Positions 1 through 64,000 of a DNA stretch of 64,000 bases are shown one piece after another. The notes beneath the pieces were generated by a model. The model did not search any database, had not been told where the DNA came from, and saw only the letters and a list, made by a program, of their open reading frames with translations. A program made the position numbers and the translations under genes. The DNA is taken from positions 2,232,001 to 2,296,000 of the forward strand of contig NZ_AP023189.1 of NCBI RefSeq assembly GCF_012767755.2, read 5' to 3'. The DNA is from Pseudomonas tohonis (lineage in GTDB: Bacteria; Pseudomonadota; Gammaproteobacteria; Pseudomonadales; Pseudomonadaceae). Each line of letters opens with the position of its first letter. The stretch's first letter is position 1.

Positions 1-129
1 CTGCTCGACGAGCAGGTGAACCGCCACGAGGTGGAGTGGCAATGGGTGCGCGGCCATACCGGCCACCCGGGCAACGAGCGCGCCGACCAGTTGGCCAACC
101 GGGGTGTCAGCGAGCTGAACGCCCGCTAG
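1..129 (+). CDS. rnhA: Ribonuclease HI, C-terminal end (cut by window edge)
   Basis: The first 42 codons read in frame 1 to a TAG at 127-129. They contain the RNase HI C-terminal signature [17 protein letters not shown], which holds the conserved His of the flexible loop and the last catalytic Asp (in ERAD). The enzyme degrades the RNA strand of RNA:DNA hybrids. The start lies outside the window. The next gene, dnaQ, is in the same direction 58 bases later, as in other Pseudomonas genomes. Confidence 0.93.
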
Positions 130-187
130 AATGCCGCCTGCGGCTTCCCCTCCTTATATACAGAGCCATTCATTCACGGGCCCGAAC

Positions 188-928
188 ATGCGTTATGTAG
201 TACTGGATACCGAAACCACCGGCATGCCGGTGACCGATGGTCACCGCATCATCGAGATCGGCTGCGTCGAGCTGGAGGGTCGCCGCCTGACGGGGCGCCA
301 CTTCCACTATTACCTGCAGCCCGATCGCGAGGTGGACGAGGGTGCCATCGCGGTCCACGGCATCACCAACGAGTTCCTGGTGGGCAAGCCGCGCTTCAAG
401 GACATCGCCGACGAGTTCTTCGAGTTCATCAAGGGCGCCGAGCTGATCATCCACAACGCGGCGTTCGACATCGGCTTCATCAACAACGAATTCGCCCTGC
501 TGGGCCAGAGCGACCGCTCCGACATCGCCGAACACTGTGGCGTGCTCGACACCCTGCTGATGGCTCGCGGTCGCCACCCCGGCCAGCGCAACAGCCTGGA
601 CGCCCTGTGCAAGCGCTACGACGTCGACAACTCCGGCCGCGACCTGCACGGCGCACTGCTCGACGCCGAGATCCTCGCCGACGTCTACCTGGCGATGACC
701 GGTGGCCAGACCAATCTGTCCCTGGCGGGCGAGAGCGGCGAGGACAGCGGCAACGGTCCGCAGGCCAGCCCCATCCGCCGCATCACCGGTCGCGCGCCGG
801 GCCGCGTGATCCTCGCCAGCGAGGCCGAAGTCCAGGCCCACATGGCACGCATGGCGGTGATCGAGAAGTCCTCCGGCGCCCCCGCGCTCTGGGTGCAGAT
901 GGAGCAACCGGCGGCTCCGGAAGCCTGA
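188..928 (+). CDS. dnaQ: DNA polymerase III epsilon subunit (3'-5' proofreading exonuclease)
   Basis: This 246-aa protein is the proofreading subunit of the replicative polymerase core. Exo motif I (VLDTETTG) lies at residues 5-12, the Exo II region (HNAAFDIGFIN) near 92-102, and the Exo III-epsilon motif (HGALLDAEILADVY, H-x4-D) near 162-175. The C-terminal tail should carry the alpha-subunit (DnaE) contact. An upstream in-frame ATG at 131 would add 19 residues unlike the family. The start at 188 gives MRYVVLDTETTG, the usual beginning. It follows rnhA in the same direction. Confidence 0.96.
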   Translation: MRYVVLDTETTGMPVTDGHRIIEIGCVELEGRRLTGRHFHYYLQPDREVDEGAIAVHGITNEFLVGKPRFKDIADEFFEFIKGAELIIHNAAFDIGFINNEFALLGQSDRSDIAEHCGVLDTLLMARGRHPGQRNSLDALCKRYDVDNSGRDLHGALLDAEILADVYLAMTGGQTNLSLAGESGEDSGNGPQASPIRRITGRAPGRVILASEAEVQAHMARMAVIEKSSGAPALWVQMEQPAAPEA

Positions 929-1054
929 GTCGGCCGAGTTCCAGAGGCGCGACCTTTTCTTACAGGCTGAGGCAGCCGGGGTTCCGTCGACTCCGGCAAG
1001 CTTCTACCCTGAGGGCACAGGCGGGACGACCCCCGCCGCCCTCGGGAAGCCTGC

Positions 1055-3310
1055 ATGTACAAAGACCTGAAGTTCCCCATCCTCATCGTTCATCGCGACA
1101 TCAAGGCCGACACGGTCGCCGGTGATCGCGTGCGCGGCATCGCCCGCGAGCTGGAGCAGGACGGCTTCGCCATCCTCTCCACCGCCAGTTCCGCCGAAGG
1201 GCGCATCGTCGCCTCCACCCACCATGGCCTGGCCTGCATCCTCGTCGCCGCCGAAGGCGCGGGGGAGAACCAGCGGCTGCTGCAGGACGTGGTCGAGCTG
1301 ATCCGCGTGGCCCGGGTGCGCGCACCGCAACTGCCGATCTTCGCCCTGGGCGAGCAGGTCACCATCGAGAATGCCCCGGCCGAAGCCATGGCCGACCTCA
1401 ACCAGTTGCGGGGCCTGCTCTACCTCTTCGAAGACACCGTGCCCTTCCTCGCCCGGCAGGTCGCCCGCGCCGCACGCAACTACCTCGAAGGCCTGCTGCC
1501 GCCGTTCTTCCGTGCCCTGGTGGAGCACACCGCGCAATCCAACTATTCCTGGCACACGCCCGGCCACGGTGGTGGCGTCGCCTACCGCAAGAGCCCGGTG
1601 GGGCAGGCGTTCCACCAGTTCTTCGGCGAGAACACCCTGCGTTCGGATCTCTCCGTCTCGGTGCCCGAACTGGGGTCGCTGCTGGACCACACCGGCCCGC
1701 TCGCCGAGGCCGAGGCCCGCGCCGCGCGCAACTTCGGCGCCGACCACACCTTCTTCGTGATCAACGGCACCTCGACGGCGAACAAGATCGTCTGGCACTC
1801 CATGGTCGCCCGCGACGACCTGGTGCTGGTGGACCGCAACTGCCACAAGTCCATCCTCCACTCGATCATCATGACCGGCGCCATCCCGCTGTACCTCTGC
1901 CCGGAGCGCAACGAGCTGGGCATCATCGGGCCCATCCCGCTCAGCGAGTTCAGCCGCGAATCCATCCAGGCCAAGATCGACGCCAGCCCCCTGGCCCGGG
2001 GTCGGGCGCCGAAGGTGAAGCTGGCGGTGGTGACCAACTCCACCTACGACGGCCTCTGCTACAACGCCGAACTGATCAAGCAGGCGCTGGGCGATGTAGT
2101 CGAGGTGCTGCATTTCGACGAGGCCTGGTACGCCTACGCGGCCTTCCACGAGTTCTACGACGGGCGCTACGGCATGGGCACCCGGCGCACCGACGACGGC
2201 CCGCTGGTGTTCACCACCCATTCCACCCACAAGCTGCTGGCGGCCTTCAGCCAGGCCTCGATGATCCACGTGCAGGACGGCGGCAGTCGCCAGCTGGACC
2301 GTGACCGCTTCAACGAGGCGTTCATGATGCACATCTCCACCTCGCCCCAGTACGGCATCATCGCCTCGCTCGACGTGGCCTCGGCGATGATGGAAGGCCC
2401 CGCCGGGCGCTCGCTGATCCAGGAGACCTTCGACGAAGCGGTGAGCTTCCGCCGCGCCCTGGCCAACGTCTGGCAGACCCTCGATGCCCAGGACTGGTGG
2501 TTCGATATCTGGGAACCGCCGCAGGTGGAGGGCGCCGAGTCGGTGGCGACCCGCGACTGGTTGCTGCAGCCGGGCGCCGACTGGCACGGCTTCGGCGACG
2601 TGGCCGACGACTACGTGCTGCTCGACCCGATCAAGGTCACCCTGGTCACCCCCGGCCTCAGCGCCGACGGCAAGCTGGGCGAGCAGGGGATTCCCGCCGC
2701 CGTGGTGGGCAAGTTCCTCTGGGAGCGCGGGCTGGTGGTGGAGAAGACCGGGCTCTACTCCTTCCTCGTGCTGTTCTCCATGGGCATCACCAAGGGCAAA
2801 TGGAGCACGCTGCTCACCGAGCTGCTGGAGTTCAAGCGCTCCTACGACGCCAACGCCCCGCTGACCAGCGCGCTGCCCTCGGTGGCCCGTGCCGGCGGTG
2901 CCCGCTACCAGGGGCTGGGGCTGCGCGACCTGTGCGACGAACTGCACGCCTGCTACCGCGACAACGCTACCGCCCGCGCCATGCGACGCATGTACACCGC
3001 GCTGCCGGAGCTGGCGATCAAGCCCTCGGAGGCCTACGACAAGCTGGTGCGCGGCGAGGTCGAGGCGGTGCCCATCGAGCAGCTCCAGGGGCGCATCGCC
3101 GCGGTCATGCTGGTGCCGTACCCGCCGGGCATCCCGCTGATCATGCCGGGCGAGCGTTTCACCGCGCAGACCCGCTCGATCATCGACTACCTGGCCTTCG
3201 CCCGGACCTTCGACAACTGCTTCCCCGGCTTCGATTCCGATGTCCACGGCCTGCAGCACGACGACAGCCCCACGGGGCGCTGCTATACCGTTGACTGCAT
3301 TAGGGAATGA
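1055..3310 (+). CDS. ldcA: PLP-dependent lysine decarboxylase (Orn/Lys/Arg decarboxylase family)
   Basis: A 751-aa fold-type I decarboxylase of the large inducible class. It has an N-terminal receiver-like wing domain (about 1-130), a PLP-binding core opening at TPGHGGGVAYRKSP (about 169-182), the cofactor lysine in THSTHKLLAAFSQAS (K393), and a C-terminal domain. It decarboxylates lysine to cadaverine. In P. aeruginosa the orthologue LdcA is a lysine decarboxylase induced by arginine through ArgR. The permease gene starts 16 bases after the stop, matching the ldcAB operon. I saw no convincing ArgR box in the 126-base upstream gap. Substrate (lysine versus arginine) is assigned by length and context, not by residues I can verify. 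Confidence 0.9.
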   Translation: MYKDLKFPILIVHRDIKADTVAGDRVRGIARELEQDGFAILSTASSAEGRIVASTHHGLACILVAAEGAGENQRLLQDVVELIRVARVRAPQLPIFALGEQVTIENAPAEAMADLNQLRGLLYLFEDTVPFLARQVARAARNYLEGLLPPFFRALVEHTAQSNYSWHTPGHGGGVAYRKSPVGQAFHQFFGENTLRSDLSVSVPELGSLLDHTGPLAEAEARAARNFGADHTFFVINGTSTANKIVWHSMVARDDLVLVDRNCHKSILHSIIMTGAIPLYLCPERNELGIIGPIPLSEFSRESIQAKIDASPLARGRAPKVKLAVVTNSTYDGLCYNAELIKQALGDVVEVLHFDEAWYAYAAFHEFYDGRYGMGTRRTDDGPLVFTTHSTHKLLAAFSQASMIHVQDGGSRQLDRDRFNEAFMMHISTSPQYGIIASLDVASAMMEGPAGRSLIQETFDEAVSFRRALANVWQTLDAQDWWFDIWEPPQVEGAESVATRDWLLQPGADWHGFGDVADDYVLLDPIKVTLVTPGLSADGKLGEQGIPAAVVGKFLWERGLVVEKTGLYSFLVLFSMGITKGKWSTLLTELLEFKRSYDANAPLTSALPSVARAGGARYQGLGLRDLCDELHACYRDNATARAMRRMYTALPELAIKPSEAYDKLVRGEVEAVPIEQLQGRIAAVMLVPYPPGIPLIMPGERFTAQTRSIIDYLAFARTFDNCFPGFDSDVHGLQHDDSPTGRCYTVDCIRE

Positions 3311-3326
3311 CGAGCCTGGGGGCGCG

Positions 3327-4688
3327 ATGAGCGAGGAAAGACCGGCGAGCCGGGCAGGCACCATGGGATTCTGGACCTGCACCGCGCTGGTGGTGGGCAA
3401 CATGATCGGCTCCGGGGTCTTCCTGCTGCCTTCCAGCCTCGCGGCCTATGGCGGCCTGAGCCTGTTCGGCTGGCTCATCTCCAGCACCGGGGCGGTGATC
3501 CTGGCGCTGACCTTCGCCCGCCTGGCCCGGCTCAACCCCGGTGCCGGCGGGCCCTACGCCTATACCCGCGACGGCTTCGGCTCCTTCGCCGGTTACCTTT
3601 GCGCCTGGACCTACTGGAAAGCCGCCTGGATCGGCAATGCGGCCATCTCGGTGACCCTGGTGGGCTACCTGCAAGTGTTCTTCCCGGCCCTGCGCGACCC
3701 GCTGCTGACGGTCGCCACCGCCATCGGCGCCATCTGGCTCTGCACCCTGATCAACCTGCGCGGCATCGGTGCCTTCGGCCTGGCGCAGAACATCCTCACC
3801 GCCCTCAAGCTGATCCCCTTGCTGCTGGTGGGCGTGCTCGGCTGGTTCTCCTTCCACCCCGAGTACCTGCGCATCCCCGATGTCAGCGAACTGCCGCCCG
3901 GTTCCGGCGGCTACGCCAAGGCCATCGCCACCACGGCGGCGCTGACGCTCTGGTCCTTCATCGGCCTGGAGTCCGCCACCGTGCCGGCCGATCACGTGCG
4001 CGACCCCAAGCGCACCATCCCCCGCGCCACCGTGTTCGGCACGCTGGTGGCGGCGGCGGTCTACATCCTCTCCATCACCGCCGTGCAGGGCGTGCTGCCA
4101 CCCGAGGTCCTGGTGCGCTCCACGGCGCCCTTCGCCGATGCGGCGCGGGTGCTGATCGGCGACTGGGGCTACCACCTGGTGGCGGCCGGCGCGGTCATCG
4201 CCTGCCTCGGCGCGCTCAACGGCTGGGTGCTGCTGCAGGGGCAGATCCCCATGGCCACCGCGCGCGACGGCCTCTTGCCCGAGTCCCTGGCCAGGACCAA
4301 CAAGCACGACGTGCCGGCCAACGGCCTGCTGATCTCCGGCGTGCTGGTCACCGCCCTGGTGCTGGTGGACAGGCAGGGCGAACTGGTGGACGTGTTCAAC
4401 GTGATCATCCTGCTCGGCACCATGACCGGCGTCGTGCCCTACGCCTTCTGCACCGCCGCGCTGCTGCAGCAACTGGCGGTGCAGCCGGGGGATTTCTCCG
4501 CCAGCGAGCGGGGCCGCCTGGTGGCCATCGGCGTGCTCGGTTTCGCCTACTCGATCTGGGCGCTCTACGGCACGGGCGAGCAGGCGATCTTCTGGGGGTT
4601 CCTCGTGCTCATGGCCGGCATCCCGCTCTACACCTGGCGCCAGTGGCGCAACCGGGTGCACGAGGAGGCCCTGGGCTCGCGCCCTTGA
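3327..4688 (+). CDS. ldcB: APC-family lysine/cadaverine antiporter
   Basis: A 453-aa inner-membrane transporter with about 12 hydrophobic segments. The APC signature NMIGSGVFLLPSSLA near residues 25-39 contains the glycine-rich substrate-binding turn of AdiC/CadB-type exchangers. The start at 3327 follows a GGGGGCG Shine-Dalgarno. The longer frame from 3240 would overlap ldcA. It sits 16 bases behind ldcA, so the pair should import lysine, decarboxylate it and export cadaverine, consuming a proton. The role is inferred from family and operon. Confidence 0.87.
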   Translation: MSEERPASRAGTMGFWTCTALVVGNMIGSGVFLLPSSLAAYGGLSLFGWLISSTGAVILALTFARLARLNPGAGGPYAYTRDGFGSFAGYLCAWTYWKAAWIGNAAISVTLVGYLQVFFPALRDPLLTVATAIGAIWLCTLINLRGIGAFGLAQNILTALKLIPLLLVGVLGWFSFHPEYLRIPDVSELPPGSGGYAKAIATTAALTLWSFIGLESATVPADHVRDPKRTIPRATVFGTLVAAAVYILSITAVQGVLPPEVLVRSTAPFADAARVLIGDWGYHLVAAGAVIACLGALNGWVLLQGQIPMATARDGLLPESLARTNKHDVPANGLLISGVLVTALVLVDRQGELVDVFNVIILLGTMTGVVPYAFCTAALLQQLAVQPGDFSASERGRLVAIGVLGFAYSIWALYGTGEQAIFWGFLVLMAGIPLYTWRQWRNRVHEEALGSRP

Positions 4689-4838
4689 GCCCCGTTGCAA
4701 GCGGCTTCTAACTGCCATGGCGTGTCCTGCATCACAGAGGTCGCCTTCGACTTTCATCGAACGCTTGATATAGTTGCCGGATTCAAAAAACCTGAAATTT
4801 CTGACAGGCCAGCACCAGAACTGGCGAGGATGACTGCC

Positions 4839-5651
4839 GTGTCCGACTACAAAGCCTTTCGCGTAGAACTGGCAGACAAGATTGCCCACGTCGAAATAAA
4901 CCGCCCCGAGAAAATCAACGCCATGAACGCGGATTTCTGGGTCGAGATCATCGACATCTTCCGTTGGGCGAGCGAGAACGACGAGGTCCGCGTGGTGGTC
5001 CTCTCCGGAGCCGGCAAGCACTTCTCCTCGGGCATCGACCTGATGCTGCTGGCGTCGGTCGGCGCCCAGCTGGGCAAGGACGTGGGCCGCAACGCCCTGG
5101 CGCTGCGCCGCAAGATCCTCGAACTGCAGGCCTCCTTCAATGCGGTGGACACCTGCAGCAAACCGGTACTCGCCGCCATCCAGGGCTACTGCCTGGGCGG
5201 CGCCATCGACCTGATTTCCGCCTGCGACATGCGCTACTCCACCACCGATGCCCAGTTCTCCATCAAGGAGATCGACATCGGCATGGCCGCCGACGTCGGC
5301 ACCCTGCAGCGCCTGCCGCGCCTCATCGGCGACGGCATGATGCGCGAACTGGCCTACACCGGGCGCACCATCGACGGCGAGGAGGCTCGCTCCATCGGCC
5401 TGGTCAACCGCACCTACGCCGACCGCGACGCGCTGCTGGAAGGGGTGTTCGCCCTGGCCCGCGAGATCGCCGCCAAGTCCCCGGTCGCCGTGCGTGGCAC
5501 CAAGGAAATGATTCGCTACATGCGTGACCACCGTGTCGACGACGGCCTCGAATACATCGCCACCTGGAATGCGGCGATGCTGCAGTCCGCCGACCTGCGT
5601 GTGGCCATGGCCGCCCATATGAACAAACAGAAGCCGGAATTCGCCGACTGA
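4839..5651 (+). CDS. Enoyl-CoA hydratase/isomerase family protein, dienoyl-CoA isomerase-like
   Basis: A 270-aa crotonase-fold protein. The oxyanion-hole segments are SGAGKHFSSGIDLMLL (about 53-68) and IQGYCLGGAIDL (about 113-124). The stretch KEIDIGMAADVGTLQRLP puts an acidic pair at E144 and D152, the same 8-residue spacing as the catalytic Glu/Asp of delta3,5-delta2,4-dienoyl-CoA isomerases (ECH1). That suggests a role in beta-oxidation of unsaturated fatty acids rather than simple hydration. I chose the GTG at 4839 because GAGG lies 9 bases upstream. The ATG at 4830 would sit directly on that ribosome-binding site. PAO1 has a homologue at the same position (PA1821, from memory). Confidence 0.85.
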   Translation: MSDYKAFRVELADKIAHVEINRPEKINAMNADFWVEIIDIFRWASENDEVRVVVLSGAGKHFSSGIDLMLLASVGAQLGKDVGRNALALRRKILELQASFNAVDTCSKPVLAAIQGYCLGGAIDLISACDMRYSTTDAQFSIKEIDIGMAADVGTLQRLPRLIGDGMMRELAYTGRTIDGEEARSIGLVNRTYADRDALLEGVFALAREIAAKSPVAVRGTKEMIRYMRDHRVDDGLEYIATWNAAMLQSADLRVAMAAHMNKQKPEFAD

Positions 5652-5690
5652 TGCTGTACGAGAACTCCGCGCGGGAGGCGCGCTAGACCC

Positions 5691-7370
5691 ATGGTCACTG
5701 GAGCCACTTCCCTGAGCCTGGTGCGCGACGAGCTGTTCGCCACCATTGAACAGGCCGAACAGAGCCTCGAGCAGTTCATCGTCGAACGGCAGAACGGCAG
5801 CCTGCTGCAACAGGCCGTGGAAAGCCTGCAGCAGGTGCGCGGCACCCTGAATCTCATCGAACTCACCGGCGCCGAACTGCTGGCCCAGGAAGTCCTGGAC
5901 CAGGCGACCGACATCCCCGCCGGCGTCGGCGAGGAGCGTGACACCCAGCTGGCAGCCCTGAGCAACGCGCTCTATGTCCTGCGCCGTTATCTGGAGAACG
6001 TCGACGCCCATCGCCAGGAAATGCCCGAGCTGCTCCTGCCGGCGATCAACGAACTGCGCCAGGCTGCCGGCCAGCCGGCGTTGCCGGAAAGCTTCTTCTT
6101 CAGTGTGCGCCTGGACCAGGCGCGCGTTCCCGCCGCCGCCAACCTGCCCGAGACCGGTGCCCAGGACCTCCTGGCCCGCCGCCTGCGGCAGATGTACCAG
6201 GTGGGCCTGCTGGGCTTCATCCGCGAGCAGAACCCCCAGGCCAGCCTGAAGCTGATGGGCCGCGCCCTCGGCCGTCTCGACAGCCTCTACGCCATCGACC
6301 CGCGCGCACGCCTGTGCTGGATCGGCGCCGCTGCCGTCGAGGCCGTCCTGGACGGCCAGCTGCTGCCGCGCAAGGCTCGCAAGCAGCTGTTCTCGCGCAT
6401 CGACCGCGAGCTGAAGCAACTGCTGGCGAACGAGCTCTACGAGGCGCCCCGCAGCCTGCAGAAAGAGCTGCTCTACCTCGTGGCCCTGGCCGATACCCAG
6501 GGACCCCGTGCGAGCGAGCTGCGCACCGTCTTCGGCATGACCGCGCTGCCCTTCACCGACCACCTGCTGGAAGAGGAATACCAGCGCCTGGCCGGCCCGG
6601 GGCAGGCGGTGATGCGTTCCCTGTCCTCGGCCATCCGCGAGGAGCTGGCCAGCGTCAAGGATGTGCTCGACCTGATCGAGCGCGGCACCGCCCAGGCGGA
6701 CAGCTTCGGCAGCCTGCACGCGCTGCTGGGCAAGCTGGCCAAGACCCTCGGCATGGTCGGCCAGACCTCCGCCGCCAATGCGCTGCACGCCCAGTTGCCG
6801 GTGGTGGCGGGCTGGAGCGAGGCGACCCCGGCCGCGCCCGAGTCCCTGCACAAGCTGGCGGACGCGGTGCTCTACGTGGAAAGCATGGTCGCCGACCTGG
6901 AGCGTGGCGAGCGCCGCGAAAGCCGCCAGGCCGCCGCCCAGGCGATGACCGAGTCCGAATCCTTCGCCCAGCACCAGCTGACCGAGGCGCGCATCGTGGT
7001 CATCGACGAGGCCCAGGCGGGCCTGGCCATGGCCAAGCGTGCGATCACCGCGTACCTCGAGTCCAACGGCGACAAGCTGCACCTGGCCAACGTGCCCCTG
7101 ACCCTGCAGGCGGTGCGTGGCGGCCTCTGGTTCCTCGGCCAGGAGCGTGCGGCCCTGCTGGTGGGCGCCTGTGGCGATTTCATCCAGAAAGACATGATCG
7201 AGGCGCCGCAGATGCCGTCCGAACAACTGCTGGAAACCCTGGCCGATGCGCTGACCAGCCTCGAGTACTACCTCGAGGGCGGCGGCGTGCTGCGCCCCGA
7301 CGCCCAGCCGAGCGTGCTCGACCTGGCCGCCGAGAGCGTGCGCGCCCTGGGCCTGTCGGTGGCCGCCTGA
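5691..7370 (+). CDS. fimL: FimL, Hpt-like scaffold regulating cAMP and type IV pili
   Basis: A 559-aa cytoplasmic, mostly helical protein (for example [20 protein letters not shown] near the start). It resembles the N-terminal part of the chemosensory kinase ChpA/PilL without its kinase or receiver domains. In P. aeruginosa the gene between the enoyl-CoA hydratase gene and nudC is fimL, whose product promotes cAMP production by CyaB and twitching motility. Length and gene order match. The stop overlaps the nudC start (TGATG), so the two are translationally coupled. I see no Hpt histidine motif I could call active. Confidence 0.85.
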
Positions 7371-8203
7371 TGGCTGGCGAACGCTGGCAGCCCGGCCTGC
7401 TCGATGCCGGCCGCACCGGTGGCTGGGCCCTGGCCCACTGCCGCCAGCAGTTCCTCGCTGATGGCAATGGCGTGCTGTTCCCCCGGGAATGGCTGAAGCG
7501 CCAGGAACTGCCGATCCTCTCTGAACACGGTATCGGCCATTTCGATGGCGACGAGATCTACCTGCTTGAGCTCTCGAGCACCGCCGATGTACCCGGCAGC
7601 GCCTGGGTCGGCCTGCGCCAGTTGATGATGCAGGGCGATCCGGACACCTTCCGCATGCTCGGCTTCGCCACCCAGATCGGCACCTGGGCCGACCACCACC
7701 GCTTCTGCGGGAGCTGCGGCGCGCGCATGAGCCAGGTGAGCGGCGAGCGTGCCATGTACTGCCAGAGCTGCGGCGTGCACCATTACCCGCGCCTCTCGCC
7801 GAGCATGATCGTGCTGGTGACCCGCGGTGACGAGCTGCTGCTGGCGCGTTCGCCGCGCTTCGTCAGCGGCGTCTACAGCACCCTGGCCGGCTTCGTCGAG
7901 CCGGGCGAGTCGGTGGAGCAGTGCGTGGCGCGCGAGGTGCGCGAGGAAGTCGGCGTGGAGATCGCCACGCCGCAGTACATCGGCAGCCAGAACTGGCCCT
8001 TCCCGCATTCGCTGATGCTCGGCTTCCACGCCGAGTACGTCAGTGGCGATATCGTCCCGCAGCCCGGCGAGATCGAGGATGCCCAGTGGTTCTCCATCCA
8101 TGACCTGCCGCCGTTGCCGGCCAGCAAGTCCATCGCGCGCTACCTGATCGACCTCTACCTGGCGCGCCGCCTGGGCCACTCAGAACCAGTGCTGCCAGGC
8201 TAG
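7370..8203 (+). CDS. nudC: NADH pyrophosphatase / NAD-RNA decapping Nudix hydrolase
   Basis: A 277-aa Nudix enzyme. A four-cysteine zinc site is formed by FCGSCG (C113, C116) and YCQSCG about 18 residues later. The Nudix box follows as [24 protein letters not shown], shown here in two parts ([11 protein letters not shown], then [11 protein letters not shown]). The NudC-specific [11 protein letters not shown] motif comes after it. The family cleaves NAD(H) and removes NAD caps from RNA 5' ends. The ATG overlaps the fimL stop. The frame is open far upstream, but that is an antisense-type artefact inside fimL. The last 24 bases overlap the convergent transporter gene. Confidence 0.95.
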
Positions 8204-8956
8204 CCGCGCAGTCAGCGCCAACACCACGCAGATGAATACCGGGCGGATGAACTTCGCCCCGCCGCTGATGGCCGTGCGTGCGCCGAGGAAGGCGCCCGCC
8301 ATCAGGGCGATGCCCATGCAGATGCCCAGCAGCCAGGCCACCTGGCCACCGACCACGAACACCGCGAGTGCCACGCCGTTGCTGACGAAGTTCATGGTGC
8401 GGGCCACGCCGCTGGCGCGCACCAGGTCGAGGGGGTAGAGCAGCAGGCTGCTGACGGTCCAGAAGGCGCCCGTGCCGGGGCCGGCGACGCCATCGTAGAA
8501 GCCGAGGCCCAGGCCCTGGGGCCACTGGCGACGGCGGGGGATCGGAGCGTCCGTGGCGTGCTGGGCGTCCGGCACCTTGCCGAACAGCAGGTACAGGCCG
8601 CAACCGAACACCACGGCGGGGAGCATCTGGTTCAGCCAGTGGGCCGGCAGCCAATGGGCGATGACGGCGCCGATGGCAGCGCCCAGGGCCGTGGCGATCA
8701 GCGCCCCGCGCCATTTGGCCGGCTCGAACAGCTTGCGCCGGTAGAAGGTGTAGCTGGCGGTGGCCGAGCCGAAGGTGGCGCACAGCTTGTTCGTGCCCAG
8801 CACCAGGTGCGGCGGCAGGCCGGCAGTGAGCAGGGCGGGGATGGTCAGCAGGCCCCCACCACCGGCGATGGCATCGATGAAACCGGCGAGAAAGGCGACC
8901 GCCGCCAGCACCAGAAGGGTGACGGGGTCGACGGCTAAGTCGAGAGGGAAGGGCAT
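8180..8956 (-). CDS. TSUP (TauE/SafE) family membrane transporter
   Basis: A 258-aa protein with about eight hydrophobic segments. It carries the TSUP repeat signatures [20 protein letters not shown] near residues 20-39 and [16 protein letters not shown] near 150-165. The family moves sulfite, organosulfonates or related anions, and the substrate here is unknown. It is convergent with nudC (24-base overlap) and divergent from the next gene with a 99-base gap. Confidence 0.88.
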
Positions 8957-9055
8957 AAATGCTCGATCTGTGTCCGATTGCGCAGCGCGGCAACTGGTCG
9001 CTGCGCCGGGAGGTCCGCATAATGCCGGCTATTTTGCACAGAAGGAAAGGGTTCC

Positions 9056-9706
9056 ATGCAGTACGACGGCCTGGCCTGGGGCATTGCCCTGCTGGCTCTA
9101 CTCGCGGCGGTGGTCGCCGCGCGCATCCTCTTCGATCGCAGCTGGTTCCTCGGCTGGCTGCGCGGCACCGTCGGGCTGGCATTCCTCGCCCTGGCGCTGC
9201 TGGTGGGCACCGTGGCCTGGGACCTGACGCGCTACGAGCCGTTGCATGCCGACAAGCCCATCGTCACCCTCAGCTTCAAGGCCCTCGGCCCGCAACGCTA
9301 CGAGGTGACCCTGCTGGAGGGGGGCAACGAGCGCAGCGTGCTGCTGGACGGTGACCTGTGGCAGCTGGACGCGCGCCTGCTGCGCCTGAAGGGCCTGGCC
9401 GAGCTGATCGGGCTGCAGCCGGGCTACCGCCTAGAGAAACTCTCCGGCCGCTTCCTCGCCATCGAGGAACAGCAACTGGCTCAGCACCCCGAGGCGGAGC
9501 TGGCCGTCAGCCCCTATGGCATCGACCTGTGGCGCTGGCTGCGGCTGAACCAGCGCGACCTGTTCCTCTTCGATCCGCAGGCGCAGCGGGTGACCTACCT
9601 GCCGATGGCCGATGGCGCGGTCTACTCCGTCGCCCTTTCGCCCACCGGCCTGCTGGCCCAGCCGCTCAACCCGGTCGCCACCCAGGCGCTCAAGGACTGG
9701 CGCTGA
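9056..9706 (+). CDS. Conserved hypothetical membrane-anchored protein
   Basis: A 216-aa protein with two N-terminal membrane segments (about 7-24 and 38-57) and then a soluble, probably periplasmic, domain of about 150 residues. A homologue lies at this position in P. aeruginosa, sometimes labelled a multidrug efflux-related protein without evidence. I recognise no catalytic motif. The start follows AGGAAAGG with 6-base spacing. A strong terminator follows at 9739-9766. Confidence 0.75.
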   Translation: MQYDGLAWGIALLALLAAVVAARILFDRSWFLGWLRGTVGLAFLALALLVGTVAWDLTRYEPLHADKPIVTLSFKALGPQRYEVTLLEGGNERSVLLDGDLWQLDARLLRLKGLAELIGLQPGYRLEKLSGRFLAIEEQQLAQHPEAELAVSPYGIDLWRWLRLNQRDLFLFDPQAQRVTYLPMADGAVYSVALSPTGLLAQPLNPVATQALKDWR

Positions 9707-9738
9707 TCGCCCCGCACCACCCGTATCGATGCACAAAC

Positions 9739-9766
9739 GAAAAGGGAGCCCGAAGGCTCCCTTTTT
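9739..9766. terminator. Bidirectional rho-independent terminator
   Basis: The arms AAAGGGAGCC and GGCTCCCTTT flank a CGAA loop, with A-rich sequence on one side and T-rich on the other. It can serve the membrane-protein gene on the plus strand and the SDR gene ending at 9783 on the minus strand. Confidence 0.85.
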
Positions 9767-9782
9767 CATGGGCGGGGTTTCC

Positions 9783-10550
9783 TCAGGAGAGGAAGCCGCC
9801 GTCCACGTTCAGTGCCACGCCGGTGGTGTAGCTGGAGGCGTCGCTGGCGAGGTACAGCACGGTACCGGCCATCTCGCTCGGGTCGGCCACGCGTTTGAGC
9901 GGGATGCGCTGCAGGGCGACGTTGAGGATGGCGTCGTTCTTGGTCAGGGCCGAGGCGAACTTGGTGTCGGTCAGGCCCGGCAGCAGGGCGTTGCAGCGGA
10001 TGCCGAACTGCGCGCATTCCTTGGCGAAGACCTTGGTCATGCTGATGACGGCGGCCTTGGTCACCGAGTAGATGCCCTGGAACTCGCCCGGGGAGACGCC
10101 GTTGATGGACGCGACGTTGATGATGCTGCCACCCCCGTTCTGCTTCATCAGCTTGCCGCCTTCGATGGACATGAAGTAGTAGCCGCGGATGTTGACGTCG
10201 ACGGTCTTCTGGAAGGCCGACAGGTCGGTGTCCAGCACGTTGCAGAACTGCGGGTTGGTGGCGGCGTTGTTGACCAGGATGTCGAGGCGGCCGAACTGTT
10301 CGCGGATCTGCGCGAAGACGCTCTGGATCTGTTCCATCTCGCCGATGTGGCAGGCGATGGCGGTGGCCTTGCCACCCTCCGCGATGATGGCGTCGGCGAC
10401 GGCCTGGCAGCCGTCGATCTTGCGGCTGGAGACGATCACGTGGGCGCCCTGCTGGGCCAGCAGCTTGGCGATGGCCTCGCCGATGCCGCGGCTGGCGCCG
10501 GATACGAAGGCGATCTTGCCGTCGAGGTCGAACAGGTGGGTCTTGGACAT
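9783..10550 (-). CDS. Short-chain dehydrogenase/reductase
   Basis: A 255-aa classical SDR. The nucleotide-binding motif is SGASRGIGEA near residues 17-26, NNAATN is the NAG-type motif, and the catalytic Ser, Tyr and Lys lie in NVASINGV and YSVTKAA. It ends in the usual C-terminal TGVALNVDGGF. It lies 25 bases after the phosphotransferase gene on the same strand. That pairing is common in Pseudomonas and suggests a shared acyl-CoA or hydroxyacyl substrate, but the substrate is not readable from sequence. Confidence 0.9.
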   Translation of the reverse strand: MSKTHLFDLDGKIAFVSGASRGIGEAIAKLLAQQGAHVIVSSRKIDGCQAVADAIIAEGGKATAIACHIGEMEQIQSVFAQIREQFGRLDILVNNAATNPQFCNVLDTDLSAFQKTVDVNIRGYYFMSIEGGKLMKQNGGGSIINVASINGVSPGEFQGIYSVTKAAVISMTKVFAKECAQFGIRCNALLPGLTDTKFASALTKNDAILNVALQRIPLKRVADPSEMAGTVLYLASDASSYTTGVALNVDGGFLS

Positions 10551-10575
10551 GGGGTTCCCCTTGTTGTGAGCCGTG

Positions 10576-11646
10576 TTACAGCCGTGATTTGCCGATGACC
10601 TGCAGGCTCATCTGCTCCAGCAGCTTGTTCATGTGGATGAACTGTGCGAAGCGCTTGTCCTGGGTCTGGCCGTGGAAGAAGCGGTAGTAGATCTGCTGCA
10701 CGATGCCGGCCAGGCGGAACAGGCCGTAGGTGTAGTAGAAGTCGAGGTTGCTGATCGGCGGCAGGCCGGCGCGCTCGGCGTAGTAGTCGGCGAACGCCTG
10801 GCGGGTCAGCATGCCGGGCAGGTGGCTCGGCTGGCGGCGCATCAGCTGCACCGGTGCCGGGTCGGCGGCCTCGATCCAGTAGGCGAGGGTGTTGCCCAGG
10901 TCCATCAGCGGGTCGCCGATGGTGGTCAGCTCCCAGTCGAGCACACCGATGATGCTCATCGGGTTGGCCGGGTCGAGGATCACGTTGTCGAAGCGGTAGT
11001 CGTTGTGCACGATCGCCGGCTTGTGGTGGTCGGCCGGCATCTTGTCGCGCAGCCAGGCCTTGACCGGCTCCCAGGTGGGCGCGTCGGGCGTCAGGGCCTT
11101 CTCGTAGCGGTCGCTCCAGCCACCGATCTGGCGCTGCACGTAGCCTTCCGGCTTGCCCAGGTCGCCCAGGCCGCAGGCGTTGTAGTCGACGTTGTGCAGC
11201 TCGACGAACTTGTCGATGAAGTTCTTGCACAGCTCGCGGGTCTTGGCTTCGTCGAGGTTCAGCTCGGCCGGCACGTCGGCCCGCAGGATCACGCCCTTGA
11301 CCCGGTCCATCACATAGAACTCGGCGCCGATCACCGACTCGTCGGTGCAGTGCACGTAGGCTTTCGGGCAGTAGGGGAAGCCGTCGTTGAGCTGGTTGAG
11401 GATGCGGAATTCGCGGCCCATGTCGTGCGCGGACTTGGCCTTGTGGCCGAAGGGCGGCCGGCGCAGGACGAACTCGCGCTCCGGGTACTCCAGCAGGTAG
11501 GTCAGGTTCGAGGCGCCGCCGGGGAACTGGCTGATGCGCGGCGTGCCGGTCAGGCCGGGGATATTGGCCTTGAGGTAAGGATCGATGGCTGCGGCGTCGA
11601 GCTCTTCGCCTTCGCGGATGCGGGTGGACTGATCAGTAAGCGTCAT
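10576..11646 (-). CDS. APH-type phosphotransferase family protein (ACAD10/11-like)
   Basis: A 356-aa kinase-fold protein. The catalytic loop is HNDYRFDNVILDP and the metal-binding segment is GVLDWELTTIGDPLMDLG. This subfamily groups with the aminoglycoside-phosphotransferase-like domain of eukaryotic ACAD10/11, which phosphorylates 4-hydroxyacyl-CoAs during their breakdown. With the downstream SDR it probably forms a two-gene operon. The start at 11646 (MTLTDQSTRIR) has a weak AAGGGATAAG ribosome-binding site. Confidence 0.87.
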   Translation of the reverse strand: MTLTDQSTRIREGEELDAAAIDPYLKANIPGLTGTPRISQFPGGASNLTYLLEYPEREFVLRRPPFGHKAKSAHDMGREFRILNQLNDGFPYCPKAYVHCTDESVIGAEFYVMDRVKGVILRADVPAELNLDEAKTRELCKNFIDKFVELHNVDYNACGLGDLGKPEGYVQRQIGGWSDRYEKALTPDAPTWEPVKAWLRDKMPADHHKPAIVHNDYRFDNVILDPANPMSIIGVLDWELTTIGDPLMDLGNTLAYWIEAADPAPVQLMRRQPSHLPGMLTRQAFADYYAERAGLPPISNLDFYYTYGLFRLAGIVQQIYYRFFHGQTQDKRFAQFIHMNKLLEQMSLQVIGKSRL

Positions 11647-11795
11647 GCTTATCCCTTCTACTTATGATGAGGGCCCGAGATTATTCGCTAATCTAATGCC
11701 GCCCCGAGGGCGTCACAAGCGCGAAGGGCCGTTATAGGCAGGCGTGTTGCAGCACAATCAAACTGCCTGATTAGCCCGGATTCACCTGCGCCGGG

Positions 11796-11830
11796 CGAAA
11801 AAAAACCGGAGCCCTGGGACTCCGGTTTCC
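11796..11830 (-). terminator. Rho-independent terminator after the SCP2-like gene
   Basis: The arms AAACCGGAG and CTCCGGTTT flank a short loop, with an eight-base A run on the plus strand that becomes the T tract on the minus strand. It lies 25 bases past the SCP2-like stop codon and separates that gene from the phosphotransferase gene. Confidence 0.87.
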
Positions 11831-11854
11831 TTTGTTCCTGGCCAGCTCGAAAGC

Positions 11855-12169
11855 TTAGACCGGGAAGAGCTCGCCGAGCTTCATGGCGAGCATCATGTCG
11901 CCTTCGGCGCGCAGCTTGCCGCCCATGAAGGCCTGCATGCCGTCGGTTTCACCGGTCATGATGCCGACCAGGGTCTCGGTGCTCATGATCAGGGTGACGT
12001 TCGGGTTCGGGGCGTCGCCTTGCTGTACGTCGCAGGTGCCGTCCTTGACGACCAGGTAGTGGTTGTCGCCATCTTCGATGTTGAACTGGAATACCAGGTC
12101 CAGGCCAGCGGCGGCACCGGCGTTGAACTTGGACTGCATGTTTTTGACGATGTCAGCAACTGTGGTCAT
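11855..12169 (-). CDS. SCP2 sterol-binding-domain protein
   Basis: A 104-aa single-domain protein with the SCP2 core pattern (LDLVFQFNIEDGDNHYLVV, then TLIMSTETLVGIMTG and a lysine-rich end). SCP2 folds bind lipids or fatty acyl-CoA in a hydrophobic tunnel. It is the last gene behind the histidine phosphatase, 59 bases downstream, and has its own terminator. The neighbours (SDR, phosphotransferase) suggest lipid metabolism. No ligand is known. Confidence 0.88.
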   Translation of the reverse strand: MTTVADIVKNMQSKFNAGAAAGLDLVFQFNIEDGDNHYLVVKDGTCDVQQGDAPNPNVTLIMSTETLVGIMTGETDGMQAFMGGKLRAEGDMMLAMKLGELFPV

Positions 12170-12228
12170 GGTTCTATCCTTTATTTTTCAGGTTTTTCTA
12201 GCGGCCCGAGAGCCGCAGTGGGCCGGGC

Positions 12229-12939
12229 TCATCGGTAGGTGATGAATTCCGGCGCCCTCAACAGTTCCAGATGCACATGACTGTTGAAGGAAGCTAGCGC
12301 CACTTCGCTGCCACGGAACTTGAGGCGCGAGAGCGAAGTATTGACGATCTGCCAGTTGAGTTCGAATGCGCGGTCCGCCGGCACGCCGGCCACATGATGG
12401 AGCAGGGCGGTGATGGTACCGCCGGAGGTGAAGACCGCGATGTTCTGTTTGCTTTCGGCGTGTTGCAGCACTCGTTCCAGCCCGCCCGCGACCTGGTCGT
12501 GGAAGGCCTGCCAGCTCTGCAGCTCGGCGTTGTCGTAGTCGCCCGCCACCCAGCGCAGCACCAGCTTGGAGAACAGGCGCTGGAACTCGGCGCGGTTCTG
12601 CGGGGCGTTGCGCATGATGTGCAGGGCTTCGGGCTCCTGCTCCAGCAGGCTGGGCAGCAGCGCACGGATCACGGCGTCCGCGTCGAATTCGTTGAAGGCC
12701 GGGTCGGTGTCCACGGCGGGGGCGGCGAGGCCGGCGGCACGCAGGCGCGAGAGCGCGGCTTCGGCGGTGTGCTGCTGGCGCTGCAGGCTGCCGGCGACGC
12801 AACGGTCGAGGTTCAGTCCGAGGCCGGCGAGATGGTCGCCGAGGACTTCGGCCTGGCGAACTCCGACGGCGGAGAGCACGTCGTAGTTATCGGCGCCGAA
12901 TGAAGCCTGGCCATGTCGGATCAGGTAGATGCTGCCCAC
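12229..12939 (-). CDS. Histidine phosphatase superfamily protein
   Basis: A 236-aa protein with the catalytic IRHGQASFG at residues 7-15 and a C-terminal second histidine in FTSGGTITALLHHVAG. It belongs to the phosphoglycerate-mutase-like phosphatases. The substrate is unknown. It is followed on the same strand by the SCP2-like gene. The divergent sohB gene starts 209 bases away. Confidence 0.9.
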   Translation of the reverse strand: MGSIYLIRHGQASFGADNYDVLSAVGVRQAEVLGDHLAGLGLNLDRCVAGSLQRQQHTAEAALSRLRAAGLAAPAVDTDPAFNEFDADAVIRALLPSLLEQEPEALHIMRNAPQNRAEFQRLFSKLVLRWVAGDYDNAELQSWQAFHDQVAGGLERVLQHAESKQNIAVFTSGGTITALLHHVAGVPADRAFELNWQIVNTSLSRLKFRGSEVALASFNSHVHLELLRAPEFITYR

Positions 12940-13148
12940 GTACGCTGCCGTCCCGGGACGTTGAAAGTTTCGCGAGGTTATGGGGAAGCTCTGGGGCTGT
13001 CAACGAAAAAACATACGCTTGTTTGAATGCATTCCCGCTATTTATTAAGCGGTTTTTCCGTCTCTGGTGGATGACCGATTGGGGCGGGTATGCTTGGCCG
13101 GTTTCGCGCCTGCCACAGCGGGCGTCAGTCGATCCCAAAGGGGGTGTT

Positions 13149-14174
13149 GTGGAGTTCTTAGCCGATTACGCGAGCTTTCTCGCCAAGACGATAACGCTGG
13201 TGGTGGCCATCCTGGTCGTCCTGGTGGCGATAGCCGCCGTGCGCGGGAGAGGGCGTCGCGGGGGCGGTGGCCAGCTGGCGGTGACCAAGCTCAACGATTT
13301 CTATAAAGGCCTGCGCGAGCGCCTGGAGCACTCGCTGCTGGACAAGGACCGCATCAAGGCCCAGCGCAAGGAAGAGGCCAAGGCCGCCAAGGCGGCGAAG
13401 AAGGCCGGCGAGCAGAAGCCGCGGGTCTTCGTCCTCGACTTCGATGGCGATATCAAGGCTTCGGCCGCCGAGCAGATGCGCCACGAGATCACCGCGCTGC
13501 TGACCCTGGCCACCCCCGCTGACGAAGTGGTGCTGCGCCTGGAAAGCGGCGGCGGCATGGTGCACAGCTACGGCCTGGCCTCCTCGCAGCTGGCGCGCAT
13601 CCGCCAGGCGGGCATCCCGCTGACCGTGTGCGTCGACAAGGTCGCTGCCAGCGGCGGCTACATGATGGCCTGCATCGGCGACAAGGTGCTCTCCGCGCCC
13701 TTCGCCATCCTCGGCTCCATCGGCGTGGTGGCGCAGCTGCCCAACGTGCACCGCCTGCTGAAGAAGCACGACGTCGACTTCGAGGTGCTCACCGCCGGCG
13801 AGTACAAGCGCACCCTCACCGTGTTCGGCGAGAACACCGAGAAGGGCCGGGAGAAATTCCAGGAAGACCTGGAAACCACCCACGAGCTGTTCAAGAACTT
13901 CGTCGCCCGCTACCGCCCGCAACTGGCCATCGACGAAGTGGCCACCGGCGAGGTCTGGCTGGGCATGGCCGCACTGGAAAAGCGCCTGGTGGATGAGCTC
14001 AAGACCAGCGACGAGTACCTGGCCGAGCGCGCCCGCGAGGCCGACCTGTTCCTGCTCAACTTCATCGAGAAGAAGAGCCTGCAGGAGCGCTTCGGCCTGG
14101 CCGCCAGCGCAGCCGTCGACCGGGTGTTGCTGAACGGGTGGGGTCGCCTCAGCCAGCAGCGCTTCTGGCAGTGA
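13149..14174 (+). CDS. sohB: SohB-type S49 membrane protease
   Basis: A 341-aa inner-membrane serine protease. One membrane anchor lies at about 10-33, followed by a lysine/alanine-rich linker (KAQRKEEAKAAKAAKKAG) and the S49 domain. The Ser-Lys dyad is visible: S168 in DKVAASGGYMMAC and K220 in GEYKRTLTVFGENTEKG. The GTG at 13149 is preceded by AAGGGGG at good spacing and gives the family N-terminus (VEFLADYASFLAK). The open frame upstream to 12900 overlaps the divergent phosphatase and is not coding. Related SppA-type enzymes degrade signal peptides. Confidence 0.9.
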   Translation: MEFLADYASFLAKTITLVVAILVVLVAIAAVRGRGRRGGGGQLAVTKLNDFYKGLRERLEHSLLDKDRIKAQRKEEAKAAKAAKKAGEQKPRVFVLDFDGDIKASAAEQMRHEITALLTLATPADEVVLRLESGGGMVHSYGLASSQLARIRQAGIPLTVCVDKVAASGGYMMACIGDKVLSAPFAILGSIGVVAQLPNVHRLLKKHDVDFEVLTAGEYKRTLTVFGENTEKGREKFQEDLETTHELFKNFVARYRPQLAIDEVATGEVWLGMAALEKRLVDELKTSDEYLAERAREADLFLLNFIEKKSLQERFGLAASAAVDRVLLNGWGRLSQQRFWQ

Positions 14175-14180
14175 ATGAAA

Positions 14181-14206
14181 GAGGCCCGGAGCGATCCGGG
14201 CCTCTG
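14181..14206. terminator. Rho-independent terminator hairpin
   Basis: GAGGCCCGGA pairs with TCCGGGCCTC around a GCGA loop, placed between the convergent ends of sohB and the hotdog-protein gene. The T run is weak, so it is a probable rather than strong terminator. Confidence 0.7.
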
Positions 14207-14211
14207 CGCTT

Positions 14212-14649
14212 TCACGCCTTGCTCAGGTACATGGTGATCTCGGCGCGCAGCACGGCGGTGTCGCCGACATAGGCCATCACCGGCACCTTGACGTCGCCCA
14301 GCACCGACCAGTCCACCGCGCTGCCATCGGCCACGGCGCGCACATCGCCATTGGCCTTGGCCAGGTATTCCACCGTCATGCCGCGAGGAATCCAGCGGGT
14401 GCCGGCAGGGATGGAGGCGTCGGTCATGGTGCCGGCCACCAGTTCGGCGGCGTTGCACAGGGCGATGGCGTGCACGGTGCCGATGTGATTGAGCACCTCG
14501 CGACGCTTGGGAAAGGTGATTTCGGCGTAGCCCGCGCGCAGCTCGACGAACTGCGGGGCGATGCTGGCGAAGTAGGGGGCGACCTGGCCGATCATCGCGC
14601 TGAACTGCGCTGCACCGGCCTGCTGGAACATCTGCAACATCTGGCTCAT
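14212..14649 (-). CDS. Hotdog-fold protein (DUF4442/PaaI-like thioesterase family)
   Basis: A 145-aa hotdog-type domain containing ELRAGYAEITFPKRREVLNH and a central HAIALCNAAELVAG segment. This is the DUF4442 pattern near acyl-CoA thioesterases. It is divergent from the TetR-type gene, and the 110-base gap holds an AT-rich palindrome, so it is the likely regulatory target. Substrate unknown. Its end is 37 bases from the convergent sohB. Confidence 0.82.
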   Translation of the reverse strand: MSQMLQMFQQAGAAQFSAMIGQVAPYFASIAPQFVELRAGYAEITFPKRREVLNHIGTVHAIALCNAAELVAGTMTDASIPAGTRWIPRGMTVEYLAKANGDVRAVADGSAVDWSVLGDVKVPVMAYVGDTAVLRAEITMYLSKA

Positions 14650-14710
14650 GGGTTCCGATTCTCTCGTGAGTGGATTGAAGATGAGCGCGCGCCGCAGCAG
14701 TATACGAATA

Positions 14711-14740
14711 TTAGAAAAGAATTCTAGAATTATATTCTAG
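14711..14740. promoter_or_regulatory. Overlapping palindromic operator for the adjacent TetR regulator
   Basis: A perfect inverted repeat CTAGAAT-TAT-ATTCTAG lies at 14724-14740. Just upstream, TTAGAA and AATTCTA make a second, overlapping imperfect repeat (14711-14726). The block is strikingly AT-rich against its neighbours and sits between the divergent hotdog gene and the TetR gene, where an autoregulatory operator is expected. Confidence 0.7.
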
Positions 14741-14759
14741 TCATTTCACCGGGAGTTCC

Positions 14760-15338
14760 ATGGCTCGTTCCTCGCGCAAAGACGACATCCTCCAGGCCGC
14801 CCTCCGGTGCTTCACCGAGGAAGGCGTGGACGCCACCACCATCGAGATGATCCGCGACCGCTCCGGCGCCAGCATCGGTAGCCTCTACCACCACTTCGGC
14901 AACAAGGAGCGCATCATCGGCGCGCTCTACCTCGCCGGGGTCGGCCAGTACGCCGCGCTGCTGCAGGAAGGGCTCGCCAAGGCCGCCGATGCCGAGGCCT
15001 GCGTGAAGCTGCTGGTCACCGCCTATATCGACTGGGTGGTGGCCAACCCCGATTGGGCGCGCTTCGTCCTGCACAGCCGCTCGCGGGTGGAGGCGGGGGA
15101 GGTGGGCGACCAGTTGCGCGAAGCCAACCGCGAACACCACGCGCGCATCCTCGCGGCGTTGCAGGCGTACCGTGAAGCCGGCGCGCTACGGGCCCTGCCG
15201 GAAGATTGCTTCGCCTCTGTGGTGATCGGCCCCACCCACGACTTCGCCCGCAACTGGCTGGCCGGCCGCACCCGCACGAGCCTCGCCGACTGCCGCGACC
15301 TGCTGGCCCAGGTGGCCTGGGAAAGCGTGCGCGCCTGA
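14760..15338 (+). CDS. TetR/AcrR family transcriptional regulator
   Basis: A 192-aa repressor-type protein. The N-terminal TetR helix-turn-helix covers about residues 8-54 (ILQAALRCFTEEGVDATTIE, then SGASIGSLYHHFGNKERI). The C-terminal domain is of the ligand-binding type. The start has a GGGAG ribosome-binding site 4 bases upstream. It most likely controls itself and the divergent hotdog gene through the operator between them. An acyl-CoA or fatty-acid ligand is a guess from the neighbour. Confidence 0.9.
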   Translation: MARSSRKDDILQAALRCFTEEGVDATTIEMIRDRSGASIGSLYHHFGNKERIIGALYLAGVGQYAALLQEGLAKAADAEACVKLLVTAYIDWVVANPDWARFVLHSRSRVEAGEVGDQLREANREHHARILAALQAYREAGALRALPEDCFASVVIGPTHDFARNWLAGRTRTSLADCRDLLAQVAWESVRA

Positions 15339-15356
15339 AAGAGCGTTCGGTGATCC

Positions 15357-15440
15357 GTAGGTTGGGCTGAGGTACGAAGCCCAACATCGCGAGGCCGGGA
15401 ATCGCTCCGTTGGGCCTCGCTGCGCTCGGCGCCAACCTAC
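15357..15440. repeat. Extragenic palindromic repeat (GTAGGTTGGG family)
   Basis: GTAGGTTGGG at 15357 is mirrored by CGCCAACCTAC ending at 15440, with internal AAGCCCAAC and GTTGGGCCTCG blocks, so the stretch folds into a long imperfect hairpin. It has the look of Pseudomonas REP/BIME-like elements. The whole gap 15339-15637 holds only this repeat, a CCGGGCTGAAGCCCAAGGCTACG stub (given as CCGGGCTGAAGCCC plus AAGGCTACG), and the terminator at 15596. No gene is visible. Confidence 0.7.
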
Positions 15441-15595
15441 GAAACTGCACCCAACTCGAACCCCGATGTCGACCGGGGTGGATGACGCTCTTTTCATCCA
15501 CCAAGCGATGCCTGGACTGGCACATGATCCGCCCCGTGAAACGGCGTGCGTCCCGGGCTGAAGCCCAAGGCTACGTTGGCCGGTTCGTGCCCAAG

Positions 15596-15623
15596 AAAAA
15601 GCCCCGCAGGTGCGGGGCTTTTT
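15596..15623 (-). terminator. Rho-independent terminator of the cysI-DUF934 operon
   Basis: AAAAAGCCCCGCA and TGCGGGGCTTTTT form an 8-bp GC stem with A/T tracts on both sides. It lies 15 bases beyond the DUF934 stop on the minus strand. Confidence 0.9.
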
Positions 15624-15637
15624 CAGGGTGGCGCGGC

Positions 15638-16121
15638 TCAGGCCGAGCGGCGGCGGAACAGCGGCAGGGGCTGGTCGCTGGACGCCTGGTAGACCTCGGA
15701 GTAGTCCTCGAAGGCCTTGAGCGCGTCGTAGGGGTCCTTGTCCGCGCGCAGGGCGAAGGCATCGAAGCCGCAGCGCTTGAGGGCGAACAGCTGGTCGCGC
15801 AGCACGTCGCCGATGGCGCGTACTTCACCCTTGTAGCCATAGCGCTCGCGCAGCAGGTAGGCGGTGGAGGAATGGCGACCGTCGGTGAAGGCCGGGAAGT
15901 TCAGGGCGATGACCTTGAAATTGTCCAGTTGGTCGGCGATCTCCTCGATCTCCTCGTCCGCGTCCAGCCAGACGCCGAGGCCACCGTCGCGGGCCTTCAG
16001 CGCATGGGCGTGATCACGCCACAGGGACAGCGGCACGATCAGGTCGTCGCAGTTGGACAGGCCGTCGAGGGTCGCGTCCTTGTCCAGCAGGTGCCAGGTC
16101 TCGTCGATGACCTGGTTGTTC

Positions 16122-16138
<17 letters not shown>
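15638..16138 (-). CDS. DUF934 protein associated with sulfite reductase
   Basis: A 166-aa protein of the DUF934 family, with DDLIVPLSLWRDHAHAL and a later LNFPAFTDGRHSSTAYLLRE segment. In Pseudomonas and other proteobacteria this family sits immediately after cysI, and here its start overlaps the cysI stop by 17 bases. It is presumed to help sulfite reduction or supply electrons, but no cofactor motif is visible and its biochemical role is not established. Confidence 0.88.
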
Positions 16139-17780
<1,642 letters not shown>

Positions 17781-18006
17781 GAAATGTCCTGTTGTCAGGC
17801 TGCTTACAGCTTTTCTGCGCGCACGGCCGCGCACTCCTGTCGGAGCCGGGGGAAGATACCAGTTCAGGTTTATGCGCAAAAGTGATGTTTGAGTATATGT
17901 AAAGAACTGGAATGCATAAGCGAGGCACCGAGCATAACCACGCTGCGCGCCCGCTGGGACCCAGGCGGGAATGGTTCTCGACTGGTGGTTCCAGCCGTCG
18001 CCGGCC

Positions 18007-20022
18007 CTAGCCCAGGGCCAGCAGCCGGACCATCAGATGGCTGCTGGCCAGCAGCGCGTGCGGGTGCACTTCGGCGGGCTCGCGCAATCCCCGCAGGTGC
18101 TGGGCGAGCAGGTCGACACCCGCGGCGCGGGCCAGTGTTTCCTGCTGCTGGAGCACCTCGCGCTGGTGCCGGGACAGCTGCTGGCGCCCGCAACTGGCGA
18201 GGGACTCCAGCACGTCCAGCGCCGGCTCCACCAGGCGCGTGGCCAGGCTGGGCGCTTGCGGAGCGATGGCGGTGGGGCGCTGGCGGTCGAGCAGGCGCTG
18301 GATGCGCTCGAACAGCCGCCGGTTGAGGCTGAGGCCACCCCGGATCACCGATTCGAAATCCAGTGACAGGCAGCGCAATTCACCGTTGTCGGCGATCAGC
18401 AGGGCCAGGGGCTCCAGGGTGCGGCGCCGGCCATCCACCCAGGGGCGCACCAGCACCGCGCGGATGTCGTCGCGGGCCTTCTGGGCGCGCTCCAGGTTGT
18501 CCAGGCGATCGCGACGCTCCGCCGTGCAGGGCAGCTCCAGGGTGATGGCCTCGCCCTGGTCGTCCTCCAGCGTCCAGCAAAGCGCCTGGCGCACCTCGTC
18601 GAGCACCGCCTCGTGGCAGCGGGTCGGGCGCAGCAGCAGGCTGGTCGGGGCCTCGGCGCTGAGCGCGGCGCTGTCCTCCAGATGTTCGCGCAGCGTGCTC
18701 CAGCGCCCGATGCCCAGGGTGCCGAGGCGCGGGTCGTGACCCGCCCAGTGCGGCTGGGCTTCGCTGCGGGTATCGCCATGGCTGGCCAGGCGGCCGTCAT
18801 CGGCCTGGCGGGGCGAGAGGAGGCGCAGCGGCGACCGGCACAGCAGCTGCGGCGTGGATTTCCACAACGCCTGCTGGCTCCAGGCCGATTCGCGGCGAAA
18901 GCCCGGGTCGCTGTTGTCCGGGCGTGCCAGGCTGGCTTCGCGCACTTCACCTTCCTCCAGGTCCCAGAACGCCAGGGTCAGGCCGCGCGCGCCGCCGGGC
19001 GTGGTCCACCAATGCCCGCCCAGGGGCAGCAGGTCGAGCGTGGCGCCCGCCTGGTAATCGCGACGCAGACGGCCACGCAGCGCGGGCAGGCGTTGGGAAT
19101 CGGCCTGTTGCAGGGCGGTTGCCAGGGCGTGTACCTGGGCCATCTGCACCAGGACCTCGCGTTCGCCAATGTGGTCATCGCGGTCGGCAAGGCGGCCGAT
19201 CTGCCCGCCCAGGGTGCGCAGTTGGGCGGCGAGACGCGGCAGCCCCTCGGTACGGGCGGACAGGTTGAGCATGCGCAACTGCACGGCGCTGGCCTGGCTG
19301 GCGTGGGACAGCCCCTGGCGCAGCAGTTCCTGCAGCAGCGCATGGAGGCTGGTGAGCAGGTCGCGCTCCGCCGGGCTCAGTTGCACGGGGTCGGGCGCTG
19401 GCGCGTCGCTGTCGGCCGGCCAGTCCCAGGGCTGGCCCTGTCCCTGGAACAGCAGCGCCAGTGCAGCCAGGTGCAGGGCCTTGCGTTCGTTTTCCCGGCC
19501 CTCCGAAAGCATGCCGTCGAAGCCGCCTCCGGCGAGGTAAATGACCTCGCAGGCCAGCGCCGGCAGGTGGATGACCAGGCGCCGGCCGTGGCTCTGGTGG
19601 CGGGCCTCGCCCAGCTCCCCCAGCCATTGCCGGGCCTTGCGCGTGGCCGCCTTGCCGGCCTGCTTCTGCAGCTGTTGCGGCTCCAGCGCCAGAGCCTCGC
19701 GCAGCGCGATGTCGGCATCTTCTGCCGGCGCTTCTTCGCCGGCGGGTGCCGTGGGGTGTTCACGCAGCCAGATCACGGCCGCGAGGATGTGCTTGCAGCA
19801 GCCGTTGGCGGGGCAGGTGCAGCGCACCGCGTCGATGCCGGTGGCATCCAGGCGCACCTGTTGGCCATCGGCTTCCACCAGGCCGCCCCGCTCGTCGTTC
19901 TCCAGCCAGCGCAGCTTGCCGGCCTCCACGTCCTTGGTGGCGCGGCGCAGCAGGCCGGCGTTGGCCAGCACCTCCAGCGCGGCATCGTCGTAGCTGCGGT
20001 AGCGGTCCTGCCAGGCGCTCAT
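18007..20022 (-). CDS. SWIM zinc-finger protein (YehQ-like), last gene of the MoxR/VWA operon
   Basis: A 671-aa protein with a SWIM zinc finger near residues 50-70 (VRCTCPANGCCKHILAAVIW, the CxC...CxH pattern). The rest is long, mostly helical and rich in Leu, Ala, Arg and Gln, with no enzymatic motif I can name. SWIM fingers bind nucleic acid or protein. The start at 20022 overlaps the stop of the VWA gene (ATGA). The upstream ATG at 20043 would overlap it more and lacks a better ribosome-binding site. It corresponds to E. coli YehQ by domain and position. Function unknown. Confidence 0.82.
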   Translation of the reverse strand: MSAWQDRYRSYDDAALEVLANAGLLRRATKDVEAGKLRWLENDERGGLVEADGQQVRLDATGIDAVRCTCPANGCCKHILAAVIWLREHPTAPAGEEAPAEDADIALREALALEPQQLQKQAGKAATRKARQWLGELGEARHQSHGRRLVIHLPALACEVIYLAGGGFDGMLSEGRENERKALHLAALALLFQGQGQPWDWPADSDAPAPDPVQLSPAERDLLTSLHALLQELLRQGLSHASQASAVQLRMLNLSARTEGLPRLAAQLRTLGGQIGRLADRDDHIGEREVLVQMAQVHALATALQQADSQRLPALRGRLRRDYQAGATLDLLPLGGHWWTTPGGARGLTLAFWDLEEGEVREASLARPDNSDPGFRRESAWSQQALWKSTPQLLCRSPLRLLSPRQADDGRLASHGDTRSEAQPHWAGHDPRLGTLGIGRWSTLREHLEDSAALSAEAPTSLLLRPTRCHEAVLDEVRQALCWTLEDDQGEAITLELPCTAERRDRLDNLERAQKARDDIRAVLVRPWVDGRRRTLEPLALLIADNGELRCLSLDFESVIRGGLSLNRRLFERIQRLLDRQRPTAIAPQAPSLATRLVEPALDVLESLASCGRQQLSRHQREVLQQQETLARAAGVDLLAQHLRGLREPAEVHPHALLASSHLMVRLLALG

Positions 20023-21143
20023 TGCATCACCTCGGCCAACCACTGGGCGAAGTGCTCCGGGGTCAGCGCGGCGATCTGCATGCCGCGGTCGGCGAGGCGC
20101 TGCCCCATGGCCGGGTCGTAGACCGGCTGGGCGCCGTCATCCAGGGCGGCGAGGCCCAGCAGCCTGACCCGCGCTTCGTTGAGGCGTGCCACGCAGGCCA
20201 GCAGCGGGCCCACGGCGGCGCCTTCCTCGAAGTCGCTGATCAGGGTGAGCACGGTGCGCTGCGGGTTCTCCACCAGTTGCTCGCAGTAGCGCATGGCCTT
20301 GCCGATATCGGTGCCGCCGCCCAGTTGCACGGTCAGCAGCACTTCCACCGGGTCGTGGGCCAGGTGGCTGAGGTCCACGACCTGGGTGTCGAACAGCACC
20401 AGGCGCACGCGCACGCTGGGCAGGCTGGCGAGAATGCTGGCGCAGATGGCGCTGTACATCACCGAGTCGAGCATCGAGGCGCTCTGGTCGACGCAGAGGA
20501 TGATGTCCCAGGGCAGTTGCCGGCGTACGCGGGCGTTGAAGCGCGGCGATTCGATCAGCAGGCGTTTGCGCTGCGGGTCGTAGTGCTTGAGGTTGGCGGC
20601 GATGGTGGCGCGCCAGTCGAAGTTCTGCGCGTTCTTCACCAGCGAGCGGCGGAAGCGGTTGCGTCGCCCGTGCAGGGCGTTGGTGAAGCGGTTGCGCAGG
20701 CGCTGGAGGATCTCCTCCACCACGCGGGTGATCAGCTGGCGTACGGCATCGCGGGTTTCCGCGCCCAGGCGCCCGCGCACGCCGAGCAGGGCCTTGGCCA
20801 GCGCCGGGCTGGGTTCGAGGGTGGCCAGGCTGGCGGGATCGGTGAGCAGCGCGCTGATTTCGTAGCGCTCGATGGCCTGCACCTGCAGGCGCTCGAACGT
20901 CGAACGGGGGAACAGCGTGCGCGCCTGTTCCAGCCAGTTCAGGGCGGTCAGCTGGCTGTCGTCCAGCGAGCCGCCGCGCCCGCCCTGGACGTGGCCGCGG
21001 CGCTGGTATTCGCGGTTGTAGAGGTAATCGAGGGTCTTCTCCAGGCGCGCATCGGCGGCGTCGAACTTCGCTTCATGCAGCGCGCGGTCGGCGTAGCGGC
21101 CGAGGATCAGGCGCCAGCGCCGCGCCGCTTCGAGGTCACTCAT
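20019..21143 (-). CDS. VWA-domain protein (YehP-like)
   Basis: A 374-aa protein whose C-terminal half is a von Willebrand A domain with an intact metal-ion adhesion site: CVDQSAS (DxSxS), the threonine in LGGGTDIGKA, and the aspartate in LISDFEEGA. The N-terminal half is helical. VWA proteins encoded beside MoxR ATPases usually act as their substrate-recruiting partners. It overlaps both neighbours (8 bases with DUF5682, 4 bases with SWIM), so it is translationally coupled. It matches E. coli YehP by domain and position. Confidence 0.88.
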   Translation of the reverse strand: MSDLEAARRWRLILGRYADRALHEAKFDAADARLEKTLDYLYNREYQRRGHVQGGRGGSLDDSQLTALNWLEQARTLFPRSTFERLQVQAIERYEISALLTDPASLATLEPSPALAKALLGVRGRLGAETRDAVRQLITRVVEEILQRLRNRFTNALHGRRNRFRRSLVKNAQNFDWRATIAANLKHYDPQRKRLLIESPRFNARVRRQLPWDIILCVDQSASMLDSVMYSAICASILASLPSVRVRLVLFDTQVVDLSHLAHDPVEVLLTVQLGGGTDIGKAMRYCEQLVENPQRTVLTLISDFEEGAAVGPLLACVARLNEARVRLLGLAALDDGAQPVYDPAMGQRLADRGMQIAALTPEHFAQWLAEVMQ

Positions 21144-23604
21144 GGTGAGGCTCCTGGGCCCAGGCCAGCAGCCCGTCGCGCTCCAGCGAGCGCTTGAGCG
21201 CCAGCTGCAGGGCGGCGCCGGCGAGCAGGTCGTGGCTGTCGAGTTCGTGGTGGGCGCTGTCGAGTGCGGCCCCGGTGATGCCGTTCAGCTGCGCCAGGTG
21301 GTCGGCCAGGCGCCCGGTTTCGCGGGGCTTGAGGCGGGTGAAGGCGAGGCGCAGGTCCGGCAGGTGACGGACGAAGGTGGCCTCGTCCCAGTCCGCCACC
21401 AGGGCGTTGAGCCGGTGGGCCAGGTCATCCACCCGCAGGATCAGTTCCGGTGCGGCCTGCAGCAGCCCGTTCAGGTAGCGCACCGCGCCTTCGCTGTCGG
21501 CGCCGGTGCCGAAGCGCCGTTGCAGGGCTTCGGCCAGTTGCTCCTCGCTGCTGCGCCCGTCGATGAACCGCAGCGCGTCGAGCGCCCCGGCGATGCCGGC
21601 GGGGGCCACCGCCTGCAGGCGGTCGAGCGTCTCGTGGAGCGCTGCCTCGTGCAGGGCCAGGCCGGCCTGGCTGCCGCCCAGGTGGAGGAACTCGCGCAGC
21701 CCGAGCAGGGCGTCGGTGGCGGCGCTTTCGCGTTCGGCTTCACAGGTGGCGAGGCCGGGTAGCAGGAACAGGGCGGCGGGGAGGATGCGTTGCAGCAGCG
21801 CCGGGAGTTGCGGGTACTCGTCCAGGCCGAGCAGTTCGCGGCCGCGCCAGAGGTGCAGCAGGCGCTGGCCGCAGGTCACCACGGAGGCCAGCTCCGGGTC
21901 TTCGTCCAGGTGCTCGGCCAGGCGGTCGAACAGCCGTGGCAGTTGCTCGCCGAGGCCGATCGACCCGGCTCGGGCGAGCAGTTGCGCAGCGCGGCTGGCA
22001 CTGCGGCCCTGGCCGCTGGCCTGCAGCGCCTGCTCTTCATCCAGCAGGCGGCGGATGGCGACTTCACGCAGGCTGCTGCCCAGTTCGGAGCGTTCGATCA
22101 GGCGGGCCTCGACCACCGGTGACCAGGCGTAGTCCCACTCCTCGAAGAGCAGGTCCAGCCCGGTGCCGTTGACGAAGTCCGGGCCGCCCTGGTGGCGGGC
22201 GAAGCCGCTGTCCAGGTAGGCCATCAGGTGCAGGAAGCGGCTTCGCGCGCGGTGCCGGGGCTTGCGGTAGAGGTCCAGCCGGGCGCGGCGCTGGAGGCTG
22301 TCGCTGAGGTCGAGGTGGTGGCCCAGGGCCAGGCGCCGGGCTTCTTCCACCAACGGGGGGGCCAGGCTCGACGGGGGGATGTCGCCGAGGCGGTTGCCGC
22401 CCAGCTGGTTCTTCACGGCGTCGAGGAAGGCGGCCTGGCCGTCGTCCAGGCTGCCCTTGACGAAGCAGGAATGGATGGCGTCGAGCAGGTCGTAGCGCCC
22501 CGGCCCGGGGTGCTGGCGCAGGGCGGCGAGGCCGGCGGCCTGTTGCGCGGCCTGGCTGATGCTGGCGAAGGACAGGGCGTCGGCCAACCGCCGCTCGCGG
22601 GTTTCGGCGGCGATGGCGCCGAGGATGCGCGCGGCGATGCGTTGGCGCGCCAGGGCGTCGGCCGGGTCTTCCAGCAATGCCTCCCAGACCCGCTGGTGGT
22701 AGGCCGGCGAGGGCATGCCCGAGGCGTAGCCGTTGAGGGCGTCGAGGCGGTCGAAGCTGTAGCGGATCAGCCAGGCCTGGCTCTCGCCGTCGGCGGCGGG
22801 TGTCGGCGCCGGCGGGCTGTCGCTGGCCAGGGCCTCGACCAGGGCCAGGGTGTGGAAACCGCCGGTGACCACCAGCAGGGGGCCGTCGCAACGCGCCCGC
22901 CAGTCGCGGATGCAGGCGAGCATGTGCGCCTCGCGGGGCAGGGAACCCTCGGCGGCGAGCACGTCGTCCTCGTAGTCGAGGCGCGCCATGGAGCACCAGG
23001 CGAAGGCATCGCCGAACAGCCTGCGCCAGTCCTGCAGGGCACCGTGGCTGCGCAGCTCGAACAGGTGCTCCCAGAGCTCGTCGTGGTCACGGCAATGGGC
23101 TTCGCGGGCCAGCGCCGCGAGGTAGGCGCTGTGGGCCAGGTAGCGCTCGGCCATCAGGCTGCGGCTCTGCTGCGGGTCTTCCTCCACGGCCACCTGGCGG
23201 GCCCAGGGCAGGTCGATGAAGGCCAGCCGTGCGCCGAGGCGATGACCTTCGCGCAGGGCCTGCCATTCCGGCGAGTAGTCGCAGAAGGGGAAGAACGCCG
23301 AGCGCGGCGGCGCGTCCGCCGTGGCGCCGCTGCGGTGCTGGGAGAGGATCGCCAGGGGCGGGCGGCTGCGCGGGTCGAGCAGGTCGGGGATCAGGGCGTC
23401 GAAGTCGGCCGGCCCTTCGATCAGCACCGCCGCCGGGCGCAGTTCGTCCAGCTGCGCGCGCAGGGCGTAGGCACAGGCCGGGCTGTGGTGGCGCAGCGGT
23501 GCGAAGTGCACGCCGGCCGCGGCCAGCGCCTGGCGGTTGCGCTCGGCGGCCTGCAGCCGCGCGGGCAGGCGCGGATCGGCGGCGGGGCTCGATTCGGGCG
23601 GCAT
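21136..23604 (-). CDS. DUF5682 family protein (YehM-like)
   Basis: An 822-aa protein. Near the N-terminus are HFAPLRHHSPACAYALR and AAVLIEGPADFDALIPDLL (about 33-75), and near residue 250 is LLVVTGGFHTLALVEAL. The paired histidine motifs (HHSP and GGFH) look like those of the TraB/TIKI/EreA-type hydrolase superfamily; that link is my inference. The C-terminal half is helical. It starts 3 bases after the MoxR gene and overlaps the VWA gene. It matches E. coli YehM in the same gene order. Catalytic activity is unproven. Confidence 0.83.
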   Translation of the reverse strand: MPPESSPAADPRLPARLQAAERNRQALAAAGVHFAPLRHHSPACAYALRAQLDELRPAAVLIEGPADFDALIPDLLDPRSRPPLAILSQHRSGATADAPPRSAFFPFCDYSPEWQALREGHRLGARLAFIDLPWARQVAVEEDPQQSRSLMAERYLAHSAYLAALAREAHCRDHDELWEHLFELRSHGALQDWRRLFGDAFAWCSMARLDYEDDVLAAEGSLPREAHMLACIRDWRARCDGPLLVVTGGFHTLALVEALASDSPPAPTPAADGESQAWLIRYSFDRLDALNGYASGMPSPAYHQRVWEALLEDPADALARQRIAARILGAIAAETRERRLADALSFASISQAAQQAAGLAALRQHPGPGRYDLLDAIHSCFVKGSLDDGQAAFLDAVKNQLGGNRLGDIPPSSLAPPLVEEARRLALGHHLDLSDSLQRRARLDLYRKPRHRARSRFLHLMAYLDSGFARHQGGPDFVNGTGLDLLFEEWDYAWSPVVEARLIERSELGSSLREVAIRRLLDEEQALQASGQGRSASRAAQLLARAGSIGLGEQLPRLFDRLAEHLDEDPELASVVTCGQRLLHLWRGRELLGLDEYPQLPALLQRILPAALFLLPGLATCEAERESAATDALLGLREFLHLGGSQAGLALHEAALHETLDRLQAVAPAGIAGALDALRFIDGRSSEEQLAEALQRRFGTGADSEGAVRYLNGLLQAAPELILRVDDLAHRLNALVADWDEATFVRHLPDLRLAFTRLKPRETGRLADHLAQLNGITGAALDSAHHELDSHDLLAGAALQLALKRSLERDGLLAWAQEPHHE

Positions 23605-23607
23605 GGG

Positions 23608-24705
23608 TCAGTCCAACAGGCCCTTGCTGGCGTCGAAGAAGTGCTTCCACTGGCCGTCACGGCGGGCGCGTTCGCGCACCACGCTGTCCAGGTAATGGCG
23701 CAGGCGCTTGGCGTCGTCGCGGTTGTCCTTGAACACCACGCCGAGCAGCTGCCGCGCCAGCTCGGCCGGGCCCAGGCGGCCGTCGCCGAGGTAGCGGGCC
23801 TCCAGCGCGGCGGCGTAGGCCACGCTGACCGCCTCGGCGGTGGACATGACCGCGTCCGGGGCCTTGATCGCGGTGCCCTCGCGGGTGGTGCCGCCGCGCA
23901 GCTCCTGGAACACGGTGACCAGCAGGCCGATGACGTCGCGCTCGACCACCACCTTGCCGGCCTCCTCGCCCAGCTCCCGCAGCAGCTGGCGCATCACCAG
24001 CTCCACCTCGAACTCGCCGTCGGCGATGGGGCGCACCGTCTCGAAGTTGAAGCGGCGCTTGAGGGCGGCGGACATCTCGTGCACGCCCCGGTCGCGCAGG
24101 TTGGCGGTGGCGATCAGGTTGAAGCCGGGGCGGGCGTGCAACCGCCCGGTCTCGCCCAGCTCGGGGATCATCATCTGCTTTTCCGAGAGCAGGGAGATCA
24201 GCACGTCCTGGATCTCCGGCGGGCAGCGGGTGATCTCCTCGAAGCGCACCAGCTTGCCCTGGCTCATCCCCTGGTGCAGCGGCGAGCCCACCAGGGCGCG
24301 CGGGGTCGGGCCCTCGGCCAGCAGCAGGGCGTAGTTCCAGGAGTACTTGATGTGGTCTTCGGTGGTGCCGGCGGTGCCCTGGATGGTGAGCATCGAGTCA
24401 CCGCTGATGGCGGCGGCGAGCAGCTCGGAGAGCATCGACTTGGCCGTGCCCGGTTCGCCCACCAGCATCAGGCCCTGGCGGCCGAGCAGGGTGACGATGG
24501 CGCGGTCCACCAGGGCATCGTCGCCGTAGAACTTGCGGCTGACGCCGAGCGCCTCGTCCCCGAGGATGAAGCGTCGCACCGAGCGCGGCGAGCGCAGCCA
24601 GCCGGGCGGCAGGTCGGCGCCGGCCTGCTGGTCGGCCTGGGCCAGGCGTTGCAGTTCCTCGGCGAAATGCTGTTCCGCAGCCTGGCGGAGAACGGTGCTT
24701 ACCAT
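23608..24705 (-). CDS. MoxR-family AAA+ ATPase (YehL-like)
   Basis: A 365-aa AAA+ ATPase with Walker A GEPGTAKSMLSE near residues 92-103 and a Walker B-like KLVRFEEITRCPPEIQ, followed by LSEKQMMIPELG (sensor/pore region) and an N-x-x-D-R-type NLRDRGVHEM. MoxR ATPases act as chaperones that remodel or insert metal cofactors into partner proteins, usually with a VWA protein. The ATG at 24705 has GAAGAAG upstream and overlaps the stop of the DUF4132 gene by 7 bases. An ATG at 24723 is possible. It matches E. coli YehL. Confidence 0.9.
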   Translation of the reverse strand: MVSTVLRQAAEQHFAEELQRLAQADQQAGADLPPGWLRSPRSVRRFILGDEALGVSRKFYGDDALVDRAIVTLLGRQGLMLVGEPGTAKSMLSELLAAAISGDSMLTIQGTAGTTEDHIKYSWNYALLLAEGPTPRALVGSPLHQGMSQGKLVRFEEITRCPPEIQDVLISLLSEKQMMIPELGETGRLHARPGFNLIATANLRDRGVHEMSAALKRRFNFETVRPIADGEFEVELVMRQLLRELGEEAGKVVVERDVIGLLVTVFQELRGGTTREGTAIKAPDAVMSTAEAVSVAYAAALEARYLGDGRLGPAELARQLLGVVFKDNRDDAKRLRHYLDSVVRERARRDGQWKHFFDASKGLLD

Positions 24706-27700
24706 GGGGTCTTCTTCTCCCACTGGGGATCGAAGCCGACGCAGGCATCGGCGGCGGCGCGGTAGTCGGCATAGGTTTCGGCGAGCAGGACCGGCGGGAT
24801 GTCGGCCAGCGGCAGGCTGTCGCCACCGGACCAGCGACGGCCCATCTTCTCGAAGGAGAGCCGGGTCAGCGCGGCGGGGACGTTCTCCTCCGGCAGGCAG
24901 TTGCCGGTGAAACCGATGTTCACGCGCAGGCCCAGGCTGTTGAATTCCTTGAAGTAGTGGTCGAAGAAGCCTCCGTCCTCGGCGGCCGCGCGCTGGTAGC
25001 CGAGCTTGGTCAGCGTGCCGCGCAGGGTGAAGGTGTCGCTCAGCCAGCCCAGGCGGTCGCCGATGGCGTTGCCGCTCTCCTGGTCGGCGACGGCTTCGGC
25101 GCTGATCTCCGGCAGCTGGCGCGACATCTGCGCGAACAGCGGCTTGACCTTGTAGTCCTTGAAGTGGCGGACCCAGGCCTTGGCCGTCTCGGCGTCCACC
25201 AGGGCGGCGTGGGCGAGGCGCACGAGGCTGCCGTCGGCCAGCTCCACCTCGTCATCGTCGAGGTCGATCAGGCTGCCGTCCTCGGTGGGGCGGAACAGGC
25301 GCGTCGCACCCTCGGCGCCCACTTCGGCCCAGACCAGGCGCTGCAGCAGGTGGCGCATGATCGGGTGCTGCTGCAGGTACTCGCGCCATTCCGCCACGGG
25401 CCACAGGCGTGCCGCGCACATGGCTTCGTAGAGGCGCTGGCTCTGCAGGTCGATCACCTGCTTGAGCTCCTTCTTGCTGGTGGAGAACTGCGTCTTGGCT
25501 TCCTTGATCAGCGCCGGGTCGTCGCTCTTGCGCGGCTCCGGCAGGGCCTTGACCACCTTGCCCTCGGGGTTGCACAGCTCCAGCTTGAGCGCGGCATCGA
25601 GGCGCGCGGTGAACAGGCGCTCGCCGTACTGCAGGGCGAGCACGCCGTTTTCGTCGAAGCCGGCGCTGGGGATGGTGCGGTCGGCCAGTTCGTCGGCGCT
25701 CCAGCCGTTGCGCTGGGCGATCTGCTCCACCAGCTCGCGGGCGCGTGTCTGTACCGAGGCGGTGCGGTGGCGGCGGGCGATGGACAGCAGCAACTGGATC
25801 ACCAGCGGCTCGTTGCTGTTGGCGGCGGCGCTGAGCATGGCTTCGATCTGCGAGCGGCGCGGGTAGTGGTCGCGCATGTAGGCCTGGATCAGGCTCACCT
25901 GCTCGTGGCCGGTGGTGTGCCAGGTGAGGGCGAGGATGCCCTTGTCGGCGATGGCGCTGCCCAGGTAGGTGCCCAGGTGCTCGCGCTTGAGCGATTCGAA
26001 GGCCTGTTCCTGGGTGATGTCGGCGTACTCGGGCGAGTACTTCGCCCAGGCCTGGTAGTTCTGCATCTGCCGCGCGACATTGGCCTGGGCGTAGGCGATG
26101 GCCTCTTCCAGGGTCGGGTTGCGGGTGTCCTGGGCGATGAAGGCCAGCAGCAGGCTCTTGCCCAGGGCGTTGCGGCTGGCAGGGGCGAGGCGCTCCAGGT
26201 AGCGGTTGAGCAGGCCGTTGCCGGCGGGCTCCTTGAGCTTGCAGGCGAGGATCACCCACCAGCGCAGGATGGCCGGCTCCACCGGGGTGCCGTCGAGCCA
26301 CTGGCAGGCGGGCAGGTGGTCCAGGTCGAGCCAGGCGAGGCTGGCGGGCGGCTTGGCCTGCAGGCCTTTGTGCGCCTCGGCCAGCAGCACGTCCGGGGCC
26401 AGGTGGCCGGAGATGTCTTCGCCGAGGCTTTCCAGGGTGGTGAGCAGGGCGGCGCGCACGGTTTCGCGCTTTTCCTTGGCCAGGGTCGCCTTCAGCGCGG
26501 GAATCGCCTCGCGGTAGCCCAGGCGCTGCAGCCATTCGGCGGCCAGGGTACGGATCTCCTGCTTGCTCGAGGCCAGGGCTTCCACGGCGCGGTCGCCGAT
26601 GTCCGGCAGGGTCTCCAGCAGTTGCTGGGCTTCGGCGCGGTTGGTCTTGCTGCTGCCCAGGGCCAGCTCCAGCAGCACGGGGATGAAGCGCACCGGCAGG
26701 ACGGGGAACTGCTCGAGCAGGGTCAACGTGGTGGCCACGCTGTAGCTGTAGCGGCCCGGAGCGGGGCGCAGGCCGAAGGCCTCTTCGATAAATTCGGGGT
26801 GCTCGGCGAAGAAGGGCCAGACGCGCTCGGGGTCGATCTGCCCGAGAGGCGAGTTCCAGGCGAAGCAGATATCCGCCGTGGCCCGGGCGGGGTCGTCGTG
26901 GCCGCAGCGCTGCAAGGCGTCTTCCAGGGTGCGCAGGTCCAGGCGTTGCAGGGCGTCGCCCTTCAGCCAGTCGGCCACCTGGTACCAGTTGAAGTGGCGG
27001 TTGCTCGGGGCGCGGAGGACATGCAGCAGGTTGACCTCGGCGTTGGCGGCCAGGCGCCCCTTGTACTGCAGCACCGCGTCGATGCCGGCCGGGGTCTTGC
27101 CGCGCGCGCCGCCGTTGAGGCGTTCCAGGGCGTCACGCAGGTCGGACTCGCCGAGTGCCTGGAGCGACTTGTAGGTCTTCTGCCGCCAGTCCCACTTGCG
27201 CTTGTGCTCGAGGTTCTGGCGCACCTCCTCCTCGGCGGCGAGGCGGCTTTCCTCCAGCAGCTCGGCGAGGTTCTGCCGCAGCAGCTGGAGGACGGCATCG
27301 CCGAGCCGGACTTCGGGGCAGCGCTCGAAGTCGCCGGCCTCGGGCAGCTCTTCCTGCTGGGCGCGGGTCTGGCTGTCCAGGCGTGCCAGGGCATTGGCCA
27401 GTGCCTGTTGCACGGGCTTGGAGCTCTCCACCTCCAGGCGGGCCTGCAGCAGGGGGCGGGCTTCTTCGCCTGCGCGGGCGAGCATGTCGGCGGCCTGGGC
27501 GCGTTCGGCGTTGTTGCCTGCTTCCAGCAGCTGCTGCAGGTGGGTGAGCTTGACCTGCAGCGGCAGTGTCTCCACCTGGGGCGCGGCTTCGGCGCGGACG
27601 CTCTTGGCGGCGCTCACTGCCAGGCGCACCAGTACGTCGGCGTAGGCGTCGGCGAGGGTGCGCTGGCTGCCGAGCAGCTTCACCAGGGTCAGGCAACCGC

Positions 27701-28415
27701 TCGCCGACAGCCGCGAGGGCAGGGCGCGGGTGCTGGAGGGGTGCTGCAGCAGGTATTCGCCGGTGCCGGGCAGGTTGGGCAGCCCGGCGAGGTCGCGCCA
27801 GTGGTATTCGTTGAGGTCGCGGCGGTCGAGGATCAGCAGCAGGGCGTCGTCGGCCGGCAGGTCGTCCACCGCCAGCAGGCGTACCAGCAGGTCGAGGTTC
27901 CAGTGCTTGCGCAATTCATCGCCGTGCTTGTTGCCGAGGTTCTTCAGGGTCGTATGCAGGGCATCGACCACCAGGTAGATGAGCCAGTCGGGCACCTTGG
28001 CGACGCGCACCAGGTTGGCGCCCTGGCAAGCGGCTTCGAGCACCTTGCCGAAGCGGGCGAGGGCGAGCACGTCGGTCCCGGGGGTTACGACATAGAGCCG
28101 GGCGCGGGCGTTGACGGCGGCGTTGATGCGCTTCTTGTGCTTCTGCGCGTCGTTGCGCAGGTTGCCGGAGGGGTGCCACCAGCCCAGCGTGGCGGGCATG
28201 TCGAGGAGCACGACGGCCTCCTCGGCCGGCACCTTGCGCAGGTCGAGCAGGACGCCTTCGTCCTGGCCGCTGAGCACGTGGGTGGCGGCGCGCTCGGCCA
28301 GGCCGGGCACCAGGATGTCGAGCACCTCGAGGCTTTCGACGACGTGCTTGGCAAAGGGCGTGGCCGGGGTGGAGGCGGTGGAAAGGCCGATTTTTTCCAG
28401 CAGCTTCTGAAACAT
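24699..28415 (-). CDS. DUF4132 protein (YehI/MolR-like), first gene of the MoxR/VWA operon
   Basis: A very large 1238-aa protein. Much of it is helical repeat-like sequence suggestive of HEAT-type scaffolding (for example QQLLETLPDIGDRAVEAL and LAAEWLQRLGYREAIPAL near 590-640). The DUF4132 region lies toward the C-terminus (about 1000-1190). I do not see a clear WGR domain, which some relatives carry. The start has AAGGACAGG upstream. It leads a five-gene operon with overlaps or gaps of 3 bases or less, in the order of E. coli yehI-yehL-yehM-yehP-yehQ. Function unknown. Confidence 0.85.
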   Translation of the reverse strand: MFQKLLEKIGLSTASTPATPFAKHVVESLEVLDILVPGLAERAATHVLSGQDEGVLLDLRKVPAEEAVVLLDMPATLGWWHPSGNLRNDAQKHKKRINAAVNARARLYVVTPGTDVLALARFGKVLEAACQGANLVRVAKVPDWLIYLVVDALHTTLKNLGNKHGDELRKHWNLDLLVRLLAVDDLPADDALLLILDRRDLNEYHWRDLAGLPNLPGTGEYLLQHPSSTRALPSRLSASGCLTLVKLLGSQRTLADAYADVLVRLAVSAAKSVRAEAAPQVETLPLQVKLTHLQQLLEAGNNAERAQAADMLARAGEEARPLLQARLEVESSKPVQQALANALARLDSQTRAQQEELPEAGDFERCPEVRLGDAVLQLLRQNLAELLEESRLAAEEEVRQNLEHKRKWDWRQKTYKSLQALGESDLRDALERLNGGARGKTPAGIDAVLQYKGRLAANAEVNLLHVLRAPSNRHFNWYQVADWLKGDALQRLDLRTLEDALQRCGHDDPARATADICFAWNSPLGQIDPERVWPFFAEHPEFIEEAFGLRPAPGRYSYSVATTLTLLEQFPVLPVRFIPVLLELALGSSKTNRAEAQQLLETLPDIGDRAVEALASSKQEIRTLAAEWLQRLGYREAIPALKATLAKEKRETVRAALLTTLESLGEDISGHLAPDVLLAEAHKGLQAKPPASLAWLDLDHLPACQWLDGTPVEPAILRWWVILACKLKEPAGNGLLNRYLERLAPASRNALGKSLLLAFIAQDTRNPTLEEAIAYAQANVARQMQNYQAWAKYSPEYADITQEQAFESLKREHLGTYLGSAIADKGILALTWHTTGHEQVSLIQAYMRDHYPRRSQIEAMLSAAANSNEPLVIQLLLSIARRHRTASVQTRARELVEQIAQRNGWSADELADRTIPSAGFDENGVLALQYGERLFTARLDAALKLELCNPEGKVVKALPEPRKSDDPALIKEAKTQFSTSKKELKQVIDLQSQRLYEAMCAARLWPVAEWREYLQQHPIMRHLLQRLVWAEVGAEGATRLFRPTEDGSLIDLDDDEVELADGSLVRLAHAALVDAETAKAWVRHFKDYKVKPLFAQMSRQLPEISAEAVADQESGNAIGDRLGWLSDTFTLRGTLTKLGYQRAAAEDGGFFDHYFKEFNSLGLRVNIGFTGNCLPEENVPAALTRLSFEKMGRRWSGGDSLPLADIPPVLLAETYADYRAAADACVGFDPQWEKKTPW

Positions 28416-28637
28416 GGTGAACCTGTCCTTGGCGATGCGGTGCCCGATGGTAATTCATCGGGGCGGTTCAAGGCCTCTGCCACGGGCGGTCCAATGTGCA
28501 TTTCTGTTGCTCAGCTCATGTTTTTCCGGCGCGGGGCCATCCTGGGGATGTGCGAGGTCGATGGGGTGGCTTGAGAGGTTGTCGGTCCTGGTCTTAACTC
28601 GTGGACGTAGCGCCCATAACCACAACAAGGGGATGCC

Positions 28638-28751
28638 ATGAGCGATCACACCGAGCAATCCAGTTCTGACAGCGGCATCGACGCCGTCGCCATCTTCTGC
28701 CTGATCCTGATCGCGGTGGCCACCGCGGTGTTCTGGGTCAGCCACCAGTAA
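28638..28751 (+). CDS. 37-aa predicted single-pass membrane peptide
   Basis: ATG at 28638 and TAA at 28749-28751, with AAGGGG 7 bases upstream. The product has a polar serine/aspartate-rich N-terminus of about 14 residues, one hydrophobic helix (AVAIFCLILIAVATAVFW) and the tail VSHQ. It is divergent from the DUF4132 operon with 222 bases between. It may be a free-standing small membrane protein. The strong ribosome-binding site and clean helix are the support; I know no family. Confidence 0.6.
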   Translation: MSDHTEQSSSDSGIDAVAIFCLILIAVATAVFWVSHQ

Positions 28752-28904
28752 CCGACCCGCCGCCGCCCCCTCTGGCGGCCCGCCACGGAACCCCGCAGGG
28801 CGACGCCGTTCTGCGCGGGCTGCGGGCCGTAACCATGGGCTCCGTCTGTGTTGGCTGTTGCGGATTCAACAAGCTCAAGCACGGCGCCCTGCCACGGCCA
28901 CCGC

Positions 28905-28937
28905 GTGGGTTTCGCTTCGCTCTACGCCACCCTACGG
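28905..28937 (-). repeat. REP-type repeat, GGGTGGCGTAGAGCG family
   Basis: Read on the minus strand it is CCGTAGGGTGGCGTAGAGCG followed by AAGCGAAACCCAC, almost identical to the copy at 43460-43491 and related to those at 32611 and 33904. The gap 28752-29006 contains only this. Confidence 0.75.
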
Positions 28938-29006
28938 ATGCGGCGCGCGCGCATCGATGACGACCCTGGTCAGGCGTGAGGGCTCCCGATGCAGTCGGTC
29001 GGGGCG

Positions 29007-29231
29007 TCAGAGCCCGGCGAGGTGCAGCACCAGCTTGACCACGCCGAACAGCGTCAGCGCGAAGACCAGGGTGAAGAGCACCCCGAGGATGATGAAGTGG
29101 CTGGGCTTGCCGCGGCTGAAGTCGCGCGAGCGATTCTTGCCGCTCTGTACCCCGAAGGCGGCGGCCGCGACGCTGTGCAGCATCTCGCGGAACGTCAGGG
29201 GGCGTTGGTTTTCGTCGTTGCTGTCGTCCAT
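29007..29231 (-). CDS. DUF2970 small membrane protein
   Basis: A 74-aa protein with a charged N-terminal half (FREMLHSVAAAAFGVQSG, then a basic KNRSRDFSRGKPSHF stretch) and one C-terminal membrane helix (FIILGVLFTLVFALTLFGVV). This is the DUF2970 layout common in Gammaproteobacteria. The start has GGAGGTGCACC upstream. Function unknown. It follows the RlmN-like gene on the same strand, 52 bases downstream. Confidence 0.82.
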   Translation of the reverse strand: MDDSNDENQRPLTFREMLHSVAAAAFGVQSGKNRSRDFSRGKPSHFIILGVLFTLVFALTLFGVVKLVLHLAGL

Positions 29232-29283
29232 GGTGCACCTCCGTGGGGCACAAGCTTAGCTCGCCCCCGGCAGGCTGCCCGGA

Positions 29284-30321
29284 TCAACGTGCGCGATGCA
29301 GCAACTGGCGGGTATCGAGCGTCCCGGCGCGGGCGCGCAGTTGGCCGCAGCCTCCGTCGATGTCCTGGCCGGCGGAGTTGCGCACCTTGGTCAGCACGCC
29401 ACGGCTGTGCAGGTAGCGCACCAGTTCGACGATGCGTTCGCCGCCCGGGCGCTGGTAGTCGTCGGCTTCCAGGCTGTTGTAGGGAATGAGGTTCATCACC
29501 GCGAACTTGCCCTTGAGCAGGCGCAGGATGCCGTCCGCTTCCTCCAGGCTGTCGTTGATGCCGGCGAGCAGCGTCCACTGGTACTGGATGGGGTAGTCGG
29601 TGGTGCGGGCGTAGGCCTCGCCCAGCTCGACCAGTTCCTCGGGGCTGATGCGCGGGGCCTTGGGCAGCAGGCGCTCGCGCAGCTCGGCGCGGCTGCTGTG
29701 CAGCGACAGCGCCAGGGCCGGCTTCACCCGTTGCTGCGGCAGGCGCTCGAACACCCGCGGGTCGCCCACGGTGGAGAACACCAGGTTCTTGTGGCCGATG
29801 CCGCCGTCGGTGCCCAGCAGGTCGATGGCCTCCAGCACGTTGTCGAGGTTATGGGCCGGCTCGCCCATGCCCATGAACACCACCTTCTTCACCTTGCGAT
29901 AGCGTCGCGCCAGTGCGACCTGGGCGACGATCTCCAGGCTGCCGACCTGGCGCAGCAGGCCGCTCTTGCCGGTCATGCAGAACACGCAGCCCACGGCGCA
30001 GCCGACCTGGCTGGAAACGCACAGGCCGTCGCGCGGCAACAGCACGCTTTCGACCATCTGGCCATCGGCCAGGCCTACCAGGAGGCGCGCCGAACCGTCG
30101 GCGGCGGGGTGTTCCGAGCGCAGCCGCGCCAGGTTGTCCAGCTCCTCGGCCAGGGCCGGCAGGCCTTCGCGCACGCTGATGGGCAAGAAGTCCTGGGCCT
30201 GCTGGCGCAGGGTGCAGGCGTCGAGGGGCTTGCCCTGCAGCCAGGCGCGTATCACCCGGCCCTGGTGGATGGGCTTGGCGCCGAGGGCGGCGAGGCGGTC
30301 GTGCAGGTCTTGGATGCGCAT
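29284..30321 (-). CDS. RlmN-like radical SAM RNA methyltransferase
   Basis: A 345-aa radical SAM protein. The iron-sulfur motif CxxxCxxC is in GCAVGCVFCMTGKSG (about residues 107-121), GMGEPAHN follows near 152, and the C-terminal methyl-carrying cysteine is conserved in GQDIDGGCGQLR. These are the features of RlmN, which makes 2-methyladenosine in 23S rRNA and tRNA. The main rlmN of Pseudomonas sits elsewhere (next to ndk), so this is probably a paralogue like PAO1 PA1839, with a target I cannot name. It is slightly shorter than RlmN and lacks much of the N-terminal accessory domain. Confidence 0.85.
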   Translation of the reverse strand: MRIQDLHDRLAALGAKPIHQGRVIRAWLQGKPLDACTLRQQAQDFLPISVREGLPALAEELDNLARLRSEHPAADGSARLLVGLADGQMVESVLLPRDGLCVSSQVGCAVGCVFCMTGKSGLLRQVGSLEIVAQVALARRYRKVKKVVFMGMGEPAHNLDNVLEAIDLLGTDGGIGHKNLVFSTVGDPRVFERLPQQRVKPALALSLHSSRAELRERLLPKAPRISPEELVELGEAYARTTDYPIQYQWTLLAGINDSLEEADGILRLLKGKFAVMNLIPYNSLEADDYQRPGGERIVELVRYLHSRGVLTKVRNSAGQDIDGGCGQLRARAGTLDTRQLLHRAR

Positions 30322-30403
30322 GGGGCGCGAATCCTACCACCGGCATCGGCGCTTAAGTAGGGGCGCCCCGCCGGCGCAGGCGCCCCTCCGTGCATGGCGG
30401 CCT

Positions 30404-32410
30404 TCAGCGGCCCCGGCTCAGCTCCGCCAGGCGCGTCGCCGACTGGCGCATCGCCTGGCCGAGGGCGTCGAGGTCGACGGCATCGCGGGCGTTCTCCTCG
30501 CTGGCCGAGTGGATGCGCACCGCCAGTTCGTTGATTTCCTGGGTCACGTGGCTCTGTTCCTGGGCGGCGACGGCGATCTGCTGGGCGCGCTGGGAAATGT
30601 CGTCGAAGCTCTGCACCGTGGTCGACAGCGCCGCGGCGGCGCCTTCGGCTTCCTCCACTGCGTGGCGGGTGCGTGCCTCGCCGGCCTGCATCGCCTGTAC
30701 CGCCTGGCGCGAAGCCTGCTGCAGGTTGGCGATCATGCCGCTGATCTCGTTGGCCGAACTCTGGGTCTTGGCCGCCAGGGAGCGCACCTCGTCGGCCACC
30801 ACGGCGAAGCCGCGCCCCTGCTCGCCGGCCCGCGCGGCCTCGATGGCGGCGTTGAGGGCCAACAGGTTGGTCTGCTCGGAGATGGCCTTGATCACGTCCA
30901 GCACGGCGCCGACCTGCTGGCTGTCCTGCTCCAGGCGGGCGATCACCGTGGCGGCCGCCGCCATTTCGCTGGACAGCGACTGGATGGAGCGGCTGTTGGA
31001 GGCGACCTTCTGCTGGCCGTCGTTGACCACGGCCTGGGAGCGTCGCGCGGTGTCGGCGCAGTCGTTGGTGTTCTGCGCCACTTCGTTGGCACTGGAGGAC
31101 ATCTCGGTGATGGCCGCCGCCAGCTGGGTGTTCTCCTGGCGCTGCTGTTCGGCGCGCTGGAGCAGGGCGCCGCTGAGGCGGCCCAGGCTGGTGGCTTCGT
31201 CCTGCAGGCGCCGGGATTCGTCGGCGATCACCTGGAGCATGCCCTGCAGCCGGCCGGCGTACTGGTTGACCGAACGGCGCAGGCCGCCGATCTCGTCGTC
31301 GCGGAGGATGGTCAGTGCGCCGCCATGGCCCTGGCCGCTGCCGAGTGCGTCGATCTGTGCGGTGGTCTCGCCCAGTTGCTCGAGGATCTTGCGCCCGGCC
31401 AGCCAGACGAAGAACAGCAGCAGGCCGAGCAGAGGCAGGAGGAAGGCCAGCAGTTCATAGGTGAGCGCCTGGGCGAGCCCGGTGACCCGTGCCCTGGGCG
31501 TGACCAGGCCGACGGTCCAGTGGGTTTGCGGCATGACGAAGAGATTGGCCTGGCTGGCTTCGCCGAGCACCGCGTCGTCATCCAGGGTCACGGCGGCGGT
31601 GCCACCGGAGCCGAGCTTGCGGCGGGCTTCAGCCAATGGCGCCAGCCAGGCCTCGCGACCGGCGAGTTCGTCGAACTTCTGCATGCTGGCTTCGGCGGCG
31701 CTGCCCGGCAGGGGGAAGAACAGGATGTTGCCGGCCGGGTCGAGGGCGAAGGCGTAGCCCCCGGTGACCTTGCCCTGGTCGCGGAGGAAGGCGGCCAGGT
31801 CGTCGAGGCGCAGGTCGATGGTGCTGACTCCGGCGAAGCGGCCCTGCAGCTTGTACGGCACGCTGCAGGTGACCATGGGCACCTTGCTCACCGGGTCCTG
31901 GTAGGCCTCGGACCAGACGCAGGCATTGCCGGCTGCGCTGCGCGCGCCGGTGTACCAGGCGTCGTTGTGGTAGCCGGGGCCGTCGGGCTTGTTGTAGTCG
32001 TCGGAGTATTCCAGCGCGCCACCGGCGCCACGGGCCCAGAAGAAGCTGCGGCGGTCGGTGCCGTCGGCGAAGGCGTTCGGCTCCGGCCAGATGCCGCCGC
32101 CGGCGATGGCCGCATCGCCGCCGTTGTCGATCAGGTTGGGGAAGTTGTCGCGGTACAGCGCCTCTTCCCGGGGCAGGACCTCGGCCAGGTGCGCCATGCC
32201 GACGGCCAGGCCTTCGATGCCGGCCAGCTTGAGGCCGAGCTGGCGGACGATGGCGCTGCCCGTCTGCTCGATCAGGGCGTTGCTTTCCGCCACCACCCGC
32301 GGCTGGCCGCGGAACACCATGATGGCGAAGACGGCGAGTGCGGTGAGCAGCAGGAGAAAGATCGCGCCCAGGGTCAGGCGGCTGGAGATGCGGTCAGGCA
32401 GCAGAGACAT
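30404..32410 (-). CDS. Methyl-accepting chemotaxis protein with periplasmic sensor domain
   Basis: A 668-aa chemoreceptor. TM1 lies at about 12-32 and is followed by a large periplasmic domain of dCache type (about 35-315; note [20 protein letters not shown] and [16 protein letters not shown]). TM2 is at about 325-350, then HAMP and the long cytoplasmic coiled coil with the conserved tip [20 protein letters not shown]. The ligand is unknown. The start at 32410 has GGAG upstream. The open frame beyond it (to 32650) enters the REP/IS boundary and is not coding. No CheR-binding pentapeptide is seen at the C-terminus. Confidence 0.93.
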
Positions 32411-32610
32411 TCGGTACTCCTCGATTCCCGAGCTGGAAGGCGGCACACGGCAGAGGCGCGGCAGGCTCTTCTTATGCAATAGCAGTGCCCGCGCGGTTGC
32501 GCCTCTAGAAGGCGTGTCGGCAGATGTCGGGGTTCCTGCAGCGATTTCGGAGGAGCGGTCGTTTCTGGGGGCGTTCAGGGAGTGGTCGAGCGTGCCTTTG
32601 GCATCGCGGT

Positions 32611-32651
32611 GATGGGTTTCGCTTCGCTCGCGGAACGCCGCCCGACCCATC
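32611..32651 (-). repeat. REP-type repeat interrupted by the IS110 element
   Basis: GATGGGTTTCGCTTCGCTCG at 32611 and GACCCATCC at 32644 form a palindromic REP-like unit in the same family as 28905, 33904 and 43460. The IS110-family element begins right at its 3' edge, and joining the two outer flanks restores a continuous CCCATCCTACGAAG-type sequence. The segment 32411-32610 before it holds the chemoreceptor promoter region and no gene. Confidence 0.65.
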
Positions 32652-32660
32652 CTTGTATCT

Positions 32661-32881
32661 CGACTAATACCTCCACAGGGGTAATAGTCCCCGACTGATC
32701 ATCGGGGGAGGGGCTGGAAGTCGTATCCATCCTTAGGCCACGAGCCTGCAACGTAGATAGTGCTCCGCCCCTCCACACTCACTCGAACAGCCCGAACGGT
32801 ATCCAGAGCCTCGAGCTCGCATCTACAAGGTTGGGTCGGGTGCAGTGATGATCGCGTCTGAACGGATCGAGAGGAGAATCC
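32661..32881 (+). ncRNA. Candidate bridge RNA region of the IS110 element
   Basis: The non-coding left end folds readily: CCCCGA-CTGATCA-TCGGGG at 32689-32707, plus GGGG/CCCC pairing just before it. It holds three 8-base matches to the insertion junctions. CCATCCTT at 32727-32734 equals the left target flank at 32647-32654. ACGGTATC at 32796-32803 equals the element's right end at 33862-33869. CGTAGATA at 32752-32759 is the reverse complement of the right junction at 33866-33873. Bridge RNAs of IS110 elements carry target- and donor-matching loops in just this region. Exact ends are unknown. Confidence 0.55.
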
Positions 32882-33853
32882 ATGCCCAGCGTCATCGGCA
32901 TCGACATCGCCAAACACACCTTTGACCTCGCCACCCTGCAGCCCAACGGCAAGTACCGCACCAAGGCCAAGCTGGCCAACGACAAAGCGGGCTTCGCCGT
33001 CTTGCGCGACTGGCTGAACAAACACAGCGAACCCGGAGCCTGGGTCGTGATGGAGGCCACCGGCATCCACCATGAAGCCCTGGCCGAATGGCTGTTGGAG
33101 CAAGGCTATCGGGTCTGTGTCCTCAACCCGGCACAAATCGCCCACTACGCCCGTAGTCAGTTGCAGCGGGTGAAGACCGACAAGGTCGACGCCAAGCTGA
33201 TCGCCGAATACGGCGAGCGCCATCAGGACAGTCTGCGTCCCTGGCAACCCGAGCCCCGTGCCGTGCGGCGTTTGAAAGCCCTGGTACGGCGCCTGGAGGA
33301 CCTGCGCGAAATCGAGCAGATGGAGCGCAACCGCCTGGAAGTGGCCGATGCCAGCGTCCAGGCCTCGATCCAGTCGGTGCTGGAACATATCGGTCAGGAG
33401 ATCGAAGAGACCCTCAAGGCGATCGACGACCACATCGACAACGACCCGGATCTGCGCGGCAAGCGCGACCTGCTGACCAGCATTGACGGGATCGCCGACA
33501 AGACCGCCGCCCTGCTCCTGGCGGAGCTGGGCGACCCACTGCGCTTTGCCAACAGCCGCGCCGTCACTGCCTTTGCCGGGCTCAATCCGCGGCTGCAGGA
33601 GTCCGGGAACCACCGGGGACAGACACGTATCTCCAAGACGGGCTCATCGCGCCTGCGGGCCGGCTTGTTCATGCCCGCGATCAGTGCCCTGACGTACAAC
33701 GAGGCTGTCAGGGCCCTGAGCGAACGATTGAGGGCGAAGGGCAAGACCGGCAAGCAGATCGTCTGCGCCGCCATGCGCAAGCTGCTGAGCATCGCCTACG
33801 GCGTCTTGAAATCAGGCCGGCCATTTGACGCAAAACTGGCCCTTGCTCACTAG
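32882..33853 (+). CDS. IS110-family transposase
   Basis: A 323-aa DEDD recombinase. The N-terminal RuvC-like domain starts with VIGIDIAKHTFDLA (first Asp) and continues through WVVMEATGIHHEALA and RVKTDKVDAKLIAEY (the Glu and the DxxD pair). The C-terminal Tnp_20 domain contains IDGIADKTAALLLAELGDP and the catalytic-serine region NHRGQTRISKTGSSRLR. It is intact, and AGAGGAG lies just upstream of the ATG. IS110 enzymes cut and join DNA guided by a bridge RNA. Confidence 0.95.
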   Translation: MPSVIGIDIAKHTFDLATLQPNGKYRTKAKLANDKAGFAVLRDWLNKHSEPGAWVVMEATGIHHEALAEWLLEQGYRVCVLNPAQIAHYARSQLQRVKTDKVDAKLIAEYGERHQDSLRPWQPEPRAVRRLKALVRRLEDLREIEQMERNRLEVADASVQASIQSVLEHIGQEIEETLKAIDDHIDNDPDLRGKRDLLTSIDGIADKTAALLLAELGDPLRFANSRAVTAFAGLNPRLQESGNHRGQTRISKTGSSRLRAGLFMPAISALTYNEAVRALSERLRAKGKTGKQIVCAAMRKLLSIAYGVLKSGRPFDAKLALAH

Positions 33854-33903
33854 AAATCAAGACGGTATCTACGAAGAGCGCCAAGCCGCGCGGACTGGGC
33901 ACC

Positions 33904-33935
33904 CGTGGGGTGGCTAGAGCCCCGCGAAACCCATC
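33904..33935 (+). repeat. REP-type repeat downstream of the IS110 element
   Basis: CGTGGGGTGGCTAGAGCCC followed by CGCGAAACCCATCG, a diverged copy of the 43460 unit, 33 bases beyond the proposed right end of the IS. Confidence 0.65.
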
Positions 33936-33956
33936 GTTGCGCCGCTGGGCGCCAGA

Positions 33957-33988
33957 AAGAACCGGGCCCGCATTGCGCGGGCCCGTTC
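33957..33988 (-). terminator. Terminator downstream of metH
   Basis: On the minus strand CGGGCCCGC and GCGGGCCCG form a 9-bp GC stem around a short loop, followed by GTTCTTTCT. It lies 5 bases past the metH stop codon. Confidence 0.72.
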
Positions 33989-33992
33989 GTGA

Positions 33993-37715
<3,723 letters not shown>

Positions 37716-37893
37716 GGAGGACCTGACTAGCTGGGCGGAAAAGGTCGCAAAGCATAGCAAAGATGAAGGGGATCGACCGCCCGCCGGCTGTTGCATGAAT
37801 ATGGCTCATGTTGCTGTGGGCCGAAGCCGGGCGGCGCCCTGGTGGGCATGGAGTGCGGGGATGCGGGCGGGGCGGGGGCGTGCGGGGAGCGCG

Positions 37894-37921
37894 GCCGTGG
37901 ATGAGGCGGGGTCATCCACGG
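37894..37921 (-). terminator. Hairpin after tse1, possible terminator
   Basis: CCGTGGATGA and TCATCCACGG pair over 10 bp at 37894-37921, 10 bases beyond the tse1 stop on the minus strand. No T run follows, so it may be a transcript-stabilising stem rather than a classic terminator. Confidence 0.4.
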
Positions 37922-37931
37922 CGCGGGGGGA

Positions 37932-38405
37932 TCAGCCGCGGCAGCTGGCCGTGGCGTAGACGAAGTACTTCACCAGGTCGCGGTCGGTGCGGTTCCAGAC
38001 CTCGCCCACCGAGCGCAGGCCCTGGCTCTGACCGACCGCGCCGGCGATGCTGCCGCACCAGACGCGCGGGTACTTGCCGTGGTACAGGGTGCCGCCGATG
38101 ACCACGGCGACGTGGCCGTTGTTGCGCGCCGGGTTGTGGTCGCTGCCCTTGATGCCGGCGATCACGAAGTAGCCCTGGGAGGCCTTCTGCGCGGCTTCGT
38201 CACCGCTGGCCAGTTCCTTCCAGCCGGTGGCCTGGGGCAGGCCGCCCATGATGGCGTCGGCGTTGCCGCCGGGAATCGGTACGCCGAGGGTGGCGGCCAC
38301 CGATTGCAGGAAGCCGGAGCAGTTGTTCTTGTTCTGGGTACCGGCGATGAAGCTCTGGTCCCAGGCCGCGGTGCAGGCGTTGACGATGCAGGTGTCGAGG
38401 CTCAT
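37932..38405 (-). CDS. tse1: Type VI secretion effector Tse1, peptidoglycan amidase
   Basis: A 157-aa NlpC/P60-type cysteine peptidase. It matches P. aeruginosa Tse1 through most of its length, including CIVNAC at the start, NKNNCSGFLQSVAA, WCGSIAGAVGQSQGL and VWNRTDRD. The catalytic pair is C29 and H98 (NGHVAVVIGG). Tse1 is injected by the H1 type VI system into rival cells, where it cuts the gamma-D-glutamyl-meso-DAP bond of peptidoglycan. It has no signal peptide, as expected. A SDHNPARN insertion just before the catalytic His is longer than I remember for PAO1. The ATG has AGGGA upstream and follows tsi1 by 12 bases. Confidence 0.93.
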   Translation of the reverse strand: MSLDTCIVNACTAAWDQSFIAGTQNKNNCSGFLQSVAATLGVPIPGGNADAIMGGLPQATGWKELASGDEAAQKASQGYFVIAGIKGSDHNPARNNGHVAVVIGGTLYHGKYPRVWCGSIAGAVGQSQGLRSVGEVWNRTDRDLVKYFVYATASCRG

Positions 38406-38417
38406 TGACTATCCCTA

Positions 38418-38921
38418 TCAGGGTTTGCAGAAAGGCTGTACGGGTTGCTTTGCTTGGGTCTTGCAGCTGCCGCTGTCGTCGCAGTCGGCGCCGAGCACCA
38501 GCTCCTCGCCCTCGACGCTGGCGCGCTTGCCGGTGATGTCCTGGCGGTGCAGCACCTTGCAGGTGGCGGTGTCGTAGGCCACCAGTTCACCGTTGGAGCC
38601 GCTGAACTCGTAGGTCACCAGGCGCTTCTCGTCGCGGCTGAGGAACAGCGGGTCACGGGCCCAGATGCCCCCGTCCTCGATGTTGCAGCTCTTGCCGCTG
38701 GCCTTGTCCAGCAGCACCACCGGCGGCTCGGGGAAGGCGTCGGGTTCGGCGATGTCCGGGTTCTCGTTGACGAAGCGCACCTGCAGGCGCTGGCCGTCGC
38801 CAACGAATGTGCTGGGCGCTTCGGGGCTGGCCACCAGCTTGAGCGGGGCGAAGCCGCAATCGGAGGCCTGGGCGCAGGCGCTGAGGGTCAGGGCGGCGAG
38901 GGCGCCGGCGAGGGGTTTCAT
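38418..38921 (-). CDS. tsi1: Tse1 immunity protein Tsi1
   Basis: A 167-aa exported protein matching P. aeruginosa Tsi1 (DAFPEPPVVLLDK, IEDGGIWARD, EFSGSNGELVAYDTATCKVLH seen as EFSGSNGELVAYD then ATCKVLH). It binds Tse1 in the periplasm and blocks its active site, protecting against sister-cell attack. The start at 38921 has AGGAGATCC upstream; the ATG at 38942 is less likely. The signal peptide ends in LTLSACAQASDC, so cleavage could be after AQA (signal peptidase I) or before C16, where LSAC fits a lipobox. It is the first gene of the tsi1-tse1 unit. Confidence 0.92.
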   Translation of the reverse strand: MKPLAGALAALTLSACAQASDCGFAPLKLVASPEAPSTFVGDGQRLQVRFVNENPDIAEPDAFPEPPVVLLDKASGKSCNIEDGGIWARDPLFLSRDEKRLVTYEFSGSNGELVAYDTATCKVLHRQDITGKRASVEGEELVLGADCDDSGSCKTQAKQPVQPFCKP

Positions 38922-39338
38922 GGTCAGGATCTCCTGTGGCATGGCTGGGGCCGGCCCGAGGGGCGATCGGTTGCAGTCAGGAGGGGCGGGCGCGCCGGAC
39001 GGCGGCCCTGGAGCACGTTCCCTGTAGCTGCGCCGACATCATCCCTGGTGGCCTGGCGTGGCGGCAGGATACGCCGGTGGCCCGCCACGGGGGATGACGG
39101 CGTTCACGTCTGCGCGGCTTGGCGGGCCCCGGCGGACGGACGGCGGCGCTGCGGAGTGAGGCCTGCGGGGTGCGGATTGTCGATGTGGGTCACGAAAGCC
39201 CGTTCCTGCGCTTCACAACGGGGGGGTGGCTGTTGCAGATTGATGGTGGCACCTCGCTAGTGCAGCAGGCGAGGCCCTCGACGTCGCGATTGACGTCCTC
39301 CCGCACGACAGACTGAACGCATACAAGGAAGCAGTTCG
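38922..39338. other. Gene-free interval between tsi1 and the TerB-like gene
   Basis: This GC-rich interval separates divergent genes and should hold both promoters. GGCCTGGCGTGGCGG and GGTGGCCCGCCACG can form an imperfect hairpin near 39050-39090. An AAGGAAG ribosome-binding site precedes the ATG at 39339. I see no open frame with coding character. Confidence 0.5.
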
Positions 39339-40307
39339 ATGGAACACGCGAAGAAAGTGATGGAAATGGCCGGCTACTTTGCTGGACATGCGGTACAAGG
39401 CGTCGCCAGCGGCGAGATGCTGATCCCCATCGTCGGCTACCTGGGCACCGACCAGCAGACCAGCATGGTGCGGCTGCTATCGGACAGCTCCGTGGAGGCC
39501 ATGCAGCAGGGCGAGGCGCGCATCACCAGCCTGGACGAGGACAAGCTGGGCGCGGTGTTCATCCGCGACGGCCTGGTCACCCTGCCCACCGGCAAGACCG
39601 ACTGCCTGATCGTCGACATCCGCTTCGCCTCGGACAAGCAGCGCCATTTCCAGTGGCTGCTGCCCTACCGCAACGCCGGCCATGAAGCCGGCTTCGCCGT
39701 GCACAAACCCAAGGCCTCGGCTGGCGCGGGTTTCTCCAACGACCAGCTGCAGGAGCTGGCCGCAGCCTTCTTCGATGGCCTGGAGAACAACGAGGAAGCC
39801 CTGGAGGTGTGGAATAGCAACTTCGTCGAGCAGGCGGGCGAAAGCTCCGGGTTCCAGGGCCAGGAGAACACCCAGTTCACCGCCGAGGAGTTCCAGGCCC
39901 TGCGCCGGGCGCCCTTCATGGTGTTCCTGCTGGTGGCGGCCGCCGACGGCAAGCTCGACAACAAGGAGGCGCAGGCCTTCGTCAAGCAGCTGGGGGAGTC
40001 GGCCAAAAACGGCGGCCAGTTGTATTCGCGCATCATCACCAACGTCATCACCGACGTGCCGCAGCTGCTGACCGAACTGCTGACCACCCCCCTCAACCAT
40101 GCCCAGGAGCTGCTGCGCATCCGCCTGATCGTCGAGACCAAGGTGGCGCCGGAGGAAGCGCAGGCGTTCAAGCAGGCGTTGCTGGGCCTGGGCAAGGCGG
40201 TGGCTTCGGCCTCCGGCGGCTTCCTCGGCTTCGGCAGCAAGATCAGCAAGGAAGAGAAGGCCACCCTGGAGCGCATCGCCGCCGGCCTGGGCCTGACCTA
40301 CAGCTGA
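39339..40307 (+). CDS. Hypothetical protein with TerB-like C-terminal domain
   Basis: A 322-aa cytoplasmic protein. The N-terminal half (about 1-125) is a mixed domain with VQGVASGEMLIPIVGYLGTD and LIVDIRFASDKQRHFQWLLP. The C-terminal half begins at RRAPFMVFLLVAAADGKLDN (about 188-207) and ends with KISKEEKATLERIAAGLGL. The latter has the acidic DGKLDNKE pattern and helix spacing of TerB/DjlA-like domains. No pathway is known. It is divergent from tsi1 and lies 129 bases before cti. Confidence 0.65.
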   Translation: MEHAKKVMEMAGYFAGHAVQGVASGEMLIPIVGYLGTDQQTSMVRLLSDSSVEAMQQGEARITSLDEDKLGAVFIRDGLVTLPTGKTDCLIVDIRFASDKQRHFQWLLPYRNAGHEAGFAVHKPKASAGAGFSNDQLQELAAAFFDGLENNEEALEVWNSNFVEQAGESSGFQGQENTQFTAEEFQALRRAPFMVFLLVAAADGKLDNKEAQAFVKQLGESAKNGGQLYSRIITNVITDVPQLLTELLTTPLNHAQELLRIRLIVETKVAPEEAQAFKQALLGLGKAVASASGGFLGFGSKISKEEKATLERIAAGLGLTYS

Positions 40308-40436
40308 GCCGCCCCGGCGGCGGGGCGATGGGCTGCGCCGCGAGGGGCCGCCCATCACCACCCTGGCTGCCGCTTCGCTGCAGCGCAGCGCGGATGCCGG
40401 TAGAATCGGCCGATTCGTTCGCCAAGGAAAAGGTCC

Positions 40437-42716
40437 ATGCCGTATCGCGCGTTGTTCGCCGCCGCCCTTCTATTCATGAGCGCTGCGGCGTATGCCGAGG
40501 GGATCTCCTACACCCGCGACATCCAGCCGATCTTCACCGAGAAATGCGTGGCCTGCCATGCGTGCTACGACTCGCCCTGCCAGCTCAACCTGGGCAGCGG
40601 CGAGGGTGCGGCGCGCGGGGCGACCAAGCTGCCGGTGTACGACGGCACGCGCACTCGCGCACAGGCCACCACGCGGCTGTTTTTCGACGCCCAGGGCGAG
40701 GCGGCATGGCGCGACAAGGGGTTCTACTCCGTGCTGCAGGGCCAGGCCCCGCAGGCAGCGCTGATGGCGCGCATGCTGGAGCTCGGGCACAGCGCGCCGC
40801 TCACGCCCAATGCCAAGCTGCCGGAAGACCTGGACATCGGCATCAATCGCCAGAACCAGTGCCCGACCCCGGACGAGTTCGACGACTATGCGAAGAAATT
40901 CGCCCACGCCGGCATGCCCTTCGCGGTGACCGGCCTGGACGACCAGCAATACCAGACGCTGCAGCGCTGGCTCGCCGCCGGTGCGCCGGTGGAGGCGAGC
41001 GCGGTGACGCCGACACAGGACGAGGCGCGGCAGATCGCCGAGTGGGAGGGGCTGCTCAACGCCCGGGGTGCCCGCGAGGTGCTGGTGGGGCGCTGGCTGT
41101 TCGAGCACCTGTTCCTTGCCCACCTGTACTTCGACGAGGGCAAGAGCGGGCATTTCTTCCAGCTGGTGCGTTCGCGCACGCCCAGCGGCAAGCCCATCGA
41201 TCCGATCGCCACGCGCCGTCCCAACGATGACCCGGGCACCGATTTCTACTACCGCCTGTGGCCCATCCAGGGCGTGATCGTGCACAAGACGCACATCACC
41301 TACCCGCTGAGCGATTCCAGGCTGGCGCGGGTCAACGAGCTGTTCTTCGGCAGCGACTGGACCACCGACAAGGTGCCGGGCTACGGCGCGCAACGCCGGG
41401 CCAACCCGTTCGAGACCTTCGAGGCCATCCCGGCCCAGGCGCGCTACCAGTTCATGCTGGATAACGCCGAGTACTTCGTGCGCACCTTCATCCGTGGCCC
41501 GGTGTGCCGCGGGCAGATCGCCACCGACGTGATCCGTGACAACTTCTGGGCGCTGTTCCAGGACCCGCAGCACGACCTCTACGTCACCGATGCCGCCTAC
41601 CGGGGCGAGGCGACGCCCTTGCTGGCGATGCCCGGGCAGTTCGACGAGATCGGCGGGTTGCTGAGCCTGTGGCACAGCTACCGCGACAAGCGCAACGCCT
41701 ACGAGGAGCTGCGGCGCGACGCCTACGCCGATGCCCCGGTGCCCACCTGGGCGGATATCTGGAGCGGCAACGACAACGCCCTGCTGTCCATCTATCGCCA
41801 GTTCGACAGCGCCTTCGTGCGCAAGGGGCTGATCGGCGAGGTGCCGCAGACGATGTGGCTGCTGGACTACCCGCTGTTCGAGCGCACCTACTACCAGTTG
41901 GTGGTGAACTTCGACGTGTACGGCAACGTTTCGCACCAGGCGCAGACGCGGTTGTATTTCGACCTGATCCGCAATGGCGCCGAGGTCAACTTCCTGCGCC
42001 TGATGCCGGCCGAGTCGCGCACCGCGATCCTCGACGACTGGTACCAGAACAGCGGCAAATTGAAGATGTGGCTGGACTACGAGGACATCGACGACGACAC
42101 GCCCACCGGGCTGTTCCTGCCGGTCGAGCGCGCCAAGGGCTCCTTCGCGGCGCAACTGCTCAAGCGCTACGCCGACCTCAATGCAAGGCCCGACCCGATC
42201 AACCGCTGCACCACCGGCAACTGCTACCGCCTGGGCATCGACCCGGCGCTGCAACAGGCCGAGCAGGCGCTGAGCCAACTGGTCAGCCGGCCGGCGGCGG
42301 GGCTCAAGGTGATCGACCAGATGCCGGAGGCGACGCTGTTGCGCGTCGAGCTGGCGGACGGGCACCGCGAGGTCTACAGCGTGCTGCGCAACCGCGCGCA
42401 CAGCAACGTGGCCTTCATGATGGGCGAGGAACTGCGCTACCAGCCCGGGCTGGACACCCTGACCATCTACCCCGGCGTGCTGACCAGCTACCCCAATTTC
42501 ATGTTCAACCTGCGCGCCGAGGAGGTGCCGGCGTTCGTCGCCGCGCTCGGGCAGGTGAAGGACACGCCGGCCTTCGACAAGGTGGTGGAGCGCTGGGGTA
42601 TCCGTCGCAGCCATCCGCAGTTCTGGCGTTACTTCCACGACCTCTCGGCCTACATCCACGAGACCGACCCGGTGGAGGCGGCCGTGCTGGACATGAACCG
42701 CTATCAGAACTTCTGA
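40437..42716 (+). CDS. cti: Periplasmic fatty acid cis/trans isomerase (cytochrome c-type)
   Basis: A 759-aa haem protein that converts cis- to trans-unsaturated fatty acids in membrane phospholipids, a fast response of Pseudomonas to solvents and heat. The signal peptide covers residues 1-20 (LLFMSAAAYA). It is followed by the haem-c motif CVACHAC at about 33-39. The remainder matches the length and order of the family. An AAGGAAAAGG ribosome-binding site precedes the ATG. A TAGAAT box at 40402 may be the promoter -10. Confidence 0.94.
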   Translation: MPYRALFAAALLFMSAAAYAEGISYTRDIQPIFTEKCVACHACYDSPCQLNLGSGEGAARGATKLPVYDGTRTRAQATTRLFFDAQGEAAWRDKGFYSVLQGQAPQAALMARMLELGHSAPLTPNAKLPEDLDIGINRQNQCPTPDEFDDYAKKFAHAGMPFAVTGLDDQQYQTLQRWLAAGAPVEASAVTPTQDEARQIAEWEGLLNARGAREVLVGRWLFEHLFLAHLYFDEGKSGHFFQLVRSRTPSGKPIDPIATRRPNDDPGTDFYYRLWPIQGVIVHKTHITYPLSDSRLARVNELFFGSDWTTDKVPGYGAQRRANPFETFEAIPAQARYQFMLDNAEYFVRTFIRGPVCRGQIATDVIRDNFWALFQDPQHDLYVTDAAYRGEATPLLAMPGQFDEIGGLLSLWHSYRDKRNAYEELRRDAYADAPVPTWADIWSGNDNALLSIYRQFDSAFVRKGLIGEVPQTMWLLDYPLFERTYYQLVVNFDVYGNVSHQAQTRLYFDLIRNGAEVNFLRLMPAESRTAILDDWYQNSGKLKMWLDYEDIDDDTPTGLFLPVERAKGSFAAQLLKRYADLNARPDPINRCTTGNCYRLGIDPALQQAEQALSQLVSRPAAGLKVIDQMPEATLLRVELADGHREVYSVLRNRAHSNVAFMMGEELRYQPGLDTLTIYPGVLTSYPNFMFNLRAEEVPAFVAALGQVKDTPAFDKVVERWGIRRSHPQFWRYFHDLSAYIHETDPVEAAVLDMNRYQNF

Positions 42717-42810
42717 GGATTTGTCGCGAATTATTCCTACTAAAACACTAGGACTTTATCCGTAGGACCTGATTGGCGTACACTGCGCCCCATGTTTGCG
42801 AGGAGTTGCC

Positions 42811-43395
42811 ATGAGCGCCATCACCATTACCCAGGCAGCCGAAGACTATCTGGCTGACCTGCTGTCGAAGCAGAACACCAGCGGTATCGGTATCCGTGTC
42901 TTCATCACCCAGCCGGGCACCCAGTACGCCGAAACCTGCATCGCCTACTGCAAGCCGGGCGAGCAGAAGCCCGAGGACACCCCGCTGGCCCTCGCGTCCT
43001 TCACCGCGTGGATCGACGGCCTGAGCGAACCCTTCCTCGAGGACGCCGTGGTCGACTACGCCACCGACCGCATGGGCGGCCAGCTGACCATCAAGGCCCC
43101 GAACGCCAAGGTGCCGATGGTCAACGAGGACAGCCCGCTGAATGAACGCATCAACTACTACCTGCAGACCGAGATCAACCCCGGCCTCGCCAGCCACGGC
43201 GGCCAGGTGAGCCTGGTGGACGTGGTCGACGAAGGCATCGCCGTGCTGCAGTTCGGCGGCGGCTGCCAGGGCTGCGGCCAGGTCGACCTGACCCTCAAGG
43301 ACGGCGTCGAGCGCACCCTGCTCGAGCGCATCCCCGAGCTGAAGGGCGTGCGTGACGTGACCGACCACAGCAACCGTGAGAACGCCTACTACTGA
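42811..43395 (+). CDS. nfuA: Fe-S biogenesis carrier NfuA
   Basis: A 194-aa protein with an N-terminal degenerate A-type carrier domain ([18 protein letters not shown]) and a C-terminal Nfu domain with the cluster-binding CxxC in [20 protein letters not shown] (about 149-168). It delivers 4Fe-4S clusters to target proteins under stress. The start at 42811 has GAGGAG upstream, and the ATG at 42796 is too far from it. It is a separate unit, with a strong terminator after it. Confidence 0.95.
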
Positions 43396-43413
43396 GGCGT
43401 TGAAGCGGTAAGG

Positions 43414-43440
43414 AAAAGGCAGCCCCCGGGCTGCCTTTTT
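43414..43440 (+). terminator. Rho-independent terminator of nfuA
   Basis: AAAAGGCAGCC and GGCTGCCTTTTT pair over 11 bp around a short C/G loop, 19 bases after the nfuA stop. Confidence 0.92.
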
Positions 43441-43459
43441 CATGTCCGCAATTCCCCCC

Positions 43460-43491
43460 CGTAGGGTGGCGTAGAGCGCAGCGAAACCCAT
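43460..43491 (+). repeat. REP-type repeat, GGGTGGCGTAGAGCG family
   Basis: CGTAGGGTGGCGTAGAGCG then CAGCGAAACCCATG, nearly identical to the inverted copy at 28905-28937. The segment 43396-43661 holds the nfuA terminator, this unit, a CCGGGCTGAAGCC stub also seen near 15552, and the repeat at 43603. No gene. Confidence 0.75.
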
Positions 43492-43602
43492 GTTGCCCGA
43501 CGCCCGGGGACGCACCGGATCGATGGGATTCGCAGGGCTCATCCAATCCTGCGATCGGTCATTTCCCGGGCTGAAGCCTGGGCGGGGGTCGGTCTTGCGG
43601 GG

Positions 43603-43633
43603 GTAGAGCTTCGCGAGCAGAGCTCGCTCCTAC
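43603..43633. repeat. REP repeat (GTAGGAGCGAGC...GCTCGCGAAGCTC type)
   Basis: GTAGAGCTTCGCGAGC followed by AGAGCTCGCTCCTAC is an imperfect palindrome. It resembles the abundant Pseudomonas REP core (GAGCTCGCTCCTAC / GCTCGCGAAGCTC). Confidence 0.7.
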
Positions 43634-43661
43634 GGGGAAGTGCCGTGATGTGGGGCGGCGA

Positions 43662-44843
43662 TCACGGTGCCGCTTCTGCCTGGGCGGCCCTGCCGCGACG
43701 CACCATGAACAGCGCCAGCAGGACCACCGCCACCAGCGGCAGCATGCCGAGGTTCACCGCGCTCCAGCCGAGCCCGGTGATCAGGGCGCCGGAGGCGAAG
43801 GAGGCGCAGGCGGCCACCAGGCTGTTGCACAGCTCCATCAGCGCCTGGGCTTGGCCGCGCTCCTCGGTGGCGTGCCCTTCCGCCAGCAGCGTGGTGCCGG
43901 CCACCAGCATCAGGTTCCAGCCCAGCCCGAGCAGGAACGAGCTCATCAGGAAATACGCCATGCCCAGCCCGGCCAGGGCGATGCCGGCGCTGAAGAGCAG
44001 CAGCACGGCGCCCGACAGGGCCACGCGGCGGCTGCCGAAGCGGTCCACCAACGGGCCGGCGGCGAAGGCGGGGAGGAACATGCCGAGCATGTGCCAGCGG
44101 ATCACCTCCGACCCGGCTTCCAGCGGCAGGCCGCAGAAGCTCATGGCCAGGGGCGTCGCGTTCATCACCAGGATCATCAGCCCGTGGCCGATGGCGGTGG
44201 TGGCGATGGCGGCGCGGACCAGCGGGCGCTTGAGCAGGGCCTGGGTGGCCGCCCAGCCGGCCTTGGGCGGCCTGGGTGCCTGGCCTTCACGCAGCAGGCG
44301 CAGCAGCGCGAGGGCGACCAGCGCCAGGGCGGCGATGGCGAGGTAGGCGCCGACGAAGGGCGTTTCCAGGGCGTTGCGCGACCAGAGCGCCAGGCTCGGC
44401 GCCAGCAGCGCGGCACAGATGCCGCCACCGACCACATAGGCGGTGGCGCGGCCCTTGTGCCTGTCGTCCACGGCTTCCTGGGCGGCGAAGCGGTAGTACA
44501 TGGCCGAGGCCTGGTAGGCGCCGATCGGCAGGGCGCCCAGGCACAGCAGGATGAAGTCGCCAAGCCAGACGCCCAGGGCGCTGACCAGGCCGCCGAGCAC
44601 GCCGGCGGCGGCGCCGAGCATCAGCCCCGGGCGGCGACCGTGGCGCTGCATGAACAGTGACAGCGGCTGCACCGCCAGCAGGTTGCCCAGTACCAGCAGC
44701 GCCAGCGGCAGGGTGGCCAGGGCGTTGAGCGGCGCCAGTTGCAGCCCCACCAGCGAGGTGAGGGTGATGCCGATCATCGAGCAGCTCCAGTACAGCGCCT
44801 GGCCGGCGAACAGCAGGCGGATGCTCGGGTTGCGCAGCAGCAT
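43662..44843 (-). CDS. MFS transporter
   Basis: A 393-aa protein with about 12 membrane segments. The loop motifs include QRHGRRPGLMLGAAAG between TM2 and TM3 and DRFGSRRVALSGA between TM8 and TM9, typical of the major facilitator superfamily. The substrate is unknown. It is the last of four closely spaced minus-strand genes (15 bases after the HPP gene). A homologue follows nfuA in P. aeruginosa. Confidence 0.88.
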   Translation of the reverse strand: MLLRNPSIRLLFAGQALYWSCSMIGITLTSLVGLQLAPLNALATLPLALLVLGNLLAVQPLSLFMQRHGRRPGLMLGAAAGVLGGLVSALGVWLGDFILLCLGALPIGAYQASAMYYRFAAQEAVDDRHKGRATAYVVGGGICAALLAPSLALWSRNALETPFVGAYLAIAALALVALALLRLLREGQAPRPPKAGWAATQALLKRPLVRAAIATTAIGHGLMILVMNATPLAMSFCGLPLEAGSEVIRWHMLGMFLPAFAAGPLVDRFGSRRVALSGAVLLLFSAGIALAGLGMAYFLMSSFLLGLGWNLMLVAGTTLLAEGHATEERGQAQALMELCNSLVAACASFASGALITGLGWSAVNLGMLPLVAVVLLALFMVRRGRAAQAEAAP

Positions 44844-44858
44844 GGGGACCTCGGCGGC

Positions 44859-45368
44859 TTACCAGTATTTGGGGTAGCGGGCCTCGCGGCTCGCGTTGTT
44901 GTAGACCAGCGCCACCAGCACCAGCAGCAGGGCGCCGCTGAGGGTGGGGTAGAGCAGGAAGTCCCAGCCCGGCTGCAGGAGGAAGACGATCACCGGATTG
45001 GAGCCGGCCGGCGGGTGCACGGTCCGGGTCAGCATCATCAGGGCGATCGCGCTGCCCACCGCCAGTGCCACGGCCCACCAGTGCGGGCCGCAGACATACA
45101 GGAAGGCCAGGCCCGTGAAGGTGCTCAGCAAGTGGCCGAAGACGACGTTGCGCGGCTGCGAGAAGGGCACGTCGGGGAAGCCGAAGACCAGCACGCAGGA
45201 GGCGCCGAAGGAGCCGAGCAGCAGGCTCAGGGTCAGCGCGTCGCCCAGGCCGGCGATGCTGGCGATGGCGAGGACGCCGCCGAGCCAGGCGATGAACACC
45301 TGGCGCGTGGCGGGACGAGGGGGCAGGGCGACGGCGTCGCCACGGAATTTCTTCATCAGTTCGAGCAT
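44859..45368 (-). CDS. HPP-family integral membrane protein
   Basis: A 169-aa protein with four or five membrane helices and the family signature TRTVHPPAGSNPV near residues 119-131. Plant and cyanobacterial HPP proteins transport nitrite into plastids; bacterial substrates are not established. It is separated by 15 bases from both the DUF1272 gene before it and the MFS gene after it. Confidence 0.9.
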   Translation of the reverse strand: MLELMKKFRGDAVALPPRPATRQVFIAWLGGVLAIASIAGLGDALTLSLLLGSFGASCVLVFGFPDVPFSQPRNVVFGHLLSTFTGLAFLYVCGPHWWAVALAVGSAIALMMLTRTVHPPAGSNPVIVFLLQPGWDFLLYPTLSGALLLVLVALVYNNASREARYPKYW

Positions 45369-45383
45369 GGTCGTCTTCCGGGT

Positions 45384-45632
45384 TCAGGCGCGCTTGGCGC
45401 AGCCAGTGGGGTGGTGGATGCGCTGGCTCGATGGCGGATTGGCGGCGAGCTTGGCGGCGGGGCGGATGGGGCGCCCGACCAGCTTGCCGGCGCAGTTGGG
45501 GCAATGGCCGGCGAGGTGGGTTTCGACGCAATCGCGGCAGAAGGTGCACTCGAAGGAGCAGATCATCGCCTCGGCGGAGTCGGGCGGCAGGTCCTTGTCG
45601 CAGCATTCGCAGTTGGGGCGCAGTTCCAGCAT
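45384..45632 (-). CDS. DUF1272 small zinc-ribbon-like protein
   Basis: An 82-aa protein starting MLELRPNCECCDKDLPPDS. Seven cysteines appear in the pattern CECC...CSFECTFCRDC...CPNC, a probable two-site zinc fold. This is the DUF1272 family. The start at 45632 is chosen because the open frame upstream lies inside the neighbouring regulator. It has GGAAACC upstream. It sits between the GlxA-type regulator (10-base gap) and the HPP gene. Function unknown. Confidence 0.87.
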   Translation of the reverse strand: MLELRPNCECCDKDLPPDSAEAMICSFECTFCRDCVETHLAGHCPNCAGKLVGRPIRPAAKLAANPPSSQRIHHPTGCAKRA

Positions 45633-45642
45633 GGCGGTTTCC

Positions 45643-46650
45643 TCAGGGCGTGGTGGGGCGTCCGAAGCGCTCCGCGTATTCCTGCGGGCTGATGGACAGG
45701 TGCTTGTGAAAGGTGCGCCGCAGGTTCTCGGGATGGCCGAAGCCGGTGAGGCGGGCCACGGTGGCGATGGAGGCCTGGGCGTCCTGGAGCAATGCGCGGG
45801 CCGCCTCCAGGCGCACCCGTTCGACGTACTTTCCGGGCCCCATGCCCAGCTCCTGGACGAAGGCCCGGGACAGGCTGCGTGGAGCCATGCGCGCCTGGGT
45901 GGCCAGTGCCTCCAGCGACAGGTCGCCACCGAGGTTGCCGGGGATCCACTCCAGCAATGCGGCCAGGCGCGGCGTGCGGCTGGGTTCGCAGTTGAGCAGC
46001 GCGCTGAACTGCGCCTGGCCGCCGGGGCGACGCAGGAACAGCACCAGCCGGCGCGCGACCGCCAGCGCCATGGTGCGGCCGAGGTCGGCTTCCACCAGGG
46101 CCAGCGCGAGGTCGATGCCGGCGGTGACCCCGGCGGACGTGAATACGTGCGGGTCGCCGTCGCGGCCGTCGGGGGCGTAGGTGTGCAGGCGATCGCCCTG
46201 CACGTCGATGTCGCAATAGCCGCCGAGGGCGGGCACGTCGGACCAATGGGTGGTGGCGCTGCGCCCGGCCAGGAGGCCGGCGGCGGCGAGGATCAGCGCG
46301 CCGGAGCAGATGGAGCCGAGCCGCCGCACCCGGGGCTCGGCCTCACGCAGCCAGGCCAGCAGGGGCGGGTTGCGGCACATGCGCTCGACGCCCATGCCGC
46401 CGGCCACCAGCAAGGTATCGAGGCTGGCCGGGTCGACTTCGTGATAGGCGGCCTCGGCGACCAGGGCGAAGCCGGCGGAGGTTTTCACCGCGCCGGCCTC
46501 GGTGCCGATCAGGCGGATCCGGTAGGCATCGGGGAGGCCCTGGCGCTGGCGTTCGACGTTGGCCGAGGCGAAGACCTGCAGCGGGCCGGTCACGTCCAGG
46601 CTCATCACATCGTCGAAGGCCAGGCAGGCAATGGTGCGCAGGGTGTCCAT
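45643..46650 (-). CDS. GlxA-type transcriptional regulator (DJ-1/PfpI plus AraC)
   Basis: A 335-aa regulator. The N-terminal DJ-1/PfpI-like domain spans about 1-180, with the nucleophile-elbow region RRLGSICSGALILAAAGLL. The AraC helix-turn-helix pair is at the C-terminus (ARLTGFGHPENLRRTFHKHL). GlxA regulators control catabolism of small amines or amides. It leads the DUF1272-HPP-MFS cluster and probably controls it. ATGs at 46662 and 46650 are both possible; a TGGAA ribosome-binding site favours 46650. Confidence 0.88.
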   Translation of the reverse strand: MDTLRTIACLAFDDVMSLDVTGPLQVFASANVERQRQGLPDAYRIRLIGTEAGAVKTSAGFALVAEAAYHEVDPASLDTLLVAGGMGVERMCRNPPLLAWLREAEPRVRRLGSICSGALILAAAGLLAGRSATTHWSDVPALGGYCDIDVQGDRLHTYAPDGRDGDPHVFTSAGVTAGIDLALALVEADLGRTMALAVARRLVLFLRRPGGQAQFSALLNCEPSRTPRLAALLEWIPGNLGGDLSLEALATQARMAPRSLSRAFVQELGMGPGKYVERVRLEAARALLQDAQASIATVARLTGFGHPENLRRTFHKHLSISPQEYAERFGRPTTP

Positions 46651-46750
46651 GGCGTATTCCATCAGGTTGATGGCGCCAGTCTGCGTCCTGCCGGGTTTGG
46701 CGACAATGACAATAACCCCACAGATATTGCCAAGGCGCTGGCCGGGTCGT

Positions 46751-47782
46751 TCAGCCCGCCGGGTCGGTGTGCAGCGCCTGGAGGAAGTTCATCAATGACG
46801 CTTCCTCGGCGCTGAGGCCCTTGCGCTTGCGGGCTTTCTTCAGGCCCTGCAGCTCGCCGGCGAGGAAGGCGTCGATGATGGCCGGGTGGACGTAGCACTT
46901 GCGGCAGACGGCGGGGGTGTTGCCCAGCTCGCGGGAGACCTGGCGGATCACCTCCACCAGGTGCTTCTTGGCGCTCGCCTCGTTCTGCCAGCGGTGCTTG
47001 CGCAAGTGCTCCAGGGCCAGGGCGCTGCCGGCCCAGGTGCGGTAGTCCTTGGCGGTGAAGTCCTCGCCGGCATGGCCGCGCAGGTAGTCGTTGATGTCGT
47101 GGGAGCTGATGGTGCGGCGTTCGGCCCCCTCGTCGAGGTACTGGAACAGGTGCTGGCCGGGCAGCTCCAGGCAGCGCCGGAGGATGCGCGCCAGTCGCGG
47201 ATTGCTGAGCTTCACGCTGTGCTCGACGCCGCTCTTGCCCTTGAACTCGAAGCGGATGCTGCTGCCCTTCACGTCGACGTGGCGGGTGCGCAGGGTGGTG
47301 AGGCCGAAGGATTTGTTGTCCCGCGCGTAGCGGCTGTTGCCGATGCGGATCAGGGTGCGGTCGAGCAGGGCGACGACGGCGGCCATGACCTTGTCGCGGC
47401 CGAGGCCGGGCTCGTCCAGGTGCAGGTCGATCCGCCGGCGCAGGGTCGGCAGGGCCTGGCCGAAACGCAGCAGGCGCTCGTACTTGGCGGCGTCGCGTAT
47501 CTCGATCCACAACGGGTGGTAGCGGTATTGCTTGCGCCGACGGGCATCCCGCGCGGTGGCCTGGATGTGGCCTTGTGGGTCGGCGCAGATCCACACCTCC
47601 TGGTAGGCGGGCGGGATGGCCAGTTTGTTGATGCGCTGGATCTCCAACTCGTCGCGGATGGGGCGGCCGGCGAGGTCGATGTAGACGAACTTGCCGCGCT
47701 GCAGGCGCCGGGCGAAGCCGGGCATGCTGTCTTCGACGTAGCGCAGTTGCGGCGGCAGGGCGGGGGGTGTCGCGGCTGTCAT
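46751..47782 (-). CDS. Type IB DNA topoisomerase (poxvirus-like)
   Basis: A 343-aa bacterial topoisomerase IB that relaxes supercoils through a 3'-phosphotyrosine. The N-terminal domain has GKFVYIDLAGRPIRD and NKLAIPPAYQEVWICAD. The catalytic core includes KGSSIRFEFKGKSG, the basic residues of HDINDYLRG, and the nucleophile in CRKCYVHPAIIDAF (about Y297). The start at 47782 overlaps the stop of the upstream YetF-like gene (ATGA). Confidence 0.92.
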   Translation of the reverse strand: MTAATPPALPPQLRYVEDSMPGFARRLQRGKFVYIDLAGRPIRDELEIQRINKLAIPPAYQEVWICADPQGHIQATARDARRRKQYRYHPLWIEIRDAAKYERLLRFGQALPTLRRRIDLHLDEPGLGRDKVMAAVVALLDRTLIRIGNSRYARDNKSFGLTTLRTRHVDVKGSSIRFEFKGKSGVEHSVKLSNPRLARILRRCLELPGQHLFQYLDEGAERRTISSHDINDYLRGHAGEDFTAKDYRTWAGSALALEHLRKHRWQNEASAKKHLVEVIRQVSRELGNTPAVCRKCYVHPAIIDAFLAGELQGLKKARKRKGLSAEEASLMNFLQALHTDPAG

Positions 47783-48492
47783 GCGTGCGCCTCCACGGGT
47801 GAGGCCTGGTGCTTGCGGCCCAGGGCGTGCGACCAGGCGTGGCCGTCGCAGCGGGGGCAATGGGCCTCCTGCCCGCGGGCGAGGCGCTGGGTGAACCCGC
47901 ACCGGTTGCAGGCGTAGAGGCCGTCCTCGCTGGGGCGCTCCACGGTCTGGCGCAATTGGCGGGGTAGCACGGAGAGGCCTTCGCGCACCTCGCTGTCATC
48001 GAAGAAGTAGAGGCTGACGTCGCCATTCACTTCGAGTATGGCCAGCCGCACCTGGCCCAGGTGCTCGACGCTCTGGCGGCGCAGCTCCATGAAGAACTCG
48101 TCGCTGGAGATGTTGTGACGGGCCAGGGCGTCGATGTCGTAGAGGCCGTCGCGGATGATCACCACCGGTTCGCCCTCCAGCCAGGCGCCGAAGCGGCGGC
48201 TGTGCTCCATGGCGTAGGTGGTGACGCGGTACAGCACCAGCAGGGTGACGAAGACCACGAGGATCGGCAGCAGGGGCACGTCTTCGTAGAAGGAGACGTC
48301 GCCGGCGGCGGAGCCGAGGGTGAGGATCACCAGGACCTCGAACAGGGATATCTGCCGTACGCCGCGCCGTCCGGAAATCTTCAGGAACGCGAACACCACC
48401 ATGAAGGCGAAGAGGGCGCGCAACGCGACTTCGGCGAGGAAGCCGAGGGGGAACTGATCGATGAGGATTCGCTGCCAATCGAATGGGCTCAT
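47779..48492 (-). CDS. DUF421/YetF-type membrane protein with C-terminal zinc ribbon
   Basis: A 237-aa protein with three membrane helices (about 20-110; LKISGRRGVRQISLFEVLVI is the family signature) and a cytoplasmic YetF domain (LARHNISSDEFFMELRRQ). It ends in an added zinc-ribbon-like module, CNRCGFTQRLARG then CPRCDGHAW, near 195-220. YetF proteins occur in spore and stress contexts. The four-cysteine tail is not part of the core family. It overlaps the topoisomerase gene by 4 bases. Confidence 0.85.
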   Translation of the reverse strand: MSPFDWQRILIDQFPLGFLAEVALRALFAFMVVFAFLKISGRRGVRQISLFEVLVILTLGSAAGDVSFYEDVPLLPILVVFVTLLVLYRVTTYAMEHSRRFGAWLEGEPVVIIRDGLYDIDALARHNISSDEFFMELRRQSVEHLGQVRLAILEVNGDVSLYFFDDSEVREGLSVLPRQLRQTVERPSEDGLYACNRCGFTQRLARGQEAHCPRCDGHAWSHALGRKHQASPVEAHA

Positions 48493-48683
48493 GGCCTGTG
48501 TGCTCCTTGCGCGGGTCGAAACGAGGCGTCGCGGGCGGTTGCCGCGTGTGCTCGGGGCTGCAAGGTTATGGACAGCGAAGGCGGGGAAATTTCGTCAGTG
48601 ACAGACGAGGCGGCGTCGCGATGACGCCAGGGCGGGCAGCCGGGAAGCTGCCCGCCGCGCAGTGGGCACAGCGCTGGAAGGTG

Positions 48684-48953
48684 TTACTCGGGCATTTTCC
48701 AGGGGTCGAGGCTGTAGCCCTTGCGGCTCAGCTCCTCGCGGGACTGCTTGAGGATGCTGGCCAGTTGTTGGGGGTCGCAGTAGGTGCTGCTGGCGATTTT
48801 CGAGCGGCCCAGCAGGCGCGTGCTGGTGCGGTCGATGACACTGAGGCTGAGCTCGCCGTTGCCATCCTGAGGGGCCCAGGCCACGCACTGGAAGGGTTGG
48901 AAGGCGCGGCCGGCGATGATCAGGGCTTCGTTGACGCGAAGTGTTGCGTTCAT
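48684..48953 (-). CDS. Conserved hypothetical 89-aa protein
   Basis: A small soluble protein with FQPFQCVAWAPQDGNGELSL, a conserved-looking DRTSTRLLGRSKIASSTY stretch and a C-terminal helix (ASILKQSREELSRKGY). No signal peptide or catalytic motif. The start has AGACCCACCCC upstream, a weak ribosome-binding site. Pseudomonas homologues are annotated only as hypothetical, as far as I recall. Confidence 0.65.
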   Translation of the reverse strand: MNATLRVNEALIIAGRAFQPFQCVAWAPQDGNGELSLSVIDRTSTRLLGRSKIASSTYCDPQQLASILKQSREELSRKGYSLDPWKMPE

Positions 48954-49251
48954 GGGGTGGGTCTCTCCGTATTGTGCCCAACGAGGTCGACGGGGCCGGT
49001 CGTATCGACCGTTGCCTGCCGTCGTGGATATGGATGGCGAAACCTGACCAGGAAGTCACAGCGGGTCGTGAATAAATAACTATTTGTCGCAGCAATGAAT
49101 GGAATGGCGATAACGCTCTCGAAAAACCGTCATTTCCGTGCGCTCGACGACCCGGCTCGGGTTATACAGATGCGCCGTGTACCGGGCCATCCGCGCCGGT
49201 ATGATTCCTTCCATGTCCGCCATGCACCTGTGAACCATCGGGGTAGATGCA
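48954..49251. other. Gene-free interval before the C39-like lipoprotein
   Basis: An intergenic region between divergent genes, locally AT-richer around 49060-49110 (GAATAAATAACTATTTG), which may hold promoters. No open frame with coding character or RNA fold was recognised. Confidence 0.4.
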
Positions 49252-49923
49252 GTGCCTATTCGCCGTAACCGATCCCTTGCCGGCTGTGCCGTGCTCGCGT
49301 TTTCCATCCTGCTGGCCGCCTGTTCCGCCCAGCCCACCTCGCCGGGGTTGCGTGGCCTGCCCGAGGCGGTCGAGCTGAGCAACGTGCCGTTCTTCGCCCA
49401 ACACGCCTACCAGAGCGCGCCGGCGGCGCTGGCAGCGCTCTTCACCCTGCAGGGGGAGACGGTGACGCCTGGCATGGTGGAGAAGGAGTTGCGTCTGCCG
49501 GAACGCGAGGAGGCGCTGCAAGGGAACCTGGCCGATGTGGTGAACCGCCACGGGCTGCTGGTCTACCCGCTGGGCGACCAGGTGGAGGACCTGCTGGTGC
49601 AGGTGGCGGCGGGCAATCCGGTGCTGGTGCACCTGCGCCAGGGCTATGGCTGGTTGCCGTCGTGGCGATATGCGCTGGTGGTGGGCTATGACCGCCACAA
49701 GCAGGTGTTGCTGCTGCGGGCCGGCGGTGAGCGGCGCCTGCCGATGGGCTTCTCGGAGTTCGAGTCGGACTGGGAGGGGGCGGGCCACTGGGCGGTGCTG
49801 CTGCAGGCGCCGAACCAGCTCCCGGCGCAGGTCGATGCCGAGCGCTGGAAGCAGGCCGCCGATGCGCTGGCGGGTGCCGGCCAGGCCGATGCGGCGAATA
49901 TCGCCAGAAAGCAGCTGCGTTGA
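49252..49923 (+). CDS. C39-peptidase-like lipoprotein, apparently inactive
   Basis: A 223-aa protein. A lipoprotein signal peptide ends in LLAAC (C24), so it is probably membrane-anchored. The mature part follows the peptidase C39 layout (NVPFFAQHAYQSAPAALAAL, later RYALVVGYDRHKQVLLL). At the position of the catalytic cysteine, normally YQCGPAAL, it has S55. Where a histidine normally precedes YALVVGYD it has R139. It is therefore probably a pseudoenzyme or binding protein. GTG start at 49252 with GGGG upstream. Confidence 0.72.
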   Translation: MPIRRNRSLAGCAVLAFSILLAACSAQPTSPGLRGLPEAVELSNVPFFAQHAYQSAPAALAALFTLQGETVTPGMVEKELRLPEREEALQGNLADVVNRHGLLVYPLGDQVEDLLVQVAAGNPVLVHLRQGYGWLPSWRYALVVGYDRHKQVLLLRAGGERRLPMGFSEFESDWEGAGHWAVLLQAPNQLPAQVDAERWKQAADALAGAGQADAANIARKQLR

Positions 49924-50029
49924 ATGCCCGCACAGGGCTTCTGCCCCAGTGAAAATCCACGCTCGTAGAACCTGGACTTGCGTTGGCCCCCTAGGTAAGA
50001 AGGGGCCAGCCAGACTTCGGGGTTTGGAC

Positions 50030-50098
50030 GTAGGGTGTGCCACGCGCCTGGAGAGCCTGCCGGAAGCACCGTGCGGCGGTGCGCACGGCACGCCCTAC
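50030..50098. repeat. Palindromic extragenic repeat (GTAGGGTGTGCC family)
   Basis: GTAGGGTGTGCCACGCGCC at 50030 is mirrored by GCGCACGGCACGCCCTAC ending at 50098, giving a long hairpin with an inner GCACCGTGCGGCGGTGC stem. A smaller GGCCCC/GGGGCC hairpin sits at 49985-50008. The rest of the gap 49924-50239 holds only the terminator at 50199. Confidence 0.65.
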
Positions 50099-50198
50099 AG
50101 AACGTGTCCATCCAGCGGGGGCTCTCAATTCATATCGTCACAGGCAGAGCCGATGACTCGTGACCACGCCCCAGGGACGTGGTTTCCCGCGTTCCAAT

Positions 50199-50227
50199 GA
50201 AAAACGGCGCCCGAGGGCGCCGTTTTC
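50199..50227 (-). terminator. Rho-independent terminator of the FAD oxidoreductase gene
   Basis: AAAACGGCGCC and GGCGCCGTTTT pair over 11 bp with A/T tracts both ways, 12 bases past the minus-strand stop codon. Confidence 0.92.
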
Positions 50228-50239
50228 ATGTCGCGAGGA

Positions 50240-51523
50240 TCAGATCCCCAGCTTGTCACGCAGGCTGTAGTACCAGGCACCGATGGCGCTGAACGGGACC
50301 TGGAACAGGCGGCCGCCCGGGAAGGGGTAGTGCGGCAGGCTGGCGAAGGCGTCGAAGCGTTCCGCCTGGCCGCGCAGGGCTTCGGCCAGGACCTTGCCTG
50401 CCAGGTGGGTGTAGGTGACGCCGTGGCCGCTGCAGCCCTGGGAGTAATAGATGTTGTCGCCGATGCGGCCGACCTGGGGCAGGCGCGAGAGGGTCAGCAG
50501 GAAGTTGCCGGTCCAGGCGTAGTCGATCTTCACGTCCTTGAGCTGCGGGAAGGTCTTGAGCATCTTCGGGCGGATGATCGCCTCGATGTTCGCCGGGTCA
50601 CGCGCGCCGTAGACCACGCCACCGCCATAGATCAGGCGGCGGTCGCCGGAGAGGCGGTAGTAGTCCAGCAGGTAGTTGCAGTCCTCGACGCAGTAGTCCT
50701 GCGGCAACAGGCTCTTGGCCATTTCTTCCGACAGCGGTTCGGTAGTGATGACCTGGGTGCCGCAGGGCATGGACTTGGATGCCAGTTCGGGCAGCAGGTT
50801 GCCCAGGTAGGCGTTGCCGGCCACCACCACGAACTTGGCCTTCACCCGGCCTTTCGGGGTGTGCACGACCGGGTTGGCGCCACGCTCGACGCGGATGGCG
50901 GGAGATTGCTCATGGATGATGCCGCCGAGGGATTCCACCGCTGCCGCCTCGCCGAGGGCCAGGTTCAGCGGGTGGATGTGGCCGCCGCTCATGTCGAGCA
51001 TGCCGCCGATGTAGTTCTCGGTCGATGCGACTTCACGGATGCGCTTGGCGTCCAGCAGTTCCAGCTGGGTATGGCCGTAGCGTTCCCACAGCTTCTTCTG
51101 GGCTTCCAGATGGCCCATCTGCTTGGGCGTGATGGCAGCGAACACGCCACCGTCCTTGAGGTCGCACTGGATGTCGTACTTGGCGATGCGCTCGCGGATG
51201 ATGCGGCCACCCTCGAACGCCATCTGGCCGAGCAGTTGGGCATCCTTCGGATTGGTGGTGCGCTCGATCACGTCGATGTCGCGGCTATAGCTGTTGACGA
51301 TCTGGCCGCCGTTGCGACCGGACGCGCCGAAGCCGACCTTGGCCGCCTCGACGATGGTGACCTTGAAGCCGTTCTCCAGCAGGAAGAGCGCGGTGGACAG
51401 GCCGGTGTAGCCGGCGCCGATGATGCAGATGTCGGTCTCGGTCTCGCCGACCAGCTCCGGGCGCTGCGGTACCGGATTGGCCGATGCTGCGTAATAGGAT
51501 TGGGGGTAGGGAGTGTGCGTCAT
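50240..51523 (-). CDS. FAD-dependent amine oxidoreductase (PuuB/PauB-like)
   Basis: A 427-aa DAO-fold flavoenzyme. The FAD-binding motif is DICIIGAGYTGLSTALFL (about 31-48), followed by GFGASGRNGGQIV (63-75), and the C-terminal FAD segment is YYSQGCSGHGVTYTHLAGK. This is the pattern of gamma-glutamylputrescine oxidase and of the Pseudomonas PauB polyamine enzymes. The substrate is not certain. A link to cadaverine or putrescine use would fit ldcAB in the same window but is only inference. Confidence 0.88.
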   Translation of the reverse strand: MTHTPYPQSYYAASANPVPQRPELVGETETDICIIGAGYTGLSTALFLLENGFKVTIVEAAKVGFGASGRNGGQIVNSYSRDIDVIERTTNPKDAQLLGQMAFEGGRIIRERIAKYDIQCDLKDGGVFAAITPKQMGHLEAQKKLWERYGHTQLELLDAKRIREVASTENYIGGMLDMSGGHIHPLNLALGEAAAVESLGGIIHEQSPAIRVERGANPVVHTPKGRVKAKFVVVAGNAYLGNLLPELASKSMPCGTQVITTEPLSEEMAKSLLPQDYCVEDCNYLLDYYRLSGDRRLIYGGGVVYGARDPANIEAIIRPKMLKTFPQLKDVKIDYAWTGNFLLTLSRLPQVGRIGDNIYYSQGCSGHGVTYTHLAGKVLAEALRGQAERFDAFASLPHYPFPGGRLFQVPFSAIGAWYYSLRDKLGI

Positions 51524-51665
51524 CTTGAATCTCTGTTTTTTATTTTTTACGGATGGCGTGATGCTACCCGAGTTGAAAATGGCCGGCTAGGGGCTGTGCA
51601 AGATATTTAACGCAGCGCCGAACAACAAAAACTTCACTTTTTCAGTCAGTTAGCGGAAAAAGTTG

Positions 51666-51693
51666 TTGACGCCGAAATGCATCGCTGTAGAAT
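51666..51693 (+). promoter_or_regulatory. Sigma-70 promoter of tRNA-Val
   Basis: TTGACG at 51666-51671 and TAGAAT at 51688-51693 with a 16-base spacer, ending 13 bases before the tRNA. The upstream sequence is AT-rich, as expected for an UP element. Confidence 0.72.
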
Positions 51694-51706
51694 GCGCACC
51701 CATCGA

Positions 51707-51783
51707 AGGCACATAGCTCAGTTGGTTAGAGCACCACCTTGACATGGTGGGGGTCGTTGGTTCGAGTCCAATTGTGCCTACCA
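51707..51783 (+). tRNA. tRNA-Val (anticodon GAC)
   Basis: Seventy-seven bases including the encoded CCA. The acceptor stem is AGGCACA/TGTGCCT, the anticodon stem-loop is CCACC-TTGACAT-GGTGG, and the T loop is TTCGAGT. The anticodon GAC reads valine GUC and GUU codons. Confidence 0.97.
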
Positions 51784-51810
51784 AATCGAAGCCGCTCAGG
51801 CGGTGCAAAG

Positions 51811-51839
51811 AAGGCGATCCGAAAGGGTCGCCTTTTTTG
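51811..51839 (+). terminator. Rho-independent terminator after tRNA-Val
   Basis: AAGGCGATCC and GGGTCGCCTT pair around GAAA and are followed by a T run, 28 bases after the tRNA. Confidence 0.9.
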
Positions 51840-52015
51840 TTGCCCGCAAAAATTCAAGCATACGGCAGGGTGCAAGTCCTGCGTCCGACATCCTTCCGCT
51901 CCTCCTCCTCGCGCCGCCAGATGTCCATATATCGGAAACATGCTGCCGCTTCGCTTGGTTATGTCCGTGCGCTATCTAATCTTCATGGGCATTCACCAGC
52001 GAGGAGGCGGGTGTC

Positions 52016-52411
52016 ATGGGGAATCGAGTCGGGTTCGTGCGCCGGGCGGCAATGGCGGCTGCCGGGGCGTTGCTGTTCTCGTCGGGTGGAGTCGCCCAGG
52101 CGGGTGATGTTGGTTTCGGAATCGGTGTCAGCTATGTCTTTGGCGGCGGCGTTGCGGCAGGGATAAAGGCATTCGGCGATGACGAGGACGCTATCGCGGT
52201 TGGCTCGGTCGGGCTCGACTATCTTTTCGCCTCGTCTGCCTTTCGGCCAAACATAGGGATGACCTACCAGGGCGAGGGGTATTTCAGTGGCGGTGATGTC
52301 GGCTACAACCTCATCACTGAACGGGTGGATTTTGCTGCGGGAGCAGGTTGGGCGGATGAGGATGATGCCCATGCCCTGTTCGCGTCGGAGGAGCCTGTCT
52401 TCCTTCCGTGA
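52016..52411 (+). CDS. Hypothetical secreted or outer-membrane-associated protein
   Basis: A 131-aa protein with a clear signal peptide (RRAAMAAAGALLFSSGGVAQ, cleavage about residue 29). It is followed by glycine- and aromatic-rich alternating strands (VGFGIGVSYVFGGGVAAGIK, VGSVGLDYLFASSAFRPNIG) that look like beta-hairpins of a small barrel. AGGAGG precedes the ATG. I recognise no named family. Codon use is less GC-biased than that of the neighbouring housekeeping genes. Confidence 0.68.
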   Translation: MGNRVGFVRRAAMAAAGALLFSSGGVAQAGDVGFGIGVSYVFGGGVAAGIKAFGDDEDAIAVGSVGLDYLFASSAFRPNIGMTYQGEGYFSGGDVGYNLITERVDFAAGAGWADEDDAHALFASEEPVFLP

Positions 52412-52508
52412 TGCGTGCTCGGTCCGGCACGGTTCCGATGGATAAAAGAATGGGAGCAGTGCGGTATGCCCGCGCTGGCGAGGGTGTGGTGCGATGCGGT
52501 CGCCGGGT

Positions 52509-52661
52509 TCAGATATCGGCGATGAGCATGCCGTGCATTACACGGTAGAGGCCGTCGTTGATCCTGATTGTCAGTGGCTCCCGGCCGATGATCCGTGCCC
52601 CTTCCCTGAGCAGTTCATCGATGTGCGCACGCAATGCATGAAAGCTCCGTTGTTCCTTCAC
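52509..52661 (-). CDS. 50-aa mini-protein, paralogue of the neighbouring mini-gene
   Basis: GTG start at 52661 with AGGGGAG 8 bases upstream, TGA at 52509-52511. The product starts MKEQRSFHALRAHIDELLR and continues EGARIIGREPLTIRINDGLY to RVMHGMLIADI. It aligns end to end with the 53-aa product encoded at 52832-52993 (KEQR-F-ALRAHIDELLR-GARII-R-PLT...LYRV..GMLI), so it is a real gene duplicated in tandem. It has one amphipathic helix and two or three strands. Function unknown. Confidence 0.72.
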   Translation of the reverse strand: MKEQRSFHALRAHIDELLREGARIIGREPLTIRINDGLYRVMHGMLIADI

Positions 52662-52831
52662 GGATTGGTCTCCCCTGGAGAAGATGCAAGCAGAATAGCA
52701 GTAGCTGTGACAGGGCTCGTATTCTGAAATTCCGTTGCGCTTCGAAGGTTTCAGCTATCGCGTGGAGGCATGGTGCGGAGATGGGCGCCAGTCATGACGG
52801 AGGGGGTGCCGGGCGTAACGCCCGGACTCGA

Positions 52832-52993
52832 TCAGGCGGCTGCTGAGTGACTGATCAGCATCCCGCAGTTGACGCGATACAGATGGCCGCTGACCTTCAG
52901 GGTCAAGGGGTCGCGGCTGATAATGCGGGCTCCGTCCCTGAGCAACTCATCGATGTGAGCGCGAAGAGCAAGGAAAGTACGTTGTTCCTTCAT
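52832..52993 (-). CDS. 53-aa mini-protein, tandem paralogue
   Basis: ATG at 52993 with AAGGAGT 8 bases upstream. The product reads MKEQRTFLALRAHIDELLR, then DGARIISRDPLTLKVSGHLY and RVNCGMLISHSAAA. It aligns with the 50-aa product just downstream. Conservation between the copies is strongest in the helix and in the GARII-R-PLT strand region. The longer open frame to 53077 lacks a ribosome-binding site. Same strand as its paralogue, 170 bases apart. Function unknown. Confidence 0.75.
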   Translation of the reverse strand: MKEQRTFLALRAHIDELLRDGARIISRDPLTLKVSGHLYRVNCGMLISHSAAA

Positions 52994-53489
52994 CGTATGA
53001 CTCCTTGGTCGATTTGCTCGGCGGAGCATATCAGTGCAACCGTGAACTGATCTGCATTCTTGTGTGATTGTTGTCACATTTCGGTGGTGGCAATTGAGTG
53101 TCAGCTCCGAACTGAGGTGCGCCCCGGCGGTGAGTCATGGGGCGACATTCGATGAGTATCGTGTCGAAGTGGTGCTGCTTGCTTCTAAGCCACTGATTCT
53201 TTTGTGCTAAAGTGCCGCGCTTCGCGGTTCTTCCTGCTCCTTCCGTGTTCTTCGCATCGCCAGCGTCAGTCGTCCTGCCTATATAAAGGCGTGCCGCTCG
53301 CATCCGCGCTTGTCACTGTCACGTGTTTCTGGAAGCATCCGCGGTTCTCGACACCTCCAGTGACCCTGGTTCGGCTCGGTTGGCCTTCGGGCTCTGTCAT
53401 CGTGTGGCAGGCATACCACCGGATCAATTACTGGCTCATCCCAACCCATGTGGCCTTTGGTAGAGGTCACCACTAGGAGAGGAGGCGCC
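52994..53489 (+). promoter_or_regulatory. Upstream and leader region of thrS-infC operon
   Basis: About 500 bases without a gene. The part after about 53200 is pyrimidine-rich and contains several small stems (for example CCGCGCTTCGCGG at 53214-53226). It ends with the strong AGGAGAGGAGG ribosome-binding site before thrS. TAAAGT at 53208 could be a -10 box, but no -35 is correctly spaced. E. coli thrS is repressed by its own product binding tRNA-like stems in the leader. I cannot confirm such a fold here. Confidence 0.45.
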
Positions 53490-55412
53490 ATGCCCATCAT
53501 TACTCTTCCCGACGGCAGTCAGCGTTCGTTCGATCACCCCGTGTCCGTGCTCGAGGTGGCGCAATCCATTGGCGCCGGCCTGGCCAAGGCCACCGTCGCC
53601 GGCAAGGTCGACGGCAAGCTCGTCGATGCCTGCGACCTGATCGAAAACGACGCGACCCTGCAGATCATCACCCCCAAGGACGAGGCTGGAGTCGAGATCA
53701 TTCGTCACTCCTGTGCTCACCTGGTCGGCCATGCCGTCAAGCAGCTCTATCCGACCGCCCGCATGGTGATCGGCCCGGTCATCGATGAAGGCTTCTATTA
53801 CGACATCGCCTTCGAGCGTCCTTTCACGCCCGAGGACATGGCCGCCATCGAAAAGCGCATGGCCGAGCTGATCGACAAGGATTACGACGTCATCAAGAAG
53901 GTCACCCCGCGCGCCGAGGTGATCGAAGTGTTCAAGGCCCGTGGCGAGGACTACAAGCTGCGCCTGGTCGAGGACATGCCGGATGAGAAGGCCATGGGCC
54001 TGTACTTCCATGAGGAGTACGTGGACATGTGCCGGGGCCCGCATGTGCCCAACACCCGCTTCCTGAAAGCGTTCAAGCTCACCAAGATTTCCGGCGCCTA
54101 CTGGCGCGGCGACTCGAAGAACGAGCAGCTGCAGCGTGTCTACGGCACCGCCTGGGCCGACAAGAAGCAGCTGGCCGCTTATGTCCAGCGCATCGAAGAG
54201 GCCGAGAAGCGCGATCATCGCCGCATCGGCAAGCAGCTCGACCTGTTCCACCTCCAGGAAGAAGCCCCGGGCATGGTGTTCTGGCACCCCAACGGCTGGA
54301 CCCTGTACCAGGTGCTGGAGCAGTACATGCGCCAGGTGCAGCGCGAGCATGGCTACGTTGAAGTGCGTACGCCGCAGGTCGTGGATCGTATCCTCTGGGA
54401 GCGCTCGGGCCACTGGTCCAACTACGCCGAGAACATGTTCACCACGGCGTCCGAAAGCCGCGACTACGCCGTCAAGCCGATGAACTGCCCGTGCCACGTG
54501 CAGATCTTCAACCAGGGCCTGAAGTCCTATCGCGACCTGCCGCTGCGCCTGGCCGAGTTCGGTGCCTGCCACCGCAACGAGCCCTCCGGTGCCCTGCACG
54601 GCATCATGCGCGTGCGTGGCTTCACCCAGGACGACGCCCACATCTTCTGCACCGAAGAACAGGTGAAGAAAGAGGCGGCCGATTTCATCAAGCTGACCCT
54701 GCAAGTGTATGCGGACTTCGGCTTCAGCGATATTTCGATGAAATTGTCGACTCGCCCGGCCAAGCGCGTGGGATCCGACGAGCTGTGGGATCGCGCCGAA
54801 GGTGCCCTCGCGGACGCCCTGAACGAGTCCGGCCTGGCCTGGGAATACCAGCCGGGGGAGGGCGCTTTCTACGGTCCGAAGATTGAGTTCACCCTCAAGG
54901 ACTGCCTCGGCCGTAACTGGCAGTGCGGCACCCTGCAGTACGATCCGAACCTTCCGGAGCGTCTGGATGCCAGCTATATCGCCGAAGATAACAGCCGTAC
55001 GCGCCCGGTGATGTTGCACCGTGCCATCCTCGGCTCCTTCGAGCGCTTCATCGGCATGCTCATCGAGCACTACGCGGGCCTGTTCCCGGCGTGGCTCGCT
55101 CCGACCCAGGCGGTGATCATGAATATCACCGACAAGCAGGCCGATTTTGCCCTCGAAGTGGAAAAAACCCTCAACCAAAGCGGGTTCCGTGCCAAGTCCG
55201 ACTTGAGAAACGAAAAAATCGGCTTTAAAATCCGCGAGCATACTTTGCTCAAGGTTCCCTATCTCCTGGTTATTGGAGATCGTGAGGTTGAGACACGATC
55301 CGTTGCTGTGCGAACCCGTGAAGGCGTCGATCTGGGCTCCATGCCCCTCGACCAATTCGTCACTACGCTTGCGCAGGCGGTTTCCCGGCGTGGTCGCCAA
55401 GAATTGGAGTAA
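53490..55412 (+). CDS. thrS: Threonyl-tRNA synthetase
   Basis: A 640-aa class II synthetase. The TGS domain comes first ([20 protein letters not shown]), then the editing domain with [16 protein letters not shown] (about 73-88). The catalytic core has motif 2 [15 protein letters not shown] and zinc-binding residues in [12 protein letters not shown], and motif 3 [16 protein letters not shown]. The C-terminal anticodon-binding domain is normal. The start at 53490 follows AGGAGAGGAGG. It heads the translation operon with infC, rpmI and rplT. Confidence 0.97.
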
Positions 55413-55414
55413 TC

Positions 55415-55963
55415 ATTATTAAGCGTGAAATGAGACAAGATAAACGAGCTGCACCCAAGGCCCCGATTAACGAGAATATCTCGGCTCGAGAGGTGCGACT
55501 GATTGGTGCAGACGGCCAGCAAATTGGCGTCGTCTCGATTGATGAAGCGCTTCGCGCTGCTGAAGAAGCAAAGCTGGATCTGGTGGAGATTTCCGCTGAT
55601 GCAGTGCCGCCCGTCTGCCGAATCATGGACTACGGCAAGCACCTGTTCGAGAAGAAGAAGCAGGCTGCTGCGGCGAAGAAGAATCAGCACCAGCAACAGA
55701 TCAAAGAAATCAAGTTTCGTCCAGGGACGGAAGAAGGGGATTACCAGGTAAAACTACGCAACCTGGTACGTTTCCTTAATGAGGGAGACAAGGCCAAGGT
55801 ATCGCTTCGATTCCGTGGTCGTGAGATGGCTCACCAGGAGCTGGGCATGGAGCTGTTGAAGCGGGTCGAAGCCGACCTCGCCGAACTCGGCACCGTTGAA
55901 CAGCATCCTAAGCTGGAAGGACGCCAGCTGATGATGGTCATCGCTCCCAAAAAGAAAAAGTAA
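55415..55963 (+). CDS. infC: Translation initiation factor IF-3 with a rare start codon
   Basis: About 182 aa, starting (M)[20 protein letters not shown]. The IF-3 N-domain has [18 protein letters not shown] and the C-domain has [18 protein letters not shown]. No ATG or GTG lies at the family start. The codons after the thrS stop are ATC ATT ATT AAG CGT GAA, and GGAG at 55406-55409 is spaced for one of the ATT codons (55415 or 55418). A non-AUG start is the known basis of IF-3 self-repression in E. coli. The first ATG (55430) would drop residues conserved in Pseudomonas IF-3. Confidence 0.92.
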
Positions 55964-56024
55964 CCACCAGGGCACTGGCAGGCCTTGCGGTTATGCGTAA
56001 TCACTCAATGCGGAGTATCCGAAC

Positions 56025-56219
56025 ATGCCAAAGATGAAAACCAAGAGCGGTGCAGCCAAGCGTTTCCTCAAGACCGCTGCTGGCTACAAGCACAAACACG
56101 CTTTCAAGAGCCACATCCTGACCAAGATGTCCACCAAGCGTAAGCGTCAACTTCGCGGTAGCGAACTGATGCATCCGTCGGACAAGGCAAAAGTCGAGCG
56201 CATGCTGCGCGTTCGTTAA
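56025..56219 (+). CDS. rpmI: 50S ribosomal protein bL35
   Basis: A 64-aa, very basic protein starting [20 protein letters not shown] with the family end [20 protein letters not shown]. Full length. It sits between infC (61-base gap) and rplT (28-base gap). Confidence 0.97.
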
Positions 56220-56247
56220 TCGGTCAAGATTCTAGAGGAAATTACTC

Positions 56248-56604
56248 ATGGCTCGTGTAAAGCGCGGCGTCATCGCTCGCAAGCGTCACAAAAAGATTCT
56301 GAAACTCGCCAAAGGCTACTACGGCGCACGCAGCCGCGTGTTCCGCGTTGCCAAGCAGGCGGTGATCAAGGCTGGCCAATACGCCTACCGTGACCGTCGT
56401 CAGCGCAAACGTCAGTTCCGCGCTCTGTGGATCGCTCGTATCAACGCTGGTGCTCGTCTGAACGGTCTGTCCTACAGCCGTCTGATCGCTGGCCTGAAAA
56501 AAGCGGCCATCGAGATCGATCGTAAGGTTCTGGCCGATCTGGCAGTGAACGAAAAAGCGGCGTTTGCTGCGATTGTCGAGAAAGCGAAAGCCGTACTGGC
56601 TTAA
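56248..56604 (+). CDS. rplT: 50S ribosomal protein bL20
   Basis: A 118-aa basic protein ([20 protein letters not shown], then [20 protein letters not shown]). It is an assembly protein of the large subunit and in E. coli represses rpmI-rplT translation by binding their mRNA. Full length. AGAGGAA precedes the ATG. Confidence 0.97.
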
Positions 56605-56616
56605 GTCCCCGACAAT

Positions 56617-57715
<1,099 letters not shown>

Positions 57716-57903
57716 GCCCGCCGTCAGAAACGCGACCCTTGCCCGCATCGGCGTCGCGCAGTTCAGTTGAGTGACCCCCGCCCATGCGGGGTGACGTTGA
57801 CCAGGCCCGCCATCGGGCTTTCCGTCACCCCCCGCGATGCGGGCCCGCTGAACCGCCGACCACCGATGCACGCAAGGCCGAAACGAATCCTTAGGAGAGC
57901 TGG

Positions 57904-60282
57904 ATGAAATTCAGTGAACAGTGGCTGCGGAGCTGGGTAAGCCCGCAGGTATCCCGCGACGAGCTGGTGGCCCGTCTATCGATGGCCGGCCTGGAAGTGG
58001 ACAGCGTCACCCCCGTTGCCGGCGCCTTCAGCGGCGTGGTGGTGGGCGAGGTGCTGAGCACCGAACAGCACCCCGACGCCGACAAGCTGCGCGTATGCCA
58101 GGTGAGCAACGGCAGTGAGACCTTCCAGGTCGTGTGCGGCGCCCCCAACGTGCGCCCCGGCCTGAAGATCCCCTTCGCCATGATCGGCGCCGAGCTGCCG
58201 GGCGACTTCAAGATCAAGAAAGCCAAGCTGCGCGGCGTCGAATCCTTCGGCATGCTCTGCTCGGCCAACGAACTGCAGATCAGCGAAGACCACGGCGGCC
58301 TCATGGAACTCGCCGCCGATGCGCCGGTGGGTGAAGACTTCCGCCGCTACCTGGAGCTGGACGACGTCGTCATCGAACTGGGCCTCACCCCCAACCGTGG
58401 CGACTGCCTCAACCTCTCCGGCCTCGCCCGCGAAGTCGGCGCGCTGTACGACGCCCCGGTCACCCGCCTGGCCATCGCCCCGGTTGCTGCATCCCACGAC
58501 GAAGTGCGCCCGGTCGAAGTCCTCGCGCCCAAGGCCTGCCCGCGCTACCTCGGCCGCGTCGTGCGTAACGTCGACCTCTCCAAGCCCACCCCGCTGTGGA
58601 TGGTCGAGCGCCTGCGTCGTGCCGACGTACGCAGCATCGACGCCGCCGTCGACATCACCAACTACGTGATGCTCGAACTCGGCCAGCCCATGCACGCCTT
58701 CGACCTCGCCGAAATCAACGGCGGCATCCGCGTGCGCATGGCGGAGGAGGGCGAGAAGCTCGTCCTGCTCGACGGCCAGGAAGTCAGCCTGCGTGCCGAC
58801 ACCCTCGTCATCGCTGACCACACTCGTGCCCTGGCCATCGCTGGCGTGATGGGTGGCGAGCACAGCGGTGTCAGCGACAAGACCCGCGACCTGTTCCTCG
58901 AAGCCGCCTTCTTCGACACCATCGCCGTGGCCGGCAAGGCCCGCTCCTATGGCCTGCATACCGACTCCTCGCACCGCTTCGAGCGGGGCGTGGACTGGCA
59001 ACTCGCCCGCGAAGCCATGGAGCGCGCCACTGCGCTGCTGCTGGAAATCGTCGGTGGCGAAGCCGGCCCCATCATCGAGAGCGTGAGCGAAGCCGACCTG
59101 CCGAGCATCGCCCCCATCACCCTGCGCGCCGAGCGCATCGCCCAGATGCTGGGCATGGAGATGGACGCCGCCGAAGTCGAGCGCCTGCTCACCGCGCTGG
59201 GCCTGGGCGTCACCTCCGTCGGCCAGGGCCAGTGGAAGGTGGAAGTCCCCAGCCACCGCTTCGACATCAGCCTGGAAGTGGACCTGATCGAAGAGCTCGG
59301 CCGCCTCTACGGCTACAACCGCCTGCCGGTCCGCTACCCGCAAGCGCGCCTGGCGCCCAAGGCCCGTGCCGAATCCGCCGTCGAACTGCCGGCCCTGCGT
59401 CGCCTGCTGGTTGCCCGTGGCTACCAGGAAGCGATCACCTACAGCTTCATCGATCCCAAGCTGTTCGAGCTGTTCAACCCCGGCGTGCAGCCGCTCATGC
59501 TGGCCAACCCCATCTCCGCCGACATGGCTGCCATGCGCTCCTCCCTGTGGCCGGGCCTGGTCAAGGCGCTGCAGCACAACCTCAACCGCCAGCAGAGCCG
59601 CGTCCGCCTGTTCGAAAGCGGCCTGCGTTTCGTCGGCCAACTGGAAGGGCTCAAGCAGGAAGCCATGCTCGCCGGCGTCGTCTGCGGCAAACGCCTGCCC
59701 GAAGCCTGGGCCCACGGCCGTGACGGCGTGGACTTCTATGACGTGAAGGCCGATGTCGAAGCGCTGCTCGGTGCCGCCGGCGCGCTGGACAACTTCGACT
59801 TCGTGCCCGGCGAACACAACGCCCTGCACCCGGGCCAGACCGCCCGCATCGAGCGTGACGGCCAACTGGTCGGCTACCTCGGCGCCATCCACCCGGAGCT
59901 GGCCAAGGCCCTGGACCTGGATCAGCCGGTCTACCTGTTCGAACTGGTGCTGGCCGAAGTCATGCGCGGTCGCCTGCCCAAGTTCCGCGAGCTTTCGCGC
60001 TTCCCCGAAGTGCGTCGCGACCTGGCCCTGCTGGTGGATCGTGAAGTGGCCGCCGAGGCCGTACTCGACACCATCCGCGAGGCGGCAGGCGAGTGGCTGA
60101 CGGACCTCAGGCTATTTGACGTCTATCACGGTAAAGGCATTGATCCGCTTAGAAAAAGCCTGGCCGTCGGCTTGACCTGGCAGCATCCATCGCGCACTCT
60201 TAACGACGATGAGGTGAACACCACAACGCAAAACATCGTCACCTCGCTGGAAGAAAGGTTCAACGCCACGTTAAGGAAGTAG
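57904..60282 (+). CDS. pheT: Phenylalanyl-tRNA synthetase beta subunit
   Basis: A 792-aa protein with an N-terminal tRNA-binding (EMAP-like) domain at about 39-148. The B3/B4 editing region follows (DITNYVMLELGQPMHAFDL), then B5, the catalytic-like core, and the C-terminal FDX-ACB anticodon domain (FPEVRRDLALLVDREVAAEA). Full length. AGGAGAGCTGG precedes the ATG. The stop is followed after 3 bases by ihfA. Confidence 0.97.
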   Translation: MKFSEQWLRSWVSPQVSRDELVARLSMAGLEVDSVTPVAGAFSGVVVGEVLSTEQHPDADKLRVCQVSNGSETFQVVCGAPNVRPGLKIPFAMIGAELPGDFKIKKAKLRGVESFGMLCSANELQISEDHGGLMELAADAPVGEDFRRYLELDDVVIELGLTPNRGDCLNLSGLAREVGALYDAPVTRLAIAPVAASHDEVRPVEVLAPKACPRYLGRVVRNVDLSKPTPLWMVERLRRADVRSIDAAVDITNYVMLELGQPMHAFDLAEINGGIRVRMAEEGEKLVLLDGQEVSLRADTLVIADHTRALAIAGVMGGEHSGVSDKTRDLFLEAAFFDTIAVAGKARSYGLHTDSSHRFERGVDWQLAREAMERATALLLEIVGGEAGPIIESVSEADLPSIAPITLRAERIAQMLGMEMDAAEVERLLTALGLGVTSVGQGQWKVEVPSHRFDISLEVDLIEELGRLYGYNRLPVRYPQARLAPKARAESAVELPALRRLLVARGYQEAITYSFIDPKLFELFNPGVQPLMLANPISADMAAMRSSLWPGLVKALQHNLNRQQSRVRLFESGLRFVGQLEGLKQEAMLAGVVCGKRLPEAWAHGRDGVDFYDVKADVEALLGAAGALDNFDFVPGEHNALHPGQTARIERDGQLVGYLGAIHPELAKALDLDQPVYLFELVLAEVMRGRLPKFRELSRFPEVRRDLALLVDREVAAEAVLDTIREAAGEWLTDLRLFDVYHGKGIDPLRKSLAVGLTWQHPSRTLNDDEVNTTTQNIVTSLEERFNATLRK

Positions 60283-60285
60283 CGT

Positions 60286-60588
60286 ATGGGGGCTCTGACG
60301 AAAGCTGAGATGGCTGAACGTCTGTACGAAGAGCTTGGCCTGAATAAACGGGAAGCCAAGGAACTGGTGGAGCTGTTTTTCGAGGAAATCCGTCAGGCGC
60401 TGGAGCATAACGAGCAGGTGAAGTTGTCGGGTTTCGGCAACTTCGATCTGCGGGATAAGCGTCAGCGTCCGGGGCGGAACCCGAAGACAGGAGAGGAAAT
60501 CCCGATCACGGCTCGCCGTGTCGTGACGTTCCGTCCGGGGCAGAAACTGAAAGCCAGAGTCGAAGCTTATGCTGGAACCAAGTCATAA
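60286..60588 (+). CDS. ihfA: Integration host factor alpha subunit
   Basis: A 100-aa DNA-bending protein. It has the HU/IHF pattern ending in the minor-groove arm [20 protein letters not shown] with the intercalating proline (P in GRNPKTG). It forms a heterodimer with IhfB. The start [20 protein letters not shown] is family-typical. Same operon as pheST, and it overlaps the MerR-type gene by 20 bases. Confidence 0.97.
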
Positions 60589-60925
60589 CGACGAATTGCC
60601 GACAATACCCGGCAAGCGTTACTTCACCATTGGCGAGGTCAGCGAGCTCTGCGCAGTCAAGCCCCACGTGCTGCGTTACTGGGAGCAGGAATTTCCCCAG
60701 CTCAACCCGGTAAAGCGGCGCGGCAACCGGCGCTACTACCAGCGCCAGGATGTGCTGATGATTCGGCAGATCCGGGCGCTGCTTTACGATCAGGGCTTTA
60801 CCATCGGCGGTGCGCGCCAGCGCCTCTCCGGCGACGAAGCGAAGGACGACACCACCCAATACAAGCAGCTCATCCGGCAAATGATCGCCGAGCTTGAAGA
60901 CGTCCTCCTGGTTCTGCGTAAGTAA
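60569..60925 (+). CDS. MerR-family regulator downstream of ihfA
   Basis: A 118-aa protein with the winged helix of MerR proteins ([20 protein letters not shown], then [20 protein letters not shown]). A short C-terminal helix follows, with no effector-binding cysteines, so it is not a metal sensor. It is conserved after ihfA in Gammaproteobacteria, and its role is not established. It overlaps ihfA by 20 bases, so it is translationally coupled. Confidence 0.9.
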
Positions 60926-60943
60926 AAAAAACTGAAAAAAACC

Positions 60944-60972
60944 TTCCACAATTCAAAAGCTTAAAGTATAGT
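60944..60972 (+). promoter_or_regulatory. Possible sigma-70 promoter of tRNA-Pro
   Basis: TATAGT at 60967-60972 is a good -10. TTCCAC at 60944-60949 is a weak -35 at 17-base spacing. The surrounding AT-rich tract starts right after the MerR stop. Transcription would begin about 30 bases before the tRNA. Confidence 0.5.
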
Positions 60973-61007
60973 TCGCTCCGTTCCGCAAAGCGGGGCAAGC
61001 AACAAAG

Positions 61008-61085
<78 letters not shown>

Positions 61086-61098
61086 AAAAACCCTAGAA

Positions 61099-61132
61099 AA
61101 TCCAGCCACTTAACGGTGACTGGATTTTTTTA
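61099..61132 (+). terminator. Rho-independent terminator after tRNA-Pro
   Basis: AATCCAGCCAC pairs with GTGACTGGATT with one mismatch, followed by a seven-base T run. Confidence 0.85.
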
Positions 61133-61173
61133 TGCCTGTAGGTTTTTGATGCTAGTGCTATTTTTATCTTTCT

Positions 61174-61195
61174 GGTTGCCAATTGGTTGCCAATT
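61174..61195 (+). repeat. Perfect 11-bp tandem repeat next to tRNA-Pro
   Basis: GGTTGCCAATT occurs twice head to tail, 88 bases beyond the tRNA. Short direct repeats of this kind lie near attachment sites and integrase genes of tRNA-targeted elements. I see no integrase in this window. Confidence 0.75.
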
Positions 61196-61197
61196 GA

Positions 61198-61449
61198 GAT
61201 TGGCTAGGCTGTGAGGGCTTCCGGCAACCTGACGTGCTTGGCGCTACTGGAGCGGGGGACGCCATCCGAGCATTGGTTTGGCTTGGCGAGGCAAGCGCGG
61301 GGGATGCAGTTTCCAAACTTCATGAGCTGCTACCCGAGAGCGAATGGGGTGCTCTTGTGTCAGCTCACCGCTCGTTACCTATCTGGATGGCGAATGCAAT
61401 CTGCGCTCAGTCGAGTTGCACCTGCACCCACCCTGTCAAGTTGGGCTAG
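61198..61449 (+). pseudogene. 3' fragment of a gene, possibly an AbiEi/DUF6088-like antitoxin
   Basis: The frame opens just after a stop at 61195 and reads QPDVLGATGAGDAIRALVWL, GEASAGDAVSKLHELLPESE and LPIWMANAI to a TAG at 61447. It has the look of a C-terminal protein end (ELLP...W..LVSAH..LP.WM), which I associate with AbiEi/DUF6088-type proteins. There is no plausible start or N-terminal domain upstream, because the tandem repeat and tRNA terminator are there. Identity is uncertain. The rest of the gap 61086-61484 holds only the terminator and the repeat. Confidence 0.45.
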
Positions 61450-61484
61450 CGGTTAGCTGTAGCCTACTTACCGCCAGACCGGCA

Positions 61485-62867
61485 TTATCTGGGATGGGGC
61501 AATTCGATGTGAAAGCCCGTGAGGCTAGCCGCTGAGGTGCACCAGATGCGGCCTTTGTGAGCCTCAATGATGGATCGGGTGATTGCAAGCCCGAGCCCGG
61601 CGTTGCTCGGGCTGCCCTCCCGCCGAGCGGGGTCAACCCGGTAAAAGCGGTCGAAGAGCTTCTCTAGATGCTCTGAGCTGATTGTGTCCCCTGGGTTCTC
61701 GATACTGAAGGTAGTGGAGTCCTCTGTCTCGCGGATCAGAACCGAAATTGTCTGTCCCGCCGGCGTGTAGCGCAGCGCATTGGACAGCAAGTTGGATAGC
61801 GCGCGATCAAGCATCAGCCGATCTCCCAGCACTTGGCCTTTGCCTGTGAGCGATAGCTCAATGCCGCGCTCTTCGGCCAGAAGGTGGTAGTAGTCAAACA
61901 GCTTGAAGACTACGTCAGCCAGTTCGATCCTGGCCTGCTCGGGGATGATCAGGCCATTATCAGCCTTGGCCAAGAACAGCATGTCATCAATCATCCGAGA
62001 CATGCGCTTCAAGTCCTCCAGGTTGGAGTACAGATTCTCCTCATAGGCATTGATATCGCGTTTTTTACTCAGCACGACCTCGGTGTGGGTCATCAGATTG
62101 CTGACTGGAGTTCGTAGCTCGTGGGCAATGTCGGCCGAAAAATTGGAGAGCCTAACGAAGGCATCCTCTAGCCGAGCCAACATCGCATTGAAGGAGAGAA
62201 CCAGTTGCTGAAGTTCCCGCGGCACTGGTTCGAGAGGGATTCGCTCCTGTAACGAGCGAGCGGACATCCCGGAGGCCACATGAGTGACTTGCCGCAGAGG
62301 CCTAAGGCCGCTGCGAGCAACCACCCAGCCGAGTGTGGCACTGAACAGGGCGCTGATGACCAATCCAATCCAAAACCATCGTTGCAGCGTGTCGAAAAAG
62401 TGTGTGTGATCGGTGACGTCAAGAATCAGCAACGCAGTGAGCGGCTCAGCCTGATCGGCTACCGAGATTTGCTCCGTCATGCCACGGTACATGTGTTGGC
62501 CGTTCTGCCACTCCCACATGCTCTGCTCATTTGCACGTCTGAAACGCTCAGGTACTTCGACTGCTCTGGGGTCGGAAAACAGTACAGAACCGTCACTGGC
62601 CAGGATAGTGGCGGCCAGATCCTGATGGGCTCCCAGCAAAGCTCGCAACTGCGGTAATTCTTCCGAAAGGCTCGCTTCACCGCGAGCATTGTTGAGGATA
62701 TGTTTGGCGGATTCGAGTTTCTCCACCAGGGCCTGCCGATCCAGCATCTTGAAGTGGTGCTGGCTGAGCATATTGAAACTCAGCCCTGCTACCGTCAGGA
62801 CTGCAATTACCGCGGACATGAACATCAGGCTCATGCGTGCGGTCAGCGAAAGGTGCTTCATATTCAC
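61485..62867 (-). CDS. copS: Heavy-metal sensor histidine kinase (CopS/CusS-like)
   Basis: A 460-aa membrane kinase. TM1 lies at about 12-32, a periplasmic sensor at about 35-160, TM2 near 165-187, and then HAMP. The HisKA domain has phosphoacceptor H249 ([20 protein letters not shown]). The ATPase domain has N box [13 protein letters not shown] and G box [18 protein letters not shown]. Length and layout match the copper/silver-sensing CusS/CopS group. The start overlaps the copR stop by 4 bases. G+C is visibly lower than in the genes before the tRNA. Confidence 0.85.
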
Positions 62868-63541
62868 TCCGGAGCATCCATCATGTATCCCATGCCGCGG
62901 GCGGTATGAATCAGCTTGAGATCGAAATCGTCATCGATTTTTGCGCGTAGCCGGCGTACCGCAACCTCAATAACATTGGTGTCGCTGTCGAAATTCATGT
63001 CCCAAACCTGAGAGGCAATCAGCGACTTCGGGAGCACCTCGCCGCGCCGGCGCAGTAGCAGTTCCAGCAGTGAAAACTCCTTCGCGGTCAGGTCAATTCG
63101 TTTACCGCCGCGGATGGCGCGACGCTTCATCAGATCGACTTCCAGATCGGCAATTTTCATCGTTGTTTGCGTGGGTGAGCCATTGCCTCTACGCAGCAGC
63201 GTTCTGACCCTGGCCAGAAGTTCAGAGAAAGCAAATGGCTTGATCAGGTAGTCGTCCGCGCCCAGCTCCAACCCTTTAACGCGGTCCTCCACACCATCGC
63301 GTGCCGTCAAGAACAATACGGGGACGTCTTTTCCTGCGGCGCGCACCATGCGCAGCACTTCCCACCCGTCCAGCCCAGGCATCATCACATCCAGGATCAG
63401 GAGGTCATAGGACTCACTCAGAGCGTGCTGTAGAGCATCTGTACCGGTCATAACCCGGTCGACATTGAAGCCCGCTTCACTGAGGCCTTGCTGCAGGTAT
63501 GCACCGGTTCTGGGTTCATCTTCAGCTACCAGTAGTTTCAT
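62864..63541 (-). CDS. copR: OmpR-family response regulator (CopR/CusR-like)
   Basis: A 225-aa regulator. The receiver has the phosphoacceptor in [18 protein letters not shown] (about D51) and K in [10 protein letters not shown]. The C-terminal winged helix contains [20 protein letters not shown] and [14 protein letters not shown]. The start at 63541 ([13 protein letters not shown]) is chosen over 63556. Together with copS and the divergent ptrA-like gene this is the arrangement of the PAO1 copper locus (copRS-ptrA). It should activate the divergent gene via the dyad at 63607. Confidence 0.87.
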
Positions 63542-63606
63542 GCGAGCAGACTCCAAATATCGGGTGGCCTGAGTTTGCAGGCAAACCGCGGCCCCAACCA
63601 GAAGCT

Positions 63607-63620
63607 TACGAAAATGTAAT
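63607..63620. promoter_or_regulatory. Candidate CopR-type binding dyad
   Basis: TTAC-GAAAAT-GTAA, a perfect 4-bp inverted repeat with a 6-base spacer, lies in the 207-base gap between copR and the divergent ptrA-like gene. OmpR-family metal regulators commonly bind such dyads. It is the only clear one in the gap. Confidence 0.55.
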
Positions 63621-63748
63621 TCTGGCTTCAGCTCGCTGACAGGGTGGCTTGTCTAAGGTGCAAGCATGAGCACTAGGTTGTGCTCTCGGCCCTCGACAGA
63701 CCAAAAGCAGAGGTGCCGGCCATAGTTTGCACTGATGGAGACTGTCCC

Positions 63749-64000
63749 ATGAAATCGCTGAAACCTTTGCTTCTGGTTGGCTCGCTACTGCTCTCTTCTA
63801 TGGCTTGGGCCGAGGGGGGCAGCGACCGTGTATTCGAGCGCATCCAGCAGATGCGCGACAAAGCAGAAGTCGTGCTGAACCAGGCGGAGAAGGCCCCGGT
63901 CGGCGAGCGGCATGTGCACATGAAGGCGCATATGAACATGCTCGAAGACATCATGAGCCAGCTGCACAACGAGCATCCCGCGCCGAACATGTCTGCCGAA
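63749..64000 (+). CDS. PtrA-like small periplasmic metal-response protein (cut by window edge)
   Basis: 84 codons without a stop. A signal peptide (KPLLLVGSLLLSSMAWAEGG, cleavage after AWA) is followed by a helical, histidine- and methionine-rich segment (HVHMKAHMNMLEDIMSQLH) suited to copper binding. In P. aeruginosa the gene divergent from copRS encodes PtrA, a copper-induced small protein with the same MKxLKxLLL...AEGG.DR beginning. The identification is by N-terminus and context. The remainder lies outside the window. Confidence 0.7.
   Translation, partial: MKSLKPLLLVGSLLLSSMAWAEGGSDRVFERIQQMRDKAEVVLNQAEKAPVGERHVHMKAHMNMLEDIMSQLHNEHPAPNMSAE

Follow-up and report, generated by a model that had tools for sequence, protein, structure and literature searches.

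NorQ–NorD, CoxD–CoxE and RavA–ViaA each combine a whole MoxR ATPase with a MIDAS-bearing VWA protein encoded beside it. CoxD and NorQD are described as serving metal-site assembly, and among the MoxR subfamilies seven have been named, YehL being one (PMC3893208). In the MoxR–vWA ternary conflict systems such a pair is joined by a further conserved protein, which in the classes published is a VMAP, iSTAND, FtsH or beta-propeller component (PMC7159879). In Midasin (Mdn1/Rea1), one giant eukaryotic ribosome-assembly chain, the VWA domain is reported to bind the centre of the AAA+ ring (PMC13036017).

Here we describe an operon in a 64,000-nucleotide stretch of Pseudomonas tohonis DNA (contig NZ_AP023189.1, positions 2,232,001 to 2,296,000; the window). 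It likewise has a whole MoxR ATPase beside a MIDAS-bearing VWA protein, in this case of the CoxE family. Unlike NorQ–NorD, CoxD–CoxE and RavA–ViaA, it adds three conserved subunits (DUF5682, DUF4132 and SWIM), has an invariant Glu-Glu Walker B and shows VWA–DUF5682 fusions in some species. It differs from the ternary conflict systems in that none of their four third components was detected: Pfam at E 0.01 shows no VMAP, iSTAND, FtsH or beta-propeller domain in the five proteins. The best solved sequence relatives of its MoxR protein are Midasins (E 1.4e-14), but the operon encodes separate bacterial proteins. On sequence and analogy, we lean somewhat towards the five gene products forming a single AAA+ remodelling machine with several subunits, of the YehL-class MoxR–VWA type, in which DUF5682 would be the target or the intermediary of the motor and DUF4132 the scaffold.

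Layout of the operon and its E. coli counterpart

The order is DUF4132–MoxR–DUF5682–VWA_CoxE–SWIM, five coupled minus-strand genes running from 28415 to 18007 of the window. The initial annotation had listed this set, and all five open reading frames (ORFs) are indeed present, with each family matched by Pfam. Along the operon from 5' to 3', the junctions as called are −25, +3, −8 and −25 bases. In-frame internal ATGs lie six codons into the MoxR gene (24705) and seven codons into the SWIM gene (20022). Because these would shrink the two 25-base overlaps to 7 and 4 bases, both overlaps may be start-call artefacts. Motif coordinates in the operon were counted by hand from the translations. Upstream lie genes for an RNA methyltransferase and a chemoreceptor, an IS110 element and metH. 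A setting between cysI and metH had been proposed; metH stands, but the downstream "cysI" is a nitrite/sulfite-reductase-like gene that scores below the cut-off of the CysI model.

Gene for gene, E. coli yehI-yehL-yehM-yehP-yehQ repeats the five families of the operon and their order. This equivalence, also part of the initial annotation, is borne out apart from yehK, which in K-12 sits between yehI and yehL; K-12 further differs in having yehF and yehH (WGR/DUF4132 genes) upstream. Identity is 51% for MoxR/YehL and 44% for VWA/YehP, both nearly full length, and 30% for DUF5682/YehM. Only partial alignments were obtained for DUF4132/YehI and SWIM/YehQ, each at 29%, over 305 and 111 columns respectively. 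The two lineages differ in spread. Of 5426 complete E. coli genomes, 5287 contain a match to the yehL–yehP stretch (5165 over at least 80% of its length), whereas the operon occurs in 4 of the 18 genomes of the window's genus, all in one clade, and is absent from 14. Two or more yeh gene names are rarely found together in the literature searched.

Conserved features of the five proteins

The MoxR AAA+ ATPase (371 aa; 23608..24723, minus strand; alternative start ATG 24705) matches Pfam AAA_5 (E 5.3e-35). It aligns to YehL over 361 columns (E 3e-114), and this full-length similarity, with the yehI-L-M-P-Q neighbourhood, identifies it as a member of the YehL subfamily. In its Walker A motif, GEPGTAKS (24436..24459, minus strand), the G, P, G, T, A and K are each found in 97/97 sequences. 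The Walker B stretch, LVRFEEITR (24226..24252, minus strand), has its R, E, E and last R in all 97 as well. Asp-Glu is the usual Walker B pair; here Glu-Glu is invariant. Across the 97 sequences the Walker A, Walker B, sensor 1 and arginine residues are all kept, the Lys of KRRF in 96.

The VWA_CoxE protein (374 aa; 20019..21143, minus strand; Pfam E 5.3e-51) carries the MIDAS sequence DxSxS (D219–S223; 20475..20489, minus strand), with D, S and S each in 97/97 sequences. The remaining MIDAS residues are T278, in 96/97, and D304, in 97/97. Pfam finds no extra effector domain on the window's protein. MoxR and VWA thus make an intact motor pair, as previously proposed, with both sets of motifs whole in 96–97 of 97 sequences. 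Degenerate Walker motifs, which had been named as fatal to a single complex, are not what this family shows. Of the 120 matches listed for a fused query, 28 are natural VWA–DUF5682 fusions, in species that include some actinobacteria. Long DUF5682 ORFs at three loci (L021, L023 and L040) were rejected as fusions: the domain fills the C-terminal part only, and the rest is overlapped by the MoxR ORF in another frame.

DUF5682 (822 aa; 21136..23604, minus strand; Pfam E 9.5e-102) is modelled by AlphaFold2 at pLDDT 87.7, with an alpha/beta N-terminal domain (to about residue 315) and a helical-repeat C-terminal half. Four residues, H39, E63, R224 and H251, are invariant in 102/102 sequences. The TraB/TIKI/ChaN/EreA-like fold is characterized by two His motifs (GxxH), a Glu and an Arg. 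A candidate first His motif in DUF5682 is RHHSP (R38–P42; 23479..23493, minus strand), in which R38, H39 and P42 are found in 102/102 sequences and H40 in 101. Farther along, RExxM ... GGFH (R224–H251; 22852..22935, minus strand; R224, E225, M228, G248 and H251 in 102/102) aligns by hhalign with RNxxW ... VGAxHL of TraB. From VIA-align and hhalign, the N-terminal domain is probably TraB/ChaN-like, a match that is suggestive only: the hhalign probability is 12–14%, in single comparisons. The VIA-align rows for DUF5682 include no solved ChaN or EreA structure, which counts neither for nor against the fold. The chains matched by VIA-align were not retrieved from the PDB with a TraB profile or with a TraB sequence. 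Foldseek returned no match under E 0.001 for the whole model, and no solved structure matched DUF5682 at the sequence level. With TraB/PrgY and ChaN, the domain shares a suggestive structural match and an RxxM/W...GxxH-like motif; the protein departs from them in its first His motif (RHHSP, GxxH in TraB) and its long helical-repeat half. The earlier suggestion that DUF5682 may be a hydrolase becomes plausible from this N-terminal domain, as a candidate activity; the protein may be a metal-dependent hydrolase.

The DUF4132 protein (1238 aa; 24699..28415, minus strand) combines HEAT-like repeats (Pfam HEAT_2) with a C-terminal DUF4132 domain (residues 952–1113, E 5.8e-37). Its model gave no Foldseek match under E 0.001. 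An N-terminal WGR domain is present in some DUF4132 paralogues; Pfam finds none in the window's protein. The SWIM zinc-finger protein (678 aa; 18007..20043, minus strand; alternative start ATG 20022) matches Pfam SWIM at E 4e-4 (20.3 bits against a cut-off of 19.6). Each of its four ligands, CxC ... CxH (19789..19821, minus strand), is found in 83/85 sequences.

The operon as a unit, and what it may do

The set holds together across distant bacterial lineages. All five genes lie side by side at 67 of the best-scoring 80 of at least 566 confirmed loci, several of these 80 being close kin of one another. Nine of the 13 incomplete loci are cut by a contig end. Among the other four, two (L077 and L109) have DUF5682 alone, one (L078) has only MoxR beside DUF5682, and one (L104) has DUF4132 on the opposite strand. 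Gene order in the 67 complete loci is always a cyclic permutation (53, 8 and 6 loci). As a universal order this was rejected, being broken by an Agrobacterium plasmid (L006, MoxR-DUF5682-DUF4132-VWA-SWIM) and by L040. The five proteins also co-vary in distance correlations, although shared ancestry produces these too and near-duplicates are present in the set. Separation of the genes in most relatives had been named as grounds for abandoning the single complex; most relatives hold them together. Adjacency, co-variation and the VWA–DUF5682 fusions support one functional unit, as first proposed. The gene set is strict, as claimed, within the window's subfamily but not beyond it. In a second operon subfamily DUF5691 occupies the DUF4132 position, and DUF4132 is found elsewhere: it occurs without DUF5682 in 2 of 10 DUF4132 genomes, and another DUF4132 gene, unlinked to the operon, lies in the genome from which the window comes. 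DUF5691 was rejected as a divergent DUF4132; because the match is at the repeat level only (E 0.0055), we treat it as the same slot and not as a homologue.

By analogy with the solved NorQ–NorD, the VWA protein would sit in the pore of a MoxR hexamer and be twisted there as ATP is hydrolysed. Because VWA–DUF5682 fusions exist, the twist would be passed to DUF5682, placed like the N-terminal part of NorD. The motor could then load or open a metal-dependent site in DUF5682, or wield DUF5682 as a hydrolytic tool on a client. DUF4132, with its HEAT repeats, would be the client-binding scaffold, and the SWIM protein a zinc-dependent recognition subunit. More tentatively, the operon might represent a fifth class of MoxR–VWA ternary system, where DUF5682, as a hydrolase of TraB/ChaN fold bound to VWA (in some species covalently), is twisted open or loaded with metal by the motor, while an interchangeable DUF4132/DUF5691 scaffold selects the client. 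In the literature consulted there is no counterpart to such a machine, which would be an ATP-gated hydrolase of wide occurrence. The orphan operon would gain a testable anatomy: a motor, VWA–DUF5682 coupling, an invariant candidate active site and an exchangeable scaffold slot. If right, this anatomy would take MoxR–VWA chemistry beyond cofactor insertion, to hydrolase gating. A search of the literature by family name found nothing for DUF5682 or DUF5691 and little for DUF4132, yet the yehL–yehP stretch is matched in nearly all E. coli genomes.

The initial annotation had raised defence and stress roles. Of phage defence and a function in stress or maintenance, such as the repair of proteins or nucleoproteins, we favour the latter. 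We consider it distinctly unlikely that the operon is an anti-phage or conflict system, with a MoxR–VWA switch, a DUF4132 sensor and DUF5682 as effector hydrolase. Its pair is akin to that of the MoxR–vWA conflict systems (PMC7159879), and its MoxR hits the bpMoxR model, below the cut-off (24.7 against 27 bits). Its distribution in the genus is patchy and its insertion site clean, and it also occurs on plasmids, such as one of Iodobacter beside restriction-modification genes. However, the third components of those systems were not detected. Against PADLOC models only SWIM matches (E 0.0028 and 0.0039); MoxR, VWA, DUF5682 and DUF4132 give no match at E 0.01. Co-localization with defence islands is not supported. 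The nearest ORF of 150–650 aa on each side was taken by longest-ORF gene calls, 8 of 80 loci being dropped as near-duplicates. These 117 flanking ORFs gave 8 defence models, against 24 from 117 control ORFs in 20 arbitrary stretches of 14 genomes. The counts are of models, one member each, and correspond to 1–8 proteins in the flanks and 1–24 in the control. Among the 25 largest flanking clusters listed, judged generic from sequence, no family reaches more than 8 of 99 loci. DUF5682 is matched by 1 of 50,697 phage records, an unannotated 14-kb contig. The match of the yehL–yehP stretch in nearly all E. coli genomes is unlike the pattern of a defence island.

Two other readings compete with the remodelling machine. 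The operon is probably not a DNA-damage response machine in which WGR/DUF4132 proteins would be sensors of nucleic-acid damage and the motor would strip bound proteins from the damaged site, although several observations point that way. molR is among listed LexA-regulated genes (PMC11039860, PMC3978071), a one-mismatch LexA box lies directly ahead of yehF in K-12, and DR2173 (WGR) and DRA0165–DRA0166 (a DUF4132 operon) of Deinococcus radiodurans are up on DdrO depletion (PMC8533742). Yet the window's DUF4132 has no detected WGR domain, and the ten one-mismatch LexA boxes of the E. coli stretch were equalled in 10 of 100 shuffles. The window has no LexA-type box at up to one mismatch ahead of the operon, the two nearest matches (19248 and 25283) lying inside operon genes; near-matches in the window number 7, against 19 by chance. 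SOS control was rejected as a general feature: a perfect LexA-type box, in four patterns, occurs in 0 of 92 upstream regions, and CTG-N10-CAG is at chance (10 against 8.6). Because chance expectation is 0.2–0.6 for each pattern, the missing boxes mean only that such sites are not common. We also give a low probability to a dedicated metal-cofactor maturase resembling CoxD–CoxE or NorQ–NorD, serving one enzyme encoded elsewhere in the genome, such as a molybdenum enzyme (compare the old name MolR). The CoxE-family VWA protein and the metal-site work of CoxD and NorQD fit this idea, but no recurring enzyme lies beside the operon among the flanking clusters listed. Three additional large subunits are not known from the established maturases. 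In the Deinococcus study, genes of molybdate metabolism did not share the response of the DUF4132 operon (PMC8533742).

Presence and absence within the genus

Comparison by blastn with 17 congeners delimits a presence/absence segment of 10.7 kb, comprising the operon and its leader (17907..28568; boundaries placed to within some tens of bases). In the 14 operon-less congeners the two flanks lie together, with homology leaping from about 28568 to 17907 across 28–57 unmatched bases. Within the genus, this clean segment bears out the earlier view of the operon as accessory content. About 28 bases ahead of the first start codon is a palindrome, CCCGATGGTAATTCATCGGG (28443..28462), which, from its sequence, may be an operator or a 5'-UTR hairpin. 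A conserved operator was rejected as a general feature, since the 92 upstream regions hold 29 such repeats where 26.8 would be expected, which is no excess. The palindrome core aligns in all four carriers, with imperfect arms in two, and CCGATGNNTTANCATCGG, at up to one mismatch, occurs a single time in the window's genome.

Organization and conservation of the five-gene set

Gene calls and Pfam searches bear out the initial annotation, which placed five genes on the minus strand between window positions 28415 and 18007. They encode DUF4132 (with HEAT repeats), AAA_5 (MoxR-like), DUF5682, VWA_CoxE and SWIM proteins. The junctions as called are -25, +3, -8 and -25 bases. Alternative in-frame ATGs at 24705 (MoxR) and 20022 (SWIM) would shrink both 25-base overlaps, to 7 and 4 bases. 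The SWIM Pfam score is barely above the cut-off, and the four SWIM ligands are kept in 83 of 85 relatives. The record nearest to the DUF5682 protein, 98% identical, is from Pseudomonas tohonis. The gene order is that of E. coli yehI-yehL-yehM-yehP-yehQ, as had been claimed, except that K-12 has yehK as an extra gene between yehI and yehL. Immediately upstream lies a palindrome (28443-28462), single-copy in the genome, that could be an operator; its core is found in all four genomes of the genus that carry the operon. The presence/absence segment that holds the operon contains no regulator gene.

The five genes had been proposed to form a single complex. A DUF5682 profile scan of one genome per species (84,980 species) gave at least 594 pattern matches, with at least 566 confirmed. 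Genes around the best 80 of 566 confirmed matches were assigned by profile searches over ORFs (E 1e-4, gaps <3 kb). All five genes lie together on one strand in 67 of these 80 loci. By record title, Pseudomonadota, Actinomycetota, Verrucomicrobiota, Planctomycetota, a cyanobacterium and Lachnospiraceae are among the sources of these 67. Nine of the 13 incomplete loci end at a contig edge. The four uncut ones comprise L077 and L109 (DUF5682 alone), L078 (DUF5682 with MoxR only) and L104 (DUF4132 oppositely oriented). The complete loci fall into three arrangements (53, 8 and 6 loci), all mutual cyclic permutations. Outside the 67, this rule is broken in L040 and in the Agrobacterium plasmid L006 (MoxR-DUF5682-DUF4132-VWA-SWIM). 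MoxR in L006 is preceded by three co-directional genes, two uncharacterised and one annotated as adenylosuccinate synthetase. Because the 80 loci are nearest relatives, close kin included, 299 evenly drawn Pseudomonadota genomes make the less biased sample. DUF5682 occurs in 12 of these, DUF4132 in 10 and both in 8, versus 0.4 expected if independent. All eight have the five genes together, split over two contigs in G184.

Motor motifs were compared in 107 loci, some near-identical, which yielded 97 MoxR and 97 VWA sequences after a length filter. Walker A (GxPGTAK(S/T)), the sensor-1 Asn and both arginines of KRRF are present in 97/97 MoxR sequences, as is a Walker B of the form R-(hydrophobic)-E-E. 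The usual MoxR Walker B has Asp-Glu; the Glu-Glu marks out this family and does not reflect decay. With the MoxR motifs intact in these sequences, the Walker degeneracy that the initial annotation had considered does not apply. The VWA MIDAS is complete in at least 96 of 97.

A second DUF5682 subfamily has the order SWIM-x-MoxR-DUF5682-VWA, with no adjoining DUF4132. It is found in five of the 12 DUF5682 genomes of the even draw, one of which (G213) holds both subfamilies, and in Deinococcus and Fusobacterium records. Slot x is an ORF of 484-664 aa in six of seven loci (L005, L007, L029-L033). It matches DUF5691 in the single locus given a Pfam scan; the other slot-x ORFs are unassigned. DUF5691 or an unassigned ORF occupies DUF4132's slot in this subfamily. 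The window's genome also encodes, at an unlinked site, a second DUF4132 protein (940 aa; G000:C1:2575557-2576081; L041:8970-11792, minus strand), in which DUF7737 and DUF5724 stretches occur.

Coupling of DUF5682 and VWA

At a Nocardioides locus, a single chain contains DUF5682 (residues 36-820) and VWA (851-1223). With this fused chain as query, 28 of the best 120 matches listed have both domains, DUF5682 first; the named ones are from Nocardioides and Actinomyces. A fused query skews such a list to fused proteins; the fusions are recurrent despite this bias. Pairwise distances between components correlate at 0.83-0.93, with 0 of 200 permutations as high for each of the ten pairs, a correlation compatible with either co-evolution or shared species history.

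YehL is a named MoxR subfamily (PMC3893208). In the related NorQ-NorD system, as described in PMC9976466 and PMC13036017, NorQ assembles into a hexamer, with a finger of NorD's VWA domain lodged in its pore. In the cryo-EM-based model, ATP hydrolysis turns the VWA against the N-terminal part of NorD and the target opens. As natural fusions place DUF5682 ahead of VWA, we infer by analogy that DUF5682 would be the natural recipient of this twist. An ATP-driven VWA twist passed to DUF5682 might either activate its candidate site, an invariant His/Glu/Arg/His in a putative TraB/ChaN-like N-terminal domain, or move a client bound by DUF4132/SWIM.

The defence question

A defence or stress role had been considered plausible, and co-localisation with defence islands was not borne out. 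The 117 nearest flanking ORFs matched 8 PADLOC models at E 1e-10, one member each, versus 24 models for 117 ORFs taken from arbitrarily chosen stretches in 14 genomes. No flanking family is shared by more than 8 of the 99 loci. Among the five operon proteins, the top PADLOC match was at E 0.0028 (SWIM protein). The operon could still, with low probability, have a stand-alone defence role. SWIM, DUF4132, DUF5682 and yeh are all absent from the main text of the MoxR-vWA conflict-system paper (PMC7159879). A literature search by name found DUF4132 in three of the papers covered, and DUF5682, DUF5691 or PF18934 in none. Lists of LexA-regulated genes include molR (PMC11039860, PMC3978071).

Distribution and mobility

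Four of the genus's 18 genomes, among them the one the window comes from, have DUF5682, and all 18 have the flanking methyltransferase and cysI-like genes. In the 14 operon-less genomes, homology skips from ~28568 to 17907 (window positions), with 28-57 unmatched bases between. The four carriers have 10.7 kb at that site, occupied by the five genes and a leader. A flank-DNA tree with midpoint rooting only sets the carriers apart from the other genomes (support 100/100), a split that fits one operon gain in the genus. The window's MoxR is 72-74% identical to those of Xenorhabdus, Rhodanobacteraceae and Janthinobacterium versus 61% to that of Pseudomonas sp. H3, which speaks for horizontal transfer. 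In carrier G009, DUF5682 is broken over two frames (G009:C1:143473-145703), through either decay or sequencing error.

Among 72,556 plasmid records, 29 match DUF5682, several being chromosome-sized. One E. coli plasmid record, L008 (CP088875.1), has the metG-yeh-btsRS region familiar from the chromosome. In E. coli, a 4-kb yehL-yehP query was matched by 5287 of 5426 genomes, over at least 80% of its length in 5165. An E. coli ST131 branch has a resistance transposon inserted in the metG/DUF4132/yeh region and so tolerates its disruption (PMC9334617).

Four of the five empty-site loci examined for ORFs (L126, L129, L131 and L136, not L137) have a minus-strand gene of ~360-400 codons with a signal-peptide-like start at window ~28750-29010. 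L140-L142 have a similar-sized unmatched stretch at that position, and the window's genome lacks the gene. An IS110-family transposase gene (32882-33853, plus strand) lies between a chemoreceptor gene and metH in the window.
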